Assembly: GCA_903895595.1 (NCBI GenBank) | Contig: CAITUP010000016.1 | Coordinates: forward strand, 124,001-188,000 | Direction of reading: 5' to 3' | Source of the DNA: an uncultured Acetobacteraceae bacterium | GTDB taxonomy: Bacteria > Pseudomonadota > Alphaproteobacteria > Acetobacterales > Acetobacteraceae | DNA length: 64,000 nucleotides | Shown here: positions 1-64,000 of the stretch, in pieces | Layout: the number at the start of each line of letters is the position of its first letter | Numbering within the stretch: the stretch's first letter is position 1 | Translations under genes and position numbers: made by a program | The notes under the pieces: model-generated | Database searches by the model: none | Seen by the model: only the letters and a program-made list of their open reading frames with translations | What the model was told of the DNA's origin: nothing

Positions 1-671
1 GTGCCCAGACCTTTGCGGCATTCGGCCTCGATCTCCAACAGGATGACCTCGGCCTCTTCGTTGCGGCCGACCGATTCCAGCCAGCGGGGGCTTTCCGTCA
101 GCGATTTGCGCACCCACCATACCAACAGGCCGCCACCACCGCCGATGAAGAACATGATGCGCCAGCCATGGGCTGGGATCAGGTACGTACTCAGCAGGAT
201 CGCGGACGGCAGACCAAGGCTGAAGATCATCGCCAACACGCCAAGCCAGCGTCCGCGGGCACGAGCCGGGATGAATTCCGTCACGGCTGCATAGCCAACC
301 ACGTTTTCCGCGCCCAGTCCGAGGCCCATGACGAAGCGCAGGAAGATCAGGGCGTTCATGTCCCAGGCGAAACCCGCCGCGATGGAGGCGACGCCGAAGA
401 ACAGGAGGTTGATCTGGTAGGTAAAGCTGCGCCCGTAGCGGTCGCCGATGAAGCCGGCAGCCAAGCTGCCGAACATCATGCCGACAAACGTCGAGGCGAT
501 GAACAGAGCGCTTTGTTCCATCGTCGCGAAGCCGCTTTTCAACGTCGCGCCAATCACCGTGCTCGCCAGATAGATGTCGAAGCCATCGAGGAACATCCCG
601 ATGCCGACCATCGCGAACACACGCCGATGAAAGCGGGAGATTGGCAACCGGTCGAGGCGGGCGTCCGGCAT
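1..671 (-). CDS. MFS transporter, 5' part (3' end outside window)
   Basis: Major facilitator permease, inner membrane, probably a proton symporter for a sugar or organic acid. The minus-strand frame starts at the ATG at 671 (MPDARLDRLPISRFHRR) and runs open to the window edge, about 223 codons. A first membrane helix follows near residue 17 with the motif GMFLDGFDIYL. The MFS loop signature GFIGDRYGR lies around residue 75, and a helix pair follows around residues 125-170. The start GMFLDGFD and the ESPRWL segment resemble the metabolite:H+ symporter and sugar-porter branches. Substrate cannot be named. The plus-strand open frames over this stretch are reverse shadows. It follows the PstS-like gene on the same strand after a gap of about 120 bases. 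Confidence 0.85.
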   Translation of the reverse strand, partial: MPDARLDRLPISRFHRRVFAMVGIGMFLDGFDIYLASTVIGATLKSGFATMEQSALFIASTFVGMMFGSLAAGFIGDRYGRSFTYQINLLFFGVASIAAGFAWDMNALIFLRFVMGLGLGAENVVGYAAVTEFIPARARGRWLGVLAMIFSLGLPSAILLSTYLIPAHGWRIMFFIGGGGGLLVWWVRKSLTESPRWLESVGRNEEAEVILLEIEAECRKGLG

Positions 672-792
672 TGACGCTCGACATTGACGAAATCCTCTTG
701 TTAGCTCGTGTTCAAACAGAATGGCTTGACGCGCATTACCATCGGAGTTGTGGAGTTACAAGATTGCGACGTCTACTTTCCACGGATTTGCG

Positions 793-1833
793 TCAGAATT
801 TCTCCAACTGCGCAAGGACCCTGGCCCGGATTTGGTCCGGTGCTGGTTCGCCGCCTTTGCTGACAGAGATGGCCGACCCATCGGTCAAGGCAAATTTGAA
901 GAATGCCCGTAGAGCCTTGCCATTCGCCCTTTTTGCCAGATTTCGCGGCACGACGCCATAGGACGCGATCACCACTGGCCACACGCCATCGCCCGGCAGA
1001 TCGACCAATTTCCCCACGAGATTAGACGTTTTGGCCCAGTCGATCGCGGCAACCGCCGCGTTCAGCGACGCCTGATTGGCTTGAACGGCCTTGCCGGCGC
1101 TGTCGCGCTTCATCACGATCGGCAGTTGGTTGGACAGTGCGGCGCCGAGCGGCAGATAGGCGATGGAGCCTTCGAGCGCTTTTACCGTGCCCACGATAGT
1201 GTCTGTTGTGGTCGACATCGATCCGACGGACCAGCGCTTCGGGACGGTGGTTCCGAACTTCGCCTGCCACTCCGTGTTGGCGGACAGGAGATAGGACGTC
1301 ACCCCGACCGTATCGCCCAACATCGCACCGCCGGGTTCCGCATGGTAGATCGGGTGGATGTCCAAATCCGGCAGAGACAACCCTGGGTTGTAGTCGACGA
1401 TCTTGGGATCGTTCCATTTTTTGATCTGGCCGGAGAAAATGCCGCCCAGATTTTGCCCTGTCAGCTGCAGGCGATTCGTTCCGACGCCGGGGATATTGGC
1501 GACGAAAACGATCGCGGTGAACGCCAGGGGAAACTGATAGAGATTGCCTGCCGCGAGCTGTTCGTCCGACAGCGGAATCTCCAGGATCGCGAAATCCGTA
1601 TCGCCGGCCAGGATCTTGCTCGTGCCGGCCGGGCTGCCGATCCCTTGATAGGTGACAGATAGGCCCAGCGCCTTGTATTTCTCGGACGCCTGCCATCCCA
1701 GGAGCATCGGCCGAATGGTACCGCCGCCGGCACCATTAGCCTCATTGTCGGCGGCCACGGCGCCTGTCGCCGCGAACATGCTGGCAGTTGTTGCCAAGAG
1801 TGCACGTCTGCCAATCCGGATTGTCATTGTCAT
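793..1833 (-). CDS. PstS-like periplasmic substrate-binding protein
   Basis: Predicted periplasmic binding protein of the PstS superfamily, 346 residues, close to the usual length. The first 28 residues form a signal peptide with an RR pair (GRRALLATTASMFAATGAVA), possibly Tat-like. Family landmarks are the VTYQGIGSPAGTSKI segment near residue 60, FAILEIPLS near 82, and a QNLGGIFSGQIKKWND block near 130 that matches the common PstS pattern. The phosphate-contacting residues are not fully canonical: the usual GSGAG-type loop reads GIGSPAG, so phosphate as ligand is only probable. No pstC, pstA or pstB gene is present. It is last of three same-strand genes coding for exported proteins (4368 down to 793), and the two upstream genes are disrupted. 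Confidence 0.82.
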   Translation of the reverse strand: MTMTIRIGRRALLATTASMFAATGAVAADNEANGAGGGTIRPMLLGWQASEKYKALGLSVTYQGIGSPAGTSKILAGDTDFAILEIPLSDEQLAAGNLYQFPLAFTAIVFVANIPGVGTNRLQLTGQNLGGIFSGQIKKWNDPKIVDYNPGLSLPDLDIHPIYHAEPGGAMLGDTVGVTSYLLSANTEWQAKFGTTVPKRWSVGSMSTTTDTIVGTVKALEGSIAYLPLGAALSNQLPIVMKRDSAGKAVQANQASLNAAVAAIDWAKTSNLVGKLVDLPGDGVWPVVIASYGVVPRNLAKRANGKALRAFFKFALTDGSAISVSKGGEPAPDQIRARVLAQLEKF

Positions 1834-1950
1834 CGCATTCCTTTTTATTCTTGGCTGAAGAACCGACCTTCCTCGCTCAGCCCTGTCCGGCAGCGCGGAT
1901 ATCGGACCGTCCCTGACGTTACCCCTAACGCCGGGATGGTGACCCTTTGG

Positions 1951-3463
1951 TTATCCCCGCTTACGAACCCACACTTCCACGCGCTGATTCAGCGCCGCGG
2001 TGTTGTTGTCGAGATTGCAAGCAACCGCGGCGCCTGGTCCGATGCCGATCGCGCTGACATGGGCCAGTCCGGCGGCGGTCAGTCGGTCGCGGACGGCTTC
2101 CGCGCGTTCCCGCGACAGCGTCCGGTTGCCGACATAATCGCCGGTCGCGCTGCTGAAGCCGATCAGCGACACCGAATACTGGGCATATGCCGGCAGGCGC
2201 ATCAGGTTGATAAGACGCGTGATGTCGGCCTCGGCTCGGCTATCCAGGGCGTTCGTGCCAGCCTGAAAGCGGAAGGTGATGGACAGCCGGTCCGAGCCGG
2301 CGATCGCGGTTTCAAACGACCGCACGTCCGGCGCGCGGACCCGGGTCCGTCCACCGTCCATCGCATTGTTCGCGGTGTCGAGGCGGGAGTCGCCGTATTC
2401 GGCGTCCGATTTACCCGGTGCCAGATCGGCGAGGCCGGCGGCGGCAATCGCCGTCTGGCCGACCGGACCCAGTGTGAGTTGCAGGAATTCCGCCGTGGCC
2501 GCAGACGGGGCGCGTCCCGGCATTGTGTAGAGATACACACGATTGGCCAGCGGATATTCTTCCGCCTTGACGCGGAATGGGCTGGGATCGATGCCGGTGC
2601 CACAGGCGGTGCCCAGGGCGACGGCGCGCGCGCTGCGGCGCAGGGGCGTAGTCGCCGAACCCGACCCCGGCCGGGTTGCCAGCGACGGCATCGGCCATGT
2701 CGTCCGGCAACGCGAACCGCGGCGCTGCCAGACGCGGGAAAGAATCGACGCATTGTTGGGGATTAGCTACCCCCAGAACAACGTTACAGAACAAGGTTGT
2801 CTGATCGGATGTCGGTTCCAGGCTGTAAAGCCCAACCGGCATATTCGACGCGCCGCCGATCTGCGCCCAGCTGGTGGTCTTGCCGCTGTAGAGAGAGCGG
2901 AGCTGGTCGCCGTTCAGCGTGGTCAACGGATTGCGCGGATGCACCAGCACCGCAAGCGTCGCGAGCGCGACGACGTTTTCCACGCCGGGCTGCTGGAACT
3001 GCGCCAGGGTCGGCACGTTCGGCACTTTGCGGCGGCGCATATTCTCCAGATCGGCTTCGTTGACCTGACGGTCGGCCATCCACAGATCGGCCTGCCCGCG
3101 CAAGAGCGGTTCGATGCCGGTCGACGTGCCCTTGGCACGGACTTCCACCTTCAGGCGCTTGGTGCTTTCGGCCCCTTCGGCGATCACGTCGTATTCGTCG
3201 GGATCGATGCCGCCATCGATTCGAACGCCAGGCAGCTTCAACTGCCGGGCCCAAGCGGTTGCCAGTTCCAGCGCGGCCTTGGCCCCGAAGGTGTAGGATC
3301 CGCTGAGCTTGAGGCTGGTCTCTTGCGCGGCCTTCGGTTGCGCGGCCGCGGGCAGCGCGCCAGCGGTCAAACCCATCGCAATGGTCAGGCCGGCCGCGAG
3401 CTTACCGAAATACGCGGCACTTTTGGGGGCTGGACGTAAACCAGTAAGAGGCATGTGGGTCAT
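1951..3463 (-). pseudogene. PstS-like/OmpA fusion protein, interrupted by a frameshift
   Basis: A composite secreted protein: signal peptide (ending ALPAAAQ), PstS-like binding domain (SGKTTSWAQIGG segment), then a C-terminal OmpA/MotB peptidoglycan-binding domain (SVSLIGFSSATGDYVGNRTLSRERAEAV, shown here only by its pattern GFSS-TGD-N-LSRERAE). The domain order suggests a ligand sensor tethered to the wall. The frame is broken near 2643-2646: upstream the protein reads through GVGFGDYAP, and the family-like continuation (RRSARAVALGTACGTGID) lies in the next frame. One extra G in the run of four G at 2643-2646 (C on the coding strand) is the simplest cause; removing it gives one frame of about 503 residues. 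The start is ATG at 3463 with AAGGAG about 10 bases upstream; a TTG at 3469 is an alternative. This could be a sequencing error or a real lesion. Confidence 0.78.
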
Positions 3464-3540
3464 AAGCAAAGTACTCCTTGGCGCATCGATGACGTAACCG
3501 GTGGCTACGGCGCGGATGCTTGGGATAAGGGGGGCCTAAA

Positions 3541-4368
3541 TCACCGGATCGGCATCAAGCGGCGGTTATCGGGAATTTTTTCACGGCAGCGGGCACGGTT
3601 GAGACTCAGCCGTTCGGTCGTCACTTTACCGGCCTCGATCTTGATGAAGTCGATACGCGGCGTCGCCAGGGGATTGTCGTCGCAATAGGGGGCCTCGGGC
3701 TGCGATCCGCGGGTCACGAAATCCACCCGGAACCCGAAAACGGTATCCGGCGGTACCGCCGACATATCCGTCACGTACGACATTTCGCCGGTTGAATCTT
3801 CCTGGGGCACGCCGCCGATAATGTCCATTTGCCCGATGCCCTGGTTGCGGGCCGTGTTGGGACGTCCGCCGCTGACGTTGCCGGCTTCCCCCAGCCGGCC
3901 GCCGGGTTCCAGCACGTTCAAATCGAGCTGCACCGGATCGTGCCACCGCAGGACGGCGCGGAAGACCTTGTTGAATTCCGGAACCGTGACCGTGCAGCGG
4001 ACCGGAGAGGTCTCGCTCATGGTCAGGGTGAATTCGTTCTCTTGGGCTGTCAGGGCGAAGCCGAGACGTACGCTGCCGTCGGCGGCGAATTTCTGGGTGT
4101 AGAGTTCGTCGCCCTACTCGACCTCCAGCTTACGGCCGGCGGTATTGGGTTTCACGATCTCCACCAAAGCTCGGCCTTTGGTCTGGCTGATCCGCAGCTC
4201 TGCGTCGGCGCCGAAATTTTCCGGCTTGTCGCACTGAGCGGCCGGTCCGGCAGCATGCGCGGCCGGCGCCAGACAGGTACTGCCCAGCACGGTCAACGCC
4301 CCAGCCATGAGACAGCCTGCCGCGAAAGCGCGGCCGCGGCGGACGGATGACTTCAAACTTTGGTGCAT
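3541..4368 (-). pseudogene. Secreted protein of unknown function with in-frame amber stop
   Basis: One reading frame of 276 codons that is interrupted at codon 85 by TAG (4114-4116). Before the stop is a clear signal peptide (GCLMAGALTVLGSTCLAPAAHA) and a short mature N-terminus. After it the same frame continues without a break (GDELYTQKFAADGSVRLGF) to the stop at 3541. The downstream part contains FRAVLRWHDPVQLDLNVLEP, which resembles the beta-sandwich start of DUF2135/YfaP-like proteins (pattern LxWxxxxxLDLxVxxP); this is a weak similarity from memory. The conserved character after the stop shows the two halves were one gene. A downstream re-start at the ATG at 4020 would lack a signal peptide. 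It is first in the minus-strand cluster with the PstS-OmpA fusion and the PstS-like gene. Confidence 0.72.
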
Positions 4369-4882
4369 ACTTCCCCCATAATCGCTTCAACCCGCGGGCT
4401 GTACGTCCAGGCCTTACCGAAACTGCCGTCCGGCTTGCCGTTGGTCGTCGCACCCGATGACAGAGCCCACGGAAATGCCGGTACCTGGCCGTGGCCACAT
4501 CGCCGACATGCGCATTTGTTAACCATTTCAATGGCCATAGGCTCGCGCTCCACTACCGTACCCCGAGCGCGGCGCGAAATTGGGCATGGATCGGGCGGCG
4601 ACACAAGAGCAAGTATCGGTCGACTCACAAGGCCCGAGCCCAACGTTACCGGTTGCGATGTTCATGTGACAGCGAAAGCCCTACCCAAGCTTCATCGAAA
4701 AATTGCAAGAAGGCCCGTTTCTGGCGGTCGTGCAAGCGAGGTGACCGAGACAACCCACCACCCGCGAACCGCCCTACGCAAATCTACGAAGGTAGATGCC
4801 TTACATTCGCGCCTCGCGCAAGCTTTGATTATAAAATCGTGAAAATTCTTTTCTTTTATACCATTCTCGCGCTATTCCCACC
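4369..4882. other. Non-coding stretch with AT-rich patch and palindrome
   Basis: About 510 bases without a convincing gene; open frames here have atypical composition and no recognisable motifs. It holds a perfect 6-bp inverted repeat ATCTAC-GAAG-GTAGAT (4782-4797) and, beside it, an unusually AT-rich patch (4826-4866) containing TATAAT on the minus strand (4833-4828). These could be the promoter and a regulator site for the minus-strand cluster beginning at 4368, which would then have a leader of roughly 450 bases, or they could belong to the 3' region of the IalB-like gene. No T-run terminator was recognised. Confidence 0.45.
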
Positions 4883-5575
4883 CTAAGAGGAGAACCACCG
4901 CACAAACGGCATCAGGCTCGGCAGGACGTCCGCGGCGCCATTTGGAAAGCCCAGGTCGCGCAGGATCCGGTCCAAAAGTCCCTGAATATCAAGACCTGTG
5001 AGGGCGGGAAGCGCCTCGCCGCTCACCCCCACGGCCCGCAGCCGGCTTAGGGCGGCGTCCGTGCCGGTCAGTTCCAGCGCCTGCTCCCGCGGCGGCAGCG
5101 CGATCACACCCGGGACGGTCACCGCGATGCTGGCCGACAGAGCGCGCGCCTTGGGTAGCGCTGCGGCAAGGCCGGGAACCGCGTCGGCGGCGGGGGCACA
5201 GACATAAGAAGTACCGCTGACGCCGCAGCCGAGTTCCATCCGCTTGCCGCCGTCCAGGCTGAGCGACACCGTGGGTTTGGCGACAAGAGACCCGCCCAGC
5301 GCCGCGCCGGTCGGCAGGCCGCGCAGTGCAACAACCGGCACCAGCCATTCTCCACGCGCCTGAATTTCCAGCGCAGCGCTGGGGCCGCCGTTGCCAGGGG
5401 GCAGCACCCAATCCCGGTGGCGCAGGACGCAGGGCTCTTCCGCCCCCGGCGGGCAGGCCAGCACCCAGCTGCCGACCGTTTCCTGCGCGGGCCGAGCAGG
5501 GGTTTGCGCCCAGGCAGGGGCGGCGCAGAGCATCAGGGCCAACGCCCAGCCAAAACAGCCCTTTCCATACAGCAT
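4883..5575 (-). CDS. IalB-like secreted protein
   Basis: Exported protein of 230 residues resembling the invasion-associated locus B (IalB) family, which is common in alphaproteobacteria and mostly uncharacterised. A signal peptide covers residues 1-24 (FGWALALMLCAAPAWAQ). The family-like pattern is VGSWVLACPPGAEEPCVLRH near residue 35, then hydrophobic strands ending with LRGLPTGAALGG, then SLSLDGGKRMELGCGVSGTSYVC, giving paired cysteines. The C-terminal 80 residues are an extension rich in Leu and Ala. The start ATG at 5575 directly precedes the signal peptide. It is transcribed away from the dipeptidase gene with 84 bases between starts, so both promoters must lie there. Function of the family is not established; a periplasmic structural role is possible. 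Confidence 0.65.
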   Translation of the reverse strand: MLYGKGCFGWALALMLCAAPAWAQTPARPAQETVGSWVLACPPGAEEPCVLRHRDWVLPPGNGGPSAALEIQARGEWLVPVVALRGLPTGAALGGSLVAKPTVSLSLDGGKRMELGCGVSGTSYVCAPAADAVPGLAAALPKARALSASIAVTVPGVIALPPREQALELTGTDAALSRLRAVGVSGEALPALTGLDIQGLLDRILRDLGFPNGAADVLPSLMPFVRWFSS

Positions 5576-5659
5576 AAGGTGACCAATCCCTCGGGGTGGG
5601 GCGCAATTCTAGGAAGCGGCCCCTTTCGTGTCACGCGGTTATCTGCGACCGTGTGCGGT

Positions 5660-6688
5660 ATGAACGATGCCATCTCCCCGGATTCCGCCGCACTGCACCA
5701 GTCGCTGGTCACGCTCGACACTCATATAGATATCCCGTGGCCCCCCGGCCCGAGCCCGTTCGAGGATGGGCCGCGCAAGGTGGACATGCTGAAGATGGTC
5801 CGGGGCGGACTGAGCGCCGGCTGCTTCGTCGCCTACGTGCCGCAGGCGTCGCGGACCGTCGCGAACGAGGACGCAGCCTACGCGCGCGCCATCGCGATGC
5901 TGGACCACATCAACGCCATGGGCCGCACCGAGGCCGGGGTTACCGCCCGCGTCACCCAAACCGCCAATGAGATCGAGGCCGCGAAGCGCGACGGCGTGCG
6001 TGCCATAGTCCCTTGCGTGGAAAATGGCTTCGCCGTCGGCACCGACCTCTCCCGCATCGCCCAGTTCCGCGCCCGAGGCGCTCGGTATCTCACGCTGACC
6101 CATAACGGCCACAACGCGCTCGCGGACTCCTGCAACCCCCGCCGCGACCTGGGCGACCGGGAAGCCGAACACGGCGGCCTGTCCCCGGTCGGACGCGCGG
6201 CGGTAGCGGAGCTGAACCGGGTCGGCATGATCGTCGACGTGGCACACACATCCCGCGACACGATGCAGCAGGCGGCGGAGGTGTCCCGCACCCCAATCGT
6301 CTCCACGCACTCCTGCATCACCGCCTTGTGCGACCACCCGCGCAACATGGCCGACTGGCAGCTCGACATCATTAAGGCGGTGAAGGGCGTGATCCAGATC
6401 ACCGCCGTGTCCGCCTTCCTGCGCCCGCATGCCAAGCCCGAGGAAGCCGGCGTCGCCGACTTCGCCGACCACGTGGACTACGCCGTGAAGCGGATCGGAA
6501 TCGACCATGTCGGCATATCATCCGACTTCGATGGCGGCGGATGGATCCGCGACTGGCGCGATGCCGGCGACAGCGCCAACGTCACCGCCGAAATGGTCCG
6601 CCGCGGCTACGACCGGGGCGCATTGGCGAAACTCTGGGGTGGCAACTTCCTCCGCGTGATGCGGGTGGTGGAGGAGGCTGCGGGCTGA
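5660..6688 (+). CDS. Membrane dipeptidase (renal dipeptidase family, M19)
   Basis: Zinc dipeptidase of the M19 family, 342 residues, which hydrolyses dipeptides including those with a D-residue. Metal ligands are visible as LDTHID (H22, D24) near the N-terminus, a Glu in CVENG about residue 122, and histidines in VDVAHTS and VSTHS in the middle of the protein; IDHVGISSDFDGG near the C-terminus is a family block. No signal peptide is seen at the chosen ATG (5660), so a cytoplasmic enzyme is likely. The frame stays open far upstream, but that part overlaps the divergent IalB-like gene and has no family similarity. The stop overlaps the next start by one base, so translation is probably coupled. 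Confidence 0.92.
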   Translation: MNDAISPDSAALHQSLVTLDTHIDIPWPPGPSPFEDGPRKVDMLKMVRGGLSAGCFVAYVPQASRTVANEDAAYARAIAMLDHINAMGRTEAGVTARVTQTANEIEAAKRDGVRAIVPCVENGFAVGTDLSRIAQFRARGARYLTLTHNGHNALADSCNPRRDLGDREAEHGGLSPVGRAAVAELNRVGMIVDVAHTSRDTMQQAAEVSRTPIVSTHSCITALCDHPRNMADWQLDIIKAVKGVIQITAVSAFLRPHAKPEEAGVADFADHVDYAVKRIGIDHVGISSDFDGGGWIRDWRDAGDSANVTAEMVRRGYDRGALAKLWGGNFLRVMRVVEEAAG

Positions 6689-7527
6689 TGCGAACGGTCG
6701 CACTTCCCAGCGGCGAGACGGTGCCCTGCCTGGGGCAAGGTACTTGGTACATGGGCGAGAAGCGCGCCGCCGCGAAAGCCGAGGCGGATGCGCTGCGCCT
6801 GGGCATCGACCTCGGCATGACGCTGATCGACACCGCCGAGATGTATGCCAATGGCGGCGCTGAGGAAGTGGTGGCGCAGGCCGCCGCCGGCCAGCGAGAT
6901 AAGCTGTTCATCGTCAGCAAAGTGTATCCGCACAACGCCTCCCGCCGCGGCGTGCCAACCGCCTGCGAGGCGAGCCTGAAACGGCTGAAGACCGACCGGA
7001 TCGATCTGTATCTGCTGCATTGGCGCGGCGCCTATCCGCTGGCCGAGACGGTGGACGCGTTCGAGAAGCTGAAAGCCGAAGGGAAAATCCGCCATTGGGG
7101 CGTGTCCAATCTGGACACCGCCGACATGGCGGAGCTGGCGGGCGTGCCGAACGGCCGCAAATGCGCCGCCAATCAGGTGCTGTACCACCCCAACAGCCGC
7201 GGCATCGAGTTCGACCTCCTGCCCTGGTGCGACAAGCTCGGCGTCGCGATCATGGCGTATTCGCCGCTGAGCCATACGCCGAACCATCTGTTGCGGTCTC
7301 CGGCCCTGGCCGAGGTCGCGAAGCGGCACGGCGTGACCCCGGCGCAGATCGCGCTGACCTGGGGGCTGCGGCATCCGCATGTAATCTCGATCCCCAAGGC
7401 GTCTAATCTAACGCATGTGCGGGAGAACGCGGCGGCGGCGGACATCGTGCTGACGGCGGACGATCTGGCGGCGATCGATGCGGTGCATAAGCCGCCGACG
7501 CGGAAGGTGGCGCTGGATTTGCTGTAG
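6688..7527 (+). CDS. Aldo/keto reductase
   Basis: NADPH-dependent reductase of the aldo/keto reductase superfamily, 279 residues, expected to be a cytoplasmic TIM barrel. The catalytic tetrad is visible: D48 and Y53 in IDTAEMYANGG, K78 in SKVYP, and H111 in LLHWRG. The cofactor segment near the C-terminus reads ISIPKASNLTHVREN, typical of phosphate-binding in this family. The start ATG at 6688 shares its A with the TGA stop of the dipeptidase gene, giving a tight two-gene operon. It ends 3 bases before the convergent FMN-binding gene, with no room for a terminator. Physiological substrate is unknown; family members reduce 2-keto acids, methylglyoxal and similar carbonyls. Confidence 0.92.
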   Translation: MRTVALPSGETVPCLGQGTWYMGEKRAAAKAEADALRLGIDLGMTLIDTAEMYANGGAEEVVAQAAAGQRDKLFIVSKVYPHNASRRGVPTACEASLKRLKTDRIDLYLLHWRGAYPLAETVDAFEKLKAEGKIRHWGVSNLDTADMAELAGVPNGRKCAANQVLYHPNSRGIEFDLLPWCDKLGVAIMAYSPLSHTPNHLLRSPALAEVAKRHGVTPAQIALTWGLRHPHVISIPKASNLTHVRENAAAADIVLTADDLAAIDAVHKPPTRKVALDLL

Positions 7528-7530
7528 GCG

Positions 7531-8160
7531 CTAATACAGCGTCGTCTTCAATCGTTCCGGATAGGCGCGGTCGTATTCATCCCCGCCCACCATCCCCGCC
7601 GTGATATCCGCCAAGATCGTCCCCGTGCTCGGCAGAGCCTTGCGGGAAATATGCTTTTCCGGGTTCCACAGTTCGGAGCGCACGATCGCCTTCGGGCACT
7701 GGAAATAGATACGATCCACGGTCACCACGATCACGCTGCGCGGCAGCGTGCCGCGGAACGGAAACCGCTCCAGCAGCTTTGGATCGACGGACACCACGGC
7801 CGAACCATTTACCCTTAATGTTTCGCCGACGCCGGGGATCAGAAACAGCAGCGTCACCCGCGGATCGTGGATGATGTTCCGCAAACTGTCCGCCCGGTTG
7901 TTGCCGCGGCGATCCGGGATCAGCAGCGTGCGCTCGTCCAGCACATGCACGAACCCGGCGGGGTCGCCGCGCGGGGAGACATCCAGACCCCCCGGTCCGC
8001 TGGTGCCCAACACCACGAAGGGCGAGGCCTCGATCATCGACCGGTAATGCGGGTGGATGTAGTCGATCTCCTTGGCGATCGCGCCGGGGGAGATTTCGCC
8101 GTACAGCGCGTTCAGCGTCGCTTCGTCGCGGATGATATGGTCGGGCGCGATCATGTCCAT
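7531..8160 (-). CDS. Pyridoxamine 5'-phosphate oxidase family FMN-binding protein
   Basis: Split-barrel flavin protein of the PPOX class, 209 residues. Family blocks seen are FVVLGTSGPGGLDVSPRGDP near residue 50, LLIPDRRGNNRADSLRNI near 85, VTLLFLIPGVGETLRVNG near 105, and a C-terminal CPKAIVRSELWNP, which is typical of the MSMEG_1061-like subgroup. These proteins bind FMN or F420-type cofactors, and most have no assigned substrate. The start ATG at 8160 is preceded by CAGGAG at 9 bases, which decides it over longer upstream options. It lies 17 bases downstream of the RraA-like gene on the same strand, so the two are likely co-transcribed. Confidence 0.88.
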   Translation of the reverse strand: MDMIAPDHIIRDEATLNALYGEISPGAIAKEIDYIHPHYRSMIEASPFVVLGTSGPGGLDVSPRGDPAGFVHVLDERTLLIPDRRGNNRADSLRNIIHDPRVTLLFLIPGVGETLRVNGSAVVSVDPKLLERFPFRGTLPRSVIVVTVDRIYFQCPKAIVRSELWNPEKHISRKALPSTGTILADITAGMVGGDEYDRAYPERLKTTLY

Positions 8161-8177
8161 GGGCGGAGGCTCCTGGT

Positions 8178-8876
8178 TTAACCGGCTTGAGTGTGATCGA
8201 CGATCGTCGCCTCGGCAATCGCGCGCATGGGATTGGGCAGCATGATGGCGCCCTCGCGGACCAGTTTCTCCGTCCGCGCCTCGGCTTCCCGCACTTGGCG
8301 CAACCGATCGAGTATCAGTTCCAGATGTTCGTAGGGCACGACGACCACACCGTCGGCATCGCCCACGATCACGTCGCCGGGGCGCACATGGACATCGCCG
8401 AGCGTGACGGGCGCACCGACGACTCCCGGGCCGTTCAATGCCGGTGAATTCGGCTGGATGCCGGCGCAAAAAACCGGCAACCCGGTCGCGATGATGCCCG
8501 CTTTGTCGCGCGCCAGCCCGTCGGTCACGAACGCCGCCACGCCCTTGTTCTTCATCAGCCCGGCCGCGAGGTCGCCGAACACCGCCGTTTTCGTGAACGC
8601 GTCGTTGGCGCAGACGATGACGTCGCCGGCCTGCGCCTCATGCAGCGCACCGAACATGGCGGCGATGTCGGCGGGGTAGGCGAAAGCGGTCAGCGCCGGC
8701 CCGGCGAACACGGCATTCCCCGGATCGAGCGGTTTGATCCGGTAATCCAGCGCACCCCGCCCCTCCATCGCGTCGGCGAGGTGGGAGGTTTGGGCGCCGC
8801 GGAACTGGGCAACCAGCGCCGGGTCGGGCCGGCGATGGCCGCGATGGATCGTCAGGATCGGGGGATTGCCGAGCAT
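8178..8876 (-). CDS. RraA-family protein (HMG/CHA aldolase-like)
   Basis: Member of the RraA / dimethylmenaquinone methyltransferase-like fold, 232 residues. Many members are class II aldolases for 4-hydroxy-4-methyl-2-oxoglutarate and related acids in aromatic-ring degradation. The active-site pattern is visible as LMKNKGVAAFVTDGLARDKAGI (residues about 106-128), giving the G-x-VTDG-x-RD metal/substrate motif. The GDVIVGDADGVVVVP block follows near residue 167. The length and the sequence around GDxVVGDxDGVVVVP favour the aldolase-like branch over the short RNase E inhibitor branch. It is followed by the FMN-binding gene, probably in one transcript. Substrate is not determined. Confidence 0.87.
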   Translation of the reverse strand: MLGNPPILTIHRGHRRPDPALVAQFRGAQTSHLADAMEGRGALDYRIKPLDPGNAVFAGPALTAFAYPADIAAMFGALHEAQAGDVIVCANDAFTKTAVFGDLAAGLMKNKGVAAFVTDGLARDKAGIIATGLPVFCAGIQPNSPALNGPGVVGAPVTLGDVHVRPGDVIVGDADGVVVVPYEHLELILDRLRQVREAEARTEKLVREGAIMLPNPMRAIAEATIVDHTQAG

Positions 8877-8929
8877 GGGGGTGGGTCCTGGACTGTGTTA
8901 TGGGGGAGTGTGGCACAGGAGAGCGCGGA

Positions 8930-9127
8930 ATGGGATTCTTCGAGACCGTGACGCCCACGGAGATGCAGGCCGGGCGCATGCTCACCTTGGGGACGATGGT
9001 GGTGATGATGTTTGTCGGGCACGTTCCGCCGCTGCGGCCGTACGCGCACCGGATACGGCTCACGGCCGGCGCGACTTATATTCTGGGGGCGTTGGGGTTC
9101 GCGGTTTACTTCGTGGCGTTCCGGTAG
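8930..9127 (+). CDS. Small membrane protein, two helices, unknown function
   Basis: Predicted 65-residue inner-membrane protein. The start ATG at 8930 has AGGAGAG six bases upstream. An earlier in-frame codon would add a charged tail and lacks a site. After an amphipathic N-terminus (GFFETVTPTEMQAGR) there are two hydrophobic segments (MLTLGTMVVMMFVGHVPPL and ATYILGALGFAVYFVAF) separated by a basic loop (RPYAHRIRL), giving a helical hairpin. No family recognised. It sits alone between the divergent RraA-like gene and the convergent prs gene, with only 8 bases to the prs stop. Confidence 0.6.
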   Translation: MGFFETVTPTEMQAGRMLTLGTMVVMMFVGHVPPLRPYAHRIRLTAGATYILGALGFAVYFVAFR

Positions 9128-9135
9128 GAACCCCG

Positions 9136-10068
9136 TCAGTCGAACAGCGAACTGACGGAGCTTTCCTCGGCGATCCGCTTCATCGCTTCGGCCAGCAACG
9201 GGGCGATGGGCAACTGCTTGACTTTGGCGGAGCCCGCGACGGCCTCGGTCGCCATGATCGAGTCAGTGATGACCATTGTTGCAATGGGTGAATCGTCGAT
9301 GCGGGCCACCGCGCCGCCCGACAGCACGCCGTGCGTGACGTAAGCGCTGGCCGAACGGGCACCGCGCTTGATCAACGCCTCGGCCGCGTTGCAGTGGGTG
9401 CCGCCGGAGTCCACGAGGTCATCCACCAGGATGCAGTCCCGGCCGGCGACGTCGCCGATGACGTTCATGACCTCCGACACGCCGGCACGTTCGCGCCGCT
9501 TGTCGATGATCGCCAGATCGCAGTTCAGCCGCGTCGCGATCGCCCGCGCTCGGACCACGCCGCCGACGTCGGGGGACACGATCATGACATCGTGGTTGGT
9601 ATAGGTTTCCTGGATGTGGCGGCTGAACAGCGGCGCGGCATACAGGTTGTCGACGGGGATATCGAAGAAGCCCTGAATCTGCGCGGCGTGCAGGTCCATG
9701 GTCAGGACGCGGTTCGCGCCGGCCTCGGTGATCAGATTGGCGACCAGCTTGGCACTGATGGGGGAGCGGGAGGCGGTTTTGCGGTCCTGCCGCGCATAGC
9801 CGAAATAGGGGATCACGGCGGTGATGCGGCGGGCGGAGGACCGGCGCAGCGCATCCAGCGTGATCAGCAGCTCCATCAGGTTGTCGTTGGCCGGGAACGA
9901 CGTGGGCTGGATGACGAAGACGTCTTCGCCGCGCACGTTTTCCTGGATTTCGACGAAGACCTCCATATCCGCGAAACGGCGGATGGAGGCTTTGGCCAGG
10001 GACAGGCCCAATGTCTTGGCGACCGCCTCGGCGAGCGGGCGGTTGCTGTTGCAGGCGACAATCTTCAT
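9136..10068 (-). CDS. prs: Ribose-phosphate pyrophosphokinase
   Basis: Makes PRPP from ribose 5-phosphate and ATP for nucleotide, histidine and tryptophan synthesis; cytoplasmic. The protein has 310 residues, the standard class I length. ATP-binding flexible loop region [11 protein letters not shown] lies at 88-98, the metal-binding [13 protein letters not shown] at 123-135, and the PRPP-binding loop [10 protein letters not shown] at 215-224. The start at 10068 (MKIVACNSN) is fixed by family alignment; upstream in-frame sequence is low-complexity shadow. It is divergent from mreB with about 257 bases between starts, enough for two promoters. Confidence 0.97.
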
Positions 10069-10118
10069 GGTGCGGGAGCCATGGGGTTGGCGGTGGGCCG
10101 GTCGAGGGGTGCCGGTGA

Positions 10119-11372
<1,254 letters not shown>

Positions 11373-11424
11373 GGCCAGTTCCCGGTCGCTTCCGGCGCCC
11401 ATTCACGCTAATGTCGGGCCACTC

Positions 11425-12285
11425 ATGATCCGGCTCTCCATCCCCGCGCGTCAGGCGCTGTCGAAGCTGACCCTCCCCGTTTTGGTGGTGGCAGCGTTCG
11501 GCCTCATGCTGCTCGGCAAGGCCGACACCGTGATCGCCGAACGCGCGCGGATGGCGCTGAACGATGCGCTGGGGCCGATCTACGCCGTGCTGGCCGAACC
11601 GCTGGGGGCGGTCAACGCCTCCATCGCCGAGGCTGGAAACCTGATGCACCTGCGGTCGGAGAACGCCCGCCTGCGGCAGGAAAACGAGTATTTGCGCCGC
11701 TGGCAGACCATCGCTCTGGCGCTGGACGCCGAGAATGCGCGCCTCAAGGGCAGCCTGAACTGGATCCCAGACCCGCCCGCGAACTTCGTCACCGCCCGCG
11801 TGGTGGCCGATGCCGGCGGTGTCTACGCCCGAGCGGCGTTGCTGGCGGTCGGGCCGAATCACACCGTGCGCAAAGGCCAGATCGCATTGGATGAACGTGG
11901 GCTGATCGGCCGCGTCACCGAAGTCGGCGCCCGTACCGCGCGCGTGCTGCTGATCACAGACCTCAACAGCCGCATCCCGGTGACGATGGAGACATCGCGG
12001 GCGCGCGCCATTCTGGTTGGGACCAACGGGGCACGGCCGCGCCTGTTGTACTGGCCGGAAGGCGTGCAGCCGCGCGAAGGCGAGCGCATCGTCACCAGCG
12101 CCGAAGCCAACGCCTTCCCGGCCAACCTGCTGATCGGCACCGTCCATTTCAGCCAGAGCGGGGTGCCCGAGGTCGAACCCTTCGCGCTGCTCCAACGCCT
12201 GGAGATCGTGCGTATCTTCGATTACGGGATGGGGGGCGTGACCGCGCCCGAGGCGCCGCAGAAATCCACCCCGGGACGGCACTGA
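11425..12285 (+). CDS. mreC: Rod shape-determining protein MreC
   Basis: Periplasmic scaffold linking MreB filaments to the wall-synthesis enzymes; 286 residues. One membrane helix (LPVLVVAAFGLMLLGKAD) lies near residues 15-35. A coiled coil follows around 72-105 (RSENARLRQENEYLRR), then the double beta-barrel periplasmic domain with DERGLIGRVTEVG and LVGTNGARPRLLYWPEG. The C-terminal proline-rich tail is short. Its TGA stop shares a base with the mreD start codon. Identity rests on domain layout plus position between mreB and mreD. Confidence 0.96.
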   Translation: MIRLSIPARQALSKLTLPVLVVAAFGLMLLGKADTVIAERARMALNDALGPIYAVLAEPLGAVNASIAEAGNLMHLRSENARLRQENEYLRRWQTIALALDAENARLKGSLNWIPDPPANFVTARVVADAGGVYARAALLAVGPNHTVRKGQIALDERGLIGRVTEVGARTARVLLITDLNSRIPVTMETSRARAILVGTNGARPRLLYWPEGVQPREGERIVTSAEANAFPANLLIGTVHFSQSGVPEVEPFALLQRLEIVRIFDYGMGGVTAPEAPQKSTPGRH

Positions 12286-12839
12286 TGGCCGGCGCCTGGC
12301 GCTATCCCGGCATTCGGCCGCGCGCCACGTTCGGGCGGCGGCTGGACCGTGCCGCGCGCGCGGGGTTTCCCGCGACCTGCACCGTGCTGACGATGCTGAT
12401 CACCCAGGCCCCGTTCGGTATCCCCGGTCAGTCTGTACTGCTGCCGTCGGTCACGCTGGCGAGCGTTTGGTTCTGGTCGCTGTTTCGCCCCTCGTCGATG
12501 CCGCCGCCGACGGTGTTCGGCATCGGCGTACTGATGGAGTTGCTGGGGTATCTGCCGCTGGGCGTCGGCGTGCTGACGCTGCTGCTGGCGCATGGCATCG
12601 CGGTGCGGTGGCGTCGGTTCCTCGGGCAGCAGGGGTTCGCGGTCACGTGGCTCGTGTTCATGCCAGTGGCGGCCGGGGCTGCGTTGCTGTCCTGGGTGCT
12701 GGTCGCGGCGCTGACTTTGCGGCTGCTGCCGCCGGGCCTTTCGGTGTTTCAGGGCGTCCTGTCGGGCGTGCTCTACCCGGTGCTGGCGATCCCGCTGGCG
12801 TGGCTGCACCGTGCGTTCGCCGAAGCGGACGCCGATTGA
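12285..12839 (+). CDS. mreD: Rod shape-determining protein MreD
   Basis: Polytopic inner-membrane subunit of the elongasome; 184 residues with about five hydrophobic segments, starting at CTVLTMLITQAPFG near residue 32. After a basic cytoplasmic N-terminus come PSVTLASVWFWSLF, VFGIGVLMELLGYLPLGVG (a conserved MreD-like helix with an internal acidic residue) and two C-terminal helices. MreD proteins diverge quickly, so context carries much of the call. Both ends overlap neighbours by one base (ATG inside the mreC stop; its own stop inside the mrdA start), so translation is coupled. Confidence 0.92.
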   Translation: MAGAWRYPGIRPRATFGRRLDRAARAGFPATCTVLTMLITQAPFGIPGQSVLLPSVTLASVWFWSLFRPSSMPPPTVFGIGVLMELLGYLPLGVGVLTLLLAHGIAVRWRRFLGQQGFAVTWLVFMPVAAGAALLSWVLVAALTLRLLPPGLSVFQGVLSGVLYPVLAIPLAWLHRAFAEADAD

Positions 12840-14704
12840 TGCGCCGGGAAACCAAACGGACCGGCGTGTTCACCCGGCGCGCGCTGCTGCTGATGGGGGG
12901 GCAGGTCGCGGTGCTTGGGACGATGGCTGCGCGTCTTTATCAGGTGCAGGTGGTCGAAGGCGGGCGCTACGCCACGCTGGCCAACGAAAACCGCATCAGC
13001 GCGCGCATGATCGCCCCGCCGCGCGGCCGCATTCTGGACCGGTTCGGCACGCCGCTGGCCGGCAGCCGGATCAACTGGCGGGCGCTGCTGATCTCGGAAC
13101 AGGCGACCGACGTGAAGGCGACGCTGGACGCGTTCTCCCGCATCGTGCCGCTGACGGAATACGAGCGGGCACGGATCGACCGGGAACTCCATCGCCGCCG
13201 TCACTTCATCCCCGTGATGGTGCGGGAATTTCTGAGCTGGCCGGACATGGCGGCCATCGAGGTCAACGCGCCCGATCTGCCGGGCATCCTGGTCGATGTC
13301 GGCACCACCCGGATCTACCCCTACGGCGAACGGCTCGCACACGTCGTCGGTTACGTGGCGCCGCCGAACGAGGCCGATGTCGCCAACGACCCGCTGCTGT
13401 CCCTCCCCGGTCTACGCATTGGCCGCTCGGGTATGGAAAAATACCACGATCTGGCGCTGCGCGGCCGGCCGGGTGCGGTGCAACTGGAGGTGAACGCCGT
13501 CGGCCGGGTGATCCGCGAACTGGACCGGCAGGAAGGCGTGCAGGGCGACGATGTCGGCCTGACCATCGATGCCGGCTTGCAGGAAGCCGTGGTCACGCTG
13601 CTGGGCGACGAGAGCGCCAGCGCCGTTGTCATGGACTGCCGCAACGGCGAAGTGCTGGCGATGGCGACCAATCCCGGCTTCGATCCGACCGTGTTCAACA
13701 GCGGCGTATCGCAGGCGCAATGGTCGGAATGGACCCGCGATCGCCGCACACCGCTGATCAACAAGGCGACCTCGGGCCTGTATGCGCCGGGTTCCACCTT
13801 CAAAATGGCGGTGGCGCTGGCGGCGATCGAGGGCAAGGCGATGACCATCAACGATCGCGTCGAATGTCCCGGCTATCTGGACCTCGGCGATACGCGGTTT
13901 CATTGCTGGCGCAAGGGCGGACACGGGATGCTCGATCTGCGCGGCGGGATCAAGAACAGCTGCGACGTCTATTTCTACGAAGCCGCGCGGCGGGTCGGCA
14001 TCGACAAGGTCGCGGCGATGTCCAACCGCCTGGGGCTGGGCACCGAGCTGGAGTTGGATCTGCCGGGGCAGCGGTCCGGACTGATTCCCACCCGCGACTG
14101 GCGGATCGGACAGGGTCACCCGTGGAACATCGGCGATACCATCGTCAGCGGCATCGGCCAGGGCTACATCCAGGTCACGCCCTTGCAGCTCGCGACCTAT
14201 ACCGCGCGCTTGGCCAGCGGCCGGCAAGTGCAACCACATTTGACCCGCAGTCTGGGCGGCGTGCTGCAACCGGGCGTGTTACCCGAGGATTGGCCGTCTC
14301 TCGATCTTCCCGACAAAGCGCTGCGCATGGTCCGCGAAGGCATGTGGTCGGTGGTCAATGAGCAGGGGGGCACAGCGCCGCTCGCGAAACTGGCCGATCC
14401 GAAATGGCAGATGGCCGGCAAGACCGGATCGGCGCAGGTGCGCCGCGTCTCGCGCGAGATGCGCGAAAGCGGCACGTTCGACAGTGCCAAGCTGCCCTGG
14501 GAATACCGTCCGCACGCATTGTTCGTGGCCTTCGCCCCGGTCGACGCACCGCGCTACGCCCTGGCGGTGGTGATCGAGCACGGCAACGCCGGCGCCGCCG
14601 CCGCCGCGCCGCTGGCCAAGGATATCATGACGGAAACCCTCCAACGCGACCCCGCCAACCGGACAGAGCCGCTGGGTGCCAAGTTGGCGGACGCCAAATC
14701 GTGA
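12839..14704 (+). CDS. mrdA: Penicillin-binding protein 2
   Basis: Class B transpeptidase that cross-links lateral-wall peptidoglycan together with RodA; 621 residues. A short cytoplasmic tail and one membrane helix (RRALLLMGGQVAVLGTMAARL, residues 13-33) anchor it. The dimerisation/pedestal domain starts near 50 with APPRGRILDRFG. The transpeptidase motifs are SxxK at S319-K322 (STFK), SxD at S374-D376 (SCD), and KTG at 528-530. SxD rather than SxN is usual in this protein. The start is the ATG at 12839 overlapping the mreD stop; longer open frame upstream is the mreD shadow. Its stop overlaps the rodA start. Confidence 0.98.
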   Translation: MRRETKRTGVFTRRALLLMGGQVAVLGTMAARLYQVQVVEGGRYATLANENRISARMIAPPRGRILDRFGTPLAGSRINWRALLISEQATDVKATLDAFSRIVPLTEYERARIDRELHRRRHFIPVMVREFLSWPDMAAIEVNAPDLPGILVDVGTTRIYPYGERLAHVVGYVAPPNEADVANDPLLSLPGLRIGRSGMEKYHDLALRGRPGAVQLEVNAVGRVIRELDRQEGVQGDDVGLTIDAGLQEAVVTLLGDESASAVVMDCRNGEVLAMATNPGFDPTVFNSGVSQAQWSEWTRDRRTPLINKATSGLYAPGSTFKMAVALAAIEGKAMTINDRVECPGYLDLGDTRFHCWRKGGHGMLDLRGGIKNSCDVYFYEAARRVGIDKVAAMSNRLGLGTELELDLPGQRSGLIPTRDWRIGQGHPWNIGDTIVSGIGQGYIQVTPLQLATYTARLASGRQVQPHLTRSLGGVLQPGVLPEDWPSLDLPDKALRMVREGMWSVVNEQGGTAPLAKLADPKWQMAGKTGSAQVRRVSREMRESGTFDSAKLPWEYRPHALFVAFAPVDAPRYALAVVIEHGNAGAAAAAPLAKDIMTETLQRDPANRTEPLGAKLADAKS

Positions 14705-15846
14705 TGGAACGGCGCCTCTGGCGGGAGGCCTCGTTCGACCTGACCGGCAAGATCCTGCGCATCAACTGGCTGTATGTGCTGCTTCTGTGCGCCCTGGCGG
14801 GGGTTGGATACACCGCGCTGTACAGCGCCGCCGGCGGCGCGGTCGAGCCTTACGCGGGGCGGCACGCGCTGCGCTTTTGCATCGGGTTGGCGCTGATGCT
14901 GTGCGTTTCGCTGATCGATATAAGGCTGATCGCGCGTCTGTCCTGGGTGGCCTACGCGGGGGGGATTGGGCTGCTGGTCGCGGTGCTGCGCATGGGTCAT
15001 GTCGGCAAAGGCGCGCAACGCTGGATCGAGCTGGGCGGGCTGCAGCTGCAACCGTCGGAACTGATGAAGATCGCGCTGGTGCTGGCGTTGGCGTCCTGGT
15101 TCCACAAGGCATCGTGGGAGCGGATCGGCAACCCGCTGTTCCTGGTCCCGCCGATCGTCGCCATTCTGCTGCCGGTGGGGCTGATCCTGAAGGAACCCAA
15201 TCTGGGCACCGCCGTAATCACCGCGATGATCGGCGGCGCGGTGATGTTTGGCGCCGGGGTGCGCTGGTGGAAGTTCCTGCTGGTGGCGGCACCCGTGCCG
15301 TTCGCGGCGCAATTCGCGTACCAGCATTTGCACGATTACCAGCGTGCCCGCATCGACACGTTCATGCACCCGGAGAACGACCCCCTCGGCGCCGGCTACA
15401 ACATTCTGCAATCCAAGATCGCCCTGGGCTCCGGTGGCATGTGGGGCAAGGGGTTCCTGCAAGGCACGCAAGGGCATCTGGATTTCCTGCCGGAGAAGCA
15501 GACCGATTTCATCTTCACGATGATCGGGGAGGAATTCGGTCTGGTCGGCGCTTGGGCGGTGATGGGGTTGCTGGCCCTGATCGTGCTGGGCGGCATGCTG
15601 ATCGCGCTGCGCTGCCGCAACCAGTTCGGGCGGCTGGTGGCGATGGGCATTTCCGTCAATTTCTTCATGTACGTGTTCGTGAACATCGCCATGGTGATGG
15701 GCGCCATTCCGGTCGGCGGCGTGCCGCTGCCGCTGGTGTCGCACGGCGGATCGGCCATGCTGACGGTGATGCTGGGATTCGGTGTTTTGATGTCGGTGCA
15801 TGTCCACCGCGATGTCGAGTTCGAAGGCACCGGCGAGGACCGATGA
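14704..15846 (+). CDS. rodA: Peptidoglycan glycosyltransferase RodA
   Basis: SEDS-family glycan polymerase of the elongasome, partner of PBP2; 380 residues, about ten membrane helices. SEDS landmarks visible are GKGAQRWIELGGLQLQPSE near 100, KEPNLGTAVI near 163, the periplasmic loop ending in NDPLGAGYNILQSKIALGSGG, and FLPEKQTDFIF near 263. The catalytic-loop Asp lies in the HPENDP segment. The C-terminal VPLPLVSHGGSAM is family-typical. The start is ATG at 14704, sharing a base with the mrdA stop; GTG at 14701 in frame is an alternative. It is the last gene of the operon. Confidence 0.97.
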   Translation: MERRLWREASFDLTGKILRINWLYVLLLCALAGVGYTALYSAAGGAVEPYAGRHALRFCIGLALMLCVSLIDIRLIARLSWVAYAGGIGLLVAVLRMGHVGKGAQRWIELGGLQLQPSELMKIALVLALASWFHKASWERIGNPLFLVPPIVAILLPVGLILKEPNLGTAVITAMIGGAVMFGAGVRWWKFLLVAAPVPFAAQFAYQHLHDYQRARIDTFMHPENDPLGAGYNILQSKIALGSGGMWGKGFLQGTQGHLDFLPEKQTDFIFTMIGEEFGLVGAWAVMGLLALIVLGGMLIALRCRNQFGRLVAMGISVNFFMYVFVNIAMVMGAIPVGGVPLPLVSHGGSAMLTVMLGFGVLMSVHVHRDVEFEGTGEDR

Positions 15847-16087
15847 ATCCCCGGCTGCTGCGGGCCTACCGAGCGACTGTGTTTCGCACGGAGCACCTGA
15901 ATCCCTCGGCGCCCTCCGCGCGAAACGCCGGCATTGCCCGAGGTACAGACCATTGTCGGGGGCCTTATCGTCGCAGCCCCCTCACAACCGGGTTGCATCC
16001 GGCGCCGGGTATGCGCACTCTGGGCAGGCAAGACCAAGGTCCGAATAACGGACCCGGAAACGCCGACAGGGAGACGCGGAAACCGCG
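15847..16087. promoter_or_regulatory. Leader region of liv-type operon
   Basis: A 241-base gap between rodA and the livG-like gene on the same strand. It contains a perfect 6-bp stem GGTCCG-AATAA-CGGACC (16038-16054) about 34 bases before the livG start. There is no T-run after the stem, so it is not a standard terminator. A promoter for the transporter operon is expected here, but no convincing -35/-10 pair was picked out. Confidence 0.35.
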
Positions 16088-16867
16088 ATGGACAAGGAAG
16101 CAACACCGCTGCTCAGCGTGCGGGGGGTCTCGGTGCGATTCGGCGGCGTGGTGGCGCTGGACGATGTGTCGTTCGACGTCGCGCCGGGCCAGATCGCCGG
16201 ATTGATCGGCCCGAACGGCGCCGGCAAGACCACGCTGTTCAACTGCCTCAGCCGCCTCTACCAGCCCAGCGAAGGGGAAATCCTGTTCGAGGGCACGTCG
16301 GTGCTGGCCACCCCGCGGCATCGCATTCCCGATATCGGCATCGGCCGCACGTTCCAGAACGTCGCGCTGTTCGACAAGTTGACGGTACTGGAAAACGTCA
16401 TGGTCGGGCGGCACAGCCGGACCGGGTCCAGCTTTCTCGCCAACGCGTTGCGCCTGCCGTCCGTGGTGCGGGAGCAGAACGCCGCGCGCGACCGGGCGAT
16501 GGAACTGATCGAGTTCATGGATCTGGTCCCGTTCACCCATTGGCCGGCGGGCGGCCTGCCCTTCCCTATCCGCAAACGCGTCGAACTGGCGCGCGCCTTG
16601 GCGGCGCAGCCGAAGCTGCTGCTGCTGGATGAGCCGGCGGCGGGCCTCAATCATGAGGAAGTCGGGACCCTGGAAGCGCAGATCCGCCGGGTTCGCGACG
16701 TCCAGGGCGTGACTGTGCTGCTGGTGGAGCATCACATGAGCCTGGTGATGTCGGTGTCCGACAAGGTCATCACCGTCAACTTCGGCCGCAAAATCGCCGA
16801 GGGTACGCCGGACGAGGTGAAACGCCACCCCGAAGTCATTCGCGCCTATCTGGGGACCGCCGACTGA
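16088..16867 (+). CDS. livG: Branched-chain amino acid ABC transporter ATP-binding protein LivG
   Basis: Cytoplasmic ATPase subunit of a HAAT-type importer (branched-chain or other amphipathic amino acids, sometimes other organics); 259 residues. Walker A GPNGAGKT is at 41-48, the Q-loop lies in GRTFQNVALF, and Walker B is LLLLDEPAAGLN. The signature loop reads LPFPIRKRVELARAL instead of LSGGQ, which is normal for the LivG branch. The C-terminal RAYLGTAD resembles the LivG tail AYLG. It opens the operon livG-livF-livH-livM-livK; its stop overlaps the livF start by one base. Confidence 0.94.
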   Translation: MDKEATPLLSVRGVSVRFGGVVALDDVSFDVAPGQIAGLIGPNGAGKTTLFNCLSRLYQPSEGEILFEGTSVLATPRHRIPDIGIGRTFQNVALFDKLTVLENVMVGRHSRTGSSFLANALRLPSVVREQNAARDRAMELIEFMDLVPFTHWPAGGLPFPIRKRVELARALAAQPKLLLLDEPAAGLNHEEVGTLEAQIRRVRDVQGVTVLLVEHHMSLVMSVSDKVITVNFGRKIAEGTPDEVKRHPEVIRAYLGTAD

Positions 16868-17580
16868 TGACCGCCATTTTGCAAGTCAAAGGCCTGAGCG
16901 CCTGGTATGGCCAAAGCCGAGCGTTATTCGATCTGGATTTGAACATCGAACAAGGCGGCGTGACGGCGTTGCTCGGCGCCAACGGTGCCGGCAAGACCAC
17001 CAGCCTGCGTGCCATCTGCAACATGGTCCGCCGCACCGGCACCACCACCATGGACGGCACCGATATCAGCCGCCGCACGACGGAGGACATCGTCCGGCTC
17101 GGCGTCGCGCATGTCCCGGAAGGGCGCGGCACCTTCGTCGCGCTGACGGTGGAGGAAAACCTTCGCCTCGCCTTCCATATCCGCCGCGACCGCAAAGCCG
17201 CGGAACGCGACATGGAAAAGGTCTTCGCCTATTTTCCGCGGCTGAAGGAACGCATCCACCAGCAGGCCGGCACCCTGTCCGGCGGAGAGCAGCAGATGCT
17301 TGCGGTGGCGCGTGCGCTGATGCTGGCGCCACGGCTGATGCTGCTGGACGAGCCGTCGTTCGGCCTCGCGCCGCTGATCGTGCAGGAGATTTTCCGCATC
17401 CTGCGGCGCATCAATGAGGACGAGAAAGTATCCATGCTGATCGTCGAGCAGAACGCCGCGCTGGCGCTGGAGCTGGCGGACCATGTGTACCTGCTGGAAA
17501 CCGGCAAGGTCGTGATGTCCGGCCCGTCCGACATGGTCAAGAACGACGAAACGCTGCGCAAAGCCTATTTGGGATATTGA
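16867..17580 (+). CDS. livF: Branched-chain amino acid ABC transporter ATP-binding protein LivF
   Basis: Second ATPase subunit, 237 residues. Walker A GANGAGKT is at 37-44, the LivF hallmark VAHVPEGRGTF lies near 78, the signature LSGGEQQMLAVARAL near 140, and Walker B LMLLDEPSFGLAP near 158. The ending RKAYLGY is typical. The ATG at 16867 uses the A of the livG stop. LivG and LivF form the ATPase heterodimer with the LivH/LivM permeases encoded next. Substrate is set by the binding protein at 19518, not by this subunit. Confidence 0.95.
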   Translation: MTAILQVKGLSAWYGQSRALFDLDLNIEQGGVTALLGANGAGKTTSLRAICNMVRRTGTTTMDGTDISRRTTEDIVRLGVAHVPEGRGTFVALTVEENLRLAFHIRRDRKAAERDMEKVFAYFPRLKERIHQQAGTLSGGEQQMLAVARALMLAPRLMLLDEPSFGLAPLIVQEIFRILRRINEDEKVSMLIVEQNAALALELADHVYLLETGKVVMSGPSDMVKNDETLRKAYLGY

Positions 17581-17590
17581 GGGGTCCGGC

Positions 17591-18463
17591 ATGGAATTTT
17601 TCATCCAGCAGATTGTCGCCGGCCTGACCAACGGGGCGATTTACGCCTGCGTCGCGCTGGGACTGGTGATGATCTATGTGTCCACCGATCACATCAATTT
17701 CGCCCAAGGCGAGATGGCGATGTTCGCGACCTTCCTGGCATGGGCGATGATCGACGCCGGCGTGCCGTACTGGGTGGCGTTCGGCCTGACGATCATGGTC
17801 GCGTTCTTCGGCGGTCTGTTCATTCAACGGGTGATCCTGAAACCGCTGGAGAACGCGCCAGTGTTGGCGCTGGTGGTGTGCTTCATCGCGCTGTTGTCCA
17901 TCTTCAACGCCATCGCCGGGATGATCTGGAGTTTTACCATTAAGCAGTTCCCCTCGCCTTTCCCGAGCCGGGATTTGTTCGGCAACGGGTTGGTCAGCGC
18001 GCAGCAGCTTGGGGTCGTCGCTGTAACCCTGGTGATGCTCGGATTGCTGACGGTGTTCTTCCGCTACACGACGCTGGGCCTCGCGATGCGGGCAGCGGCG
18101 CAGAACGCCAGTTCCGCGCGTCTCATGGGCGTGCGGGTGTCTTGGATGCTGGCGCTGGGCTGGGGTCTGGCGTCGGGGATTGGGGCCATCGCCGGGATGC
18201 TGGTGGCGCCGATCGTGTTCCTGGATCCGAACATGATGGCCGGCATTCTGGTCTACGGATTCGCCGGCGCGCTGGTGGGCGGCATCGCCAATCCGCTGGG
18301 CGCGGTCGCCGGCGGGTTCATCGTCGGGGTGCTGGAAAATCTGGTGGGCAGCTACATTATCGGGAACGAGCTGAAGCTGAGCTTCGCGCTGGTGATGGTG
18401 ATCGGCGTGCTGCTGTTGAAACCGGCGGGCCTGTTCGGCCGCGTGATCGTAAGGCGGGTGTAG
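17591..18463 (+). CDS. livH: Branched-chain amino acid ABC transporter permease LivH
   Basis: Inner-membrane permease, 290 residues, about eight helices. It begins MEFFIQQIVAGLTNGAIYAC, the standard LivH opening, and has LVMIYVSTDHINFAQGEMAMF near 30-50 with the FAQGE motif. The cytoplasmic coupling loop reads GLAMRAAAQNASSARLMGV near residue 160. The end GLFGRVIVRRV is typical. It starts 10 bases after livF and is followed by livM after one base, so all four are co-translated or tightly co-transcribed. Confidence 0.95.
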   Translation: MEFFIQQIVAGLTNGAIYACVALGLVMIYVSTDHINFAQGEMAMFATFLAWAMIDAGVPYWVAFGLTIMVAFFGGLFIQRVILKPLENAPVLALVVCFIALLSIFNAIAGMIWSFTIKQFPSPFPSRDLFGNGLVSAQQLGVVAVTLVMLGLLTVFFRYTTLGLAMRAAAQNASSARLMGVRVSWMLALGWGLASGIGAIAGMLVAPIVFLDPNMMAGILVYGFAGALVGGIANPLGAVAGGFIVGVLENLVGSYIIGNELKLSFALVMVIGVLLLKPAGLFGRVIVRRV

Positions 18464-18464
18464 C

Positions 18465-19505
18465 ATGGCGGCCATGGCGCGCAGTTGGGCGACGAAGCCG
18501 CATATCGGCTTGTGGGCAATCGGGTTCTGGCTGGTCTTGGCGGCGTTGCCGCTGATCGGCTTCGTGACGGAAAGCCCCAGCTTCGAGTATTACCTGTTCA
18601 TGGGTCAGTCGATGCTGATCTACGCGATCGCGGTCCTCGGCTTGAACCTGCTGATCGGTTTCAACGGCCAGATTTCGCTGGGGCACAGCGCGTTCTTCGC
18701 CGTTGGAGCGTATGCCGCCGCGATCCTGATGGTGCATGCGTCCGTGCCTTATTGGCTGGCGATCCCGCTGGCCGGCATTGTCTGCTTCGGCGCCGGTTTT
18801 CTGTTCGGCTTCCCGGCCTTGAAGCTGGAGGGGCATTACCTCGCGCTGGCCACGTTCACACTGGCCATCGCGGTGCCGCAGCTGCTGAAACACAAATCCA
18901 TCGCCGGCTGGACCGGCGGCGTCGGCGGGGTGCTGCTGGACAAGCCCGACCCGCCCGCCTTCCTGCCGCTCAGCGTCGATCAGTTCCTGTATTACGTCTG
19001 CTTGATCGTCGCGATGGCGCTGTTCTGGATCGTCTACAACCTGCTGCGCGGCCGCAGCGGTCGGGCGATGATGGCGATCCGCGATCATGCGATGGCGGCG
19101 GGCACCATGGGGATCGACACCGCGCTGTACAAGACCATGACGTTCGGCGTCAGCGCCGCCATCACGGGCATGGCGGGGGCATTGTCGGCCATCACCGTCG
19201 CCTATGTGGCGCCCGACAGTTTCACGTTGCAGCTGTCGATTTCCTTCCTGGTCGGGCTGGTGGTCGGCGGCATCGCGTCGCTGCCAGGCTGTCTGATCGG
19301 CGGCGCCTTTATCGTGCTGGTGCAGAATTCGTCGCAGTCGATTTCGGACTGGATGAAGGACGCATTTTCGCTGCGCTACGATGTGCCGGCCTGGGCGATT
19401 TACGGCACCTTGCTGCTGTTGCTGATGTTCTTCCTGCCCAACGGCCTCGCCGGTGGGATTACCGCGATCCGCGGTCTGTTTTCCCGCGCCACCCAAAAAA
19501 CCTGA
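18465..19505 (+). CDS. livM: Branched-chain amino acid ABC transporter permease LivM
   Basis: Second permease, 346 residues, about nine helices. It contains the LivM core GLNLLIGFNGQISLGHSAFFAVGA (here split as positions 58-81), then FLFGFPALKLEGHYLALATF near 122. The coupling loop is RGRSGRAMMAIRDHAMAAGTMGID near 193. The C-terminus carries FLPNGLAGGI, the common FxPxGL ending. The start ATG at 18465 lies one base after the livH stop. Confidence 0.95.
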   Translation: MAAMARSWATKPHIGLWAIGFWLVLAALPLIGFVTESPSFEYYLFMGQSMLIYAIAVLGLNLLIGFNGQISLGHSAFFAVGAYAAAILMVHASVPYWLAIPLAGIVCFGAGFLFGFPALKLEGHYLALATFTLAIAVPQLLKHKSIAGWTGGVGGVLLDKPDPPAFLPLSVDQFLYYVCLIVAMALFWIVYNLLRGRSGRAMMAIRDHAMAAGTMGIDTALYKTMTFGVSAAITGMAGALSAITVAYVAPDSFTLQLSISFLVGLVVGGIASLPGCLIGGAFIVLVQNSSQSISDWMKDAFSLRYDVPAWAIYGTLLLLLMFFLPNGLAGGITAIRGLFSRATQKT

Positions 19506-19517
19506 GGAGCCGTCCCC

Positions 19518-20732
19518 ATGCTTCGCCGCCGCACCGCCCTGTTATCCGCCGCCGCCGCCACCTTCGCCGTACCAGCCCGAGCGGAGAAAAAGTACGGGCC
19601 GGGGGTGACCGATACGGAGATCAAGATCGGGCAGACCATGCCGTACAGCGGCAATGCCTCGGCCTATGGCGTGGCCGGGCGTCTGCACGCCGCCTATTTC
19701 CGCATGCTGAACGAAACGCAAGGCGGCATCAACGGGCGAAAAATCAATTTCATCTCCCTGGACGACGGCTACAGCCCGCCGAAAACCATGGAGCTGACGC
19801 GCCAGCTGGTGGAGCGCGATCAGGTGCTGCTGATGTTCTATCCGCTCGGCACGCAGACCAACACCGCGATCCACAAATACATGAACCAGAAGAAGGTCCC
19901 GCATCTTTTCCTGGCGACCGGTGCGTCGAAGTGGGGCGATCCCAAGAACTTCCCGTGGACCATGGGCTGGCAGCCCGACTACCACACCGAGTGCAAAATC
20001 TTCGGCAAGCACATCGTTGCCAACCACAAGGACGCGAAAATCGCGATCCTGCGGCAGAACGACGACATGGGGAACGACTACCTCAGCGGCTTCAAGGAAG
20101 GTCTTGGTGCCGGGTGGGAGAAGATGGTCGTCGCCGACGCGACCTATGAGGTCACCGACCCGACCGTGGATTCCCAGATTCTACAGATCAAAAACTCCGG
20201 CGCCACGCTGTTCATGAACATCACGACGCCGAAATTCTCGGCGCAGTCCATCAAGAAGGTCGCGGAAATCGGGTGGAAGCCGATCCATTATCTGGTCAGC
20301 GTCGGGGCCTCGGTCGGCGCCGTGATGCGGCCTGCGGGGATCGAGAACGCCCAGGGGATCGTCACCGCGCAATTCGCCAAGGACGTGACCGACCCGCGCT
20401 GGGCGACCGCGCCGGATTATCTGGAATGGAAGGCGTTCATGGATAAATGGAACCCCACGGCCAACCAGCTCGAAGGGTCCAACGTGTCCAGCTACATCAG
20501 CGTGCACGGTCTGGTGCATGTGCTGAAGAAATGCGGCGACGACCTGAGCCGGGAAAACATCATGCGGCAGGCCGCCAATATCAAAGACCTGGAAATTCCG
20601 CTGCTGCTGCCGGGCATCAAGGTCAACACCAGCCCCACCAACTTCTACCCCATACGAGCGGAACAATTGGCTCGGTTCGAGGGCGATCATTGGACGCTGT
20701 TCGGCGATCTGATTTCCGCCGACGCGGGGTAA
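19518..20732 (+). CDS. livK: Branched-chain-type ABC transporter substrate-binding protein
   Basis: Periplasmic binding protein of the Leu/Ile/Val (HAAT) type, 404 residues. A signal peptide with an RRR start ends near ARAEKK (cleavage about residue 22). The mature protein opens with GVTDTEIKIGQTMPYSGNAS, the usual first strand and ligand loop. The segment DDGYSPPKTMELTRQLVERDQV follows. Binding proteins of this length often take aromatic or other organic compounds rather than branched-chain amino acids. The adjacent oxidoreductase genes support a catabolic substrate, but this is inference. Confidence 0.9.
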   Translation: MLRRRTALLSAAAATFAVPARAEKKYGPGVTDTEIKIGQTMPYSGNASAYGVAGRLHAAYFRMLNETQGGINGRKINFISLDDGYSPPKTMELTRQLVERDQVLLMFYPLGTQTNTAIHKYMNQKKVPHLFLATGASKWGDPKNFPWTMGWQPDYHTECKIFGKHIVANHKDAKIAILRQNDDMGNDYLSGFKEGLGAGWEKMVVADATYEVTDPTVDSQILQIKNSGATLFMNITTPKFSAQSIKKVAEIGWKPIHYLVSVGASVGAVMRPAGIENAQGIVTAQFAKDVTDPRWATAPDYLEWKAFMDKWNPTANQLEGSNVSSYISVHGLVHVLKKCGDDLSRENIMRQAANIKDLEIPLLLPGIKVNTSPTNFYPIRAEQLARFEGDHWTLFGDLISADAG

Positions 20733-20795
20733 CTGGACAGCGCCGGAGATGTGGGTACCCTGCCGCTTGGAAAGAGCGGCGGGGAAGCGGCGGGC

Positions 20796-22394
20796 ATGGA
20801 AACTTACGACTACATCGTTGTCGGCGCGGGATCGGCGGGCGCGGCCGTCGCCTACCGGCTGTCGGAGAACCCGGCCAACAGGGTCCTGCTGCTGGAGGCC
20901 GGGCCGGACAGCAATCTCTGGTCCCAAATCCCCATCGGCTACGCGAAGCTGCTCTACAACCCCAAAGCCAATTGGCTCTATTCCGCGGAACCCGAGGCCA
21001 ACACCAATGGCCGCCGTATCTTCGTCCCGCGTGGCAAGCTGCTGGGCGGTTCGTCGTCGATCAACGGCATGGCGTTCGTGCGAGGACAAGCACAGGACTA
21101 CGACACCTGGGCGCAGATGGGGAACCAGGGCTGGAGCTACGACGACGTCCTGCCGTTCTTCAAGCGGATAGAGCGTTACGAAGGCGGCGGCGACGACACC
21201 TTCCGGGGCCGCGAAGGCCCGCTGACAGTGACCGATCCGCCGCCGGCCGACCCGATCTTCGCCAAGCTGATCGAGGCCGCCGGCCAGGTCGGGATCCGCC
21301 ACAACCCCGACTACAACGGCGCCGCGCAGGATGGCATCGCCATGAGCCAGGCTTCCATTTCGCGCGGCCGGCGGATGAGCACGGCGTACGCCTATCTGGA
21401 ACCGGCACGCCTGCGGCCCAATCTGCGGATCCAGACAGAAGCGTTGACCGAGGGCATGATCCTGGAAGGCACGCGCTGCGTCGGCGTTCGATATTCCGTC
21501 CACGGGGTGTCGCAGGAGGCTCGATGCGGGCGCGAGGTAATTATCAGCGCCGGCACGATCAATTCGCCGCAGCTGCTGGAACTGTCGGGAATCGGCAACC
21601 CCGAGCGGCTGCAGGCGGCGGGGATCGCGGTCAAGCACGCACTGCCGGGCGTCGGGGAGAATTTGCGCGATCATTACGCGCCGCGCACCCGCTGGGCCAT
21701 TGGAACGAAGGGCGTCACGTTCAACGACCGCGCGCGTGGACTGGGCATGGTGTGGCAGGCGTTGCGTTATGTGTTCAAGAATGAGGGACTGTTGGGTGCC
21801 GTTGCGGCACCGATCCGAGCGTTCGTGAAATCGCGGGAAGGGTTGGAGGCACCGGATCTGTTGCTCGGCTGGGTGCCGATGCTGACAGAAACTACGGCGA
21901 AAGGGCCACGGATTTCCCGCCAGTCCGGCATGACCTGCTACGCCCACCCGATGCGGCCGGAGAGCAAGGGCCATATCCATGTCGTATCGTCCGACCCGCG
22001 CAAGGCGCCGGCGATCAATTTCAATTTCCTGTCGGCTTCCATCGACGGGGAGCTGACTGCCATCGCGGTGCGGATTGCGCGGGCCGTGATGACGGCTCCG
22101 GCCCTGGCGCCGTGGAATATTTCCGAAATCGCACCGGGTCCGGCGCTGACCACCGACGACGAAATTCTGGATTGGGTGAAGCGGGCGGCCGAGACGACGT
22201 ATCATCCGGTCGGAACATGCAAAATGGGTGGGGATCCGATGGCCGTGGTGGACTCGCAGCTACGGGTGCATGGCATAACGGGCCTGCGGGTGGCCGATGC
22301 GTCGATCATGCCGACGCTGATGTCGGGGAACACGAATGCGCCTTCGATCATGATCGGCGAAAAAGCGGCGGATATGGTGCTGAAGGCGGCTTAG
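20796..22394 (+). CDS. GMC family FAD-dependent oxidoreductase
   Basis: Flavoprotein alcohol dehydrogenase/oxidase of the glucose-methanol-choline family, 532 residues. The FAD-binding GAGSAG is at 10-15, the GMC signature 1 is RGKLLGGSSSINGMAFVRG near 80, and signature 2 GTINSPQLLELSGIG near 252. The catalytic histidine is H470 in TYHPVGTCKMG, followed by N in SGNTNAPSIMIGEKAA. The start ATG at 20796 directly precedes METYDYIVVGAG; upstream frame lacks similarity. It resembles choline dehydrogenase-like enzymes that oxidise small alcohols. It follows the transporter operon after 63 bases and may share its transcript. Confidence 0.92.
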   Translation: METYDYIVVGAGSAGAAVAYRLSENPANRVLLLEAGPDSNLWSQIPIGYAKLLYNPKANWLYSAEPEANTNGRRIFVPRGKLLGGSSSINGMAFVRGQAQDYDTWAQMGNQGWSYDDVLPFFKRIERYEGGGDDTFRGREGPLTVTDPPPADPIFAKLIEAAGQVGIRHNPDYNGAAQDGIAMSQASISRGRRMSTAYAYLEPARLRPNLRIQTEALTEGMILEGTRCVGVRYSVHGVSQEARCGREVIISAGTINSPQLLELSGIGNPERLQAAGIAVKHALPGVGENLRDHYAPRTRWAIGTKGVTFNDRARGLGMVWQALRYVFKNEGLLGAVAAPIRAFVKSREGLEAPDLLLGWVPMLTETTAKGPRISRQSGMTCYAHPMRPESKGHIHVVSSDPRKAPAINFNFLSASIDGELTAIAVRIARAVMTAPALAPWNISEIAPGPALTTDDEILDWVKRAAETTYHPVGTCKMGGDPMAVVDSQLRVHGITGLRVADASIMPTLMSGNTNAPSIMIGEKAADMVLKAA

Positions 22395-22409
22395 GCGGGA
22401 GACAGAACG

Positions 22410-23759
22410 ATGCGACAGATGACGATGGTGGGTTTTCTGCAAGCCCAGAACTGCACCAATTTCGTGGGGTCGTGGCGGCATCCGCAGGCCGCGCAGGATT
22501 TCACGTCGGCCGAATATTACCGCCGCATCGCCCGCGCGTTGGAGGCCGGGAAATTCCAATTGGCGTTCTTCGACGACCGTCTGGCGATGCCGGACATGTT
22601 CGCCGGCGATCACGCACACACCGTGGAAAACGGCATTCGTTGCGTAAAAATGGACCCGATCACCATACTGACGGTAATGGGCATGGCAACGACTCGGCTG
22701 GGGCTGGGTTCGACCTACACCACCACCTATTACGAGCCGTTCCACGTGGCGCGCGTGTTCGCGACTTTGGATTTGATGACGGAAGGCCGAGCGGCCTGGA
22801 ACGTCGTGACATCGATGAACGACAACGAAGCGCGGAATATGGGCCAAAGCTCCCACGCGGATCACGACCGCCGTTACGACCGCGCCGACGAATTCATGGA
22901 GGTCGTGACGGGCCATTGGGACTCGTGGGAGGATGGGGCGATTGTCGCCGACCGCGAAACGGGTTTGTTCGCGCATCCCGACAAGGTCCACCGCCTGGAT
23001 TACAAGGGCGAATTCTTCCAGTCGCGCGGCCCGTTCACGGTGCCTCGGTCGGCTCAGGGGCATCCTGTGATCATCCAGGCCGGACAATCCGGCCGCGGCA
23101 CGACTTTCGCGGCCCGCTGGGCCGAATGCGTGTTCGTGGCCTACCACGGGTTGGAACGTGCCCGCATCGATTACGCGGCGTTCAAGCAGAAGGTCGCGGA
23201 AGCCGGTCGCGATCCGGAACTGGTACGTGTATGCGCCGGCGTCTACCCGGTTGTCGCACCGACCCGCGCGGAGGCCGAGGACAAGGCTGCGTTGATCGAC
23301 AAATTGCCCAAGGAAATCGACAGCCTGTCGCTGCTGTCGGAAGTGTTGAACGTCGATATGTCGAAACAGCCGATCGATGAGCCGTACACACAGGAAGAAC
23401 TCGACAGCTGGACCGGCGCGCAGGCCGCCAAGGACCGCATCAAGCGCGAACTCGGCGGGCGGCTGCCCTCGCCGCGCGATTTCATGAATATTACGCGACG
23501 CGGCACGTTCCACGATCACCCCCGTTTCGTCGGCAGCCCGAAGGATGTCGCCGACGGCATGGAGGAATGGTTCTCCACCCGCGCCTGCGACGGATTCGTG
23601 ATCGCGGCGTCCCACGTGCCGGGGGCTTACGAGGAATTCAGCACCCTGGTAATTCCCGAGTTACAGCGGCGTGGCTTGTTCCATTTGGATTATGCCGGAA
23701 CGACGTTGCGCGAAAACCTCGGGCTGGCGCGAGCCGAAGTCGGGCGCTGGCGGCGCTGA
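22410..23759 (+). CDS. LLM-class flavin monooxygenase (NtaA/SnaA/DszA type)
   Basis: Two-component flavin-dependent monooxygenase of the luciferase-like family, 449 residues, typical of the NtaA/SnaA/DszA/SoxA group. Visible blocks are FQLAFFDDRLAMPD near 50, GLGSTYTTTYYEPFHVARVFATLD near 97, RAAWNVVTSMNDNEARNMG near 125 and GHPVIIQAGQSGRGTTFAARWAE near 210. These enzymes need reduced FMN from a separate reductase, and none is encoded nearby. Known members act on nitrilotriacetate, dibenzothiophene sulfone and similar compounds. It lies between the GMC and GST genes, consistent with a degradation pathway. Substrate unknown. Confidence 0.9.
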   Translation: MRQMTMVGFLQAQNCTNFVGSWRHPQAAQDFTSAEYYRRIARALEAGKFQLAFFDDRLAMPDMFAGDHAHTVENGIRCVKMDPITILTVMGMATTRLGLGSTYTTTYYEPFHVARVFATLDLMTEGRAAWNVVTSMNDNEARNMGQSSHADHDRRYDRADEFMEVVTGHWDSWEDGAIVADRETGLFAHPDKVHRLDYKGEFFQSRGPFTVPRSAQGHPVIIQAGQSGRGTTFAARWAECVFVAYHGLERARIDYAAFKQKVAEAGRDPELVRVCAGVYPVVAPTRAEAEDKAALIDKLPKEIDSLSLLSEVLNVDMSKQPIDEPYTQEELDSWTGAQAAKDRIKRELGGRLPSPRDFMNITRRGTFHDHPRFVGSPKDVADGMEEWFSTRACDGFVIAASHVPGAYEEFSTLVIPELQRRGLFHLDYAGTTLRENLGLARAEVGRWRR

Positions 23760-23780
23760 ATTTCAAACGGAGAGAAAGCA

Positions 23781-24395
23781 ATGAAACTTTACTACGCTCC
23801 CGGTGTTTGCTCGATCGGCATCCATGTGTTGCTGGAGGAAATCGGCAAGCCCTACGAACTTGCCGCCGTGAACCTGCGGGAGGGCGCGCAATACCAGCCG
23901 GAATACCTGGCGGTGAACCCGAAATCCAAGGTCCCGGCGCTGCTGCGCGACGATGGGTCGTTGCAGACGGAATATCCGGCGATCGCGTACTGGCTCGCCC
24001 GCACCAACCCGTTCTGCAACCTGCTGCCAGATAATATCGATCTACAGGCGCGGGCGCTGGAAATCCTGGATTATTGCGTCGCCACCGTGCACATGCAGGG
24101 TTTCACACGCATTTTCCGCCCGGGCAATTTCGCCCCCAACGCGGCGGATGAGGACGCGGTGAAAGCCCGCGGCAAGGAAATCGTCGAAAAGGGTTTCGCC
24201 ACGCTGGAAGCGGCGCTGGGCAGCAAGGATTACGCTGTCGGTTCGTTCTCCATCGCCGATTCCGCGATGTTCTACGTGGAATTCTGGGCCGGTCGCGTCG
24301 GCATCGCGCTGCCGCCGGGCCTCGCCGCGCATCTGGAACGTATGAAGGCACGCCCGTCGGTGCAGCGCGCGCTGCAACAGGAAGGTCTGGCTTGA
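23781..24395 (+). CDS. Glutathione S-transferase family protein
   Basis: Cytosolic glutathione transferase, 204 residues, beta-class-like. The N-terminal thioredoxin-like domain begins MKLYYAPGVCSIGIH with the candidate catalytic C10. The cis-Pro region is KSKVPALLRDDG and the glutathione-binding TEYPAIAYWLA follows near residue 62. The C-terminal helical domain contains YAVGSFSIADSAMFYVEFW, the family N-capping/hydrophobic staple block (SIADSAM). AGAGAAAGC-like purine site lies before the ATG. It sits 21 bases after the monooxygenase gene, suggesting detoxification or a dehalogenation/isomerisation step in the same pathway; the substrate is unknown. Confidence 0.9.
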   Translation: MKLYYAPGVCSIGIHVLLEEIGKPYELAAVNLREGAQYQPEYLAVNPKSKVPALLRDDGSLQTEYPAIAYWLARTNPFCNLLPDNIDLQARALEILDYCVATVHMQGFTRIFRPGNFAPNAADEDAVKARGKEIVEKGFATLEAALGSKDYAVGSFSIADSAMFYVEFWAGRVGIALPPGLAAHLERMKARPSVQRALQQEGLA

Positions 24396-24940
24396 GCGGC
24401 TCCCTGATGCAGGTACCGTTTTGGTACCTGCGTCATGGGGAGACAGACTGGAATGCCCAAGGTCTCTCCCAAGGCAACGTCGATATTCCCCTGAACGCCA
24501 ACGGGTTGGAGCAAGCGCGGTCGGCCGCGCTGTTGTTGCGCGACCGCGGAATCAAAACGATCGTCGCCTCCCCGTTGTCCCGTGCCCGCGTCACGGCCGA
24601 AATCGTCGGCGAAACGCTGGGGCTGCCGGTGATGATCGATCCCGATTTGCGGGAGGTTTCGTGGGGCGTGCATGAGGGGCAGTCGTTGAGTGAATGGTTT
24701 TCCGACTGGGTCGCGAACGGGTATCACCCGGAAAACGGCGAGACGTTCGGGATGCTACGGGACCGGGCTGTCGCTGGGTTAAACCGAGCATTGGTGCATC
24801 CGTCCTCAGTGTTGATCGTTGCGCATGGGGCTTTGTTCAGGGCGATCAAGGCCGCGATGGGGGTGGAGATTTCGGCACGGACGCGGAACGCGGTGCCGAT
24901 GTGGTGCACGCCTGGAGAGGGCGGTTGGACGGTGGAGTAG
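24392..24940 (+). CDS. Histidine phosphatase (phosphoglycerate mutase family)
   Basis: Phosphohistidine-type phosphatase, 182 residues. The active-site motif YLRHGETDWN gives H15 as nucleophile, and the second histidine is in LIVAHGALFRAI near 143. The segment IVASPLSRARVTAEIV carries the conserved arginine and DLREVSWGVHEGQS the acid residue. A TTG start at 24392, overlapping the GST stop by four bases with AGGAAGG six bases upstream, is favoured; ATG at 24407 is the alternative but has no nearby site. The 3' third (24724-24940) is overlapped on the opposite strand by the GxxExxY gene. Confidence 0.87.
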   Translation: MSGSLMQVPFWYLRHGETDWNAQGLSQGNVDIPLNANGLEQARSAALLLRDRGIKTIVASPLSRARVTAEIVGETLGLPVMIDPDLREVSWGVHEGQSLSEWFSDWVANGYHPENGETFGMLRDRAVAGLNRALVHPSSVLIVAHGALFRAIKAAMGVEISARTRNAVPMWCTPGEGGWTVE

Positions 24941-25371
24941 GTAAAATTTTTACGCGGATGAACGCGGATCGGGGGGGTGAACGCCGATGGCGCGTGCCGA
25001 GCGACGCGGCGGACTTCTATTCTGGGGCGTCCGAAATTGATCAGCAGGCACAGGCGCTTTTCGGTAGCACGCAGGTAGTTCATGCACTGGGCGAAATGCG
25101 CGTTGTTTAGAGCGGCGACGACTTTCCATTCCACAAGGATCTCGTCTTCGACGACCAAATCGGGCGTGTATTCGCCGATGATGACCCCATCGTATCGGAC
25201 CACGACTCCCAGTTGCTGCTTGACCGATATGCCGCGCTTGCGCAACTCGAGGACCAGCGCGTTCTCGTAAATCCGCTCCAGAAACCCAACCCCTAGTCTA
25301 TTGGCAACGGTGAACGCGCACCCGATGATGCGCTGAGTGGCACCGTCCAATCCCGCCTTATCCAAGTTCAT
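24724..25371 (-). CDS. GxxExxY protein (PD-(D/E)XK-like), extended C-terminus
   Basis: Member of the GxxExxY family, small widespread proteins with a nuclease-like fold but no established function. The name motif is G29-F-L-E32-R-I-Y35. Candidate metal/catalytic residues follow in PDLVVEDEILVEWK (D71, E81, K83). The family core ends near residue 125 (LINFGRPRIEVRR). Here no stop follows: the frame runs through the left inverted repeat (about residues 133-141) and 217 bases antisense into the phosphatase gene, giving 215 residues. The extra 90 residues look like translated shadow. The start ATG (25371) lies inside the right inverted repeat. The extension suggests loss of the original stop, or insertion into the 3' flank of another gene. 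Confidence 0.8.
   Translation of the reverse strand: MNLDKAGLDGATQRIIGCAFTVANRLGVGFLERIYENALVLELRKRGISVKQQLGVVVRYDGVIIGEYTPDLVVEDEILVEWKVVAALNNAHFAQCMNYLRATEKRLCLLINFGRPRIEVRRVARHAPSAFTPPIRVHPRKNFTYSTVQPPSPGVHHIGTAFRVRAEISTPIAALIALNKAPCATINTEDGCTNARFNPATARSRSIPNVSPFSG
24949..24969 (+). repeat. Left inverted repeat of GxxExxY unit
   Basis: Reads TTTACGCGGATGAACGCGGAT and matches the reverse complement of 25370-25390 at 19 of 21 positions. It begins 8 bases after the phosphatase stop codon. A weaker third copy (GAACGCCGAT) lies at 24979-24988. Internally it is a direct repeat of an ACGCGGATGA-like unit. The pair brackets the GxxExxY coding core. Confidence 0.75.
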
Positions 25372-25390
25372 CTGCGTTCATCCGCGTTAA
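25370..25390 (-). repeat. Right inverted repeat of GxxExxY unit
   Basis: On the minus strand it reads TTAACGCGGATGAACGCAGAT, pairing with 24949-24969. The GxxExxY start codon overlaps its inner edge. The repeat also sits about 35 bases before a TTAA-N7-TTAAC motif and 120 bases before the glycine riboswitch, so the unit separates the phosphatase gene from the gcv control region. Confidence 0.75.
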
Positions 25391-25424
25391 AGCCTTGCTC
25401 CGCACCCACCTACCCCCTAACCGG

Positions 25425-25440
25425 TTAACAAACCGTTAAC
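25425..25440 (+). promoter_or_regulatory. Putative CtrA-binding box upstream of gcv operon
   Basis: TTAACAAACCGTTAAC fits the established CtrA consensus TTAA-N7-TTAAC exactly. It lies about 70 bases before the riboswitch and about 300 bases before the gcvT start, so near the likely gcv promoter. The match is to a short motif; binding is inferred. Confidence 0.5.
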
Positions 25441-25512
25441 GTCGGTCCAAAAAATCTCCGGTTGCCACTCCCCCCGCTTTCCGCCATGGTGCCCCCCGTC
25501 CCAGCCACCCGG

Positions 25513-25692
25513 CGCGGGAGAGAGCGGGTCATGCCCCGCCGCCGAAGGCGCAACCGGCCCCCGGAAACGCTCAGGTAACAGGGACCGCGCGGGGAACAGG
25601 GATCTCTGGAAAGCCGACGGGTTCGCCCGCCGCACCGACGGAGAAAGGCGCCGCCAGCGCCGAATCTCTCAGGTTCCGCGACAGAGGGGGGT
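25513..25692 (+). ncRNA. Tandem glycine riboswitch (two aptamers)
   Basis: Cis-acting RNA that binds glycine and turns on glycine-cleavage genes. Aptamer 1 spans about 25513-25590: it starts with GCGGGAGAGAGCGGG and has the conserved core GGAAACGCTCAGGTAACAGG (25563-25582). Aptamer 2 spans about 25591-25692: it has GGGATCTCTGGAAAGCC at its start, then GACGGAGAAAGGCGCC and the core CGAATCTCTCAGGTTCCGCG ahead of ACAGAGGGGG. The doubled pattern of an AGAG start, a GGAGAAA/GAAA joint and CTCAGGT core is diagnostic. Its position directly before gcvT-gcvH-gcvP agrees with the known family. Confidence 0.95.
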
Positions 25693-25725
25693 CACCTTCC
25701 ACCGGCATCTCGCCGATGGGTGACC
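25690..25725 (+). promoter_or_regulatory. Expression-platform hairpin after the riboswitch
   Basis: A perfect 7-bp stem GGTCACC/GGTGACC (25690-25696 with 25719-25725) encloses a smaller CGGC/GCCG stem. It follows aptamer 2 immediately and ends 18 bases before the gcvT GTG codon, close to its GGAG site. No T-run follows, so control of translation initiation is more likely than termination. This is inference. Confidence 0.55.
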
Positions 25726-25743
25726 TTGCGCGCGGAGAATTCT

Positions 25744-26820
25744 GTGACCGATCTGAAAACCACCCCGCTGGATTCCTGGCACCGCGGCCTTGGCGCGCGC
25801 ATGGTGCCGTTCGCCGGCTACGCGATGCCGGTGCAGTACGATTTCACCGGCGCCCTGGCCGAACGCTGCCGCGGCGGCGTGCTGGCGGAGCATCTGCACT
25901 GCCGGTCGAAAGCGGCGCTGTTCGACGTATCGCATATGGGTCAAGCGACGATGACCGGCGCGGGTGCCGCGGAGGCGCTGGAGCGGCTGGTGCCCGGCGA
26001 CATCCTGGGCCTGAAACCCGGGCGGCAGCGCTATACGCTGCTGACCAACGAAGCCGGCGGGATTATCGACGACCTGATGGTCGCGAACCTCGGCGACGAC
26101 CGGTTGTTTCTGGTGGTGAACGCCAGCCGCAAGGATGTCGATTTCGCGCATATTCCGGGGATTGTTCCGATTGAAAATCGGGCTTTGCTGGCGTTGCAGG
26201 GGCCGGCGGCATCGGCGATCGTCGGCGTGCCGCTATCGTTCATGGGCGTGGCCGAAACATCCATCGCCGGTATTCCGTGTTTGGTTTCCCGTTCGGGATA
26301 TACCGGCGAGGACGGGTTCGAGATTTCGGTTCCGGCCGACCGAGCGGAAGCGCTGGCGGAATGGTTGGTGGGGCATGAGGCGGTGGTGCCGGCCGGTCTG
26401 GGCGCGCGCGATTCGTTACGGCTGGAAGCCGGTTTGTGCCTGTACGGCCACGATCTGGACGAAACCACCACGCCGGTCGAAGCCGGGCTGACCTGGGTCA
26501 TCGGCAAGCGCCGCAAAATGTCCTGGGATTTTCCCGGCGGTGCGATCGTGCGCGACCAGCTCGACAACGGCGCACCACGATTGCGAGTCGGAATCAAACC
26601 CACCGGGCGTGCCCCCGCTCGGGAGGGTACCGCGATCGAAGGGGCCGGAATCATTACGTCAGGCGGCTTCTCGCCCTCGCTGAACGCCCCCATCGCGATG
26701 GGCTATGTCCGTCGCGAATTCGCCGAAGACGGCACAGCTTTGACCCTGACGGTGCGCGGCAAGCCGATGCCGGCGACCGTCGTTCCCATGCCTTTCGTAC
26801 CGCACCGTTACGCCCGTTAG
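25744..26820 (+). CDS. gcvT: Glycine cleavage system T protein (aminomethyltransferase)
   Basis: Transfers the methylene carbon from aminomethylated H-protein to tetrahydrofolate, releasing ammonia; cytoplasmic, 358 residues. It opens TTPLDSWHRGLGARMVPFAGYAMPVQY, the classical GcvT N-terminus, and has LFDVSHMGQ near 58 and SRSGYTGEDGFEISV near 181. The ending IAMGYVRREFA and VVPMPFVPHRY are typical. The GTG at 25744 is chosen because GGAG lies six bases upstream and the family begins here; a GTG at 25720 would place the hairpin inside the gene. It is followed by gcvH after 12 bases and controlled by the glycine riboswitch. Confidence 0.95.
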   Translation: MTDLKTTPLDSWHRGLGARMVPFAGYAMPVQYDFTGALAERCRGGVLAEHLHCRSKAALFDVSHMGQATMTGAGAAEALERLVPGDILGLKPGRQRYTLLTNEAGGIIDDLMVANLGDDRLFLVVNASRKDVDFAHIPGIVPIENRALLALQGPAASAIVGVPLSFMGVAETSIAGIPCLVSRSGYTGEDGFEISVPADRAEALAEWLVGHEAVVPAGLGARDSLRLEAGLCLYGHDLDETTTPVEAGLTWVIGKRRKMSWDFPGGAIVRDQLDNGAPRLRVGIKPTGRAPAREGTAIEGAGIITSGGFSPSLNAPIAMGYVRREFAEDGTALTLTVRGKPMPATVVPMPFVPHRYAR

Positions 26821-26832
26821 GAGGATCGTCCC

Positions 26833-27219
26833 ATGGCCAAAAAACCCGCCGATAAACGTTACACCAAAGACCACGAATGGGTCGTTTTGGATGGCGACAT
26901 TGCCACCGTCGGCATCACCGATCACGCGCAGGAACAATTGGGCGATGTCGTCCATGTGGAACTGCCGGAACTCGACCGCGAAGTCGGCGTGAACGAGGCC
27001 TGCGCCGTGGTGGAAAGCGTCAAGGCGGCGTCGGACATTTTCGCGCCGCTGGCCGGGACTGTCGTGGAAATCAACGAAACCATCATCGAAGACCCGGCCA
27101 TCGTGAACGGCGACCCCGAGGGCGAAGGCTGGTTCTTCAAGCTGGAACTGGACGACCCCGACGCGTTCGAGGAACTGATGGACGCCGACTCCTACGAAGA
27201 ATATCTGGAGACTTTGTGA
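26833..27219 (+). CDS. gcvH: Glycine cleavage system H protein
   Basis: Lipoyl carrier protein of the glycine cleavage complex, 128 residues, the family length. It starts [22 protein letters not shown], and the lipoylated lysine is K64 in VESVKAASD. The acidic C-terminus ends [14 protein letters not shown], as usual. A GGAGGA site precedes the ATG. It shuttles the aminomethyl and reduced-lipoyl groups between GcvP, GcvT and lipoamide dehydrogenase, the last of which is not in this window. Confidence 0.98.
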
Positions 27220-27221
27220 CG

Positions 27222-30065
<2,844 letters not shown>

Positions 30066-30068
30066 GCG

Positions 30069-30932
30069 TCAGGTATCGGCCAAAGCCGCCAAGATACGAT
30101 CCCTGGCGGCGATGTCGCCGTCGGCGTGGACGGGCTGGATCGCGACATGTGTCGCACCGGCCTCGAAATGTGCGCGCAGACCGGCTTTCACCTGATCGGC
30201 CGTGCCCCACAGGCACATCTGATCGATAAAATCGTCGGACCCGCCATTGGCCAGATCGGCCTCGGTGAAGCCGATGCGCAGGAAATTGTTACGGTAATTA
30301 TCCAGCGTCAGATAGCGCGCCAATTCGTTCCGGCCCAAAGCGCGCGCCTTGGCGGGATCGGTTTCCAGCGTGACCTTCTGCTCGATCGCCAGCCACTTGT
30401 TGGGGCCGAGGATTTTCGCGGCCTCCGCCGTGTGGCGCGGGTTGGTGTTGTAGGGAATGGCGCCCCGAGTCATTTCGCCCGATAGCTTCATCATCAGGGG
30501 GCCAAGCGCGGCGACGCAAAGGGGCCAGTCGGCGGCGTTGGGTTCGCCGTTGTTGATGCCATTCAGATAGGCGCGCATCGCCGGGATCGGCTTCTGATAG
30601 ACATGCCCACGCAGGCCTTCCACCATCGGCGGGTGGCTGACGCCCAGGCCGAGGATAAAACGCTCCCCATAGAGCTGGTTCAGCGTGATCATCCCCCGAC
30701 GCGACGTGAAGGCATCGCGCGCGTAGATCGAAGCGATCGAGCTGCCGATTTTCAGGTTCGTCGTGCAGGACAGCATGAATCCCGCGACAGCGAAGGATTC
30801 GTTGCCGCGCGATTCAGGATACCAAAGCGTATCGTAGCCGAGTTTTTCGACAGTTTGCACGAACTCGCGGATTTGCGCGGGGCCGGTGAGTTTGTCGGTG
30901 CCGTACCAGGCGCCGAGACGTCCGAGTTTCAT
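30069..30932 (-). CDS. LLM-class F420-dependent oxidoreductase-like protein
   Basis: Luciferase-like TIM-barrel oxidoreductase, 287 residues, similar to the MSMEG_4141-type subgroup annotated as F420-dependent. Visible blocks are VEKLGYDTLWYPESRGNESF near 28, LKIGSSIASIYARDAF near 60, and RFILGLGVSHPPMVEGLRG near 90. Proteobacteria mostly use FMN, so the cofactor is uncertain. The start ATG at 30932 has AGGA upstream. It lies nine bases after the HMG-CoA lyase gene on the same strand, so they probably form an operon. Confidence 0.85.
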   Translation of the reverse strand: MKLGRLGAWYGTDKLTGPAQIREFVQTVEKLGYDTLWYPESRGNESFAVAGFMLSCTTNLKIGSSIASIYARDAFTSRRGMITLNQLYGERFILGLGVSHPPMVEGLRGHVYQKPIPAMRAYLNGINNGEPNAADWPLCVAALGPLMMKLSGEMTRGAIPYNTNPRHTAEAAKILGPNKWLAIEQKVTLETDPAKARALGRNELARYLTLDNYRNNFLRIGFTEADLANGGSDDFIDQMCLWGTADQVKAGLRAHFEAGATHVAIQPVHADGDIAARDRILAALADT

Positions 30933-30941
30933 GATGAAATC

Positions 30942-31904
30942 CTATACTTTAGCGGTGCGCCGGAACGCATCCAGGCTGCCGGCGTGGATCAGTTCGGATG
31001 GCAGCTGGTGCCCGACGATGTCCTCGGCCATGCGGCCGACTTCGATCAGATGGTCGAGATCGACGCCGGTTTCGATGCCCATTTCCTCGCACAGCAGCAC
31101 CAGTTCCTCGGTGCAGATGTTGCCCGCGGCCTTCGGCTGGCCGGCAAAGGGGCAGCCGCCCAGACCGCCGACGGTGGAATCGAAATGCCGCACGCCCATT
31201 TTCAGCGCGGCATGCGCGTTGGCGACGGCCAGTCCGCGCGTGTCGTGCAGATGCAGGGAGATTTCCATATCCGGCCAGCGGTTGCGGACCTCGCCCAGCA
31301 CTTTCTCGATCCGGTGCGGCGCGCCCCAGCCCATGGTGTCGGCGAGGGAGAAAATCTCGATTTCGGCGCCGGTTTCCTCGGCGATTTTCATGCCGTCTTC
31401 CAGGGTGGAGATCACGGTCGCGGGCGAAATATCGCCCTGATAATTGCAGCCGAACGCCGCCATGATGCCCAGGCGGTTGACGGGAATGCCGCGCGACAGA
31501 TGCAGTTCGGTCTGGCGGCGCATCGCGGCAATGTTCTCCTCCGGGGTGCGGTTCAGGTTCTTCTTGGTGAACCCGACCGAAGCGGTCAGAGAGATCGATC
31601 CGTTGATGGTCAGCTTGTCCTTGAACGCCAACGCCCGGTCCATGCCGTTGCCGTTGAAATAGAGGCCCGTGTAGTGGATGCCGGGTTTGGCGTTGAAGCC
31701 TTCCACGACCGCTTCCGCGTCCGCCCAGCCCGGCACGATGCGGGGGCTCACGAAGGAACAAGCCTGCACGTGATGCAGCCCGGTTTCGGCCAGCGCCTCG
31801 ATCAGCTTGATCTTGTCGGCGGTGCCGATGGGGCCGGGCTCGATTTGGAAACCTTCGCGGGGGCCTTCCTCGTGGATTTCGACAGACTTGGGCAGATCGG
31901 ACAT
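30942..31904 (-). CDS. Hydroxymethylglutaryl-CoA lyase
   Basis: TIM-barrel DRE-TIM metallolyase that splits HMG-CoA to acetoacetate and acetyl-CoA in leucine and related degradation; 320 residues. The substrate/metal motif GPREGFQ is at 14-20 (R16), metal ligands are in SLHLHDTRG (H218, H220), and the catalytic-loop cysteine is C251 in GGLGGCPFA. The usual GPRDGLQ reads GPREGFQ, and AxGASGN reads GQPKAAGN; so related acyl-CoA lyases are possible. It is divergent from the rhodanese gene with about 100 bases between starts. Confidence 0.87.
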   Translation of the reverse strand: MSDLPKSVEIHEEGPREGFQIEPGPIGTADKIKLIEALAETGLHHVQACSFVSPRIVPGWADAEAVVEGFNAKPGIHYTGLYFNGNGMDRALAFKDKLTINGSISLTASVGFTKKNLNRTPEENIAAMRRQTELHLSRGIPVNRLGIMAAFGCNYQGDISPATVISTLEDGMKIAEETGAEIEIFSLADTMGWGAPHRIEKVLGEVRNRWPDMEISLHLHDTRGLAVANAHAALKMGVRHFDSTVGGLGGCPFAGQPKAAGNICTEELVLLCEEMGIETGVDLDHLIEVGRMAEDIVGHQLPSELIHAGSLDAFRRTAKV

Positions 31905-32008
31905 GACGGTTGTTCCCTCGGGGGTTTACGGTTGATCCGACGCTAGCACCGCCGCGCTGCCGGGGGTAGCCTGCCGGGGTAGGTTCACAGACAGGAGGGG
32001 AACACCCC

Positions 32009-32386
32009 ATGGCTATTACGTACAAGGACATGGTGGACGCCGCGAACAAGCTCGTCCCGGCGATTTCCGCGGCCGAAGCGGCCGAGCTGGTCAAAAGCGC
32101 CAACGCGCTGATCGTGGACGTCCGCGACGGGACCGAGGTCGCGGCGACCGGCAAAATCAAGGGCGCCGTGGCGATCCCGCGCGGGTCCTTGGAATCGCGC
32201 GCGGACCCGACGTCGGGGAATTATATCGCGGCGTTGCAATACGATCGGCCGATCGTTCTGCATTGCGCTGGCGGCGGGCGCGCGGCGCTGGCCGGCAAGA
32301 CCCTGATCGATATGGGCTACAAGAACGTGCGCAACCTCGGCGGCTTCAAGGATTGGGTCGCGGCCGGCGGCGAGGTGGAAAAATAG
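32009..32386 (+). CDS. Rhodanese-like domain protein
   Basis: Single-domain sulfurtransferase-like protein, 125 residues. Rhodanese landmarks are ALIVDVRDGTEVAATGKIKGA (CH2A-type, residues 33-53), the active-site loop LHCAGGGRAAL with C86, and the C-terminal MGYKNVRNLGGFKDWVAAG. It has a GGAGG site before the ATG (caggagggg at about 31991-31999). No signal peptide, so cytoplasmic. It lies 13 bases before the dpp-type permease gene and may be part of that transcript, although a functional link is not evident. Confidence 0.9.
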   Translation: MAITYKDMVDAANKLVPAISAAEAAELVKSANALIVDVRDGTEVAATGKIKGAVAIPRGSLESRADPTSGNYIAALQYDRPIVLHCAGGGRAALAGKTLIDMGYKNVRNLGGFKDWVAAGGEVEK

Positions 32387-32399
32387 GTTTCTGCGCGGG

Positions 32400-33350
32400 A
32401 TGATCGGCATCGCTGTTCGGCGCCTCGGGAGCGCATTGCCGATCATGCTGATCGTCAGCCTGCTGACGTTCGGCATGATCCATCTGATCCCCGGCGATCC
32501 CGCGATCGCGATCGCCGGGTTGTCGGCGACGCCGGAACAGATCGCCAATATCAGGCACGATCTCGGGCTGGATCAGCCGATCCTCGGCCAGCTTTGGCGT
32601 TGGTACGCGAATTTGGCGATCGGGGACCTCGGGCGGTCGCTGCTGCTGGGGCAGCCGGTGGTGCAGGTGATGCTGCAACGGCTGCCGGTCACGTTGGCGC
32701 TGTCGGCCTATGCGCTGATGCTGACGCTGCTGGTTGGGCTGGTCAGCGGCATCGCGGCAGCGCTGCGGCAGAACACCTGGGTCGATCAGGCCGCCATGGT
32801 CTTCGCGATGTTGGGGATTTCGCTGCCGAATTTCTACCTCGGTTTGCTGATGATCATTCTGTTCGCGGTCGATCTGCGTTGGCTGCCGACCGGCGGCTAC
32901 ATCGCGTTCACGACCGACCCGCTGGGCTGGCTTGCGACCTCCACCATGCCCGCGATCTCCCAGGCGCTGCTGCTGGCGGGGCTGCTGGCGCGTATTACCC
33001 GGTCCACGATGCTGGAGGTCTTACGTCAGGATTATATCCGCACCGCGCGGGCCAAAGGCCTGCCGAACCGGCGGGTGGTGCTGAAGCACGCGCTGGCGAA
33101 TGCGCTGATTCCGATCACAACGGTCGTTGGGATCATCGTCAGCCTGCTGATCTCCGGTTCCGTGGTGACGGAGACATTGTTTTCCATTCCCGGAGTCGGA
33201 CAGGTGCTGACGCAGGCGGTGCTGAACCGGGATTATCCCATGGTACAAGGCGGGCTGCTGATCACCACCGCGCTGCTGGTGCTGGTGAATATCCTGGTCG
33301 ATGTCTGCTACGCCTTGCTCGACCCGAGGGTGCGCTATGACGGCGCCTGA
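32400..33350 (+). CDS. Dipeptide/oligopeptide ABC transporter permease (DppB type)
   Basis: Inner-membrane permease of the PepT (dipeptide, oligopeptide, nickel) family, 316 residues, about six helices. It begins with the conserved RRLGSALPIMLIVSLLTFGMIHLIPGDPA, giving the family LxPGDPA motif. LGLDQPILGQLWRWYANLAIGDLGRS follows. The coupling loop is DYIRTARAKGLPNRRVVLKHALANALIP near 215. Its stop overlaps the next permease by 14 bases. Peptide or other solute specificity cannot be read from the permease. Confidence 0.93.
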   Translation: MIGIAVRRLGSALPIMLIVSLLTFGMIHLIPGDPAIAIAGLSATPEQIANIRHDLGLDQPILGQLWRWYANLAIGDLGRSLLLGQPVVQVMLQRLPVTLALSAYALMLTLLVGLVSGIAAALRQNTWVDQAAMVFAMLGISLPNFYLGLLMIILFAVDLRWLPTGGYIAFTTDPLGWLATSTMPAISQALLLAGLLARITRSTMLEVLRQDYIRTARAKGLPNRRVVLKHALANALIPITTVVGIIVSLLISGSVVTETLFSIPGVGQVLTQAVLNRDYPMVQGGLLITTALLVLVNILVDVCYALLDPRVRYDGA

Positions 33351-34203
33351 GGAGATACGGCAAAGCCCGTTCAACGTGACGCTGCGCAGGCTGATGCATC
33401 ACCGGCTGTTTCTCCTCGGGCTGGGGCTGGTCTCGATCGTGGCCATCGCGGCGTTGCTGGCGCCGTGGATCGCGCCCGTCGATCCCAACAAGCTGGCGAT
33501 GCGTTTCAAATTCCGTCCACCCGATGGGGATTTCATCTTCGGCACCGACAATTTCGGCCGATCCCTCTGGTCCCGCGTCATCTGGGGCGCGCGTCTGTCG
33601 ATGTTTATCGGGTCGGCCGTGGTGCTGATCAATGCCGTTTGCGGCACGGCCATCGGCGCCGCCGCCGGGTATTTCCGGCGGCTGGACAACATCCTGATGC
33701 GGTTCAACGACGCGTTGATGGCGTTTCCGGCGGTGTTGCTGGCCATCGCCGTGACCGCCGTGCTCGGCCCCTCCGTCAACGACGTGATTATCGCGCTGGG
33801 CATCGTCTACACGCCGCGCACGGCCCGCATCGTCCGGTCCTCGGTGATCGTGCTGAGAGAGATGGAGTATGTGCAAGCCGCCGTCGCCGCCGGGGCCGGT
33901 CACTGGCGCATCCTGCGCCGGCATATTCTCCCGAATGCCATGGCGCCGCTGATCGTGCAGCTGTCTTTCCTGTTCGCCTATGCCGTGCTGACCGAGGCGA
34001 CCCTGTCGTTCCTGGGTGTCGGTGCGGTGCCGCCGACACCGACCTGGGGGAACATCATGGCGGAGGGGCGGCAATACATGATCGACGCGCCCTGGATCAT
34101 CGCCATTCCGGGGGTGGCGCTGATGATCACCGTCCTCGGCCTGAACCTGCTCGGCGACGGGTTGCGGGATGTGCTGGATCCCCGGTTGAGGATTCAGTCG
34201 TGA
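33337..34203 (+). CDS. Dipeptide/oligopeptide ABC transporter permease (DppC type)
   Basis: Second permease, 288 residues. The short cytoplasmic N-terminus is followed by a helix (LFLLGLGLVSIVAIAALLAPW) and the DppC landmark FIFGTDNFGRSLWSRVIWGARLS near 65. The coupling loop is MEYVQAAVAAGAGHWRILRRHILPNAMAP. TLSFLGVGAVPPTPTWG near 232 is family-typical. ATG at 33337 gives a 14-base overlap with the DppB frame and fits the family start; the earlier in-frame codon would add a shadow segment. Confidence 0.93.
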   Translation: MTAPEEIRQSPFNVTLRRLMHHRLFLLGLGLVSIVAIAALLAPWIAPVDPNKLAMRFKFRPPDGDFIFGTDNFGRSLWSRVIWGARLSMFIGSAVVLINAVCGTAIGAAAGYFRRLDNILMRFNDALMAFPAVLLAIAVTAVLGPSVNDVIIALGIVYTPRTARIVRSSVIVLREMEYVQAAVAAGAGHWRILRRHILPNAMAPLIVQLSFLFAYAVLTEATLSFLGVGAVPPTPTWGNIMAEGRQYMIDAPWIIAIPGVALMITVLGLNLLGDGLRDVLDPRLRIQS

Positions 34204-35168
34204 GCCTCCTGGAAGTCCGCAATCTGACAACCGCCTTCCAGACCGGCCGCGGCGAAATCACGGCGGTCGAGGACGTGTCGTTCGACCTCAACGAAGGCGA
34301 AATCCTGGGCATCGTCGGCGAATCCGGCAGCGGCAAAAGCGTCACCGCGCTGACGATCATGGGCCTGCTGCCCCGCCCGCCGGCCAGGGTCGCGACCGGG
34401 TCCGTGCATTTCGCCGGCGAAAACCTGACCAACCTGTCCGACAGCCGCATGCAGCACATTCGCGGCCCCGGCATCGCGATGGTGTTTCAAGAGCCGATGA
34501 CGTCGCTCAATCCGGTCTTCACCATCGGCGACCAGATCATGGAAACCATCGCCGCGCACGAACGCCTGCCGCAACGCGCGCTGTTCGCACGCGCGGTGGA
34601 GATGCTGGAGAAGGTCGGCATCGCCTCGGCCGCGACGCGAATGGCTGACTATCCGCACCAGCTCTCCGGCGGGCAACGCCAGCGGGTAATGCTGGCCATC
34701 GCACTGGTCTGCCGCCCCAAGCTGCTGATCGCCGATGAGCCGACGACAGCGCTGGACGTGACGATCCAAGCGCAAATCCTCGATCTGCTGCTGGACCTGC
34801 GCGATGAGTTCGGCATGGCGATCATGCTGATCACCCACAACATGGGCGTGATCGCGGAAACCGCCGACCGGGTGATCGTGATGTATGCCGGGCGGATCGT
34901 CGAGGAAGCGCCGGTCGCGACGTTGTTCGACTCGCCGCGCCATCCCTACACACGCGGCCTGCTGGAATGCGTACCGTCGCTGATAACCGAACGCGACCGC
35001 CTGATCGCCATTCCCGGCACCCTGCCCGAACCGATCCGACGCCCGCCGGGTTGCCGTTTCGCGCCACGCTGCCGGTTTGCTCAACCGGACTGCGCCGCTG
35101 GGATTCCGCCGCTGCTGCGCCTGGCCCCAGGCCACACCGCCGCCTGCATCCACATCCCGGAGCAATGA
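34200..35168 (+). CDS. Peptide ABC transporter ATP-binding protein (DppD type)
   Basis: ATPase subunit, 322 residues. Walker A GESGSGKS is at 40-47, the Q-loop lies in [11 protein letters not shown], the signature in [15 protein letters not shown], and Walker B in [12 protein letters not shown]. The C-terminal oligopeptide-transporter extension has HPYTRGL then a Cys cluster [14 protein letters not shown]. The GTG at 34200 overlaps the DppC stop by four bases. It works with the DppF-type subunit as a heterodimer. Confidence 0.95.
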
Positions 35169-36142
35169 CCGTGCTGATCGAAGCGACAGGGGTCAGCAAG
35201 CATTATCCGGTGGAAACCGGTGGGATGTTCCGCCGCACGACCACGCCTTTACGCGCGGTCGACAACGTGTCGCTGTCCGTCGAGGAAGGGGAAACCCTCG
35301 GGTTGGTGGGGGAATCCGGTTGTGGCAAGTCCACGTTGGGACGGCTTCTGATCAGGTTGCTGCCGGCCACCGCGGGCAACATCCGGTTCGGCGGCACCGA
35401 CATCACCGCGCTCGGCGGCCAGCCGTTGCGAAACGTGCGCCGGTCGATGCAGATCGTCTTCCAGGACCCGTACGGCGCGCTCAATCCGCGCATGACGGTG
35501 GAAGACATCGTCATGGAGCCGTTGCTGATCCACGGCGCCAAACCCAACGCGGACAGCCGCGCCCAAGTGTCGGACATGCTGTCCCGCGTGGGCCTCCCCG
35601 CTCGGGCGTTGGAGCGGTTTCCGCACGAATTCTCCGGCGGCCAGCGCCAGCGCATCGGCATCGCGCGCGCTTTGATCCTGCGACCGCGCTTCGTGGTGTG
35701 CGATGAGCCGGTATCGGCGCTGGACGTGTCGGTGCAGGCGCAGATCGTCAATCTGCTCCAGGACCTGCAGGCGGAGCTGGGGTTGACCTATCTGTTCATC
35801 GCTCACGATCTGGGCGTGGTGAAGCACATCTCCACCCGGGTCGCGGTGATGTATCTTGGGAAGATCGTGGAGGTCGCGGAAAAGCGGGCGTTGTACGCGG
35901 AGCCGCGTCACCCTTATACGCGGGGCCTGATCGCCTCCGTCCCGGTGACCCATCCCAGCCAGCGGGCTCGCGGACGCGCCGAACGGCAGCGGCTGGAGGG
36001 GGATATTCCCAGCGCGCTGAATCCTCCTTCGGGGTGCCGGTTTCACACGCGCTGCCCGTTGGTGCAGCCGATCTGCCGGGAACAGGAGCCGGCGACGCGG
36101 GAACCGGCCGCCGGGCATCTTGTCGCGTGCCATCTGGCATGA
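35165..36142 (+). CDS. Peptide ABC transporter ATP-binding protein (DppF type)
   Basis: Second ATPase, 325 residues. Walker A GESGCGKS is at 49-56, signature FSGGQRQRIGIARAL near 158, Walker B FVVCDEPVSALD near 178, and the oligopeptide signature HPYTRGL near 260. The C-terminal Cys cluster is GCRFHTRCPLVQPIC. ATG at 35165 overlaps the DppD stop by four bases. The operon ends here, and no periplasmic binding-protein gene occurs on either side, so the transporter must borrow one from elsewhere. Confidence 0.95.
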   Translation: MTVLIEATGVSKHYPVETGGMFRRTTTPLRAVDNVSLSVEEGETLGLVGESGCGKSTLGRLLIRLLPATAGNIRFGGTDITALGGQPLRNVRRSMQIVFQDPYGALNPRMTVEDIVMEPLLIHGAKPNADSRAQVSDMLSRVGLPARALERFPHEFSGGQRQRIGIARALILRPRFVVCDEPVSALDVSVQAQIVNLLQDLQAELGLTYLFIAHDLGVVKHISTRVAVMYLGKIVEVAEKRALYAEPRHPYTRGLIASVPVTHPSQRARGRAERQRLEGDIPSALNPPSGCRFHTRCPLVQPICREQEPATREPAAGHLVACHLA

Positions 36143-36170
36143 AACGCCGCCGCTACCGCACCATCGTGTA

Positions 36171-36381
36171 GACGATAGTGTCAGGGGGATCGCATATGGC
36201 GGATTTCCGACACTTTCCGTCATGGTCGGGCCTGACCCGACCATCTCACGCCAATGGGGCACCGTTCGAAGAACCCTGCCTTTTCAATGGTGCGTAAAAT
36301 CGCAGGAGATGGCCGGGTCACGCCCGACCATGACGAGCGGGGGCGCCAAAGGTCATATGCGATAGCCCTGACGATAGTGTC
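36171..36381. mobile_element. MITE-like nested palindromic element with flanking direct repeats
   Basis: The element lies in the 317-base gap between the peptide transporter and the CtrA-like gene. A 12-base direct repeat GACGATAGTGTC occurs at 36171-36182 and 36370-36381. Inside are terminal inverted repeats: AGGGGGATCGCATATG (36183-36198) against AGGGCTATCGCATATG (reverse complement of 36354-36369), 14 of 16 matching. Further in, a 29-base arm (36219-36247) pairs with 36306-36334, and the left arm is itself a perfect 9-bp hairpin (ATGGTCGGG-CCTGA-CCCGACCAT). No coding capacity. This looks like a non-autonomous miniature element with target-site duplication, or a REP-type composite. The rest of the gap (36382-36459) must hold the promoter of the CtrA-like gene. 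Confidence 0.7.
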
Positions 36382-36459
36382 GGTCCAAGGTGGAGTCAGC
36401 CGGGAAACCTGCTATGGGGACCGTATACAGTATTCAGGACAGCGACAGGGATTCCGTCC

Positions 36460-37173
36460 ATGCTGATCTTACGGGTTGGACTGGCGGTCGTCAGCCATCG
36501 GGACAATGAGGCCAAAGTGCTGCACCAGCACGGCATTAAGATGGAACAGGCCTTGTCTGGCCATGAGGCCCTCGATTTCATGCGTTTGTACGACTTCGAA
36601 CTGGTCCTGATGGATGCCGCTTTACCCGGTCAGCGGGGCGAGGACGTCGTGCGTCAGGCGCGCGCCGCCGGGCTGACCACGCCTCTGATCCTGCTCACGG
36701 CGGACTCCGCGCCAGCGGGTCGTACCAAAGCGCTCGATCAGGGTGCGGACGATGTCGTCACCACGCCGTGCGACATCGAGGAACTGCTCGCGCGTATACG
36801 AGCGGTGGTACGCCGTTCGGCTGGCCATGCCCGTTCGGTGATACAGGCCGGATGTGTGGAGCTCAGTCTGGACAAGCGGGAGGTTGTCGTCGGCGGCAAG
36901 AAATTACGGGTGTCCCCGCGTGAGTACGGCGTGCTGGAACTGTTGTTTCTGAAGCAGGGCACGGTGCTGAACAAGGCGGCCTTTCTGCATCATCTTTATA
37001 CCGGGGCGGACGAGCCGGAATTGAAGGCGGTCGACGTCATCGTCTGCCGGTTGCGCAAGAAGCTGGAGCGGCATGGCGTCGGCTCGCTGGTCGATACCGT
37101 CCGGGGCGTTGGCTATATCCTCCGCGCACCCGTGGCGCCCGGCCCCAACCCAGAACTGCCTTTGGTCGCGTGA
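36460..37173 (+). CDS. CtrA-family response regulator with degenerate receiver
   Basis: OmpR/CtrA-type regulator, 237 residues. The C-terminal winged helix is strongly CtrA-like: GHARSVIQAG-VELSLDKREVVV, then SPREYGVLELLFLKQGTVLNK, FLHHLYTGADEPELKAVDVI and CRLRKKLERHGV, followed by a GVGYILR end. The N-terminal receiver keeps the phospho-acceptor position D52 (LVLMDAALPG) and T80. It has lost the acidic metal-binding pair (the usual IEDD reads VVSHRD) and the invariant lysine (TKP is TTP, T102). It may work without phosphorylation. This is a paralog; the canonical ctrA would lie elsewhere. Its stop overlaps the next gene by four bases, so a regulator and a transglycosylase are translated together. 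Confidence 0.85.
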   Translation: MLILRVGLAVVSHRDNEAKVLHQHGIKMEQALSGHEALDFMRLYDFELVLMDAALPGQRGEDVVRQARAAGLTTPLILLTADSAPAGRTKALDQGADDVVTTPCDIEELLARIRAVVRRSAGHARSVIQAGCVELSLDKREVVVGGKKLRVSPREYGVLELLFLKQGTVLNKAAFLHHLYTGADEPELKAVDVIVCRLRKKLERHGVGSLVDTVRGVGYILRAPVAPGPNPELPLVA

Positions 37174-37859
37174 GCGCGTTCGGGCGCTTTGTTGCCTTTG
37201 GCCTGATAGTCGCGGCCGGATCGGCCAGCGCGGCTGCCACCTGCGAGGAGGCCGCGGCCGAAGCCGAACGCAGCTTCGGCCTTCCACCTGGCTTGCTGAC
37301 GGCGATCGGCCGGGTGGAGAGCGGGCGCCTCGATCCTGCCACCCGGCGGGTTGTAGCGTGGCCTTGGACCATCGATGTCGCTGGCGATGGCCGCATGTTC
37401 AATAACGCGGCGGAGGCGATCCGGACGACCGAAGCCCTGCGCACTGGCGGCGCTCGCAACATCGATGTCGGGTGCTTCCAGGTCAGCCTGCTGTATCACC
37501 CGAACGCGTTCGCGACGATGGCGGAGGCTTTCGATCCCACGACCAACGGCCGCTACGCCGGACAATTCCTGGCATCCTTGAAAGCCCGTTTGGGCAACTG
37601 GACCGACGCCGTGGCCGCCTACCACTCCGCCGATCCGGCTCAGGGCAAACCCTATCAAGAGAAGGTCTTCGCCAGCTGGCACGGCACGCTCCCGCCTGAG
37701 GCCGAGGTGTCCGCGAAGTTCGGCCTCACCGAACTTGCGTTCGGCATTAAGCTGTGGACGCCGAGCCAACCGGGGACGGCGGCGTCGGTCATTCATATCG
37801 GGGAAGGGGAGGCGCCCGCGGCGTGGAAGATGCCGCGGGTGACCAGTCCGGGGCGTTAG
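37170..37859 (+). CDS. Lytic transglycosylase (SLT domain)
   Basis: Secreted muramidase-like enzyme, 229 residues, expected to cleave peptidoglycan glycan strands. A signal peptide covers about residues 1-22 (FVAFGLIVAAGSASAAA). The catalytic glutamate is E50 in LLTAIGRVESGR, and the SLT core continues with the aromatic PWTIDV, NIDVGCFQVSLLYHP near 96 and AAYHSADPAQGKPYQEKV near 150. Two cysteines (C25, C101) could pair. The C-terminal 50 residues are unassigned. The start is GTG at 37170, overlapping the regulator stop by four bases. The stop overlaps the convergent neighbour by four bases. Confidence 0.88.
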   Translation: MSAFGRFVAFGLIVAAGSASAAATCEEAAAEAERSFGLPPGLLTAIGRVESGRLDPATRRVVAWPWTIDVAGDGRMFNNAAEAIRTTEALRTGGARNIDVGCFQVSLLYHPNAFATMAEAFDPTTNGRYAGQFLASLKARLGNWTDAVAAYHSADPAQGKPYQEKVFASWHGTLPPEAEVSAKFGLTELAFGIKLWTPSQPGTAASVIHIGEGEAPAAWKMPRVTSPGR

Positions 37860-39406
37860 TGCTTGCTCCAATCGGATACAAACCGAGCATAACAATCCCG
37901 TTCGCCCGGCATCTTCGGCCAGCCCGCCAACTGGCGCACCGCGGCGATCAGCAGATTGTCCTTCGAATGCGTGCTGTTGTTCTCGTATTCCTCGTAGGAG
38001 GAATGCGTGATCTTCTGGTTATGCGGATCGTCCTGGAACTTGCATGCCGTCAGCGCCACGGTTTCCATATACGCCCGCCGGTCCGCGCCAGACTGCAAGT
38101 AGGCATGCGCGGTCGCGGTGCTGCCGGCGATATCGAACGACATGATCGACTCATCCAATTGCTTCAGCAGCGCGGCGGGGGAGCGGCCGGCGCCGTCGAA
38201 GCCCTTGATCTCGTCCCCGATCACCGATGTGGTCCATTTGTTGGCCCGCGACGAGTCGTTGACGAAATTGGCCATCAGGAACAGCACGCGGTGCTGGTAC
38301 GGGCTGGTGCCGCCGCGGATCCAGTGGTTGGCGGTGTTGCAATAGTCGTAGGGGTGCTGCCCGTCGGTGAACTTCCGGGGCACCGTGTTGCGCAGGATCA
38401 GTTCGGCGGCGCCGATCTGGATGGCATCGCCCAGGCTGCGGATCGAAATACCGTTCTTCAGATGCGCGACGATCTGGTCGGACACCTGCTGCCCGTCGCC
38501 GCACATCAGAACTTCGACAAACGCATCGACCTCGACCGGGGTCAGCGGGGTTTTGTTGTCCTCCCGCAGGCTTTTGCCGCCATCTGGGAAGGCTTCGGCC
38601 AGGATCACGCAGACGGAGTCGTAGAACGAGTAATACAGCGGTCCCACCGCCATGTCCGGCACGCCGGTGTAGAACACGCCATGCGCGTTATCCCAGCCGA
38701 CATAATCCGCCAGCCCGGTGATCGCCCGTGCCCGCAGCGCCTTGTGGCCGGTGTTGCGCGCCTTGCGCCCGGCGATCGTGTCCTGAATGTCGATGAGCCC
38801 GAGGAAATTGATTTGGTCGCGCAGTTTGTCCCGAGCCTCGGGATCGGCGGCAAGATCGAGGAACATGCCGTAGGAGCGTTCCACCTCCCCGCCCATGGTC
38901 GCGAGCATATGCGCTTGTAGGCGTTCGTCGATCGTATTGCCCTCGCGCAGCGGCGCCTGATCCTGGTTCCACACCACGGGGCCGTAATCCGGCGGCGGCA
39001 CGTTCATGCCCTTCATGGTGGCGTAGCGTCCGGGATACTTGCCCAGCAGTTGGTTCCAGATATCCAAACCGGCGGGGATGTACCAGATGCTCTGCAGGAA
39101 GGGCAGGAGCTGGTTTTCCTTCGACAGGTACGGCATCAGCGCGGCGGAGGTGCGCATTCCCAGGATCGTGTGATCGTTGTTGATCAGCACGAGCTGCCCG
39201 TCTTTGACGTTGATATGGTTGGGCACCTGCACGAACGGCGCCTCGGCTTCCATGACGACGCTGACGGCCTCGGGGATCGAGCGCCCTTCCTTTTTCACCA
39301 TACGGAAGAAGGTATCGGCGGTGCGCGCTTGGTCGCGTTCGAGGATGGCGGTCGTGAGTTCCTGAAACGCTGCGTCCTGACGCACGGCTTGCTGGGTCTG
39401 CAACAT
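37856..39406 (-). CDS. Conserved-looking protein of unknown function, 516 residues
   Basis: No family recognised. The protein has no signal peptide or clear membrane helix, so it is probably cytoplasmic. It begins with a charged helical region (TTAILERDQARTADTFFRMVKKEG) and then has histidine- and aromatic-rich blocks: FVQVPNHINVKDG, LVLINNDHTILGMRTSAAL, YIPAGLDIWNQLLGKYPGRY and AITGLADYVGWDNAHGVFYTG. Later come GDAIQIGAAELILRN and HPYDYCNTANHWIRGG, a possible metal- or haem-binding cluster (H, D, Y, C, H). A questin-oxidase-like alpha-helical oxidoreductase was considered, but the similarity is too weak. The start ATG at 39406 has GGGAGG seven bases upstream. Codon use matches neighbours. 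Confidence 0.75.
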   Translation of the reverse strand: MLQTQQAVRQDAAFQELTTAILERDQARTADTFFRMVKKEGRSIPEAVSVVMEAEAPFVQVPNHINVKDGQLVLINNDHTILGMRTSAALMPYLSKENQLLPFLQSIWYIPAGLDIWNQLLGKYPGRYATMKGMNVPPPDYGPVVWNQDQAPLREGNTIDERLQAHMLATMGGEVERSYGMFLDLAADPEARDKLRDQINFLGLIDIQDTIAGRKARNTGHKALRARAITGLADYVGWDNAHGVFYTGVPDMAVGPLYYSFYDSVCVILAEAFPDGGKSLREDNKTPLTPVEVDAFVEVLMCGDGQQVSDQIVAHLKNGISIRSLGDAIQIGAAELILRNTVPRKFTDGQHPYDYCNTANHWIRGGTSPYQHRVLFLMANFVNDSSRANKWTTSVIGDEIKGFDGAGRSPAALLKQLDESIMSFDIAGSTATAHAYLQSGADRRAYMETVALTACKFQDDPHNQKITHSSYEEYENNSTHSKDNLLIAAVRQLAGWPKMPGERDCYARFVSDWSKH

Positions 39407-39531
39407 TATGGCGCCCTCCCTTGGGATTGTGTCTTATGACGTTCCTGGGATGGGAGCTTAACGCTGGGATTGAAGCGGCGTAAAGGGCGGCGGATCGGGT
39501 GGTACGCCCCATCGAACAGCCGCGCGGCGCG

Positions 39532-39789
39532 TTACTCCATGGCCGCGGCAGCGATATCCCGGAAATACGGCTCCACCTTCCCGCTCAGTTTCACCGTCAT
39601 CGGCTGCCCGAACCGATCGCGTGCCTTGCCGGCGGCGACGCGAACCCAGCCTTCGCTGATGCAGTATTCTTCGACGTTGGTCTTCTCCACGCCGTTGAAG
39701 CGGATGCCGACGCCGCGTTCCAGCAGCGCGGCGTCGTGATGCGGGCTTTTGGGGTTGATGGCGAGGCGGTCGGGCGGGGTGTCGGTCAT
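39532..39789 (-). CDS. DUF3297 family protein
   Basis: Small cytoplasmic protein of 85 residues, conserved in proteobacteria with no assigned function. Family sequence is clear: PPDRLAINPKSPHHDAALLE at 5-24, then RGVGIRFNGVEKTNVEEYC at 25-43, and SEGWVRVAAGKARDRFG at 45-61. The C-terminus reads KLSGKVEPYFRD. It is divergent from the ABC binding-protein gene with about 115 bases between starts. The region between it and the 516-residue gene (125 bases) holds no evident gene. Confidence 0.92.
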   Translation of the reverse strand: MTDTPPDRLAINPKSPHHDAALLERGVGIRFNGVEKTNVEEYCISEGWVRVAAGKARDRFGQPMTVKLSGKVEPYFRDIAAAAME

Positions 39790-39904
39790 GGCATCGGTCT
39801 CCGGCGGGCAAAGCGAGGAGGATCACTAAACGCCCGCGCTGGGCAATGGAAGCCTCCGCCCGACCTGTGCCATAAGGGGGGCAACGAACAGGGAGACCGA
39901 TCCA

Positions 39905-40966
39905 ATGATTCGCAGCATCGTGCGCGCCATCGCGCTGACCGCGTTGGCCATCGTGCCGGCGCGGGCGCAGACCATGCAGAATACCACGGTGTACGTCGTC
40001 AAGAACCTGCTCTCCACGCCGGAGTTCGTGGCGTTGGAAAACGGCTACTGGGCCGAGCAGGGGCTGAATGTGCAGATCAAGATGACGGCGGGGGGGCGAA
40101 TGGTGGTGCAGGCTTTGCAGGCCGGCGATGCCCAGTTCGGCCACGTCGCGATCAGCGGCACCCTGCCGATTGCGCGCGCCGGCGGGGATAAGCTGGTCGC
40201 GATCATGCCGTACTACAACGCACCGGATTACATGGGGAAGGCCTCGGCCTACTCCATCGTCGGCCGGAAGGATCGCGGCATCGATCCAGCGAACCCGGCG
40301 TCCATCCTGGGCAAGAAGATCGGTTTCACCGCCGGCACCGACGAATTCTACATGAAGCAGTGGTTCCGGCGGGAGAAGCTGGACATTACCAAAATGACGC
40401 TGGTCAGCGTACTTGTGGAGGACATGCCGGTCACCCTGTCGCAAGGCGTCGTCGATGCGACGGTGCCGTGGGAACCCTATGCCTCCCAGACCATCCGCGA
40501 ACTCGGCGCCAACGCGGCGGTCATGAGCCGGGGCGAAGCGGGCCTGATTTCCGACAATGTCGGCGTGGTCGTGAATGAGGATTGGCTGAAGAAGAACGCG
40601 GCTCTGGCGGAGAAATTCGCCACCGGCATCGCGCAGGCGGCGCAGTTCGTGCGGGAACATCCGGTCGAAACGGCGGAGATCGTTGGGCGTTATCTGGATG
40701 GTTTGAACCAAGCGGATGCGTTGGAGGCGTTAAAGCATCTCGCGTGGGACCCGCGGATTTCCATCTGTTCGGTCGAGGGCAGCATCCGCAGCGGCAACGG
40801 GTTGGCGAAAACCGGGCAGATCAAGATGAACCGGCCGTTCGAGAAAGCCGATTTCTACGATCTGTCGGTCTATGAGGCCGTGCTGGCCAAGCACCCGGAA
40901 TTCTTCAAGGGCCTGCCGCCGCTGCCGACCCGGGTCGAGGATTGCAAAGGCGCGTTGGGCGAATGA
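39905..40966 (+). CDS. ABC transporter substrate-binding protein (SsuA/NrtA type)
   Basis: Periplasmic binding protein of the nitrate/sulfonate/taurine class, 353 residues. A signal peptide covers residues 1-21 (IALTALAIVPARAQ). The mature part begins TVYVVKNLLSTPEFVALENGYWAEQGLNV, the family pattern of a ligand-side first strand followed by the AxxxGYFxxxGL motif. The MTAGGRMVVQALQAGDAQFG segment near 62 and KKIGFTAGTDEFY near 140 are typical. The substrate of such proteins may be sulfonates, thiamine precursors, or aromatic acids. The stop overlaps the ATPase start by four bases. Confidence 0.9.
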   Translation: MIRSIVRAIALTALAIVPARAQTMQNTTVYVVKNLLSTPEFVALENGYWAEQGLNVQIKMTAGGRMVVQALQAGDAQFGHVAISGTLPIARAGGDKLVAIMPYYNAPDYMGKASAYSIVGRKDRGIDPANPASILGKKIGFTAGTDEFYMKQWFRREKLDITKMTLVSVLVEDMPVTLSQGVVDATVPWEPYASQTIRELGANAAVMSRGEAGLISDNVGVVVNEDWLKKNAALAEKFATGIAQAAQFVREHPVETAEIVGRYLDGLNQADALEALKHLAWDPRISICSVEGSIRSGNGLAKTGQIKMNRPFEKADFYDLSVYEAVLAKHPEFFKGLPPLPTRVEDCKGALGE

Positions 40967-41739
40967 GCGCCGACAAAATCGTCGTCTCTGGCTTCCGGCA
41001 TTTCTTCCAGTCCGACAGCGGCCGGGTGCAGGCGACCGGAGAGATCGACGTCACGATCCGCGAAGGCGAAGTCGTGACGCTCGTCGGCCCCAGCGGCTGC
41101 GGCAAAACAACGCTGCTGAAAGCCATCGCCGGGTTCATCACGCCCTCCGAGGGCCAGATCCTCTGCGACGGCAAGCCGGTGCGCGGCCCGGGGCGGGAGC
41201 GGGGCGTGGTGTTTCAGGAACTCGCGATCCTGCCCTGGCGAACGGTGCGGAAGAATATCGCTCACGGGCTGGAAATCGCCCGCGTGCCGAAAGCCGAACG
41301 CGACCGGACGGTGGAACGGTTGATCGGGCTGATGAGCCTGAACGGGTTCGAGGACCGGTATCCGCACGAACTCTCCGGCGGGATGCGTCAGCGTGTGGCC
41401 GTGGCGCGCACCTGGGCGGCCGATCCGGATGTGATTTTAATGGATGAACCGTTCGCCGCCGTGGACGCGATGACGCGGCTGACGTTGCAGGAGGAGTTGG
41501 GGCGCCTGTGCGCGACCACGCACAAGACGGTGTTCTTCATCACCCACAGCGTGGAGGAAGCGGTGTTCCTCGGCGACCGCGTGCTGGTGATGACCAAGCG
41601 GCCTGGCACGATCAAGGCCACGCTGGACGTGCCGCGGCACGGCAAGGGCGGCCGGGATTGGGACAGCTTCACCGGCGATCCGGAGATGCGGGCAATCTCG
41701 GAGCAGGTGATGCATTTGGTGCATGCGGAACGGGTGTGA
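40963..41739 (+). CDS. ABC transporter ATP-binding protein (SsuB/TauB type)
   Basis: ATPase of the nitrate/sulfonate/taurine importer class, 258 residues. Walker A GPSGCGKT is at 42-49, the Q-loop motif is VFQELAILPWRTV, the signature LSGGMRQRVAVARTW near 136, and Walker B VILMDEPFAAVDAMTR near 155; LSGGMRQR and PFAAxDAxTR are class hallmarks. ATG at 40963 overlaps the binding-protein stop by four bases. Only one ATPase is encoded for two permeases. Confidence 0.95.
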   Translation: MSADKIVVSGFRHFFQSDSGRVQATGEIDVTIREGEVVTLVGPSGCGKTTLLKAIAGFITPSEGQILCDGKPVRGPGRERGVVFQELAILPWRTVRKNIAHGLEIARVPKAERDRTVERLIGLMSLNGFEDRYPHELSGGMRQRVAVARTWAADPDVILMDEPFAAVDAMTRLTLQEELGRLCATTHKTVFFITHSVEEAVFLGDRVLVMTKRPGTIKATLDVPRHGKGGRDWDSFTGDPEMRAISEQVMHLVHAERV

Positions 41740-41743
41740 CGCG

Positions 41744-42511
41744 ATGACCCGCCATCTTCGCGACCTGCGTGTCCTGTTGCCGTTCGCGGTGCTCATCGCG
41801 ATCTGGTGGGGGTTGAAGGACGGCTTCGGCATATCCGACAAGCTGCTGGTCGCGCCGCCGCTGGTGTGGAGCGCCTTCGGGACCCTGATCACGCGCGGTA
41901 TTCTGGCGGAATATGCCAGCACCAGCCTCAGCATGATCGGCATCGCGACGCTGATATCGTTCGTTGTCGGGGTACCACTGGGTTTCGCGGTCGGCACCAA
42001 CCGTTACGCGGCGCGGGCGTTGGAGGGTTTCCTGCGCTATCTACAGGGCATTTCCGGCATCGCCTGGCTGCCGCTGGCGATATTGTGGTTCGGGTTTACC
42101 CACACCACGACTCTGGCGATCGTGATCTATACGCTGATCGTGCCGATCATTTTCAACACCATGACCGGCGTGCGGGCGATCCCCGAGAACTACGTGCTGG
42201 CCCTGCGCTCCCTCGGAGCCAGCCGGTTACGGATCGTCACCGATGTCTATTTTCCCGGTGCATTGCCCAGCATCGTGGTGGGGACGCGGTTGGGTATGGG
42301 CTACGGCTGGCGCGCGCTGATCGCGTCGGAGATGCTGGTGCGGCAGGGTGGCCTCGGCGATCTGATTTTCGGCGCGCGGACCTTCAGCCAGATCGACCGT
42401 ATCATGGTCGGGATGATCGCGATCGGGACGTTGTATATCGTGGTGGATCGTCTGCTGGTGCAACCGGTCGAAAGCATGACCCTCGCGCGTTGGGGAGTGC
42501 TGCGGAAATGA
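41744..42511 (+). CDS. ABC transporter permease 1 (SsuC/TauC type)
   Basis: Inner-membrane permease, 255 residues, about six helices. The coupling loop reads EGFLRYLQGISGIAWLPLAILWFG near 94-117 (family IPxxAxxPLxxxWFG pattern), and a later loop has ALRSLGASRLRIVTDVYFPGALPSI near 157. The ATG at 41744 is preceded by an AGGAAC-like stretch and agrees with the family start; a few extra in-frame codons upstream overlap the ATPase stop. It probably pairs with the next permease as a heterodimer. Confidence 0.93.
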   Translation: MTRHLRDLRVLLPFAVLIAIWWGLKDGFGISDKLLVAPPLVWSAFGTLITRGILAEYASTSLSMIGIATLISFVVGVPLGFAVGTNRYAARALEGFLRYLQGISGIAWLPLAILWFGFTHTTTLAIVIYTLIVPIIFNTMTGVRAIPENYVLALRSLGASRLRIVTDVYFPGALPSIVVGTRLGMGYGWRALIASEMLVRQGGLGDLIFGARTFSQIDRIMVGMIAIGTLYIVVDRLLVQPVESMTLARWGVLRK

Positions 42512-43290
42512 TGGGGCGTATTGCCTGGAAGCTGCTGCCGGCCGCGCCGGCGCTGGCGATCCTATTCGCGTGGTGGGTCTACTGGACGATCGTGCAGCCG
42601 CCACCGTCGGTTATTCCTTCCATTTTGGATGTCGTTCGTACCGGGGCCGAGCTGGCGTTCGGCGGACGGCTGGCGGGGGATATCGTTGCGAGCATGGGGC
42701 GCCTTCTGGGCGGCGTCGCATTCGGCATGGTCACCGGCATGATCGCCGGGTTCATCGCGGGGCTGTGGCGGCCGGTCGCGGATTTCTTCAATCCGCTGGT
42801 GGTGTTTTTCAACGCGATCTCCGGCATCGTGTGGCTGCCGCTGGTGATCGGGTGGTTGGGCGTCGGCAATGCGCTGGCGACGTTCCTGATCTGGAACACG
42901 GTGTTCTTCATCGTTTTCCAGAACACCGTCCTTGGTATCCAACTGGTACCCGAGGTGTTGGAGCAGGGCGTGCGATCCTTGGGCGGTGGCAGGTGGGAGA
43001 CCATTCGGTCCGTCACGCTGCCGGGCGCGTTACCCTATATTCTGTCCGGTGTGCGCTCGGGCCTCGGGTTCGGCTGGCGAGCGCTGATCGCGGCGGAGCT
43101 GGTAGGGGCGACGACCGGTCTGGGGCAACTGATCTTCAGCGGTTCGGAATATCACCGCGCCGATATCATCATTTTCGGGGCTTTGTTGATTGGAGCAATT
43201 GCCATGCTGATGGACCGCTGGCTGCTGGCGCCGATCGAACGGCGGACGGTGGTGCGCTGGGGCCTCGTCGCCGCCAGCCGGGGGCGCTGA
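42508..43290 (+). CDS. ABC transporter permease 2 (SsuC/TauC type)
   Basis: Second permease, 260 residues. It has the same fold as the upstream one but only moderate similarity: FFNAISGIVWLPLVIGWLGVG near 95 and VLEQGVRSLGGGRWETIRSVTLPGALP near 150. Two adjacent ATG codons (42508 and 42511) are possible starts; the first overlaps the previous stop by four bases. Two different permeases with a single ATPase in one operon are typical of some aromatic or thiamine-precursor transporters, which is why the substrate is left open. Confidence 0.93.
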   Translation: MMGRIAWKLLPAAPALAILFAWWVYWTIVQPPPSVIPSILDVVRTGAELAFGGRLAGDIVASMGRLLGGVAFGMVTGMIAGFIAGLWRPVADFFNPLVVFFNAISGIVWLPLVIGWLGVGNALATFLIWNTVFFIVFQNTVLGIQLVPEVLEQGVRSLGGGRWETIRSVTLPGALPYILSGVRSGLGFGWRALIAAELVGATTGLGQLIFSGSEYHRADIIIFGALLIGAIAMLMDRWLLAPIERRTVVRWGLVAASRGR

Positions 43291-43293
43291 GCG

Positions 43294-43611
43294 ATGCGCG
43301 CGGCATGGTTGCGGTTGCTGCTGGGGGTGGCACTGATCCTGGCGTGCCTGTTCGGGCAGGATGTGGCAGGAAGTGCGATGTCGGGCGGCAAGTTGGCACC
43401 GGCGTTGCTGGAGGCGCAAACGCCGGTCAACGTGGTCGTCGTGCTGGATTTCACCCCGGAACGGTTCCATAATGAACGGCTGGCGCTGTACGGGGTGTTT
43501 GCCGGGCGGGACAAAGCGGTGAACCGGATCAAGCTGCGGATGGTGTCACCCGAGAAGCTGCGCCGGCTTGGAAACCTGATTTGGGTGGCGCGAGTGGAGC
43601 CGATGGGGTGA
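43294..43611 (+). CDS. Small anchored or secreted protein at end of ABC operon
   Basis: Unrecognised 105-residue protein starting 3 bases after the second permease. A hydrophobic N-terminus (LRLLLGVALILACLFGQDVAGSA) is a signal peptide or signal anchor. The rest is soluble with the distinctive stretch VNVVVVLDFTPERFHNERLA, then YGVFAGRDKAVNRIKLRMV. Codon use and tight spacing suggest it is real and belongs to the transporter operon. It might be a periplasmic or membrane accessory factor. It ends 15 bases before the convergent MFS gene. Confidence 0.6.
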   Translation: MRAAWLRLLLGVALILACLFGQDVAGSAMSGGKLAPALLEAQTPVNVVVVLDFTPERFHNERLALYGVFAGRDKAVNRIKLRMVSPEKLRRLGNLIWVARVEPMG

Positions 43612-43626
43612 CCGAAGGCACTCGTT

Positions 43627-44811
43627 TCACGAGGCACCGCCGGTAGATTTCGCATTGGCGAGTACGATGGGGACAGCCGTCGCGTAAATCGCCACCCCGA
43701 CGACCCACACCAGCCCGGTCCAATCCGGCCGCGACAGCGCGTAGATCCAGCTGAAAAGCAGCGGGCCGAGCACCGCGGCGACACTGGCGAGACTGGCGGT
43801 GACACCCTGCAAACGGCCTTGCCGTTCGGCATCGACCGCATTCGTTTGCAGGGACCGCAGCGCGGGCATCCCGATCCCGCCGAAAGCAATCAACGGTATC
43901 AGTGCGAATACGATCCAGTCTGTCGAGACGACGGAAAGGATCGCCATGGCGGTTGCCTCGCAGAACATTCCAAGCAACAGCGTACCGCGTTCGCCCAGCC
44001 GGCGTATGATCGGCGCCACCGCGAACCCCTGCGCGACGACGACCAGGGCACCGAAGACGCCCAACGACAGACCTACCTCGGTTGCCGTCCAATCGAAACG
44101 ATCCTCGACGAACAGCACCCAGACCGTTGAATATGTCTGACCGACAAGACCGATCAGCAGGAACACCGTCAGCAGCGGCAACAGCGTGCGAAAGTTCAAA
44201 GCCCAGCGCAGCGGCACCAACGGGTTCAACGCCCGCCAGTCGATCCGTGCGCTGTCCGGCCGATGTGACTCGGGCAGCACGAAAACCGCCAGCAGCAGAT
44301 TGAGGCCATTCAGTGCGGCGGCGGCGAAAAACGGATCGCGCGGGGAGATGTCGCCCAGCACGCCGCCGATAACCGGCCCGATGACAAAACCGCCGCCGAA
44401 AAACGCCTGGAACAGCCCGAACCGGTGCGCGCGTTCGGCTTCTGGCGTGATGTCCGCGATATACGCCGTCGCCACTGCCGTATTCGCTGCCGTCAAACCC
44501 GCCAGTGCTCGGCCGACGAACAGCAGCCAGAGGTACGGTGTGAACGCCATGATCAGATAATCGATGGCGGACCCGGCCAAGGACAGCAGCAGCACCGGCC
44601 GCCGGCCGAACCGGTCCGACAGGACGCCGAGCACCGGCGCGCCGACGAATTGCATCAGCGCATAGAGAGCGAGCATGTCGCCGAACAGCGCGGAGACCTC
44701 ATGCACGCCGGCCATGGAACGGAGCAGGCCCGGCAGGATCGGAAAGATCAGCGCCAGACCCGCCGCGTCCAGCGCGACAGTGGCGTAGATGACAGCGAGC
44801 GGCCGGTTCAC
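43627..44811 (-). CDS. MFS transporter, TetA-like (drug efflux family)
   Basis: Twelve-helix permease of the DHA1/TCR-Tet family, 394 residues. It begins PLAVIYATVALDAAGLALIFPILPGLLR, giving the family D-x-x-G-x-x-x-x-x-P motif. The loop 2-3 signature is GVLSDRFGRRPVLLLSLAG near 61-79, and helix 5 has GPVIGGVLGDISPR near 145. Tetracycline-resistance proteins share this layout, but so do many other efflux pumps, so drug range is unknown. The ATG at 44811 overlaps the stop of the acyltransferase gene by four bases; the two are translated in order acyltransferase then MFS. Confidence 0.9.
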   Translation of the reverse strand: MNRPLAVIYATVALDAAGLALIFPILPGLLRSMAGVHEVSALFGDMLALYALMQFVGAPVLGVLSDRFGRRPVLLLSLAGSAIDYLIMAFTPYLWLLFVGRALAGLTAANTAVATAYIADITPEAERAHRFGLFQAFFGGGFVIGPVIGGVLGDISPRDPFFAAAALNGLNLLLAVFVLPESHRPDSARIDWRALNPLVPLRWALNFRTLLPLLTVFLLIGLVGQTYSTVWVLFVEDRFDWTATEVGLSLGVFGALVVVAQGFAVAPIIRRLGERGTLLLGMFCEATAMAILSVVSTDWIVFALIPLIAFGGIGMPALRSLQTNAVDAERQGRLQGVTASLASVAAVLGPLLFSWIYALSRPDWTGLVWVVGVAIYATAVPIVLANAKSTGGAS

Positions 44812-45782
44812 AGGGCCGAACCGAACGCTTCGATTTCCAAAGCGACTGCGTCATCGTCCGCGGGCGTGAGATGCAGCAGGTCCTGCCCCTGTTGGCGCGC
44901 GATCGCCAGGAACGGGTCATTGGGGATTGGATGCCAGAGCCAGTAGGCTTCGGGGTGTTCGGCGATGAAACCGGCGATCCTGGCGGCGAGTCTTTGGGTG
45001 AAATCGGTCGGATGGAATTCAATCGGGTCGAGAATCGTCGCCGCGATGCCGTTGGTGTCTCGGCCGGACACGAAACCGGGAAGAACCAGTGTGCCGCTTC
45101 GGGCATAACGCGCCGGTCCGGGCGGAAAAGGGAAGGTGGCGCCGAAGATATCGACGGGAATGCCCTGGTATTTGTCGCTTGGATACACATCGACCGCCAT
45201 CAGCACGACGCCGTTGTCGCGGAGAATGGCGTCGATTTTCGCGCCCGTGTCCCTCTGTCCGAATTGGATCGGTACGGCGTGGGACGCCGCCCTGCCCTCG
45301 AACAGCCATTGTTCCGTTGGGGTCGGTGGATCGCCGATGGTGAAGACGCAGCCGAGGGTGAAGCCCCGATCCTTGAGGTGCGCCAGCAACAGTTCGATGC
45401 AACCCAAATGCGGCACCGCGAGGATGCAGCCGTTGCGCGACCGCGCGAGCGCCCGGGTGAGGGCGTCGTCCGGTATATCCGCCTTGAGGCCCAGCGCGCG
45501 GGCGCGGTCATGGCGGAGGTTGCCTATGTCGAATAGAATGGTCGCCCAGGTCGCCAAACCGTCGGCGACATGATCGCGGGTGGCGGTGTGGGCGCGGATG
45601 ATGCTCTGCCGCACGAACATGGCGTGCGCCATCGTGCTCGGCCCGCTGGCGAGGACTTCCGCGATTTTTCGGGCGGTTCGGGGCTGATCCGCCACGGGGA
45701 CGACGGGCACCAGACGATCGATCAGCGCGACGACGGCGGTTTGGATGTCTCCGTACCCGCGGGGCAGAGACGGTTCGGTCAC
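44808..45782 (-). CDS. Lipid A acyltransferase-like protein (HtrB/LpxL family)
   Basis: Probable acyltransferase of the LpxL/HtrB superfamily, 324 residues. The catalytic-type motif HX4E is seen as HLGCIE near residue 122, and later IDAILRDNGVVLMAVDVYP and FGATFPFPPGPARYARSGT fit the family's middle blocks (the FxGxxxxxxxGxxxLAxxT pattern). No strong N-terminal helix is present, unusual for lipid A enzymes. The likely start is GTG at 45782, five bases downstream of recR; the longer frame upstream is recR shadow. Lipid A, or another lipid acceptor, is possible. Confidence 0.75.
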   Translation of the reverse strand: MTEPSLPRGYGDIQTAVVALIDRLVPVVPVADQPRTARKIAEVLASGPSTMAHAMFVRQSIIRAHTATRDHVADGLATWATILFDIGNLRHDRARALGLKADIPDDALTRALARSRNGCILAVPHLGCIELLLAHLKDRGFTLGCVFTIGDPPTPTEQWLFEGRAASHAVPIQFGQRDTGAKIDAILRDNGVVLMAVDVYPSDKYQGIPVDIFGATFPFPPGPARYARSGTLVLPGFVSGRDTNGIAATILDPIEFHPTDFTQRLAARIAGFIAEHPEAYWLWHPIPNDPFLAIARQQGQDLLHLTPADDDAVALEIEAFGSAL

Positions 45783-45786
45783 GCGG

Positions 45787-46377
45787 CTATGCTCGCCGGC
45801 CGCGCAATGCCGCCGCGAGGGTGCCGTCGTCCAGCACATCCAACGCGCCGCCGATCGGCACGCCTTGCCCGACCCGGGTGATCGTCACGCCCAACGGTCG
45901 CAATCGGTCGGTCAGCCAATGCGCGGTGGTGGCACCGTCCACCGTCGCGCCCAGCGCCAGAATGACTTCCTTCACGCCGCCGGCCTCGATACGTGCGAGC
46001 AGCGGCGACAGGTTCAGGTCCTCCGGCCCGATGCCGGACAGCGCGGACAACGTACCGCCGAGCACATGATACAGGCCGCGCAACACAGAGGCGCGTTCCA
46101 GCGCCCAGAGGTCGCCGACACCCTCCACCACGCAGACGATCGACCGGTCGCGGTGCGGATCGGCGCAGATGCTGCACGGGTCGCTGCTGTCCAGGTTGCC
46201 GCATTCCCCGCAGGGTTTTACGGCACGGGCGGCTTCGGCCAGGGCGGAAGCCAGCGGCAGCATCCGCGTTTCCGGATTTTGCAGCATTTTCAACGCGGCT
46301 CGCCGAGCGCTGCGCGGCCCCATGCCGGGGAGGCGCGCGAGGAGGCCGATCAGCCGGTCGATCTCCGGTCCGCCCAT
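45787..46377 (-). CDS. recR: Recombination protein RecR
   Basis: Loads RecA in gap repair with RecF and RecO; 196 residues. The N-terminal helix-hairpin-helix is LIGLLARLPGMGPRSARRAAL, the C4 zinc site is CGECGN ... CSIC near 56-72, and the Toprim domain follows with IVCVVEGVGDLWALE near 80. The start ATG shares base 46377 with the upstream ybaB stop. Gene order dnaX-ybaB-recR is widely conserved. Confidence 0.97.
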   Translation of the reverse strand: MGGPEIDRLIGLLARLPGMGPRSARRAALKMLQNPETRMLPLASALAEAARAVKPCGECGNLDSSDPCSICADPHRDRSIVCVVEGVGDLWALERASVLRGLYHVLGGTLSALSGIGPEDLNLSPLLARIEAGGVKEVILALGATVDGATTAHWLTDRLRPLGVTITRVGQGVPIGGALDVLDDGTLAAALRGRRA

Positions 46378-46700
46378 CAGAACGGCAGCTTCATCCCCGG
46401 GGGAAGCTGCAGGCCGCCGGTCAGCTTCTGCATCTCGGCGGAACTGGTGGCGTCAACCTTGTTGCGGGCGTCGCGGTGGGCGGCGAGGATCAGGTCCTCC
46501 AGCACTTCGGTATCGGTGGGATCGACGATCTTCGGGTCGAGCTTGATCCGCCGCAGGTCGCCTTTGCCGTTCAGCGTGACGCGCACCATACCGGCGCCGG
46601 ATTCGCCGTCGATTTCCATGGTCTGCAGGCGCGCCTGCATTTCCTCCATCTTCGATTGCATTTGCGACGCCTGCTTCATCAGGCCGGCGAGGTTCTTCAT
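46377..46700 (-). CDS. YbaB/EbfC nucleoid-associated protein
   Basis: Small DNA-binding dimer forming a tweezer-like structure, 107 residues. It opens [22 protein letters not shown], the standard amphipathic helix, and has [20 protein letters not shown] near 46. The ending [13 protein letters not shown] is highly typical. It lies between dnaX (four-base overlap) and recR (one base), so all three are translated together. Confidence 0.97.
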
Positions 46701-48544
46701 GCGTCAAGCTCCCAGGGGGATGAGGAATCGTCGAACAGCTCCGCGTCCGGGGGCGCGAAGTCGGGCATATCGGGCTCGCCGAGCGGCACTTCGGCGGGCA
46801 GGCCGTAGCGGTCGGTATTGGCGTCGTGGACGGTGTCGATGCGGGCGCCGGGAAACGCCGCGAGGATGGCCTGCACCAGCGGATGGTCGGCGGCAACGGC
46901 TCGGCGGGCGGTGTCGGCGGCGTTGCCCTGTTCGGCAAGGGTGGGTTCGCCGGGCTCGTTGGAAATGGCGACGTTCCAACTCGTACCGGTCGCGTCGGTC
47001 AGCAATGCTTTTAGGCGGGCCGACAGATCGCGCGGGGCTTCCGGTTGCGTGCGCCACTCGATAAGCGGCGGCGCGAAGCGGACGATATGTACGGAATGCA
47101 GCAGATGCGCATGCAGCGTCGGTTCGCGCTGGGTTTCGACGAAGGCCGCGACTTCCCGGAAGCTGGACAGGCGCGGCGCCGTATCGGGGGCCGCCATCGT
47201 CACAGGTGCACCGTTGGCGACGGCGCGCGTCATGCCGCCTCCACCGCCGGACGGTGCGGGCGCCGCTGCCGCTGTCGTCGCACCGGAGGAGATCAGCCGT
47301 CGTACCAGATCGCCCGGCGTTGGCATGTCCGACACATGGCACAACCGTATCAGCACCATCTCCGCCGCCGCACGCCGGTCGGGGGCGGCTTCGACCTCGC
47401 CGACACCTTTCAGTAGCATCTGCCAAGCGCGGCCGAGGGCCGGCACCGTTAGACGATCCGCCAGTTCGGCGCCGCGGGTGCGTTCGGCTTCCGGCAGTTC
47501 GTGGCTTTCACGGAGCGACGGAATCGATTTCAGACGGGTGACAGTGTGCAGCATCTCCAGCAGGTCCTGAAGGATCACGCCCAGATCGGCGCCGCGTTCA
47601 TGCGCTTGATCGGTGATCGCCAGCGCGGCGGCGGGTTTGCCGGCCATCACCGCTTCCAGCAGATCGAACACCGCGTCCCGGTCCGCGAGGCCCAGCATAT
47701 CGGCGACCTGCACCGTGGTGATGATCCCGTCCGCCTGCGCCATCGCCTGATCCAGGATCGACAGCCCGTCGCGCACCGACCCATCGGCGGCCCGCGCGAT
47801 CAGGTCCAAAGCGGCCGGTTCGACCTGCACGTCTTCCTTGTCGGAGATGCGGGCGAAATGCGCGTGCAACTCGGCCACCTTCACGCGGCGGAGCGAAAAA
47901 CTCTGGCAGCGCGACAACACCGTGACCGGGACCTTGCGCAATTCGGTCGTCGCGAACACGAATTTCACGTGCGGCGGCGGTTCCTCCAGCGTTTTCAACA
48001 GCGCGTTGAAGGCGTTGCGGGACAGCATGTGCACTTCGTCGATGACGAAGACCTTGGCGCGGGCCTGCATCGGGCGGAAACGCGTGGCCTCGATAATTTC
48101 GCGCACGTCGTCCACGCCGGTGCGGGACGCCGCGTCCATTTCGATGACGTCGGGGTGGCGGTCGGCGAGGATGCCGACGCAGTTGGAGCATACGCCGCAC
48201 GGATCCGCCGTCGGCCCACCGTTTCCGTCGGGTCCGGTGCAGTTCAGCGCGCGGGCGATGATGCGGGCGGTGGTGGTTTTGCCGACACCGCGCACGCCCG
48301 TGAGCATGAACGCGTGCGCGACCCGGCCGGCGGCGAAGGCATTGCGCAGGATGCGCACCATCGACTCTTGGCCGATCAGGTCGTCGAACGTGGTCGGCCG
48401 GTATTTGCGGGCAAGGACGCGGTACGGCGTGGCGTGGATCGGTTCAGGAATGGGGGCCGCGGGCGCGTCGCCGAACAGGCCCGGACCCTCGGGCGGAGGG
48501 GGCGGGGGTTCGTCTTCGGGCTCATCGCCGAACAGGCCGGACAT
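46697..48544 (-). CDS. dnaX: DNA polymerase III subunit gamma/tau
   Basis: Clamp-loader ATPase subunit, 615 residues. Walker A GVRGVGKT is at 83-90, zinc cysteines follow (C97 then the CGVCSNC cluster), DEVHMLS is the Walker B (DExx) and sensor 1 FATTE lies near 177. The arginine finger is in LSRCQSF. The protein carries an unusual acidic, proline-rich N-terminus before [11 protein letters not shown] (residue 40), with two GLFGD copies (residues 3-7 and 22-26). The C-terminal tau-like domain ends [14 protein letters not shown]. No slippery A-run for a programmed shorter gamma form was found by eye. Confidence 0.97.
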
Positions 48545-48565
48545 GCGGGGCTTTTCGCTTAGGGG

Positions 48566-48664
48566 TGGGAGGCCGGCATGCGACCCAAACGGAGACTCAC
48601 CGTGGCTGCTTCCTTCCGGATCTGACCGGGGTAGACGAGGCGCTCGTCCGCCGCCGACCTCCCG
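48566..48664 (-). ncRNA. ffs: Bacterial small SRP RNA (4.5S)
   Basis: RNA component of the signal recognition particle, about 99 nt. The minus strand reads GTCAGATCCGGAAGGAAGCA in its apical region, matching the conserved Ffh-binding loop. The ends pair: GGGAGGTCGG at the 5' end (48663-48654) with CCGGCCTCCC near 48575-48566. It lies just upstream of dnaX on the same strand, a common order. Confidence 0.95.
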
Positions 48665-49008
48665 GGGATTGCTTAGCGTGGTTGGGGGGGTGGGGGCAAG
48701 GTGGGGTTTTCTCTACCTTCGAAGCGCATACTTGGCGCCAAAACTGCCTTTCGCCGGTCGGGACGACCCACCCATAGGGTACGCCGGCCACAGTTTCGGT
48801 CCCACGCTACCGATCCAATGGTAGGCAAACGCCCAGCCGAGCATGATCGGCGCCTTCGTCAGCCCGAAATGTTGCGCCACCAGCTGTACCCTCGGCGGCA
48901 TTGCGGCCACGAGTTCAGAGCCCGCGCAGCCCCTGATGCCACCCCATCGTCGTCGGGCCACCCATTGCCAGACCGCGCCGTCAGCCCCGCGGCGAGTATG
49001 GCGCTGAC
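48665..49008. other. No convincing gene
   Basis: About 344 bases between the SRP RNA and the VOC gene. An 82-codon minus-strand frame here (GVFAYHW-like hydrophobic stretch, TKAPIMLGWAFAYHWIG) has no known relative, no ribosome site and an odd composition. The G-rich stretch near 48680 precedes the SRP RNA promoter, which should lie at about 48665-48720. Nothing else is visible. Confidence 0.4.
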
Positions 49009-49569
49009 CTACGCAAAAACAGGCACGTTATCGGCATTATCCTGCAACGCGCCCTCCCCTTCGGTCGGCAGCGCGACGTAATGGTTCAAGGCGGCCTGGA
49101 TATCCCCCTCCCACACGGCACGCGGGAGCTCGTACAGCAATTCGACCGTGTAGCCGTTGGGGTCGCGGATATACAGGCTGTGGGTCATCCCATGTTCCAC
49201 CCGGCGTTCGAACTTCACGCCATGCGCCTGGAGATAGGCGAGCTGCCGTAACCATGCCTCCCGGTCCGGCAGAGCGATGGCGATATGGCCGATGGCGCTG
49301 ACGAGCGTGCCGTCGGCGGCGGGCGCGGGCAGGCCTGGGACCTCCATGAAGGCGATATCGTGGTGCGACAGCTTGCCGTCGTGGTCGGCGCTGTAGAACT
49401 GCATCTTACGGGCGGGACCGGCATCTGGGCGCGGACGGTATTCGCCGACCTGGGTAAAGCCCAGCATCTCCGTCCAGAACCTGTGAGTCTCCGCCATGTC
49501 GCGGACATTGATGACCAGATGGTTCAGACCGGCTGGCGCGACGGGGCGCGATGGAGCGGAAGTCGGCAT
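49009..49569 (-). CDS. VOC family protein (extradiol dioxygenase-like)
   Basis: Vicinal-oxygen-chelate protein, 186 residues. Two beta-alpha-beta-beta-beta modules are visible: GLNHLVINVRDMAETHRFWTE near 14, with metal-site H17, and SAIGHIAIALPDREAW near 90, with H94. A third ligand fits YIRDPNGYTVELLYE, with the glutamate in VELLYE. The layout matches catechol 2,3-dioxygenase-like and glyoxalase-like enzymes. No ring-cleavage pathway gene is adjacent. The ORF stops at 49009; upstream ATG at 49569. Confidence 0.87.
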   Translation of the reverse strand: MPTSAPSRPVAPAGLNHLVINVRDMAETHRFWTEMLGFTQVGEYRPRPDAGPARKMQFYSADHDGKLSHHDIAFMEVPGLPAPAADGTLVSAIGHIAIALPDREAWLRQLAYLQAHGVKFERRVEHGMTHSLYIRDPNGYTVELLYELPRAVWEGDIQAALNHYVALPTEGEGALQDNADNVPVFA

Positions 49570-49662
49570 TGGACTCTCCTGTTGCAGAATTTTGTTGCAG
49601 TCTGCACGCGGCGTTAGCCCACGGCAAGCTGCCGGTTCGCACGCGTCCTGGCACGGGCAACG

Positions 49663-49872
49663 TCACCGCCGCGGTGCGACCAAATGATCGCAATCCAAGC
49701 GTCCCGCCATCAGGCAGTCCTCCACCCGGACCGTCGCCTGGAGGGTGTGGACCAGAAACAACCCAGCGATCAGCAGCAGCAGTACGATCGCGACCCCCGC
49801 CAAGGCCGCGGTTTGACGCTGTTCGTCGTCCCGGTCCTGGGTGTCCGACACCCAATCGCGCGGCGTTCGCAT
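49663..49872 (-). CDS. Small membrane protein, one helix
   Basis: Predicted 69-residue protein with a charged N-terminus (MRTPRDWVSDTQDRDDEQRQ), a single hydrophobic helix (ALAGVAIVLLLLIAGLFLV) and a short C-terminal tail with two cysteines (VEDCLMAGRLDCDHL), probably periplasmic. The start ATG at 49872 has a strong GGGAGGGG site five bases upstream, which decides it over the longer frame. It lies opposite to alkA. No known family recognised; a small conserved membrane protein is plausible. Confidence 0.62.
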   Translation of the reverse strand: MRTPRDWVSDTQDRDDEQRQTAALAGVAIVLLLLIAGLFLVHTLQATVRVEDCLMAGRLDCDHLVAPRR

Positions 49873-50011
49873 GGGACCCCTCCCGCGCATAGGCGCATCG
49901 CCACCATAACCCGATCGCGGACCCCGGCCGCAAGTGCCGAACGGCGACACGGCGGGATGGCTGCCATGTCCCCCCGTTGCCGCCGGTTGCGGCCCCATTC
50001 TACACTGTGGC

Positions 50012-50647
50012 ATGTCGAAGGATGCCGTGAGCCACCTCAGCGCCGACCCACGGTTCGCCGCGCTGATCCGCCGCGTCGGGCGCCCGCGCCTGAACGTCGA
50101 CCGCAAGCGCGGCCCTTACGAGGCCTTGATGCGGGCCATCGCCCACCAACAGCTGCACGGCCGAGCAGCGGAAGCAATCCTGCGCCGGTTCCAGGCGTTA
50201 TATCCGGACGAACCGTTCCCGCGCCCCGAGTCAGTGCTTGCCACCTCCGAAGAGGCCTTGCGCGGCTGCGGCTTTTCCGGGGCCAAATCCGCTGCATTGC
50301 GCGACATCTGCGCCAAGGCGCTCGACGGGACCGTCCCGACCCGGCGTGCGTCCGTTCGTCTGTCCGACGCAGAGCTGATCGCGCGACTGACGGGGATTCG
50401 TGGCGTCGGCCGCTGGACGGTCGAGATGCTGCTGATTTTCACCCTCGGCCGGCCCGACGTGCTGCCGGTGGACGATTTCGGGGTTCGGGAAGGATATCGG
50501 GTTCTGTACGAGCTCGACGCCCAACCGAAGCCTCGCGAACTCGCCACGCTCGGCGAAGCCTGGTCGCCATATCGCTCATTTGCCACGTGGTACCTCTACC
50601 GAGCGGTGGAGGAGGCGCGGGCGCAGGCGCCCGTCAGCCGAGCCTGA
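50012..50647 (+). CDS. DNA-3-methyladenine glycosylase II (AlkA-like)
   Basis: Base-excision repair enzyme removing alkylated purines, HhH-GPD superfamily, 211 residues. The helix-hairpin-helix is LTGIRGVGRWTVEMLLIF at about 126-143 and the catalytic aspartate is at D154/D155 in LPVDDFGVREG. The C-terminal SPYRSFATWYLYR block is typical of AlkA. The N-terminal beta domain of E. coli AlkA is absent, as in the short bacterial form. The ATG at 50012 fits the family; the earlier frame start gives a non-conserved tail. Confidence 0.92.
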   Translation: MSKDAVSHLSADPRFAALIRRVGRPRLNVDRKRGPYEALMRAIAHQQLHGRAAEAILRRFQALYPDEPFPRPESVLATSEEALRGCGFSGAKSAALRDICAKALDGTVPTRRASVRLSDAELIARLTGIRGVGRWTVEMLLIFTLGRPDVLPVDDFGVREGYRVLYELDAQPKPRELATLGEAWSPYRSFATWYLYRAVEEARAQAPVSRA

Positions 50648-50787
50648 AACTTGTCTCAATTATTGGCTTTCATATAAGTAACTCGCACGGTAAGCAGGCA
50701 CGACCTTATTATGGCTTGGTGATCGGTCCGGGCCGCTGGCACGGGATGTGGAACCGGCGAACGATCGATGGGTAGAGGGCAACAGGC

Positions 50788-50943
50788 GTGTTCAAAGCTA
50801 TCGAAAACTGGGCATCGCAAAGCGAAGAACGCGCCAGACTGCTGGTCATCCTGATCTGGCTGGCGTTCGCTGGGGCCGTGGTCGTGTCGGTGGTTGTCAT
50901 GGCGATTATCCTGCTGCCGCCCGAGTTTTGGGGTTCCTCCTGA
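50788..50943 (+). CDS. 51-residue single-helix membrane protein
   Basis: A short frame starting GTG at 50788 with GAGGGC upstream: MFKAIENWASQSEERARLLV, then a helix ILIWLAFAGAVVVSVVVMAI and a tail ILLPPEFWGSS. The charged N-terminus and single hydrophobic segment are typical of small membrane proteins. It lies in the gap between alkA and the convergent M23 peptidase gene and ends 10 bases before that gene's stop. No homolog named; the frame could also be fortuitous. Confidence 0.5.
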   Translation: MFKAIENWASQSEERARLLVILIWLAFAGAVVVSVVVMAIILLPPEFWGSS

Positions 50944-50953
50944 TCCGTGACCT

Positions 50954-51433
50954 CTACCGGCAGGGCACAACGTGCAGCACCGGCGCTGGGTCGACCCTGG
51001 TGCCATTCAGCAGCAACTCGAAATGCAGATGCGTCCCGTAAGTGATGCCGGTCCGCCCGATGCGCCCCAGCACATCGCCTTGCGCGACCTTGCGCTTCCC
51101 CGTTTGCAGCGCGGGTGCGACGCTGCCGAGGTGGTCGTAGCGTGTGACGACCGTGGGGGAATGACGGATTTCCACCTCCAGTCCAGCGGCCCCGCGGCGG
51201 CGGACAGCAACCACGGTGCCAGCGGCGGCTGCATGCACCCACGCCCCGGCCGGTGCCGGCAAATCGACCCCCGTATGAAAATGCGAGGCGCGGGGTTCCG
51301 CCGCATTGCGCGCCCCAAAAGGGGACGACACGCAGGCGGGACTGACCGGCAACGCCAGCACGATGTCCGCGGACTGCGCCCAAACCGGCAGGGGCGCCAG
51401 AAGCAGCAAGTACGCTAACAGGGTGCGGAACAT
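50954..51433 (-). CDS. M23 family metallopeptidase (LytM domain)
   Basis: Secreted peptidoglycan endopeptidase or LytM-fold factor, 159 residues. A signal peptide covers about 1-20 (LLAYLLLLAPLPVWAQ). Zinc-binding residues are complete: H53 and D57 in HFHTGVD, then H135 and H137 in THLHFEL; so it is probably active rather than an EnvC-like degenerate activator. It is almost only the catalytic domain, without coiled coils. The start ATG at 51433 is 11 bases from the divergent greB start; the GGAG site overlaps the neighbour's leader. Confidence 0.9.
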   Translation of the reverse strand: MFRTLLAYLLLLAPLPVWAQSADIVLALPVSPACVSSPFGARNAAEPRASHFHTGVDLPAPAGAWVHAAAAGTVVAVRRRGAAGLEVEIRHSPTVVTRYDHLGSVAPALQTGKRKVAQGDVLGRIGRTGITYGTHLHFELLLNGTRVDPAPVLHVVPCR

Positions 51434-51444
51434 GGAACTCCGAC

Positions 51445-51968
51445 ATGGACAATGACGACGAAGACGAGGCCCCGCGTCTGGCGCTGGGCGGCAAGTTCTA
51501 CATGACGCCGGAGGGCCACGCACGCCTGAAGGCCGAACGCGACCAGCTGATGCGGGTCGAGCGACCACGCGTGGTGGAAATCGTATCCTGGGCCGCGGGC
51601 AACGGCGACCGGTCAGAGAACGCCGACTACCAGTACGGCAAGCGCCGCTTGCGGGAGATCGACAAGCGCGCCCGCTTTCTGACCAAACGCCTGGAAAATG
51701 CCGAGGTCGTCGATCCCGCCAAGCAAACGCAACGCGACCGCGTATTCTTCGGCGCGACAGTGACTTACGTCGATGAGTCCGATGTCGAGCGCACCGTGAC
51801 GATCGTCGGCGCCGATGAGGCCGACATGGCGGTCGGAAAAGTCAGCCTGACATCTCCCATCGCGGTGGCGCTGATCAAAGCCAAGGCGCGCGTGGGCGAT
51901 GAGGTGCCGGTGCACACGCCGCGCGGCGTCGAAGCGATGGAGGTTCTGGCGATCCGGTATCCGGGAAG

Positions 51969-51990
<22 letters not shown>
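51445..51990 (+). CDS. greB: Transcription elongation factor GreB
   Basis: Rescues backtracked RNA polymerase by inserting a coiled coil into its secondary channel; 181 residues. The start is KFYMTPEGHARLKAERDQLM near 17, then VSWAAGNGDRSENADYQYGKRRLREID (GDRSENADY is the conserved tip with acidic residues) and the FKBP-like domain ending VLAIRYP. YQYGKRRLREIDKR favours GreB over GreA. Extra N-terminal residues (DNDDEDEAPRLALGG) are acidic. The last 22 bases, coding GSGAVGED, lie antisense to the tRNA-Thr gene. Confidence 0.93.
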
Positions 51991-52043
<53 letters not shown>

Positions 52044-52148
52044 GCCGGGGAAACGGGCGGCGCACCCTATAACTTCGCGTCCACCTCGGCGCAAGCCATG
52101 AACTGCCACGACAGCGCATAGGTGACAGGCGCAGTATTTTGTCCGCCG

Positions 52149-52164
52149 TTAACCTTGGGTTAAC
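52149..52164. promoter_or_regulatory. Putative CtrA-binding box
   Basis: TTAACCTTGGGTTAAC fits the CtrA consensus TTAA-N7-TTAAC exactly and is part of a larger palindrome GTTAACC-TTG-GGTTAAC (52148-52164). It lies between tRNA-Thr (about 105 bases) and the 3' end of frc. Its target could be tRNA-Thr on the minus strand, or a short plus-strand transcript that contains an 11-codon frame (52179-52211) and then a hairpin. Binding is inferred. Confidence 0.45.
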
Positions 52165-52215
52165 CGTTTTCTGCAAACATGGAAAAGCCGGCCGGAATAG
52201 ATCGGCTCTAAGGGT

Positions 52216-52243
52216 GTCCCCGGCGCGTTCGCACGCCGGGGAC
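52216..52243. terminator. Stem-loop between tRNA-Thr and frc
   Basis: Perfect 10-bp GC-rich stem GTCCCCGGCG/CGCCGGGGAC with an 8-base loop containing TTCG. It lies 12 bases after the frc stop codon on the minus strand. No T-run follows in either direction, so it is a candidate, possibly Rho-assisted, terminator or mRNA-stabilising 3' hairpin for the oxalate operon. Confidence 0.5.
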
Positions 52244-52255
52244 ATTCCCACTGGG

Positions 52256-53515
52256 TTACCGCTTCCCGCTCAGTCCCGGAGAAGCCAACAACTCCGCCAC
52301 TTTCGCAGCGGGGAACCCAAGGACGTCCCGCAGGATTTCCTCGTTATGCTCGCCCAGCAGAGGCGAGCGTTTCACCTCCGACGCGCTGTCGGACAGCTTG
52401 ATCGGGTTGCCGACCGACAAATATTTGCCGCGCGTTGGGTGATCGACCTCGACCACCGTGCCGGTATCCCGCAGCGACTGCTCCGCGGCGATTTCCTTCA
52501 TCGATAGGATCGGGCCGCAGGGGATGTCGTATTTGTTGAGAATGTCCATCGCCTCGAACTTGGTCACCGTCATGGTCCAGGCTTCGATGGTGTCCCAGAT
52601 ATGCTTCAGGCGCGGCAGGCGAGCCGGCGGCTTGGCGTAATCCGGGTCGGTCTTCCATTCCGGCTTGCCGATCACGTCGCAGATCGCTTCCCACACCGGG
52701 GCCTGGGCGATGAAGTAGATGTAGGCGTTGGGATCGGTCTCCCAACCCTTGCACTTCAGAATCCAGCCCGGCTGCCCGCCGCCGGACGCATTGCCGGACC
52801 GCGGCACGGTGTCGCCGAAGGGGGTATCCGGATATTGCGGAAACTCCGTCAGCGGCCCATGCGCCAGACGCTGCTGGTCGCGCAGCTTGACGCGGCAGAG
52901 GTTCAGCACCCCGTCCTGCATCGCGACATCGACTTTTTGTCCACGACCGGTCGAGTTGCGCTGGAACAAGGCCGCCACGATGCCTAGCGCCAGATGCAAT
53001 CCAGTGCCGGAATCGCCGATCTGCGCGCCGGTGACCAGCGGCGGGCCGTCGTCGAACCCCGTGGTGGACGCCGCGCCACCGGCGCACTGCGCCACGTTTT
53101 CGTAGACCTTGCAGTCCTCGTACGGACCTGGGCCGAAACCCTTGATCGACGCCAGGATCATCTTCGGGTTCAGCGCCTGAATGCGCTCCCAGGTGTAGCC
53201 CATCCGGTCCAGCGCGCCGGGCGCGAAGTTTTCGACCATGACGTCGCAGGTCTTCACCAGTGCATCCAGCACTTCCTTGCCGGCCTTATCGCGGCCGTCG
53301 ATGGTGATGGAGCGTTTGTTGTGGTTCAGCATGGTGAAATACAGGCTGTCCACACCCTTGATGTCCTGCAGCTGACCGCGAGTGATGTCGCCCACGCCGG
53401 GACGCTCCACCTTGATCACGTCCGCGCCGAACCACGCCAGCAGCTGCGTGCAGGTCGGGCCCGACTGCACATGGGTGAAGTCCAGGATTTTAACGCCGTC
53501 GAGTGCTTTGCTCAT
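52256..53515 (-). CDS. frc: Formyl-CoA:oxalate CoA-transferase
   Basis: Class III CoA-transferase that passes CoA from formyl-CoA to oxalate; cytoplasmic, 419 residues. The match to the known oxalate enzyme is close: [13 protein letters not shown] at 12-24, [16 protein letters not shown] at 55-70, [14 protein letters not shown] near 95, and [16 protein letters not shown] near 246. The catalytic aspartate is D168 in IGDSGTGLH. The N-terminus [14 protein letters not shown] is family-typical. It is the last gene of the operon with oxc, three bases apart. Confidence 0.95.
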
Positions 53516-53518
53516 ATC

Positions 53519-55243
53519 TTAGGCTCCTTTCTTCTTCGCCAGAGCGCTTTTGGGGTTTAGGTTGCCGATGTTGCCGCTTTCGTTGCCCGCCGCCGGATCG
53601 ATCACCGCGTTGATCAAAGTGGGCTTGCCGGAGTTCATAGCCGCGTCCACCGCTGCCTTCAGTTCGTCCGGCGTCGTCACGTGGGCGCCGACACCCCCGA
53701 AGCTTTCGATCATCCGGTCGTAGCGCGATCCCGGCACGAACATCGTGGGCGCCGGGTCTTCGCCGCCGCTGGGGTTCACCCCGTCGCCGCGATAGATGCC
53801 GTCATTGTTAAAGACGACGATGCAGACCGGCAGGTTGTAGCGGCAGATCGTCTCCACCTCCATGCCGGAGAAGCCGAACGCGCTGTCGCCCTCGATCGCC
53901 AGCACCGGCTTGCCGGTTTCGATCGTGGCGGCGACGGCGAAGCCCATGCCGATGCCCATGACGCCCCAGGTGCCAACGTCCAGGCGCTTGCGCGGCTGAT
54001 ACATGTCGATCACGCCGCGCGCCTGATCCAGCGTGTTGGCGCCCTCGTTCACCAGGATGGCGTCCGGCCGTTCCTTGATCACGTCGCGAAGAACCCGCAG
54101 GGCCGAATGGTAGTCCATCGGGCTGGAGTTCTTGCCCAACCGCGTCGCCATACGGGCGATGTTCTGCTCTTTTTTGGCGTTGATCGCGGCGATCCACTCG
54201 GCGGGCGGAGCCTGCCAATTGTCGCCCATGGCCTTCAGCAGCGCGGACACGCAGGACCCGATATCGCCCACGACCGGCGCGGCGATTTCGACGTTGCTGT
54301 CCATCTCCCGCGGCTCGATGTCGATCTGAACGAATTTCTTCGACCCCGGCGGTCCCCACTGCTTGCCCTTGCCGTGACTCAGCAGCCAGTTCAATCGAGC
54401 ACCGATCATGACGACGACATCGCTTTCGGCGAGGACAGTGGAACGCGCGGCGGCGGCGCATTGCGGATGCAGGTCGGGCAGCAGGCCCTTCGCCATGCTC
54501 ATCGGCGTGAAGGGAATGCCGCTCTTTTCCACGAACGCGCGAATATCGTCGTCGGCTTGCGCATAGGCCGCGCCCTTACCCAGGATGATCAGCGGCTTCT
54601 TGGCGCCGCGCAGCACATCCAGCGCGCGCTCGATGGCGGACGGCGCGGGAATTTGTGCCGGGGCGGGATCGATGACCTTCACCAGCGAACGACGGCCGGC
54701 CTCGGCTTCCATCACCTGCCCGAACAGCTTGCCCGGCAAATCGAGGTACACACCGCCCGGCCGGCCCGATACCGCTGCTCGGATCGCCCGCGCCACGCCG
54801 ATACCGATATCGGCGGCATGCAACACGCGGAACGCCGCCTTGCACAGCGGCTTGGCGATGGCGAGCTGGTCCATTTCCTCATAGTCGCCCTGTTGCAGGT
54901 CGACGATTTCGCGTTCGGACGACCCGCTGATCAGGATCATCGGGAAGCAGTTGGTCGTGGCATTCGCCAGCGCGACCAGCCCGTTGAGGAACCCCGGCGC
55001 GGACACCGTCAGGCAGATGCCCGGCGTCTTCGTCAGATACCCGGCGATCGCCGCCGCGTTGCCGGCGTTCTGCTCATGCCGGAAGGAGATCACCCGCATC
55101 CCCTCGGCCTGCGCCAAGCGGCCCAGATCGGTGATCGGAATCCCCGGCACGCCGTAAATGTTCTTGATCCCATTCAGTTTCAGCGCGTCGATAACCAGAT
55201 GGAACCCATCCGTCATTTCGATGTCTTCAGCGGTCTCGGACAT
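53519..55243 (-). CDS. oxc: Oxalyl-CoA decarboxylase
   Basis: Thiamine diphosphate enzyme converting oxalyl-CoA to formyl-CoA and CO2; 574 residues, three-domain TPP fold. The N-terminal part has [13 protein letters not shown] and the catalytic glutamate in [13 protein letters not shown] (about residue 57). The TPP-binding motif is at 452-480: [20 protein letters not shown] then [11 protein letters not shown]. The residues [15 protein letters not shown] near 165 and the Oxc-like ADP-binding centre add support. The sequence around [19 protein letters not shown] resembles Oxc. It forms an operon with the GntR regulator upstream (14-base gap) and frc downstream, giving the full oxalate cycle except uptake. 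Confidence 0.96.
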
Positions 55244-55257
55244 TGCTTGCTTCTCCC

Positions 55258-55995
55258 TTATGCGTAACGACGCCGGCGATCCGCGTCGGCCTTCGGCCCG
55301 TCGAGGAAATCGCCGTACATTTCGACATGAGCCGCGAGGCCCATCGTGTGTTCCCGCACCAGCCGCGCCGCGAGATCGGCGTCGCGCGCCTCCAGCGCCC
55401 CGATAATCGCGCGATGATCCGCGATGGATCGCCGAGCACGATTGTCCTGCGTCATCGTCACCGCGCGCACGGCCCGCATGTGGATGAACAGCGTGTCGGT
55501 CAGGCCGGACATCAGTTCGACCCCACCCAGGCGGATGATCGCCTTGTGGAAAGCCATGTTGGCGTCGGAATACTCATGGATATGCGCGTCAGGGTCGTCC
55601 TGAAACGCCTCCACGTGGGCGCGCAGTTCGACGATATCGGCAGCGGTGACCCGCGACGCGGCCAGACGGGCGGCCATGCTCTCGATCGCCGCCCAGACCG
55701 TGATCGTTTCCACCACTTCGCGCTTGGATTTCCGCACGACCAGGATGCCCCGGCGCGGGATGGAGCGGACGAACCCCTCCTGCTCCAACACGGAAAGTGC
55801 TTCACGAATCGGTGTACGGCTGACCCCGAGGTCCTGCGACAGCTGCCGTTCGTCCAGTTTGATCTCGTCCAGCTGCCCGTAAAGGTCCATCGCCATGATC
55901 GCGCGCTTAATCGCCTCGCAGGCCTGCTGACGCAGACCGAGGCTGATGCCTAGCGGTTCGACCTTAAGCCGAGGTTGGATATCGGGGTCGGACAA
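55258..55995 (-). CDS. GntR family regulator (FCD type) of the oxalate operon
   Basis: DNA-binding regulator, about 245 residues. The N-terminal winged helix contains [40 protein letters not shown] (the recognition helix SRTPIRE) and [15 protein letters not shown]. The FCD ligand domain follows, with candidate metal ligands in [10 protein letters not shown] and a late [15 protein letters not shown]. The start TTG at 55995 has GGAGG six bases upstream; starting at the earlier ATG would put the operator inside the gene. It probably senses an organic acid and controls gntR-oxc-frc, itself included. Confidence 0.87.
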
Positions 55996-56023
55996 GCATT
56001 GCCTCCGGTTCGCGGGCGGCTCT

Positions 56024-56036
56024 GTATATTGTATAC
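56024..56036. promoter_or_regulatory. Putative GntR operator
   Basis: A perfect palindrome GTATA-TTG-TATAC about 30 bases before the regulator start, of the AT-rich TGTATAC type found for FCD-type GntR proteins. It lies in the short region between the divergent regulator operon and PAS-sensor gene, so it could control the oxalate operon and is near the sensor gene's promoter too. Confidence 0.6.
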
Positions 56037-56197
56037 CAGCGGCGTCAAGTCCCATGCCCGAAAATTTGCTCCGGCGTCTGTGCGTGGCTATAATGGACAT
56101 GATCGGCCTCTTGGCCGGCGTATTACAGGTGAGCCGACATAATGCGCAGTGACATCCCGACGCATGCTTCCGTTATCCGTTGGGACACGTCCCCGGC

Positions 56198-57721
56198 ATG
56201 AGCGGCAGCAGAGGCAACAGCCGCCGTCGCCGTTCGGGATCCACATCGCGGCGATACAAGCAGGCCGAACTTGTTCCCATTCAGCCACGGCGCCGCAGCG
56301 CCGTCGGGACGACCGAAATCGCCGCCTCGATCGGTGTCGCGTTGGTCGCCATCGCGATCATCGTGCTGGTCTGGGTCGTGACATATCGTAATATTAACGA
56401 CCAGACCGCGAGCGTTCGCGACCGGACGGAACGCATGGTCGCCGCGCAAGCCGCTACACTTGCCGAAGAAGTCCGGCACGAACTGCTGCTGGTCGACCAG
56501 TCGTTAACGATTTTGCAGGCGCAGTGGGCCAAGGATCAGGAGCATTTCGACCTGACCGCATTGCAAAAACTGACCCCGGCGTTGACCTCGGTCGCCAACG
56601 ATTTGTTCATCGCCGACGAACGGCGGATCGTGCGCCAGGACATTCTGCCCCAGGCCGTGGGCCAGGGCGTCGGCGGTGCCTATTTGAATTTCCCGCACGG
56701 CGCGCTGGAACTGTTGGGATCGGACGGCAAGCAGGCCGGCCGTTTGGCGATCGCCGAATCCGGCGAAGCCATCGAGGCTCGCCGGTACCTCATGTACGTG
56801 ATCCGGCCTCTGGCGACGCCAACGAACTGGTTGATCGGTGCGTCGTTTCGGTCCGAGGAGCTGACGAAATTCTATGGTCAGGTCGCGCACGGCATTAACG
56901 GTGTTGTCGCGTTGATGGACACCAAACGCGGCACGCTTCAGGCGATCGCCGGTCCGGCTGCACGCCACCCGCAAGTCGATGTGTCGAAATCGGCCATGCT
57001 GGCGGCGTTCAACGCCAAACCGGCGGGGAACTGGACCGGTCCGACCGCGATGGATAACACGCAGCGTATCCACGGTTTCGCCAGGGTCGAAGGGCGGGAC
57101 ATGGTCGTGACGGTCGGGCTCAATCAAGCGGAAGCCATGGTCGCCGCCGACTCCCTCGCATCGGGTGCCTGGTGGGTCGCGTTTACCGGCAGCGCGCTTG
57201 TTGTGGGCGCCGGCGGCCTGATTCTGTGGGAGATTTATAACCTGCGCGCCAATCGTAGGCGCCAACGCAACTACGAACGCGCCCAATCCGATCTGGAATC
57301 GCTGCAATCGGAGGCTTCGAACCTCCGGGCTCGCTCCGTAACCACCGCGGCCCAGGTCGCGTCGCTGCTGCGCGTATCCAATGACGGCGTAGCGCTCCTG
57401 GACGCCGATCTGCGCTTCGTCGGCTGGAATGAACATTTCGCTGCGGCCTGCGGATTGGCACCGGAGGATTTGAAAGAAGGGATGATGGTCGACGATTTCA
57501 TGCGCCATCAGGCGCAAGAAGGTCTGATCGGGTCCTTCGACAGCGACGATCACGAAGCGGTCGAGGCGGAAATCGCCAAGCGTGTGGCACTGCTCCGTAC
57601 CGAACCCTCGGGCGCGATCCTGCCGCAACTGGACGGGATCGGGGGTCAAATCGCCATTTGTGCCAACGTGGTCGCAGATGGCGGCGGTCTGGTATTGGTG
57701 ATCGGCGGATCGGAACTCTAA
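56198..57721 (+). CDS. Membrane sensor with extracytoplasmic domain and PAS domain, no output domain
   Basis: Predicted 507-residue sensor. A basic, low-complexity N-terminus (GSRGNSRRRRSGSTSRRYKQ) precedes the first helix at about 41-63. A periplasmic ligand domain of about 260 residues (VRHELLLVDQSLTILQAQW) follows, consistent with dCACHE-like folds used by GGDEF/EAL and histidine-kinase sensors. The second helix is at about 325-347, a coiled coil to 390 (RRQRNYERAQSDLESLQSEA), then a PAS fold (SNDGVALLDADLRFVGWNEHF) to the C-terminus. There is no kinase, GGDEF, EAL or HTH output. It may act through a partner or be a truncated sensor. ATG at 56198 chosen; a TTG at 56180 is alternative. Confidence 0.78.
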   Translation: MSGSRGNSRRRRSGSTSRRYKQAELVPIQPRRRSAVGTTEIAASIGVALVAIAIIVLVWVVTYRNINDQTASVRDRTERMVAAQAATLAEEVRHELLLVDQSLTILQAQWAKDQEHFDLTALQKLTPALTSVANDLFIADERRIVRQDILPQAVGQGVGGAYLNFPHGALELLGSDGKQAGRLAIAESGEAIEARRYLMYVIRPLATPTNWLIGASFRSEELTKFYGQVAHGINGVVALMDTKRGTLQAIAGPAARHPQVDVSKSAMLAAFNAKPAGNWTGPTAMDNTQRIHGFARVEGRDMVVTVGLNQAEAMVAADSLASGAWWVAFTGSALVVGAGGLILWEIYNLRANRRRQRNYERAQSDLESLQSEASNLRARSVTTAAQVASLLRVSNDGVALLDADLRFVGWNEHFAAACGLAPEDLKEGMMVDDFMRHQAQEGLIGSFDSDDHEAVEAEIAKRVALLRTEPSGAILPQLDGIGGQIAICANVVADGGGLVLVIGGSEL

Positions 57722-57765
57722 AACAGGCCGGGCAGCCACCGCACGACGGCTGCCCGCTTCCCCTG

Positions 57766-58968
57766 TCAGACGCGTTCGATCAGCGCCGCGATGCCCTGAC
57801 CGACACCGATGCACATCGTGGCGATCGCCCGCTTCTGACCCAACGTCTCCATCGCGTTCACCGCCGTCATTGCCAGACGCGCGCCGGACATGCCCAGCGG
57901 ATGCCCCAGCGCGATGGCGCCGCCATTCGGGTTCACATGTTCGGCGTCGTCAGGCAACCCAAGTTGACGCATCACCGCGATGCCCTGGCTGGCGAAGGCT
58001 TCGTTCAGCTCGATAATGTCGATGTCGCCGATGCTCATGCCCAGGTGCGCGAGCAGCTTTTGCACCGCCGGCGCCGGGCCGATGCCCATGATGCGCGGCG
58101 GCACGCCGGCCGTGACCATCGACACGATCCGCGCGCGCGGCGTCAGGCCGTGACGCTTCGCCCCTTCCTCCGACGCGATCAGCAGCGCCGCGGCGCCGTC
58201 GTTCACGCCCGAGGCGTTGCCGGCGGTGACCGTGCCGGGATCGCGGAACGGGGTCTTCAGCTTGGCCAGCATTTCCATGGTCGTTTCCGGGCGGGGATGC
58301 TCGTCCTGCGACACGACAGTATCGCCCTTACGGCCCTTGATGGTGACCGGCACGATCTCCCGCGTGTAGAAGCCGGAATCCTGCGCCTTCTTGTTCCGCA
58401 TCTGGCTGCGATACGCGAACGCGTCCTGGTCGGCGCGGGAAATCTGGAATTCCTCGGCGACGTTTTCCCCGGTTTCCGGCATCGCGTCGGTGCCATAGAC
58501 CTTCTTCATCTGCGCGTTCACGAAGCGCCACCCGATGGTGGTGTCGTAGATTTCGTTGGAGCGCGAGAACGCCTCCGTCGCTTTGCCCATCACGAACGGC
58601 GCGCGGGTCATGCTTTCGACGCCGCCAGCCAGCATGAACTGCGCATCGCCGGCCTTGATCGCGCGCGCGGCGGAACCGACGGCATCCAGGCCCGATCCGC
58701 AAAGGCGGTTGATGGTCGAACCCGGCACCGTGGTCGGCAGGCCCGCCAGCAGCACGGCCATGCGCGCGACATTGCGGTTGTCTTCGCCGGCCTGATTGGC
58801 GCAGCCCATGATGCAATCGTCCAGCGCATCCCAATCGATGCCGGCGTGACGCTCTTTCAGCGCTTTGATCGGAATCGCACCGAGGTCGTCGGTTCGCACA
58901 TCCCGCAGTGCCCCGGCATAACGGCCGATCGGCGTGCGGGCGAAGTCGCAAATATAGGCTTCGGCCAT
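57766..58968 (-). CDS. Thiolase (3-oxoadipyl-CoA thiolase-like)
   Basis: Acetyl-CoA C-acyltransferase, 400 residues, thiolase fold in two related halves. The nucleophile is C90 in NRLCGSGLDAV, the second half has VNPNGGAIALGHPLGMSGARL with the catalytic histidine and ends with the acid/base cysteine in MCIGVGQGIAAL. PGSTINRLCGSGLDAVGSAAR and MTRAPFVMGK resemble the PcaF/PaaJ branch that makes succinyl-CoA and acetyl-CoA from 3-oxoadipyl-CoA. No neighbouring transferase or oxoadipate gene supports the pathway, so general degradative thiolase is possible. The start ATG at 58968 fits the family. Confidence 0.9.
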   Translation of the reverse strand: MAEAYICDFARTPIGRYAGALRDVRTDDLGAIPIKALKERHAGIDWDALDDCIMGCANQAGEDNRNVARMAVLLAGLPTTVPGSTINRLCGSGLDAVGSAARAIKAGDAQFMLAGGVESMTRAPFVMGKATEAFSRSNEIYDTTIGWRFVNAQMKKVYGTDAMPETGENVAEEFQISRADQDAFAYRSQMRNKKAQDSGFYTREIVPVTIKGRKGDTVVSQDEHPRPETTMEMLAKLKTPFRDPGTVTAGNASGVNDGAAALLIASEEGAKRHGLTPRARIVSMVTAGVPPRIMGIGPAPAVQKLLAHLGMSIGDIDIIELNEAFASQGIAVMRQLGLPDDAEHVNPNGGAIALGHPLGMSGARLAMTAVNAMETLGQKRAIATMCIGVGQGIAALIERV

Positions 58969-59099
58969 GGTTCGGTTTCTCCCTGGGAAATGCCGGATCG
59001 GTTCGTCCGCCTGCGACCCCACCGGTTTAACGCGGGCGGGAAGCATATGACAACAGAGTGTCCTTGCGCGGCATCGGTGCGGCCCCCTACGCTGGTTCC

Positions 59100-60017
59100 A
59101 TGCTGACGTTCCTGTTCCGCCGATTGGTTCTCGCCGCCTTGGTTTGCCTGACCGTGCTGGTGGTGGCGTTCGCACTGACCCGGCTATCCGGCGATCTCGC
59201 GGTTTCCATGGCCGGGCCGAATGGCACCGCCGAGGACGTCGCGATCATCCGCAAAAACTACGGTCTCGACCGTCCCCTGCCGGTGCAGTTCCTGGACTGG
59301 GCGGTCAACGCCGCATCCGGCGACCTCGGGCGTTCGTACCTCTACCGAGCGCCGGTCTCCGGCCTGATCGCGGAACGGTTGCCGATTACGTTTTGTCTCG
59401 GCCTGACCGGTCTGACCATCGCGCTGCTAACGGCCATTCCCCTTGGGATCGTCTCCGCGATGAAAGAGGGCACGCTGCTCGACCGCGGCATCGGCCTGAT
59501 CGCCCTGATCGGCCAAGCCATGCCCAGTTTCTGGCTCGGCCTTGTGCTGGTCATCTGGTTCGGCCTGAAACTGCAATGGCTGCCCATCTCCGGCACCGAA
59601 ACCTGGGACGGCTACATCATGCCCGGCATTGTGCTTGCCTTTTCCGCCATCCCCGCGTTGTTGCGTCTGACACGAGCGGGAATGATCGAGGCGTTGGCAT
59701 CCGATTATATCCGTACCGCACGCGCCAACGGCTTGAGTGTGGCTTCCATCGTGCTGAAACACGCGCTGCGGAATGCCGCCATGCCCGTCGTTTCCGTCGC
59801 CGCCGTCCAGCTCGGCTTCATGCTCGGCGGTTCGATCGTGATCGAGACGGTCTTCGCGCTGCACGGCGTCGGATATCTGGCCTGGGAGTCGATCAACAAG
59901 AACGACTTCCCCGTGGTGCAGGCGGTCGTGCTGCTGCTGGCGATGATCTACATCGGGCTGACGCTGGCGGCAGATATGATGAACGCGGTCCTCGACCCGA
60001 GGCTGCGCGCTGGATGA
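59100..60017 (+). CDS. Peptide ABC transporter permease 2 (DppB type)
   Basis: Inner-membrane permease, 305 residues. The family start is visible as RRLVLAALVCLTVLVVAFALTRLSGD, with SGD replacing the common PGDP. The IRKNYGLDRPLPVQFLDW motif and DYIRTARANGLSVASIVLKHALRNAAMP loop near 200 fit the PepT class. The start ATG at 59100 agrees with the family; upstream frame is non-conserved. It opens the second transporter operon, with the next permease overlapping by four bases. Confidence 0.92.
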   Translation: MLTFLFRRLVLAALVCLTVLVVAFALTRLSGDLAVSMAGPNGTAEDVAIIRKNYGLDRPLPVQFLDWAVNAASGDLGRSYLYRAPVSGLIAERLPITFCLGLTGLTIALLTAIPLGIVSAMKEGTLLDRGIGLIALIGQAMPSFWLGLVLVIWFGLKLQWLPISGTETWDGYIMPGIVLAFSAIPALLRLTRAGMIEALASDYIRTARANGLSVASIVLKHALRNAAMPVVSVAAVQLGFMLGGSIVIETVFALHGVGYLAWESINKNDFPVVQAVVLLLAMIYIGLTLAADMMNAVLDPRLRAG

Positions 60018-60838
60018 AGCGATTTTCCACCCTGTTTGGCATGACGATCGTCGGGGCGGTGGTGCTGATCGCGTTGTGCGCGGATTTTCTCGCGCCGCAC
60101 GATCCGTTCGCGCAGGACCTCATGGCCCGCATGATCCCGCCAAGCTGGATGGAGAGCGGATCGCCGCTGCATCTGTTCGGCACCGATCAGCTCGGCCGCG
60201 ATTACCTGTCCCGACTAATGTACGGCGCGCGTATCTCCGTGCTGATCGGTGTACTGACGGTGGTAACCTCCGGCCTGATCGGCACCGCGTTGGGTGTGAC
60301 GGGCGGCTATTTCGGCGGGCGCGTGGACGACATCGTAATGTTCGCGATCACCTGTAGGTTGGCGATACCGTTGATCCTGGTCGCGTTGACGGTGGTCGCG
60401 CTGATCGGCAGTTCGCTGACCGTCGTGGTGATGACTCTCGGGCTGTTGTTGTGGGAGCGGTTCGCCGTCGTCGCCCGCACCACCACCATGCAGGTGCGCA
60501 ACATCGATTACGTCGCCGCCGCCCGTGCCGCCGGGGCATCGACGCCGCATATTCTGCTGCGGGAAATTCTACCCAATATCCTGTCGCATTTGATCGTGAT
60601 CGCGACGTTGGAAATGGCGCTGGCGATTTTGTTGGAGGCAGCGTTGTCCTTCCTCGGCCTGGGCGTGCCGCCACCGCTGCCATCCTGGGGCCTGATGATC
60701 GCGGAAGCCAAGGACTACATGTTTTTCAGCCCCTGGGTGATCATGGTGCCGGGCGTTGCGCTGTTCGTGTTGGTCCTGGGCATTAACCTGCTTGGCGACG
60801 GGTTGCGGGATTTCCTCGGCGTGAGCCAACGGCGATGA
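60014..60838 (+). CDS. Peptide ABC transporter permease 2 (DppC type)
   Basis: Second permease, 274 residues. It contains the DppC landmarks HLFGTDQLGRDYLSRLMYGARIS near 53 and IDYVAAARAAGASTPHILLREILPNILS near 158, with AALSFLGLGVPPPLPSWG near 213. Compared with the first DppC in the window it lacks the short N-terminal extension. ATG at 60014 overlaps the DppB stop by four bases and its stop overlaps the ATPase start by four bases. Confidence 0.93.
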   Translation: MKRFSTLFGMTIVGAVVLIALCADFLAPHDPFAQDLMARMIPPSWMESGSPLHLFGTDQLGRDYLSRLMYGARISVLIGVLTVVTSGLIGTALGVTGGYFGGRVDDIVMFAITCRLAIPLILVALTVVALIGSSLTVVVMTLGLLLWERFAVVARTTTMQVRNIDYVAAARAAGASTPHILLREILPNILSHLIVIATLEMALAILLEAALSFLGLGVPPPLPSWGLMIAEAKDYMFFSPWVIMVPGVALFVLVLGINLLGDGLRDFLGVSQRR

Positions 60839-61794
60839 AACCGGTGCTGGAAATCGAGAACCTGCGTGTCGGCTTCCCCGACGGAACCGCCGCCGTGCGC
60901 GGCGTGTCGTTGCGGGTCGGTCGCGGCGAAACGCATTGTCTGGTTGGCGAATCCGGATGCGGCAAATCGGTCACCGCGCTGGCCGCGATGAATCTGCTGC
61001 CGCGCGGGGCGACCCGTTCCGCTGACGTCATGCGCTTTCACGACGAAGACCTGACACGTCTGTCCGAACGCCAGACGTCCCGATTGCGCGGCGCGCGTAT
61101 GGCGATGATCTTTCAGGAGCCGATGACCAGCCTGAATCCCGCCTACACGATCGGCTCCCAAATGACCGAGGTGTTTCAACGCCACCGCCACGCGACCCGG
61201 GCTCAGGGGATGGACAGAGCGGCCGAATTGCTGGAACGGGTTGGCATCACCGCGCCGGGCATGCGGCTGGCGCAATACCCACACCAACTGTCCGGCGGCC
61301 TGCGCCAGCGCACGATGATCGCCATGGCCTTGATGTGCGATCCGGAGCTGCTGATCGCCGATGAGCCGACCACGGCGCTGGACGTCACGGTCCAGGCGCA
61401 AATCCTGCGCCTGTTGCAGACATTGCAACGCGAACTGGGGCTGGCGGTGCTGCTGATCACCCACGATCTGGGCATCGTTGCCCGGATGGCGCAGCGAGTG
61501 TCCGTGATGTACGCGGGCCAGGTTGTCGAAAGCGGCTCCGCGGCCGATCTGTTCGGCGCCCCCACGCATCCCTATACACGCGGCTTATTGGCCTGCATTC
61601 CCATTCCCGGAAAAACCCCGCGAGACCAGCCGCTCGGCAGTATTCCGGGATCGGTGCCGAAGACCGGTGCGGAATTCGCCGGCTGCGCGTTTCGCGACCG
61701 TTGCACCTATGCCACGGCGGACTGCGCCGGGACGATTCCCCACCGGACCGTTGCCACCGATCACCGGACCCTGTGCACAATGGTGCCGGCATGA
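60835..61794 (+). CDS. Peptide ABC transporter ATP-binding protein (DppD type), operon 2
   Basis: ATPase subunit, 319 residues. Walker A GESGCGKS is near 38-45, signature LSGGLRQRTMIAMAL, Walker [13 protein letters not shown], and the C-terminal HPYTRGL with Cys motif CAFRDRCTYATADC. The signature has LSGGLRQR instead of LSGGQRQR, a tolerated change. The start overlaps the upstream permease by four bases. It pairs with the DppF-type protein, which overlaps its end by four bases. Confidence 0.94.
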   Translation: MKPVLEIENLRVGFPDGTAAVRGVSLRVGRGETHCLVGESGCGKSVTALAAMNLLPRGATRSADVMRFHDEDLTRLSERQTSRLRGARMAMIFQEPMTSLNPAYTIGSQMTEVFQRHRHATRAQGMDRAAELLERVGITAPGMRLAQYPHQLSGGLRQRTMIAMALMCDPELLIADEPTTALDVTVQAQILRLLQTLQRELGLAVLLITHDLGIVARMAQRVSVMYAGQVVESGSAADLFGAPTHPYTRGLLACIPIPGKTPRDQPLGSIPGSVPKTGAEFAGCAFRDRCTYATADCAGTIPHRTVATDHRTLCTMVPA

Positions 61795-62753
61795 GCATCG
61801 CCGTCGAAGTCCGTGACGTGCGCCGAAGCTTCACGCGCCGCGACGGAATATTCGCGGCTCGTTCGTCCATCCGGGCGGTCGACGGTGTGTCGTTCTCATT
61901 GGAAAGCGGCGGCGTGCTGGGCATTGTGGGCGAGTCCGGCTGCGGCAAATCCACCCTCGGCCGCATGATCCTGGGGCTGCAACCGCCCGATGCCGGGGAG
62001 ATTTTGATCGAGGGCCAGAGCCTCGCATCGATGGATCGGCGGACGCGGGCTCGCCTAATCCAGCCGGTGTTTCAGGATCCGTTTTCGTCGCTGAATCCCA
62101 GGCAGCGCATCGGCGACATCGTCGGGCTGCCGCTGGCGGCGCAAGGTGCGATATCGGGTGCGCAACAACGCGATCAGGCCGCGGAGATGCTGACCCGCGT
62201 CGGTCTCTCGGCCGCCATCATGGAGCGGTTTCCGGCGCAACTGTCCGGCGGGCAGCGGCAGCGTGTCGCGATCGCCCGCGCACTGGTGCTGCGGCCGCGT
62301 ATTGTGATTTGCGATGAGCCGACCAGCGCGCTGGATGTGTCGGTACAGGCGCAGATTCTCAATTTGCTGGCTGAGCTCCGCCGAGATTTGGGTCTGACCT
62401 ACGTGTTTATCAGCCACAATCTCGCGGTGGTCGAACATATCGCGACCGAGGTGGCCGTTATGTATCTTGGCCGCTTCGTGGAATGTGCGCCGTCCGAGGC
62501 GTTGTTCCACGATCCCCGCCATCCCTATACGCGGGCACTGCTGGCATCTGTGCTGACCGCCGAACCCGGCATTCCGATCCCGGACGTCGGGCTGGGGGAC
62601 ACCTACCCCGATCCGGCGAATATTCCTAACGGCTGCCGCTTTCATCCCCGCTGCCGCTTCGCGCAGGATCGTTGTCGGTCCGAGGCTCCACTGGGGCATA
62701 TAGCTGGCGACCGTTTGGTGGAGTGCTGGTACGCGGATAACGATTCTTCTTGA
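61791..62753 (+). CDS. Peptide ABC transporter ATP-binding protein (DppF type), operon 2
   Basis: ATPase subunit, 320 residues. Walker A GESGCGKS near 47-54, signature [15 protein letters not shown] near 155, Walker B IVICDEPTSALD near 176 and HPYTRALL near 259. The tail has GCRFHPRCRFAQDRC. ATG at 61791 chosen because it overlaps the DppD stop and begins the conserved VEVRDVRRSF block. No binding-protein gene follows or precedes, as in the first peptide-type operon; specificity is open. Confidence 0.94.
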   Translation: MSIAVEVRDVRRSFTRRDGIFAARSSIRAVDGVSFSLESGGVLGIVGESGCGKSTLGRMILGLQPPDAGEILIEGQSLASMDRRTRARLIQPVFQDPFSSLNPRQRIGDIVGLPLAAQGAISGAQQRDQAAEMLTRVGLSAAIMERFPAQLSGGQRQRVAIARALVLRPRIVICDEPTSALDVSVQAQILNLLAELRRDLGLTYVFISHNLAVVEHIATEVAVMYLGRFVECAPSEALFHDPRHPYTRALLASVLTAEPGIPIPDVGLGDTYPDPANIPNGCRFHPRCRFAQDRCRSEAPLGHIAGDRLVECWYADNDSS

Positions 62754-62856
62754 CGCGAAATTTTATCTGGGCAAATTTTCCTCTATCGACGGGTGACGTG
62801 CGTCTTTCGGCCTAATTATCGGCTGACGGAGCCTTTGACTAATCCGCGCCCCTTTT

Positions 62857-62891
62857 CCCGTCATCCCCGGGACAAGCCCGGGGATGACGGG
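62857..62891. repeat. REP-like palindrome
   Basis: A perfect 15-bp stem CCCGTCATCCCCGGG/CCCGGGGATGACGGG with a 5-base loop (ACAAG). The CGTCATCCCCGG...GGGGATGACG type is a well-known dispersed palindrome in alphaproteobacteria. It sits between the second peptide transporter and the small protein at 62977. It has no T-run, so it is not a classic terminator, although it may serve transcript stability. Confidence 0.75.
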
Positions 62892-62976
62892 GCGGAACGG
62901 CCGTCGCACCGGTTGGCGGTACGCGGGTGCGCCACCGCGGCGCTTTTCATTACCTCTTACAATCGGAGACAATCTC

Positions 62977-63516
62977 TTGAATCCCTCCACGAAAACCTGG
63001 ATCGGTCAGGTCACGACCGGTCACGGTGCGATGGTGATCGTACCGACTCTCCTCGCGGTTCTGTCCGGCACCATGACCTGGCAAATCGCCTTCCCATTGC
63101 TCGTCGCCGGCACTGTTGGATTGATCTGGCCGGAAAATACCGTCCTACAGGGTGCCGCGCAGACCGCCGCTTCCGATCTGGAAAAAATCGTCGCCAACTT
63201 CAACGACACGATGACCAAAGCTGCGGCCAGCGCCCCGCCGCCGCCCGATCCACGTCGAACAGCGGCAGGATTTGCCATCATCGCGGCCATCGGTCTGACG
63301 CTCGCCGCCTGCGCGGACCAAACCCCGGCACAACAGGCCGCGGAGGTTCATGCTATCGAGTGCATTGCCGATATGGCTGGCAAAATCGCCATTACTGAGG
63401 TCACGCCCGGTTCCACCGCCGATAAGATCGCGGGTGGTGCCAACGCGCTGAGCAGCAGCCTCGCCAGCGATCCCGTCTGTCAGGCGGCGTTGATCAGCGC
63501 TCCGGCGAAACCCTGA
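62977..63516 (+). CDS. Small protein with holin-like N-terminus and lipoprotein-like C-terminus
   Basis: A 179-residue frame with TTG start at 62977 and CGGAGA seven bases upstream. Residues 1-75 (NPSTKTWIGQVTTGHG, then two hydrophobic helices) look like the short holin-like proteins next to lysis genes in Acetobacteraceae prophages; this is from memory. The second half contains a lipoprotein-type signal (GFAIIAAIGLTLAACADQ with the lipobox-like LAAC) followed by a short soluble tail with two cysteines. So it may be a fusion of two small membrane proteins, or the second half may start internally. No lysozyme or phage structural gene is nearby. It ends one base before the glnD stop. Confidence 0.5.
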   Translation: MNPSTKTWIGQVTTGHGAMVIVPTLLAVLSGTMTWQIAFPLLVAGTVGLIWPENTVLQGAAQTAASDLEKIVANFNDTMTKAAASAPPPPDPRRTAAGFAIIAAIGLTLAACADQTPAQQAAEVHAIECIADMAGKIAITEVTPGSTADKIAGGANALSSSLASDPVCQAALISAPAKP

Positions 63517-63517
63517 T

Positions 63518-64000
63518 CTACGCCGCCACCCGACGCCGCTTGGGTGTCGGCACAGGCGCGGCCGGCACGGCCACTTCGTCCGGATTGGCCAGGGCCTTCA
63601 GCAATGCTTCCCGCAACTGAGCCAGCTTGCGCTCGTTCTCCACCTTCAGGCCGAATACGTCCTTGACGTAGAAAACGTCCACGGCGCGCACGCCATAGGT
63701 AGTGACGTGCGCCGAGGCGATCTGCAGCGCCTGCTCGCTGATCGCCGCCGTCACGTCGTGCAACAGACCCGGACGGTCGCGGCCGTTCACTTCCAGCACC
63801 GTGTGGGTGTTCGACGCCTTGTTGTCGATCACCACGCGGGGCGGAGCGTGAATTGCCTGCATCCGCCGTCCCAGCACCATTTTCGACAGCTTGCGGATTT
63901 CGGTATTCAACCGCAACCGCCCGGTCAAAGCCTGCTCGATCAAAACAGACAGGCGCGCCAGACGGTGCGGTGCGTCGAACGTCCCTCCGGATGCGTCCTG
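63518..64000 (-). CDS. glnD: Bifunctional [protein-PII] uridylyltransferase, C-terminal end
   Basis: The 3' part of glnD, running to the window edge, 161 codons. It shows the last ACT domain: VVIDNKASNTHTVLEVNGRDRPGLLHDVTAAI near residue 60 of the fragment, followed by AHVTTYGVRAVDVFYVKDVFG, which is standard for GlnD. The segment before it (TFDAPHRLARLSVLIEQAL) is also GlnD-like. The N-terminal nucleotidyltransferase and HD domains lie beyond 64000. GlnD senses glutamine through the ACT pair and modifies PII. The tail is proline/arginine-rich (PAAPVPTPKRRRVAA). Confidence 0.93.
   Translation of the reverse strand, partial: QDASGGTFDAPHRLARLSVLIEQALTGRLRLNTEIRKLSKMVLGRRMQAIHAPPRVVIDNKASNTHTVLEVNGRDRPGLLHDVTAAISEQALQIASAHVTTYGVRAVDVFYVKDVFGLKVENERKLAQLREALLKALANPDEVAVPAAPVPTPKRRRVAA

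Follow-up and report, generated by a model that had tools for sequence, protein, structure and literature searches.

A CtrA-like regulator subfamily with a degenerate receiver domain and its linkage to Tad/Flp pilus genes in relatives of an uncultured Acetobacteraceae bacterium

The window analyzed here, a stretch of 64,000 nucleotides from an uncultured Acetobacteraceae bacterium (genome G000), contains two overlapping genes, one encoding a response regulator related to CtrA and the other a lytic transglycosylase of the SLT type (Table 1). The regulator has the two domains of an OmpR/PhoB-type response regulator, both above their Pfam cut-offs (Response_reg, 59.5 bits with a cut-off of 30.2; Trans_reg_C, 61.5 with a cut-off of 26.2), and its frame is unbroken across 237 codons with a coding-like composition (GC3 0.75). 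Its best NCBIfam match is the CtrA equivalog model NF045991, which it matches below the cut-off, at 212.8 of 350 bits, and which is a strict test because the name of the model points to the Rhodobacter group. The DNA-binding half is 52% identical to that of the CtrA from the same genome over residues 121-222, and its recognition helix is nearly identical. The downstream ORF scores 26.8 bits for Pfam SLT (cut-off 21.3), and the regulator stop and the SLT start share the four bases GTGA (37170-37173). The first-pass annotation, made from the letters of the window, had described a CtrA paralog with a pseudo-receiver—lacking the acidic pair and the lysine (T102) but keeping D52 and T80—whose gene overlaps an SLT gene by four bases. 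All of this was borne out by the Pfam matches, by the CtrA-type DNA-binding half, by the alignment with the CtrA of the same genome and by the residue comparison presented below. Structural and wider searches added little: a single-sequence AlphaFold model had a mean pLDDT of 36, too low for use, the SLT protein had 0 matches to solved structures, and a contig scan of the genome collection for the locus returned one unrelated match only, to an Eubacteriales record (33%).

Table 1. Positions in the window of the genes, codons and sites discussed in the text
Feature	Position	Strand	Remarks
Palindromic TTAAC-N6-GTTAA site	25424..25440	.	Precedes a minus-strand ORF by ~54 bp
Second palindromic TTAAC-N6-GTTAA site	52148..52164	.	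Between convergent ORFs
dpp-type ABC transporter ATPase gene	34967..36142	+	Upstream of the regulator; locus marker in relatives (69-79% identity in L286-L289, L089, L086, L043)
Repeat element	36171..36381	.	Between dppF and regulator; imperfect inverted repeat (~36180-36372), perfect 12-bp flanking direct repeat
Pseudo-receiver CtrA paralog, 237 aa	36460..37173	+	ATG start; ORF call, Pfam, alignments
Codon of G7, first of the acidic pair (canonical CtrA: E)	36478..36480	+	G in 32/32 pseudo-CtrA, E in 45/45 canonical CtrA
Codon of D52, retained phospho-acceptor position	36613..36615	+	D in 31/32 pseudo-CtrA
Codon of T102, lysine position	36763..36765	+	No K in 32/32 pseudo-CtrA, R in 2
Codon of C104 (K+2), where Cys invariably replaces Phe/Tyr	36769..36771	+	C in 32/32 pseudo-CtrA
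SLT-type lytic transglycosylase, 229 aa	37170..37859	+	GTG start; Pfam; N-terminal hydrophobic segment
Conserved downstream neighbour	37856..39406	-	No Pfam family; 76-80% identity, same place in L286-L289 (four related genomes)

The receiver of this regulator departs from that of canonical CtrA at defined positions. Alignment with the CtrA from the same genome, which requires one single-residue gap in the receiver, places G7-L8-A9 under E7-D8-D9 and T102 under the lysine. We compared 32 pseudo-CtrA with 45 canonical CtrA sequences, the canonical rows of G004, G006, G015 and G028 being left out; the members had mostly been collected through matches, or a profile built from matches, that start at residue 1, which favours a shared N terminus. 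At the second acidic position (8), Glu or Asp is found in 10 of the 32 pseudo-CtrA, whereas the canonical proteins have Asp (32), Glu (6) or Pro/Gly/Asn (7). The phospho-Asp position is Asp in all pseudo-CtrA but one, which has Arg, and Asp (37), Glu (7) or Ala (1) in canonical CtrA, while the Thr/Ser position, which is Ser in 45/45 canonical proteins, is Thr or Ser in 19/32. The lysine (39 Lys and 6 Arg in canonical CtrA) is replaced by Thr, Gln, Ala, Val, Leu, Ser or Gly, or by Arg in the two cases listed in Table 1. At K+2, where canonical CtrA has Phe (27) or Tyr (18), the Cys of the pseudo-CtrA is as constant as the losses. Since G7-L8-A9 aligns with E7-D8-D9 and position 7 is invariably Gly, a mere shift of the acidic pair is ruled out, even if position 8 is still acidic in 10 of the 32. 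The regulator falls within a published definition of pseudo-receivers, in which a receiver is recognised but key catalytic residues are missing (PMC12632262). Judged by its sequence, it is a member of a distinct CtrA-related subfamily, and phosphorylation of its switch domain is probably no longer possible.

Some proteins outside the subfamily are also unusual. Seven CtrAs of other genera (L061, L062, L065 and L068 in genus g74; L069, L071 and L078 in genus g43) have Glu at the phospho-Asp position, Pro, Gly or Asn at the second acidic position and, in 6/7, Arg for Lys; each of these genomes has one match (E 1e-45, best 11 candidates scored), and these Glu-type proteins are possibly always-on main CtrAs. 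The canonical CtrA (L037) of G021, a genome without pseudo-CtrA, has Ala at the phospho-Asp position, which a sequencing or alignment artefact could explain. A further CtrA-like protein with an odd receiver start, L276 (G027:C130:6229-6837), scored 213 bits, and its genome was counted as lacking the subfamily.

Whether a canonical ctrA exists elsewhere in the genome, a question raised by the first-pass annotation, has a clear answer. G000 (5.46 Mb in 170 contigs) encodes one at C75:82306-82950, which is 46% identical to the regulator and reads EDD, D, S and K-P-F, and this rules out the window gene as the sole CtrA of the genome. Using a profile of 22 rows (A1), we found subfamily members in 19 of the 33 genomes of the genus. 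The scores are 304-403 bits for main copies and 270 bits for one copy cut by a contig end, while G010 and G011 each have a second pseudo-CtrA (L274 and L275) scoring 277 and 287 bits. Since canonical CtrAs score up to 282 bits against the same profile, overlapping with these second copies, a clean split by score is refuted and membership was decided by residues. Of 397 genomes in the family sample, 16 have a member (profile, E 1e-87), as do at least 5 of its 102 genera; these are lower bounds because weaker-scoring members are missed and scoring covered the best six candidates of each genome. Among the 385 genomes of a class sample, which includes few genomes of the family, only the window gene exceeded 270 bits among the candidates scored, at most seven per genome. 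No canonical CtrA match was obtained in four genomes with a pseudo-CtrA (G010, G011, G018 and G019; completeness 94, 86, 91 and 68%, respectively), which incomplete assemblies may explain.

In many relatives, the regulator gene is found among genes for Tad pili. Ten flp genes of the genus lie within 15 kb of a regulator gene on the same contig, which places the regulator within Tad loci in these genomes. At L089, Pfam identifies Flp_Fap, Peptidase_A24, RcpC, Secretin, TadE and GT87 around the regulator, together with a sub-threshold CpaD and a NarL-type regulator; TadE near the regulator was likewise confirmed by Pfam in L094 and L096, and TadE/TadG-like ORFs were seen by eye in G010, G018 and G019. 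The same dpp genes as in the window occur on one side of the regulator in G032, G001 and G019, and in G032 the flp-cpa genes occupy the other side. There is no flp match on the regulator contig in G000, G022 and G024, the contig of G022 ending ~1 kb downstream, and inspection by eye revealed no tad gene around the regulator in G083, G051 and G141, which are outside the genus. Short contigs or the lack of any flp match prevent judgement of flp linkage in G001, G006, G010, G018, G019 and G029. Two other elements recur near the regulator. A NarL/LuxR-type response-regulator gene, identified by Pfam in L089, was also seen by eye in L093, L086, L043, L087 and L175. Palindromic TGGCCA/GGCCTA elements were noticed by eye within ~150 bp upstream of the regulator in L013-L019, L043, L056, L175 and L238-L240. 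These palindromes and the NarL/LuxR-type gene might form a control circuit.

The pairing with the SLT gene, whose conservation in related genomes the first-pass annotation had proposed to verify, is widely maintained. An SLT gene directly follows the regulator in 26 of the 29 members with enough downstream sequence, a count that leaves out G001, G019 and G089, where contigs end too soon; it is absent behind the regulator in G083 and behind the second copies of G010 and G011. In 9 of 24 pairs inspected, an in-frame SLT start overlaps the regulator stop by 1 or 4 bp. In SLT lytic transglycosylases, the Glu of an ESG-type motif has a catalytic role, and the Glu of the corresponding (V/A)E(S/T) motif is present in 24/24 aligned sequences, two of which are cut by contig ends. 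SLT-like genes also occur at Tad loci more generally: 19 of 75 flp matches have one within 15 kb, for 1.5 expected from the number of SLT genes per genome. Ten of these 19 flp genes are linked to the regulator, and the other nine (of 65 unlinked) are at seven loci without it (L293-L299). The SLT gene overlaps a Tad-domain (TadE/G-like) gene at L293 and L298 and a TPR gene at L299, and at L295 it comes after an ORF downstream of a sub-threshold TadE. From this linkage, we infer that the SLT enzyme serves the pilus. The general connection between the regulator and cell-wall hydrolysis drawn by the first-pass annotation is therefore better read as a connection to the Tad pilus, in view of the SLT genes at seven Tad loci that have no regulator.

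A candidate operator further connects the subfamily to flp. A direct repeat with an 11-bp period, GGTT-N7-GGTTTCA, precedes the regulator gene in G001, G004, G019, G029, G032 and G039 and has 10 or 11 of the 11 consensus bases there. We scored flp promoters for a box with at least 9/11 matches at -140 to -105 on the strand opposite to flp, using a pattern that was fixed before scoring, although three promoters (L083, L089 and L094), two of which belong to the ten linked flp genes, had been seen earlier. The 71 flp genes scored correspond to the 75 matches minus the two weakest and two with <150 bp upstream. The box was present at 8/10 linked flp genes, at 6/35 unlinked flp genes in genomes with the regulator, and at 2/26 in genomes without it, both of which read GGCT for GGTT. 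The comparison of linked flp genes with genomes without regulator gives p = 6e-5, and that of all regulator genomes with those without gives p = 0.04, but both tests ignore relatedness, and the counts are not independent because the genomes are related. In each of seven control windows, the box was found at 0/10 linked flp genes, and at 0 to 4/35 and 0 to 1/26 of the others. Among spacings from 7 to 16 at linked flp genes, 11 is the most frequent (8/10), the next reaching 4/10. The two linked flp genes without box are those of G009 (7/11) and G015 (8/11). The box search also pointed to a regulator in G007 that the first cut-off had overlooked. At the regulator's own promoter, the box (at least 9/11) is present in 6/28 only, and a spacing of 10 also gives 6, which suggests that autoregulation through it would be weaker than first thought.

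The copy in the window stands apart from Tad genes. In G000, flp is on C18 and C91, RcpC on C91 and TadE on C156, and none of these genes is on C16, the contig of the regulator, which is thus not linked to a Tad locus. The box is absent from the promoter of the regulator and from those of both flp genes of this genome (best match 7/11 each), and no sigma-70-like promoter was found at 36100-37950. The repeat element preceding the regulator gene has an inverted self-match of 69% over 196 bp and partial copies elsewhere in the genome (L010, L114, L005 and L111; 93-98% over 63-112 bp). In the same dpp neighbourhood, G012, G013, G021 and G025 have a divergent membrane-protein gene and an SLT gene (61-68% identity) but no regulator, while the window has the regulator and lacks this membrane-protein gene; searches for remnants of the latter upstream of the window regulator, or of the regulator in L286-L289, gave no convincing match. 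The loss of the gene pair in relatives, which the first-pass annotation had named as evidence against its reading, is thus partly realised: the regulator is absent from these four genomes, but the SLT gene is there.

The window protein has also diverged. In a tree built without outgroup—and without L043 (at a contig end), L046 (on a second contig of G011), L274, L275, L278 and L279—its branch measures 0.53, for 0.03-0.29 in the clade members G031, G028, G006, G032, G029 and G004. The longest branch (0.82) is that of G015, and because this copy is tad-linked, fast change is not peculiar to copies separated from tad. Compared with seven clade members, the window protein is 65-70% identical in the DNA-binding half and 47-57% in the receiver, whereas G028 is 77-96% and 57-90% identical to the other six in the same halves; the idea that drift was restricted to the DNA-binding half was dropped, the receiver having diverged as well. 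The wing motif VWGCGY reads VRGVGY in the window protein, which nevertheless keeps G7, D52, C104 and the helix PELK..DVIVCRLRKKL. Such drift fits relaxed or changed recognition. The window copy may be a Tad-pilus regulator in decay or in re-use, two states that sequence cannot tell apart.

Our preferred explanation, which we believe is slightly likelier to be right than wrong, is that the regulator belongs to a CtrA-like, phosphorylation-independent subfamily typically encoded in Tad/Flp loci, and that the window copy, separated from such loci, is either re-used or decaying. Without the acidic pair and the lysine, the receiver would no longer handle metal and phosphate, and the change from Phe/Tyr to Cys at K+2 would probably favour an always-active, dimer-competent state. 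In CheY, the residue at K+2 biases the protein to inactive states when it is Phe and to active ones when it is Ala, Ile, Leu or Val, and Cys at this position is not mentioned in the section of the review dealing with it (PMC12632262, section 18). The Cys could be an activating substitution or a thiol switch. Output would be set by the amount of protein, or by a partner or thiol chemistry, instead of by a kinase, and the CtrA-like DNA-binding half would read the 11-bp-phased GGTT-N7-GGTTTCA box upstream of flp and also, for some species, upstream of the regulator gene itself. The SLT protein encoded by the coupled gene would be the enzyme with which the Tad locus itself opens the wall for the pilus. 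In the species of the window, relocation or loss of tad at this spot would have stranded the pair next to dpp; the regulator would be re-used or decaying while the SLT gene persists, because the promoters of the regulator and of both flp genes lack the box and the regulator's sequence has drifted. The mechanism most likely for the subfamily, as predicted from these patterns, is an always-active, amount-controlled regulator of flp promoters, in which the invariant Cys may play a part. A bolder version, in which a subfamily working without phosphorylation has its state held or switched through the K+2 Cys and runs a Tad regulon by its own box, with the SLT enzyme as a dedicated Tad peptidoglycan opener, is possible but receives limited credence from us.

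Several alternatives have to be weighed against this explanation. The regulator of the window could be a functionless relic that survives by translational coupling, selection acting only on the SLT gene. This would account for the four genomes that keep SLT in the same dpp neighbourhood without regulator, for the repeat element just upstream and the lack of a sigma-70-like promoter, and for the long end branch with divergence of both halves and of the wing motif; we consider it a rather doubtful possibility nonetheless, since the frame of 237 codons is intact with a GC3 of 0.75 and the hallmark residues and helix have been retained. A phosphorylation-free regulator, for its part, is not required to keep Asp52, and its presence in 31/32 members speaks against that part of our preferred explanation. 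The receiver could instead be a weak but real phospho-switch with a different pocket, in which D52 is phosphorylated or needed. The Thr or Ser at position 80 in 19/32, the acidic residue at position 8 in 10/32 and the two Arg at the lysine position agree with this, as does the literature, according to which receivers keeping the Asp may be inefficient versions, and the Asp of GlnR and RamR has a role in dimerization (PMC12632262). The loss of both the first acidic residue and the lysine in every one of the 32 members makes such a switch quite improbable.

The identity of the protein reading the flp box is a separate matter. It might be canonical CtrA or another OmpR-type protein, with pseudo-CtrA acting as a competitor or a heterodimer partner. 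The helices of pseudo-CtrA and canonical CtrA are close, and the Caulobacter pilin gene pilA is under CtrA control via upstream sites (PMC11264516). However, all ten regulator-free genomes of the box test have a canonical CtrA and yet the box is found in only 2/26 of their flp promoters, while the linked flp gene of G011 has the box (9/11) although this genome (86% complete) gave no canonical CtrA match, so that we deem a canonical reader unlikely. Finally, the first-pass annotation had viewed the regulator as dedicated to cell-wall hydrolysis, through two CtrA-consensus boxes in the window. These boxes do exist: there are two TTAA-N7-TTAAC sites, both palindromic, for 0 expected in shuffled sequence. 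Nothing ties them to the regulator, however, because their distances from it are 11 and 15 kb and two convergent ORFs flank one of them, and we rejected them as its targets on these grounds. While the adjacency of regulator and SLT gene in 26/29 members agrees with a cell-wall regulator, SLT genes are found at Tad loci with or without the regulator, and we regard this view as very improbable.

Comparison with known systems helps to situate our preferred reading of the subfamily. ChxR, HP1043, JadR1 and Rem are regulators of the OmpR/PhoB fold, and Rem and FtcR are tied to the flagellum, a surface-appendage system. The subfamily resembles ChxR, HP1043, JadR1 and Rem (with MirA, by which this atypical regulator is inhibited) in having a receiver short of catalytic residues, for which phosphorylation-free action is expected (PMC12632262). 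It differs from these atypical regulators in being closest to CtrA, tied to Tad loci and endowed with an invariant Cys at K+2; neither "CtrA" nor "cysteine" was found by a term search of the main text of that review. The parallel with Rem/FtcR, which is one of description rather than of compared sequences, involves a Tad pilus instead of a flagellum. The likeness to Caulobacter-type CtrA extends from domain order, a nearly identical DNA-binding helix and the best NCBIfam match to the pilin gene as a CtrA target (PMC11264516), the counterpart here being the candidate flp box. Unlike CtrA, the regulator lacks the acidic pair and lysine, has the K+2 Cys, is extra to the genome's own CtrA and is not universal. 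The same 2025 review calls switching by pseudo-receivers a mystery (PMC12632262), and the organisms described here offer a natural series in which a working CtrA coexists with a paralog bearing a few defined receiver changes, including the K+2 Cys. As for the partner, it shares with SLT lytic transglycosylases of secretion and pilus systems the Pfam SLT domain, the Glu of a VESG-type motif and an N-terminal hydrophobic segment, and differs in its Tad association: we found no Tad-associated SLT enzyme in the open-licence literature, and a 2025 paper on Tad structure states that no such enzyme had yet been described for this pilus (PMC12307814). How the Tad pilus crosses the cell wall, a question posed in that paper, is now directly testable because several Tad loci carry an SLT gene.
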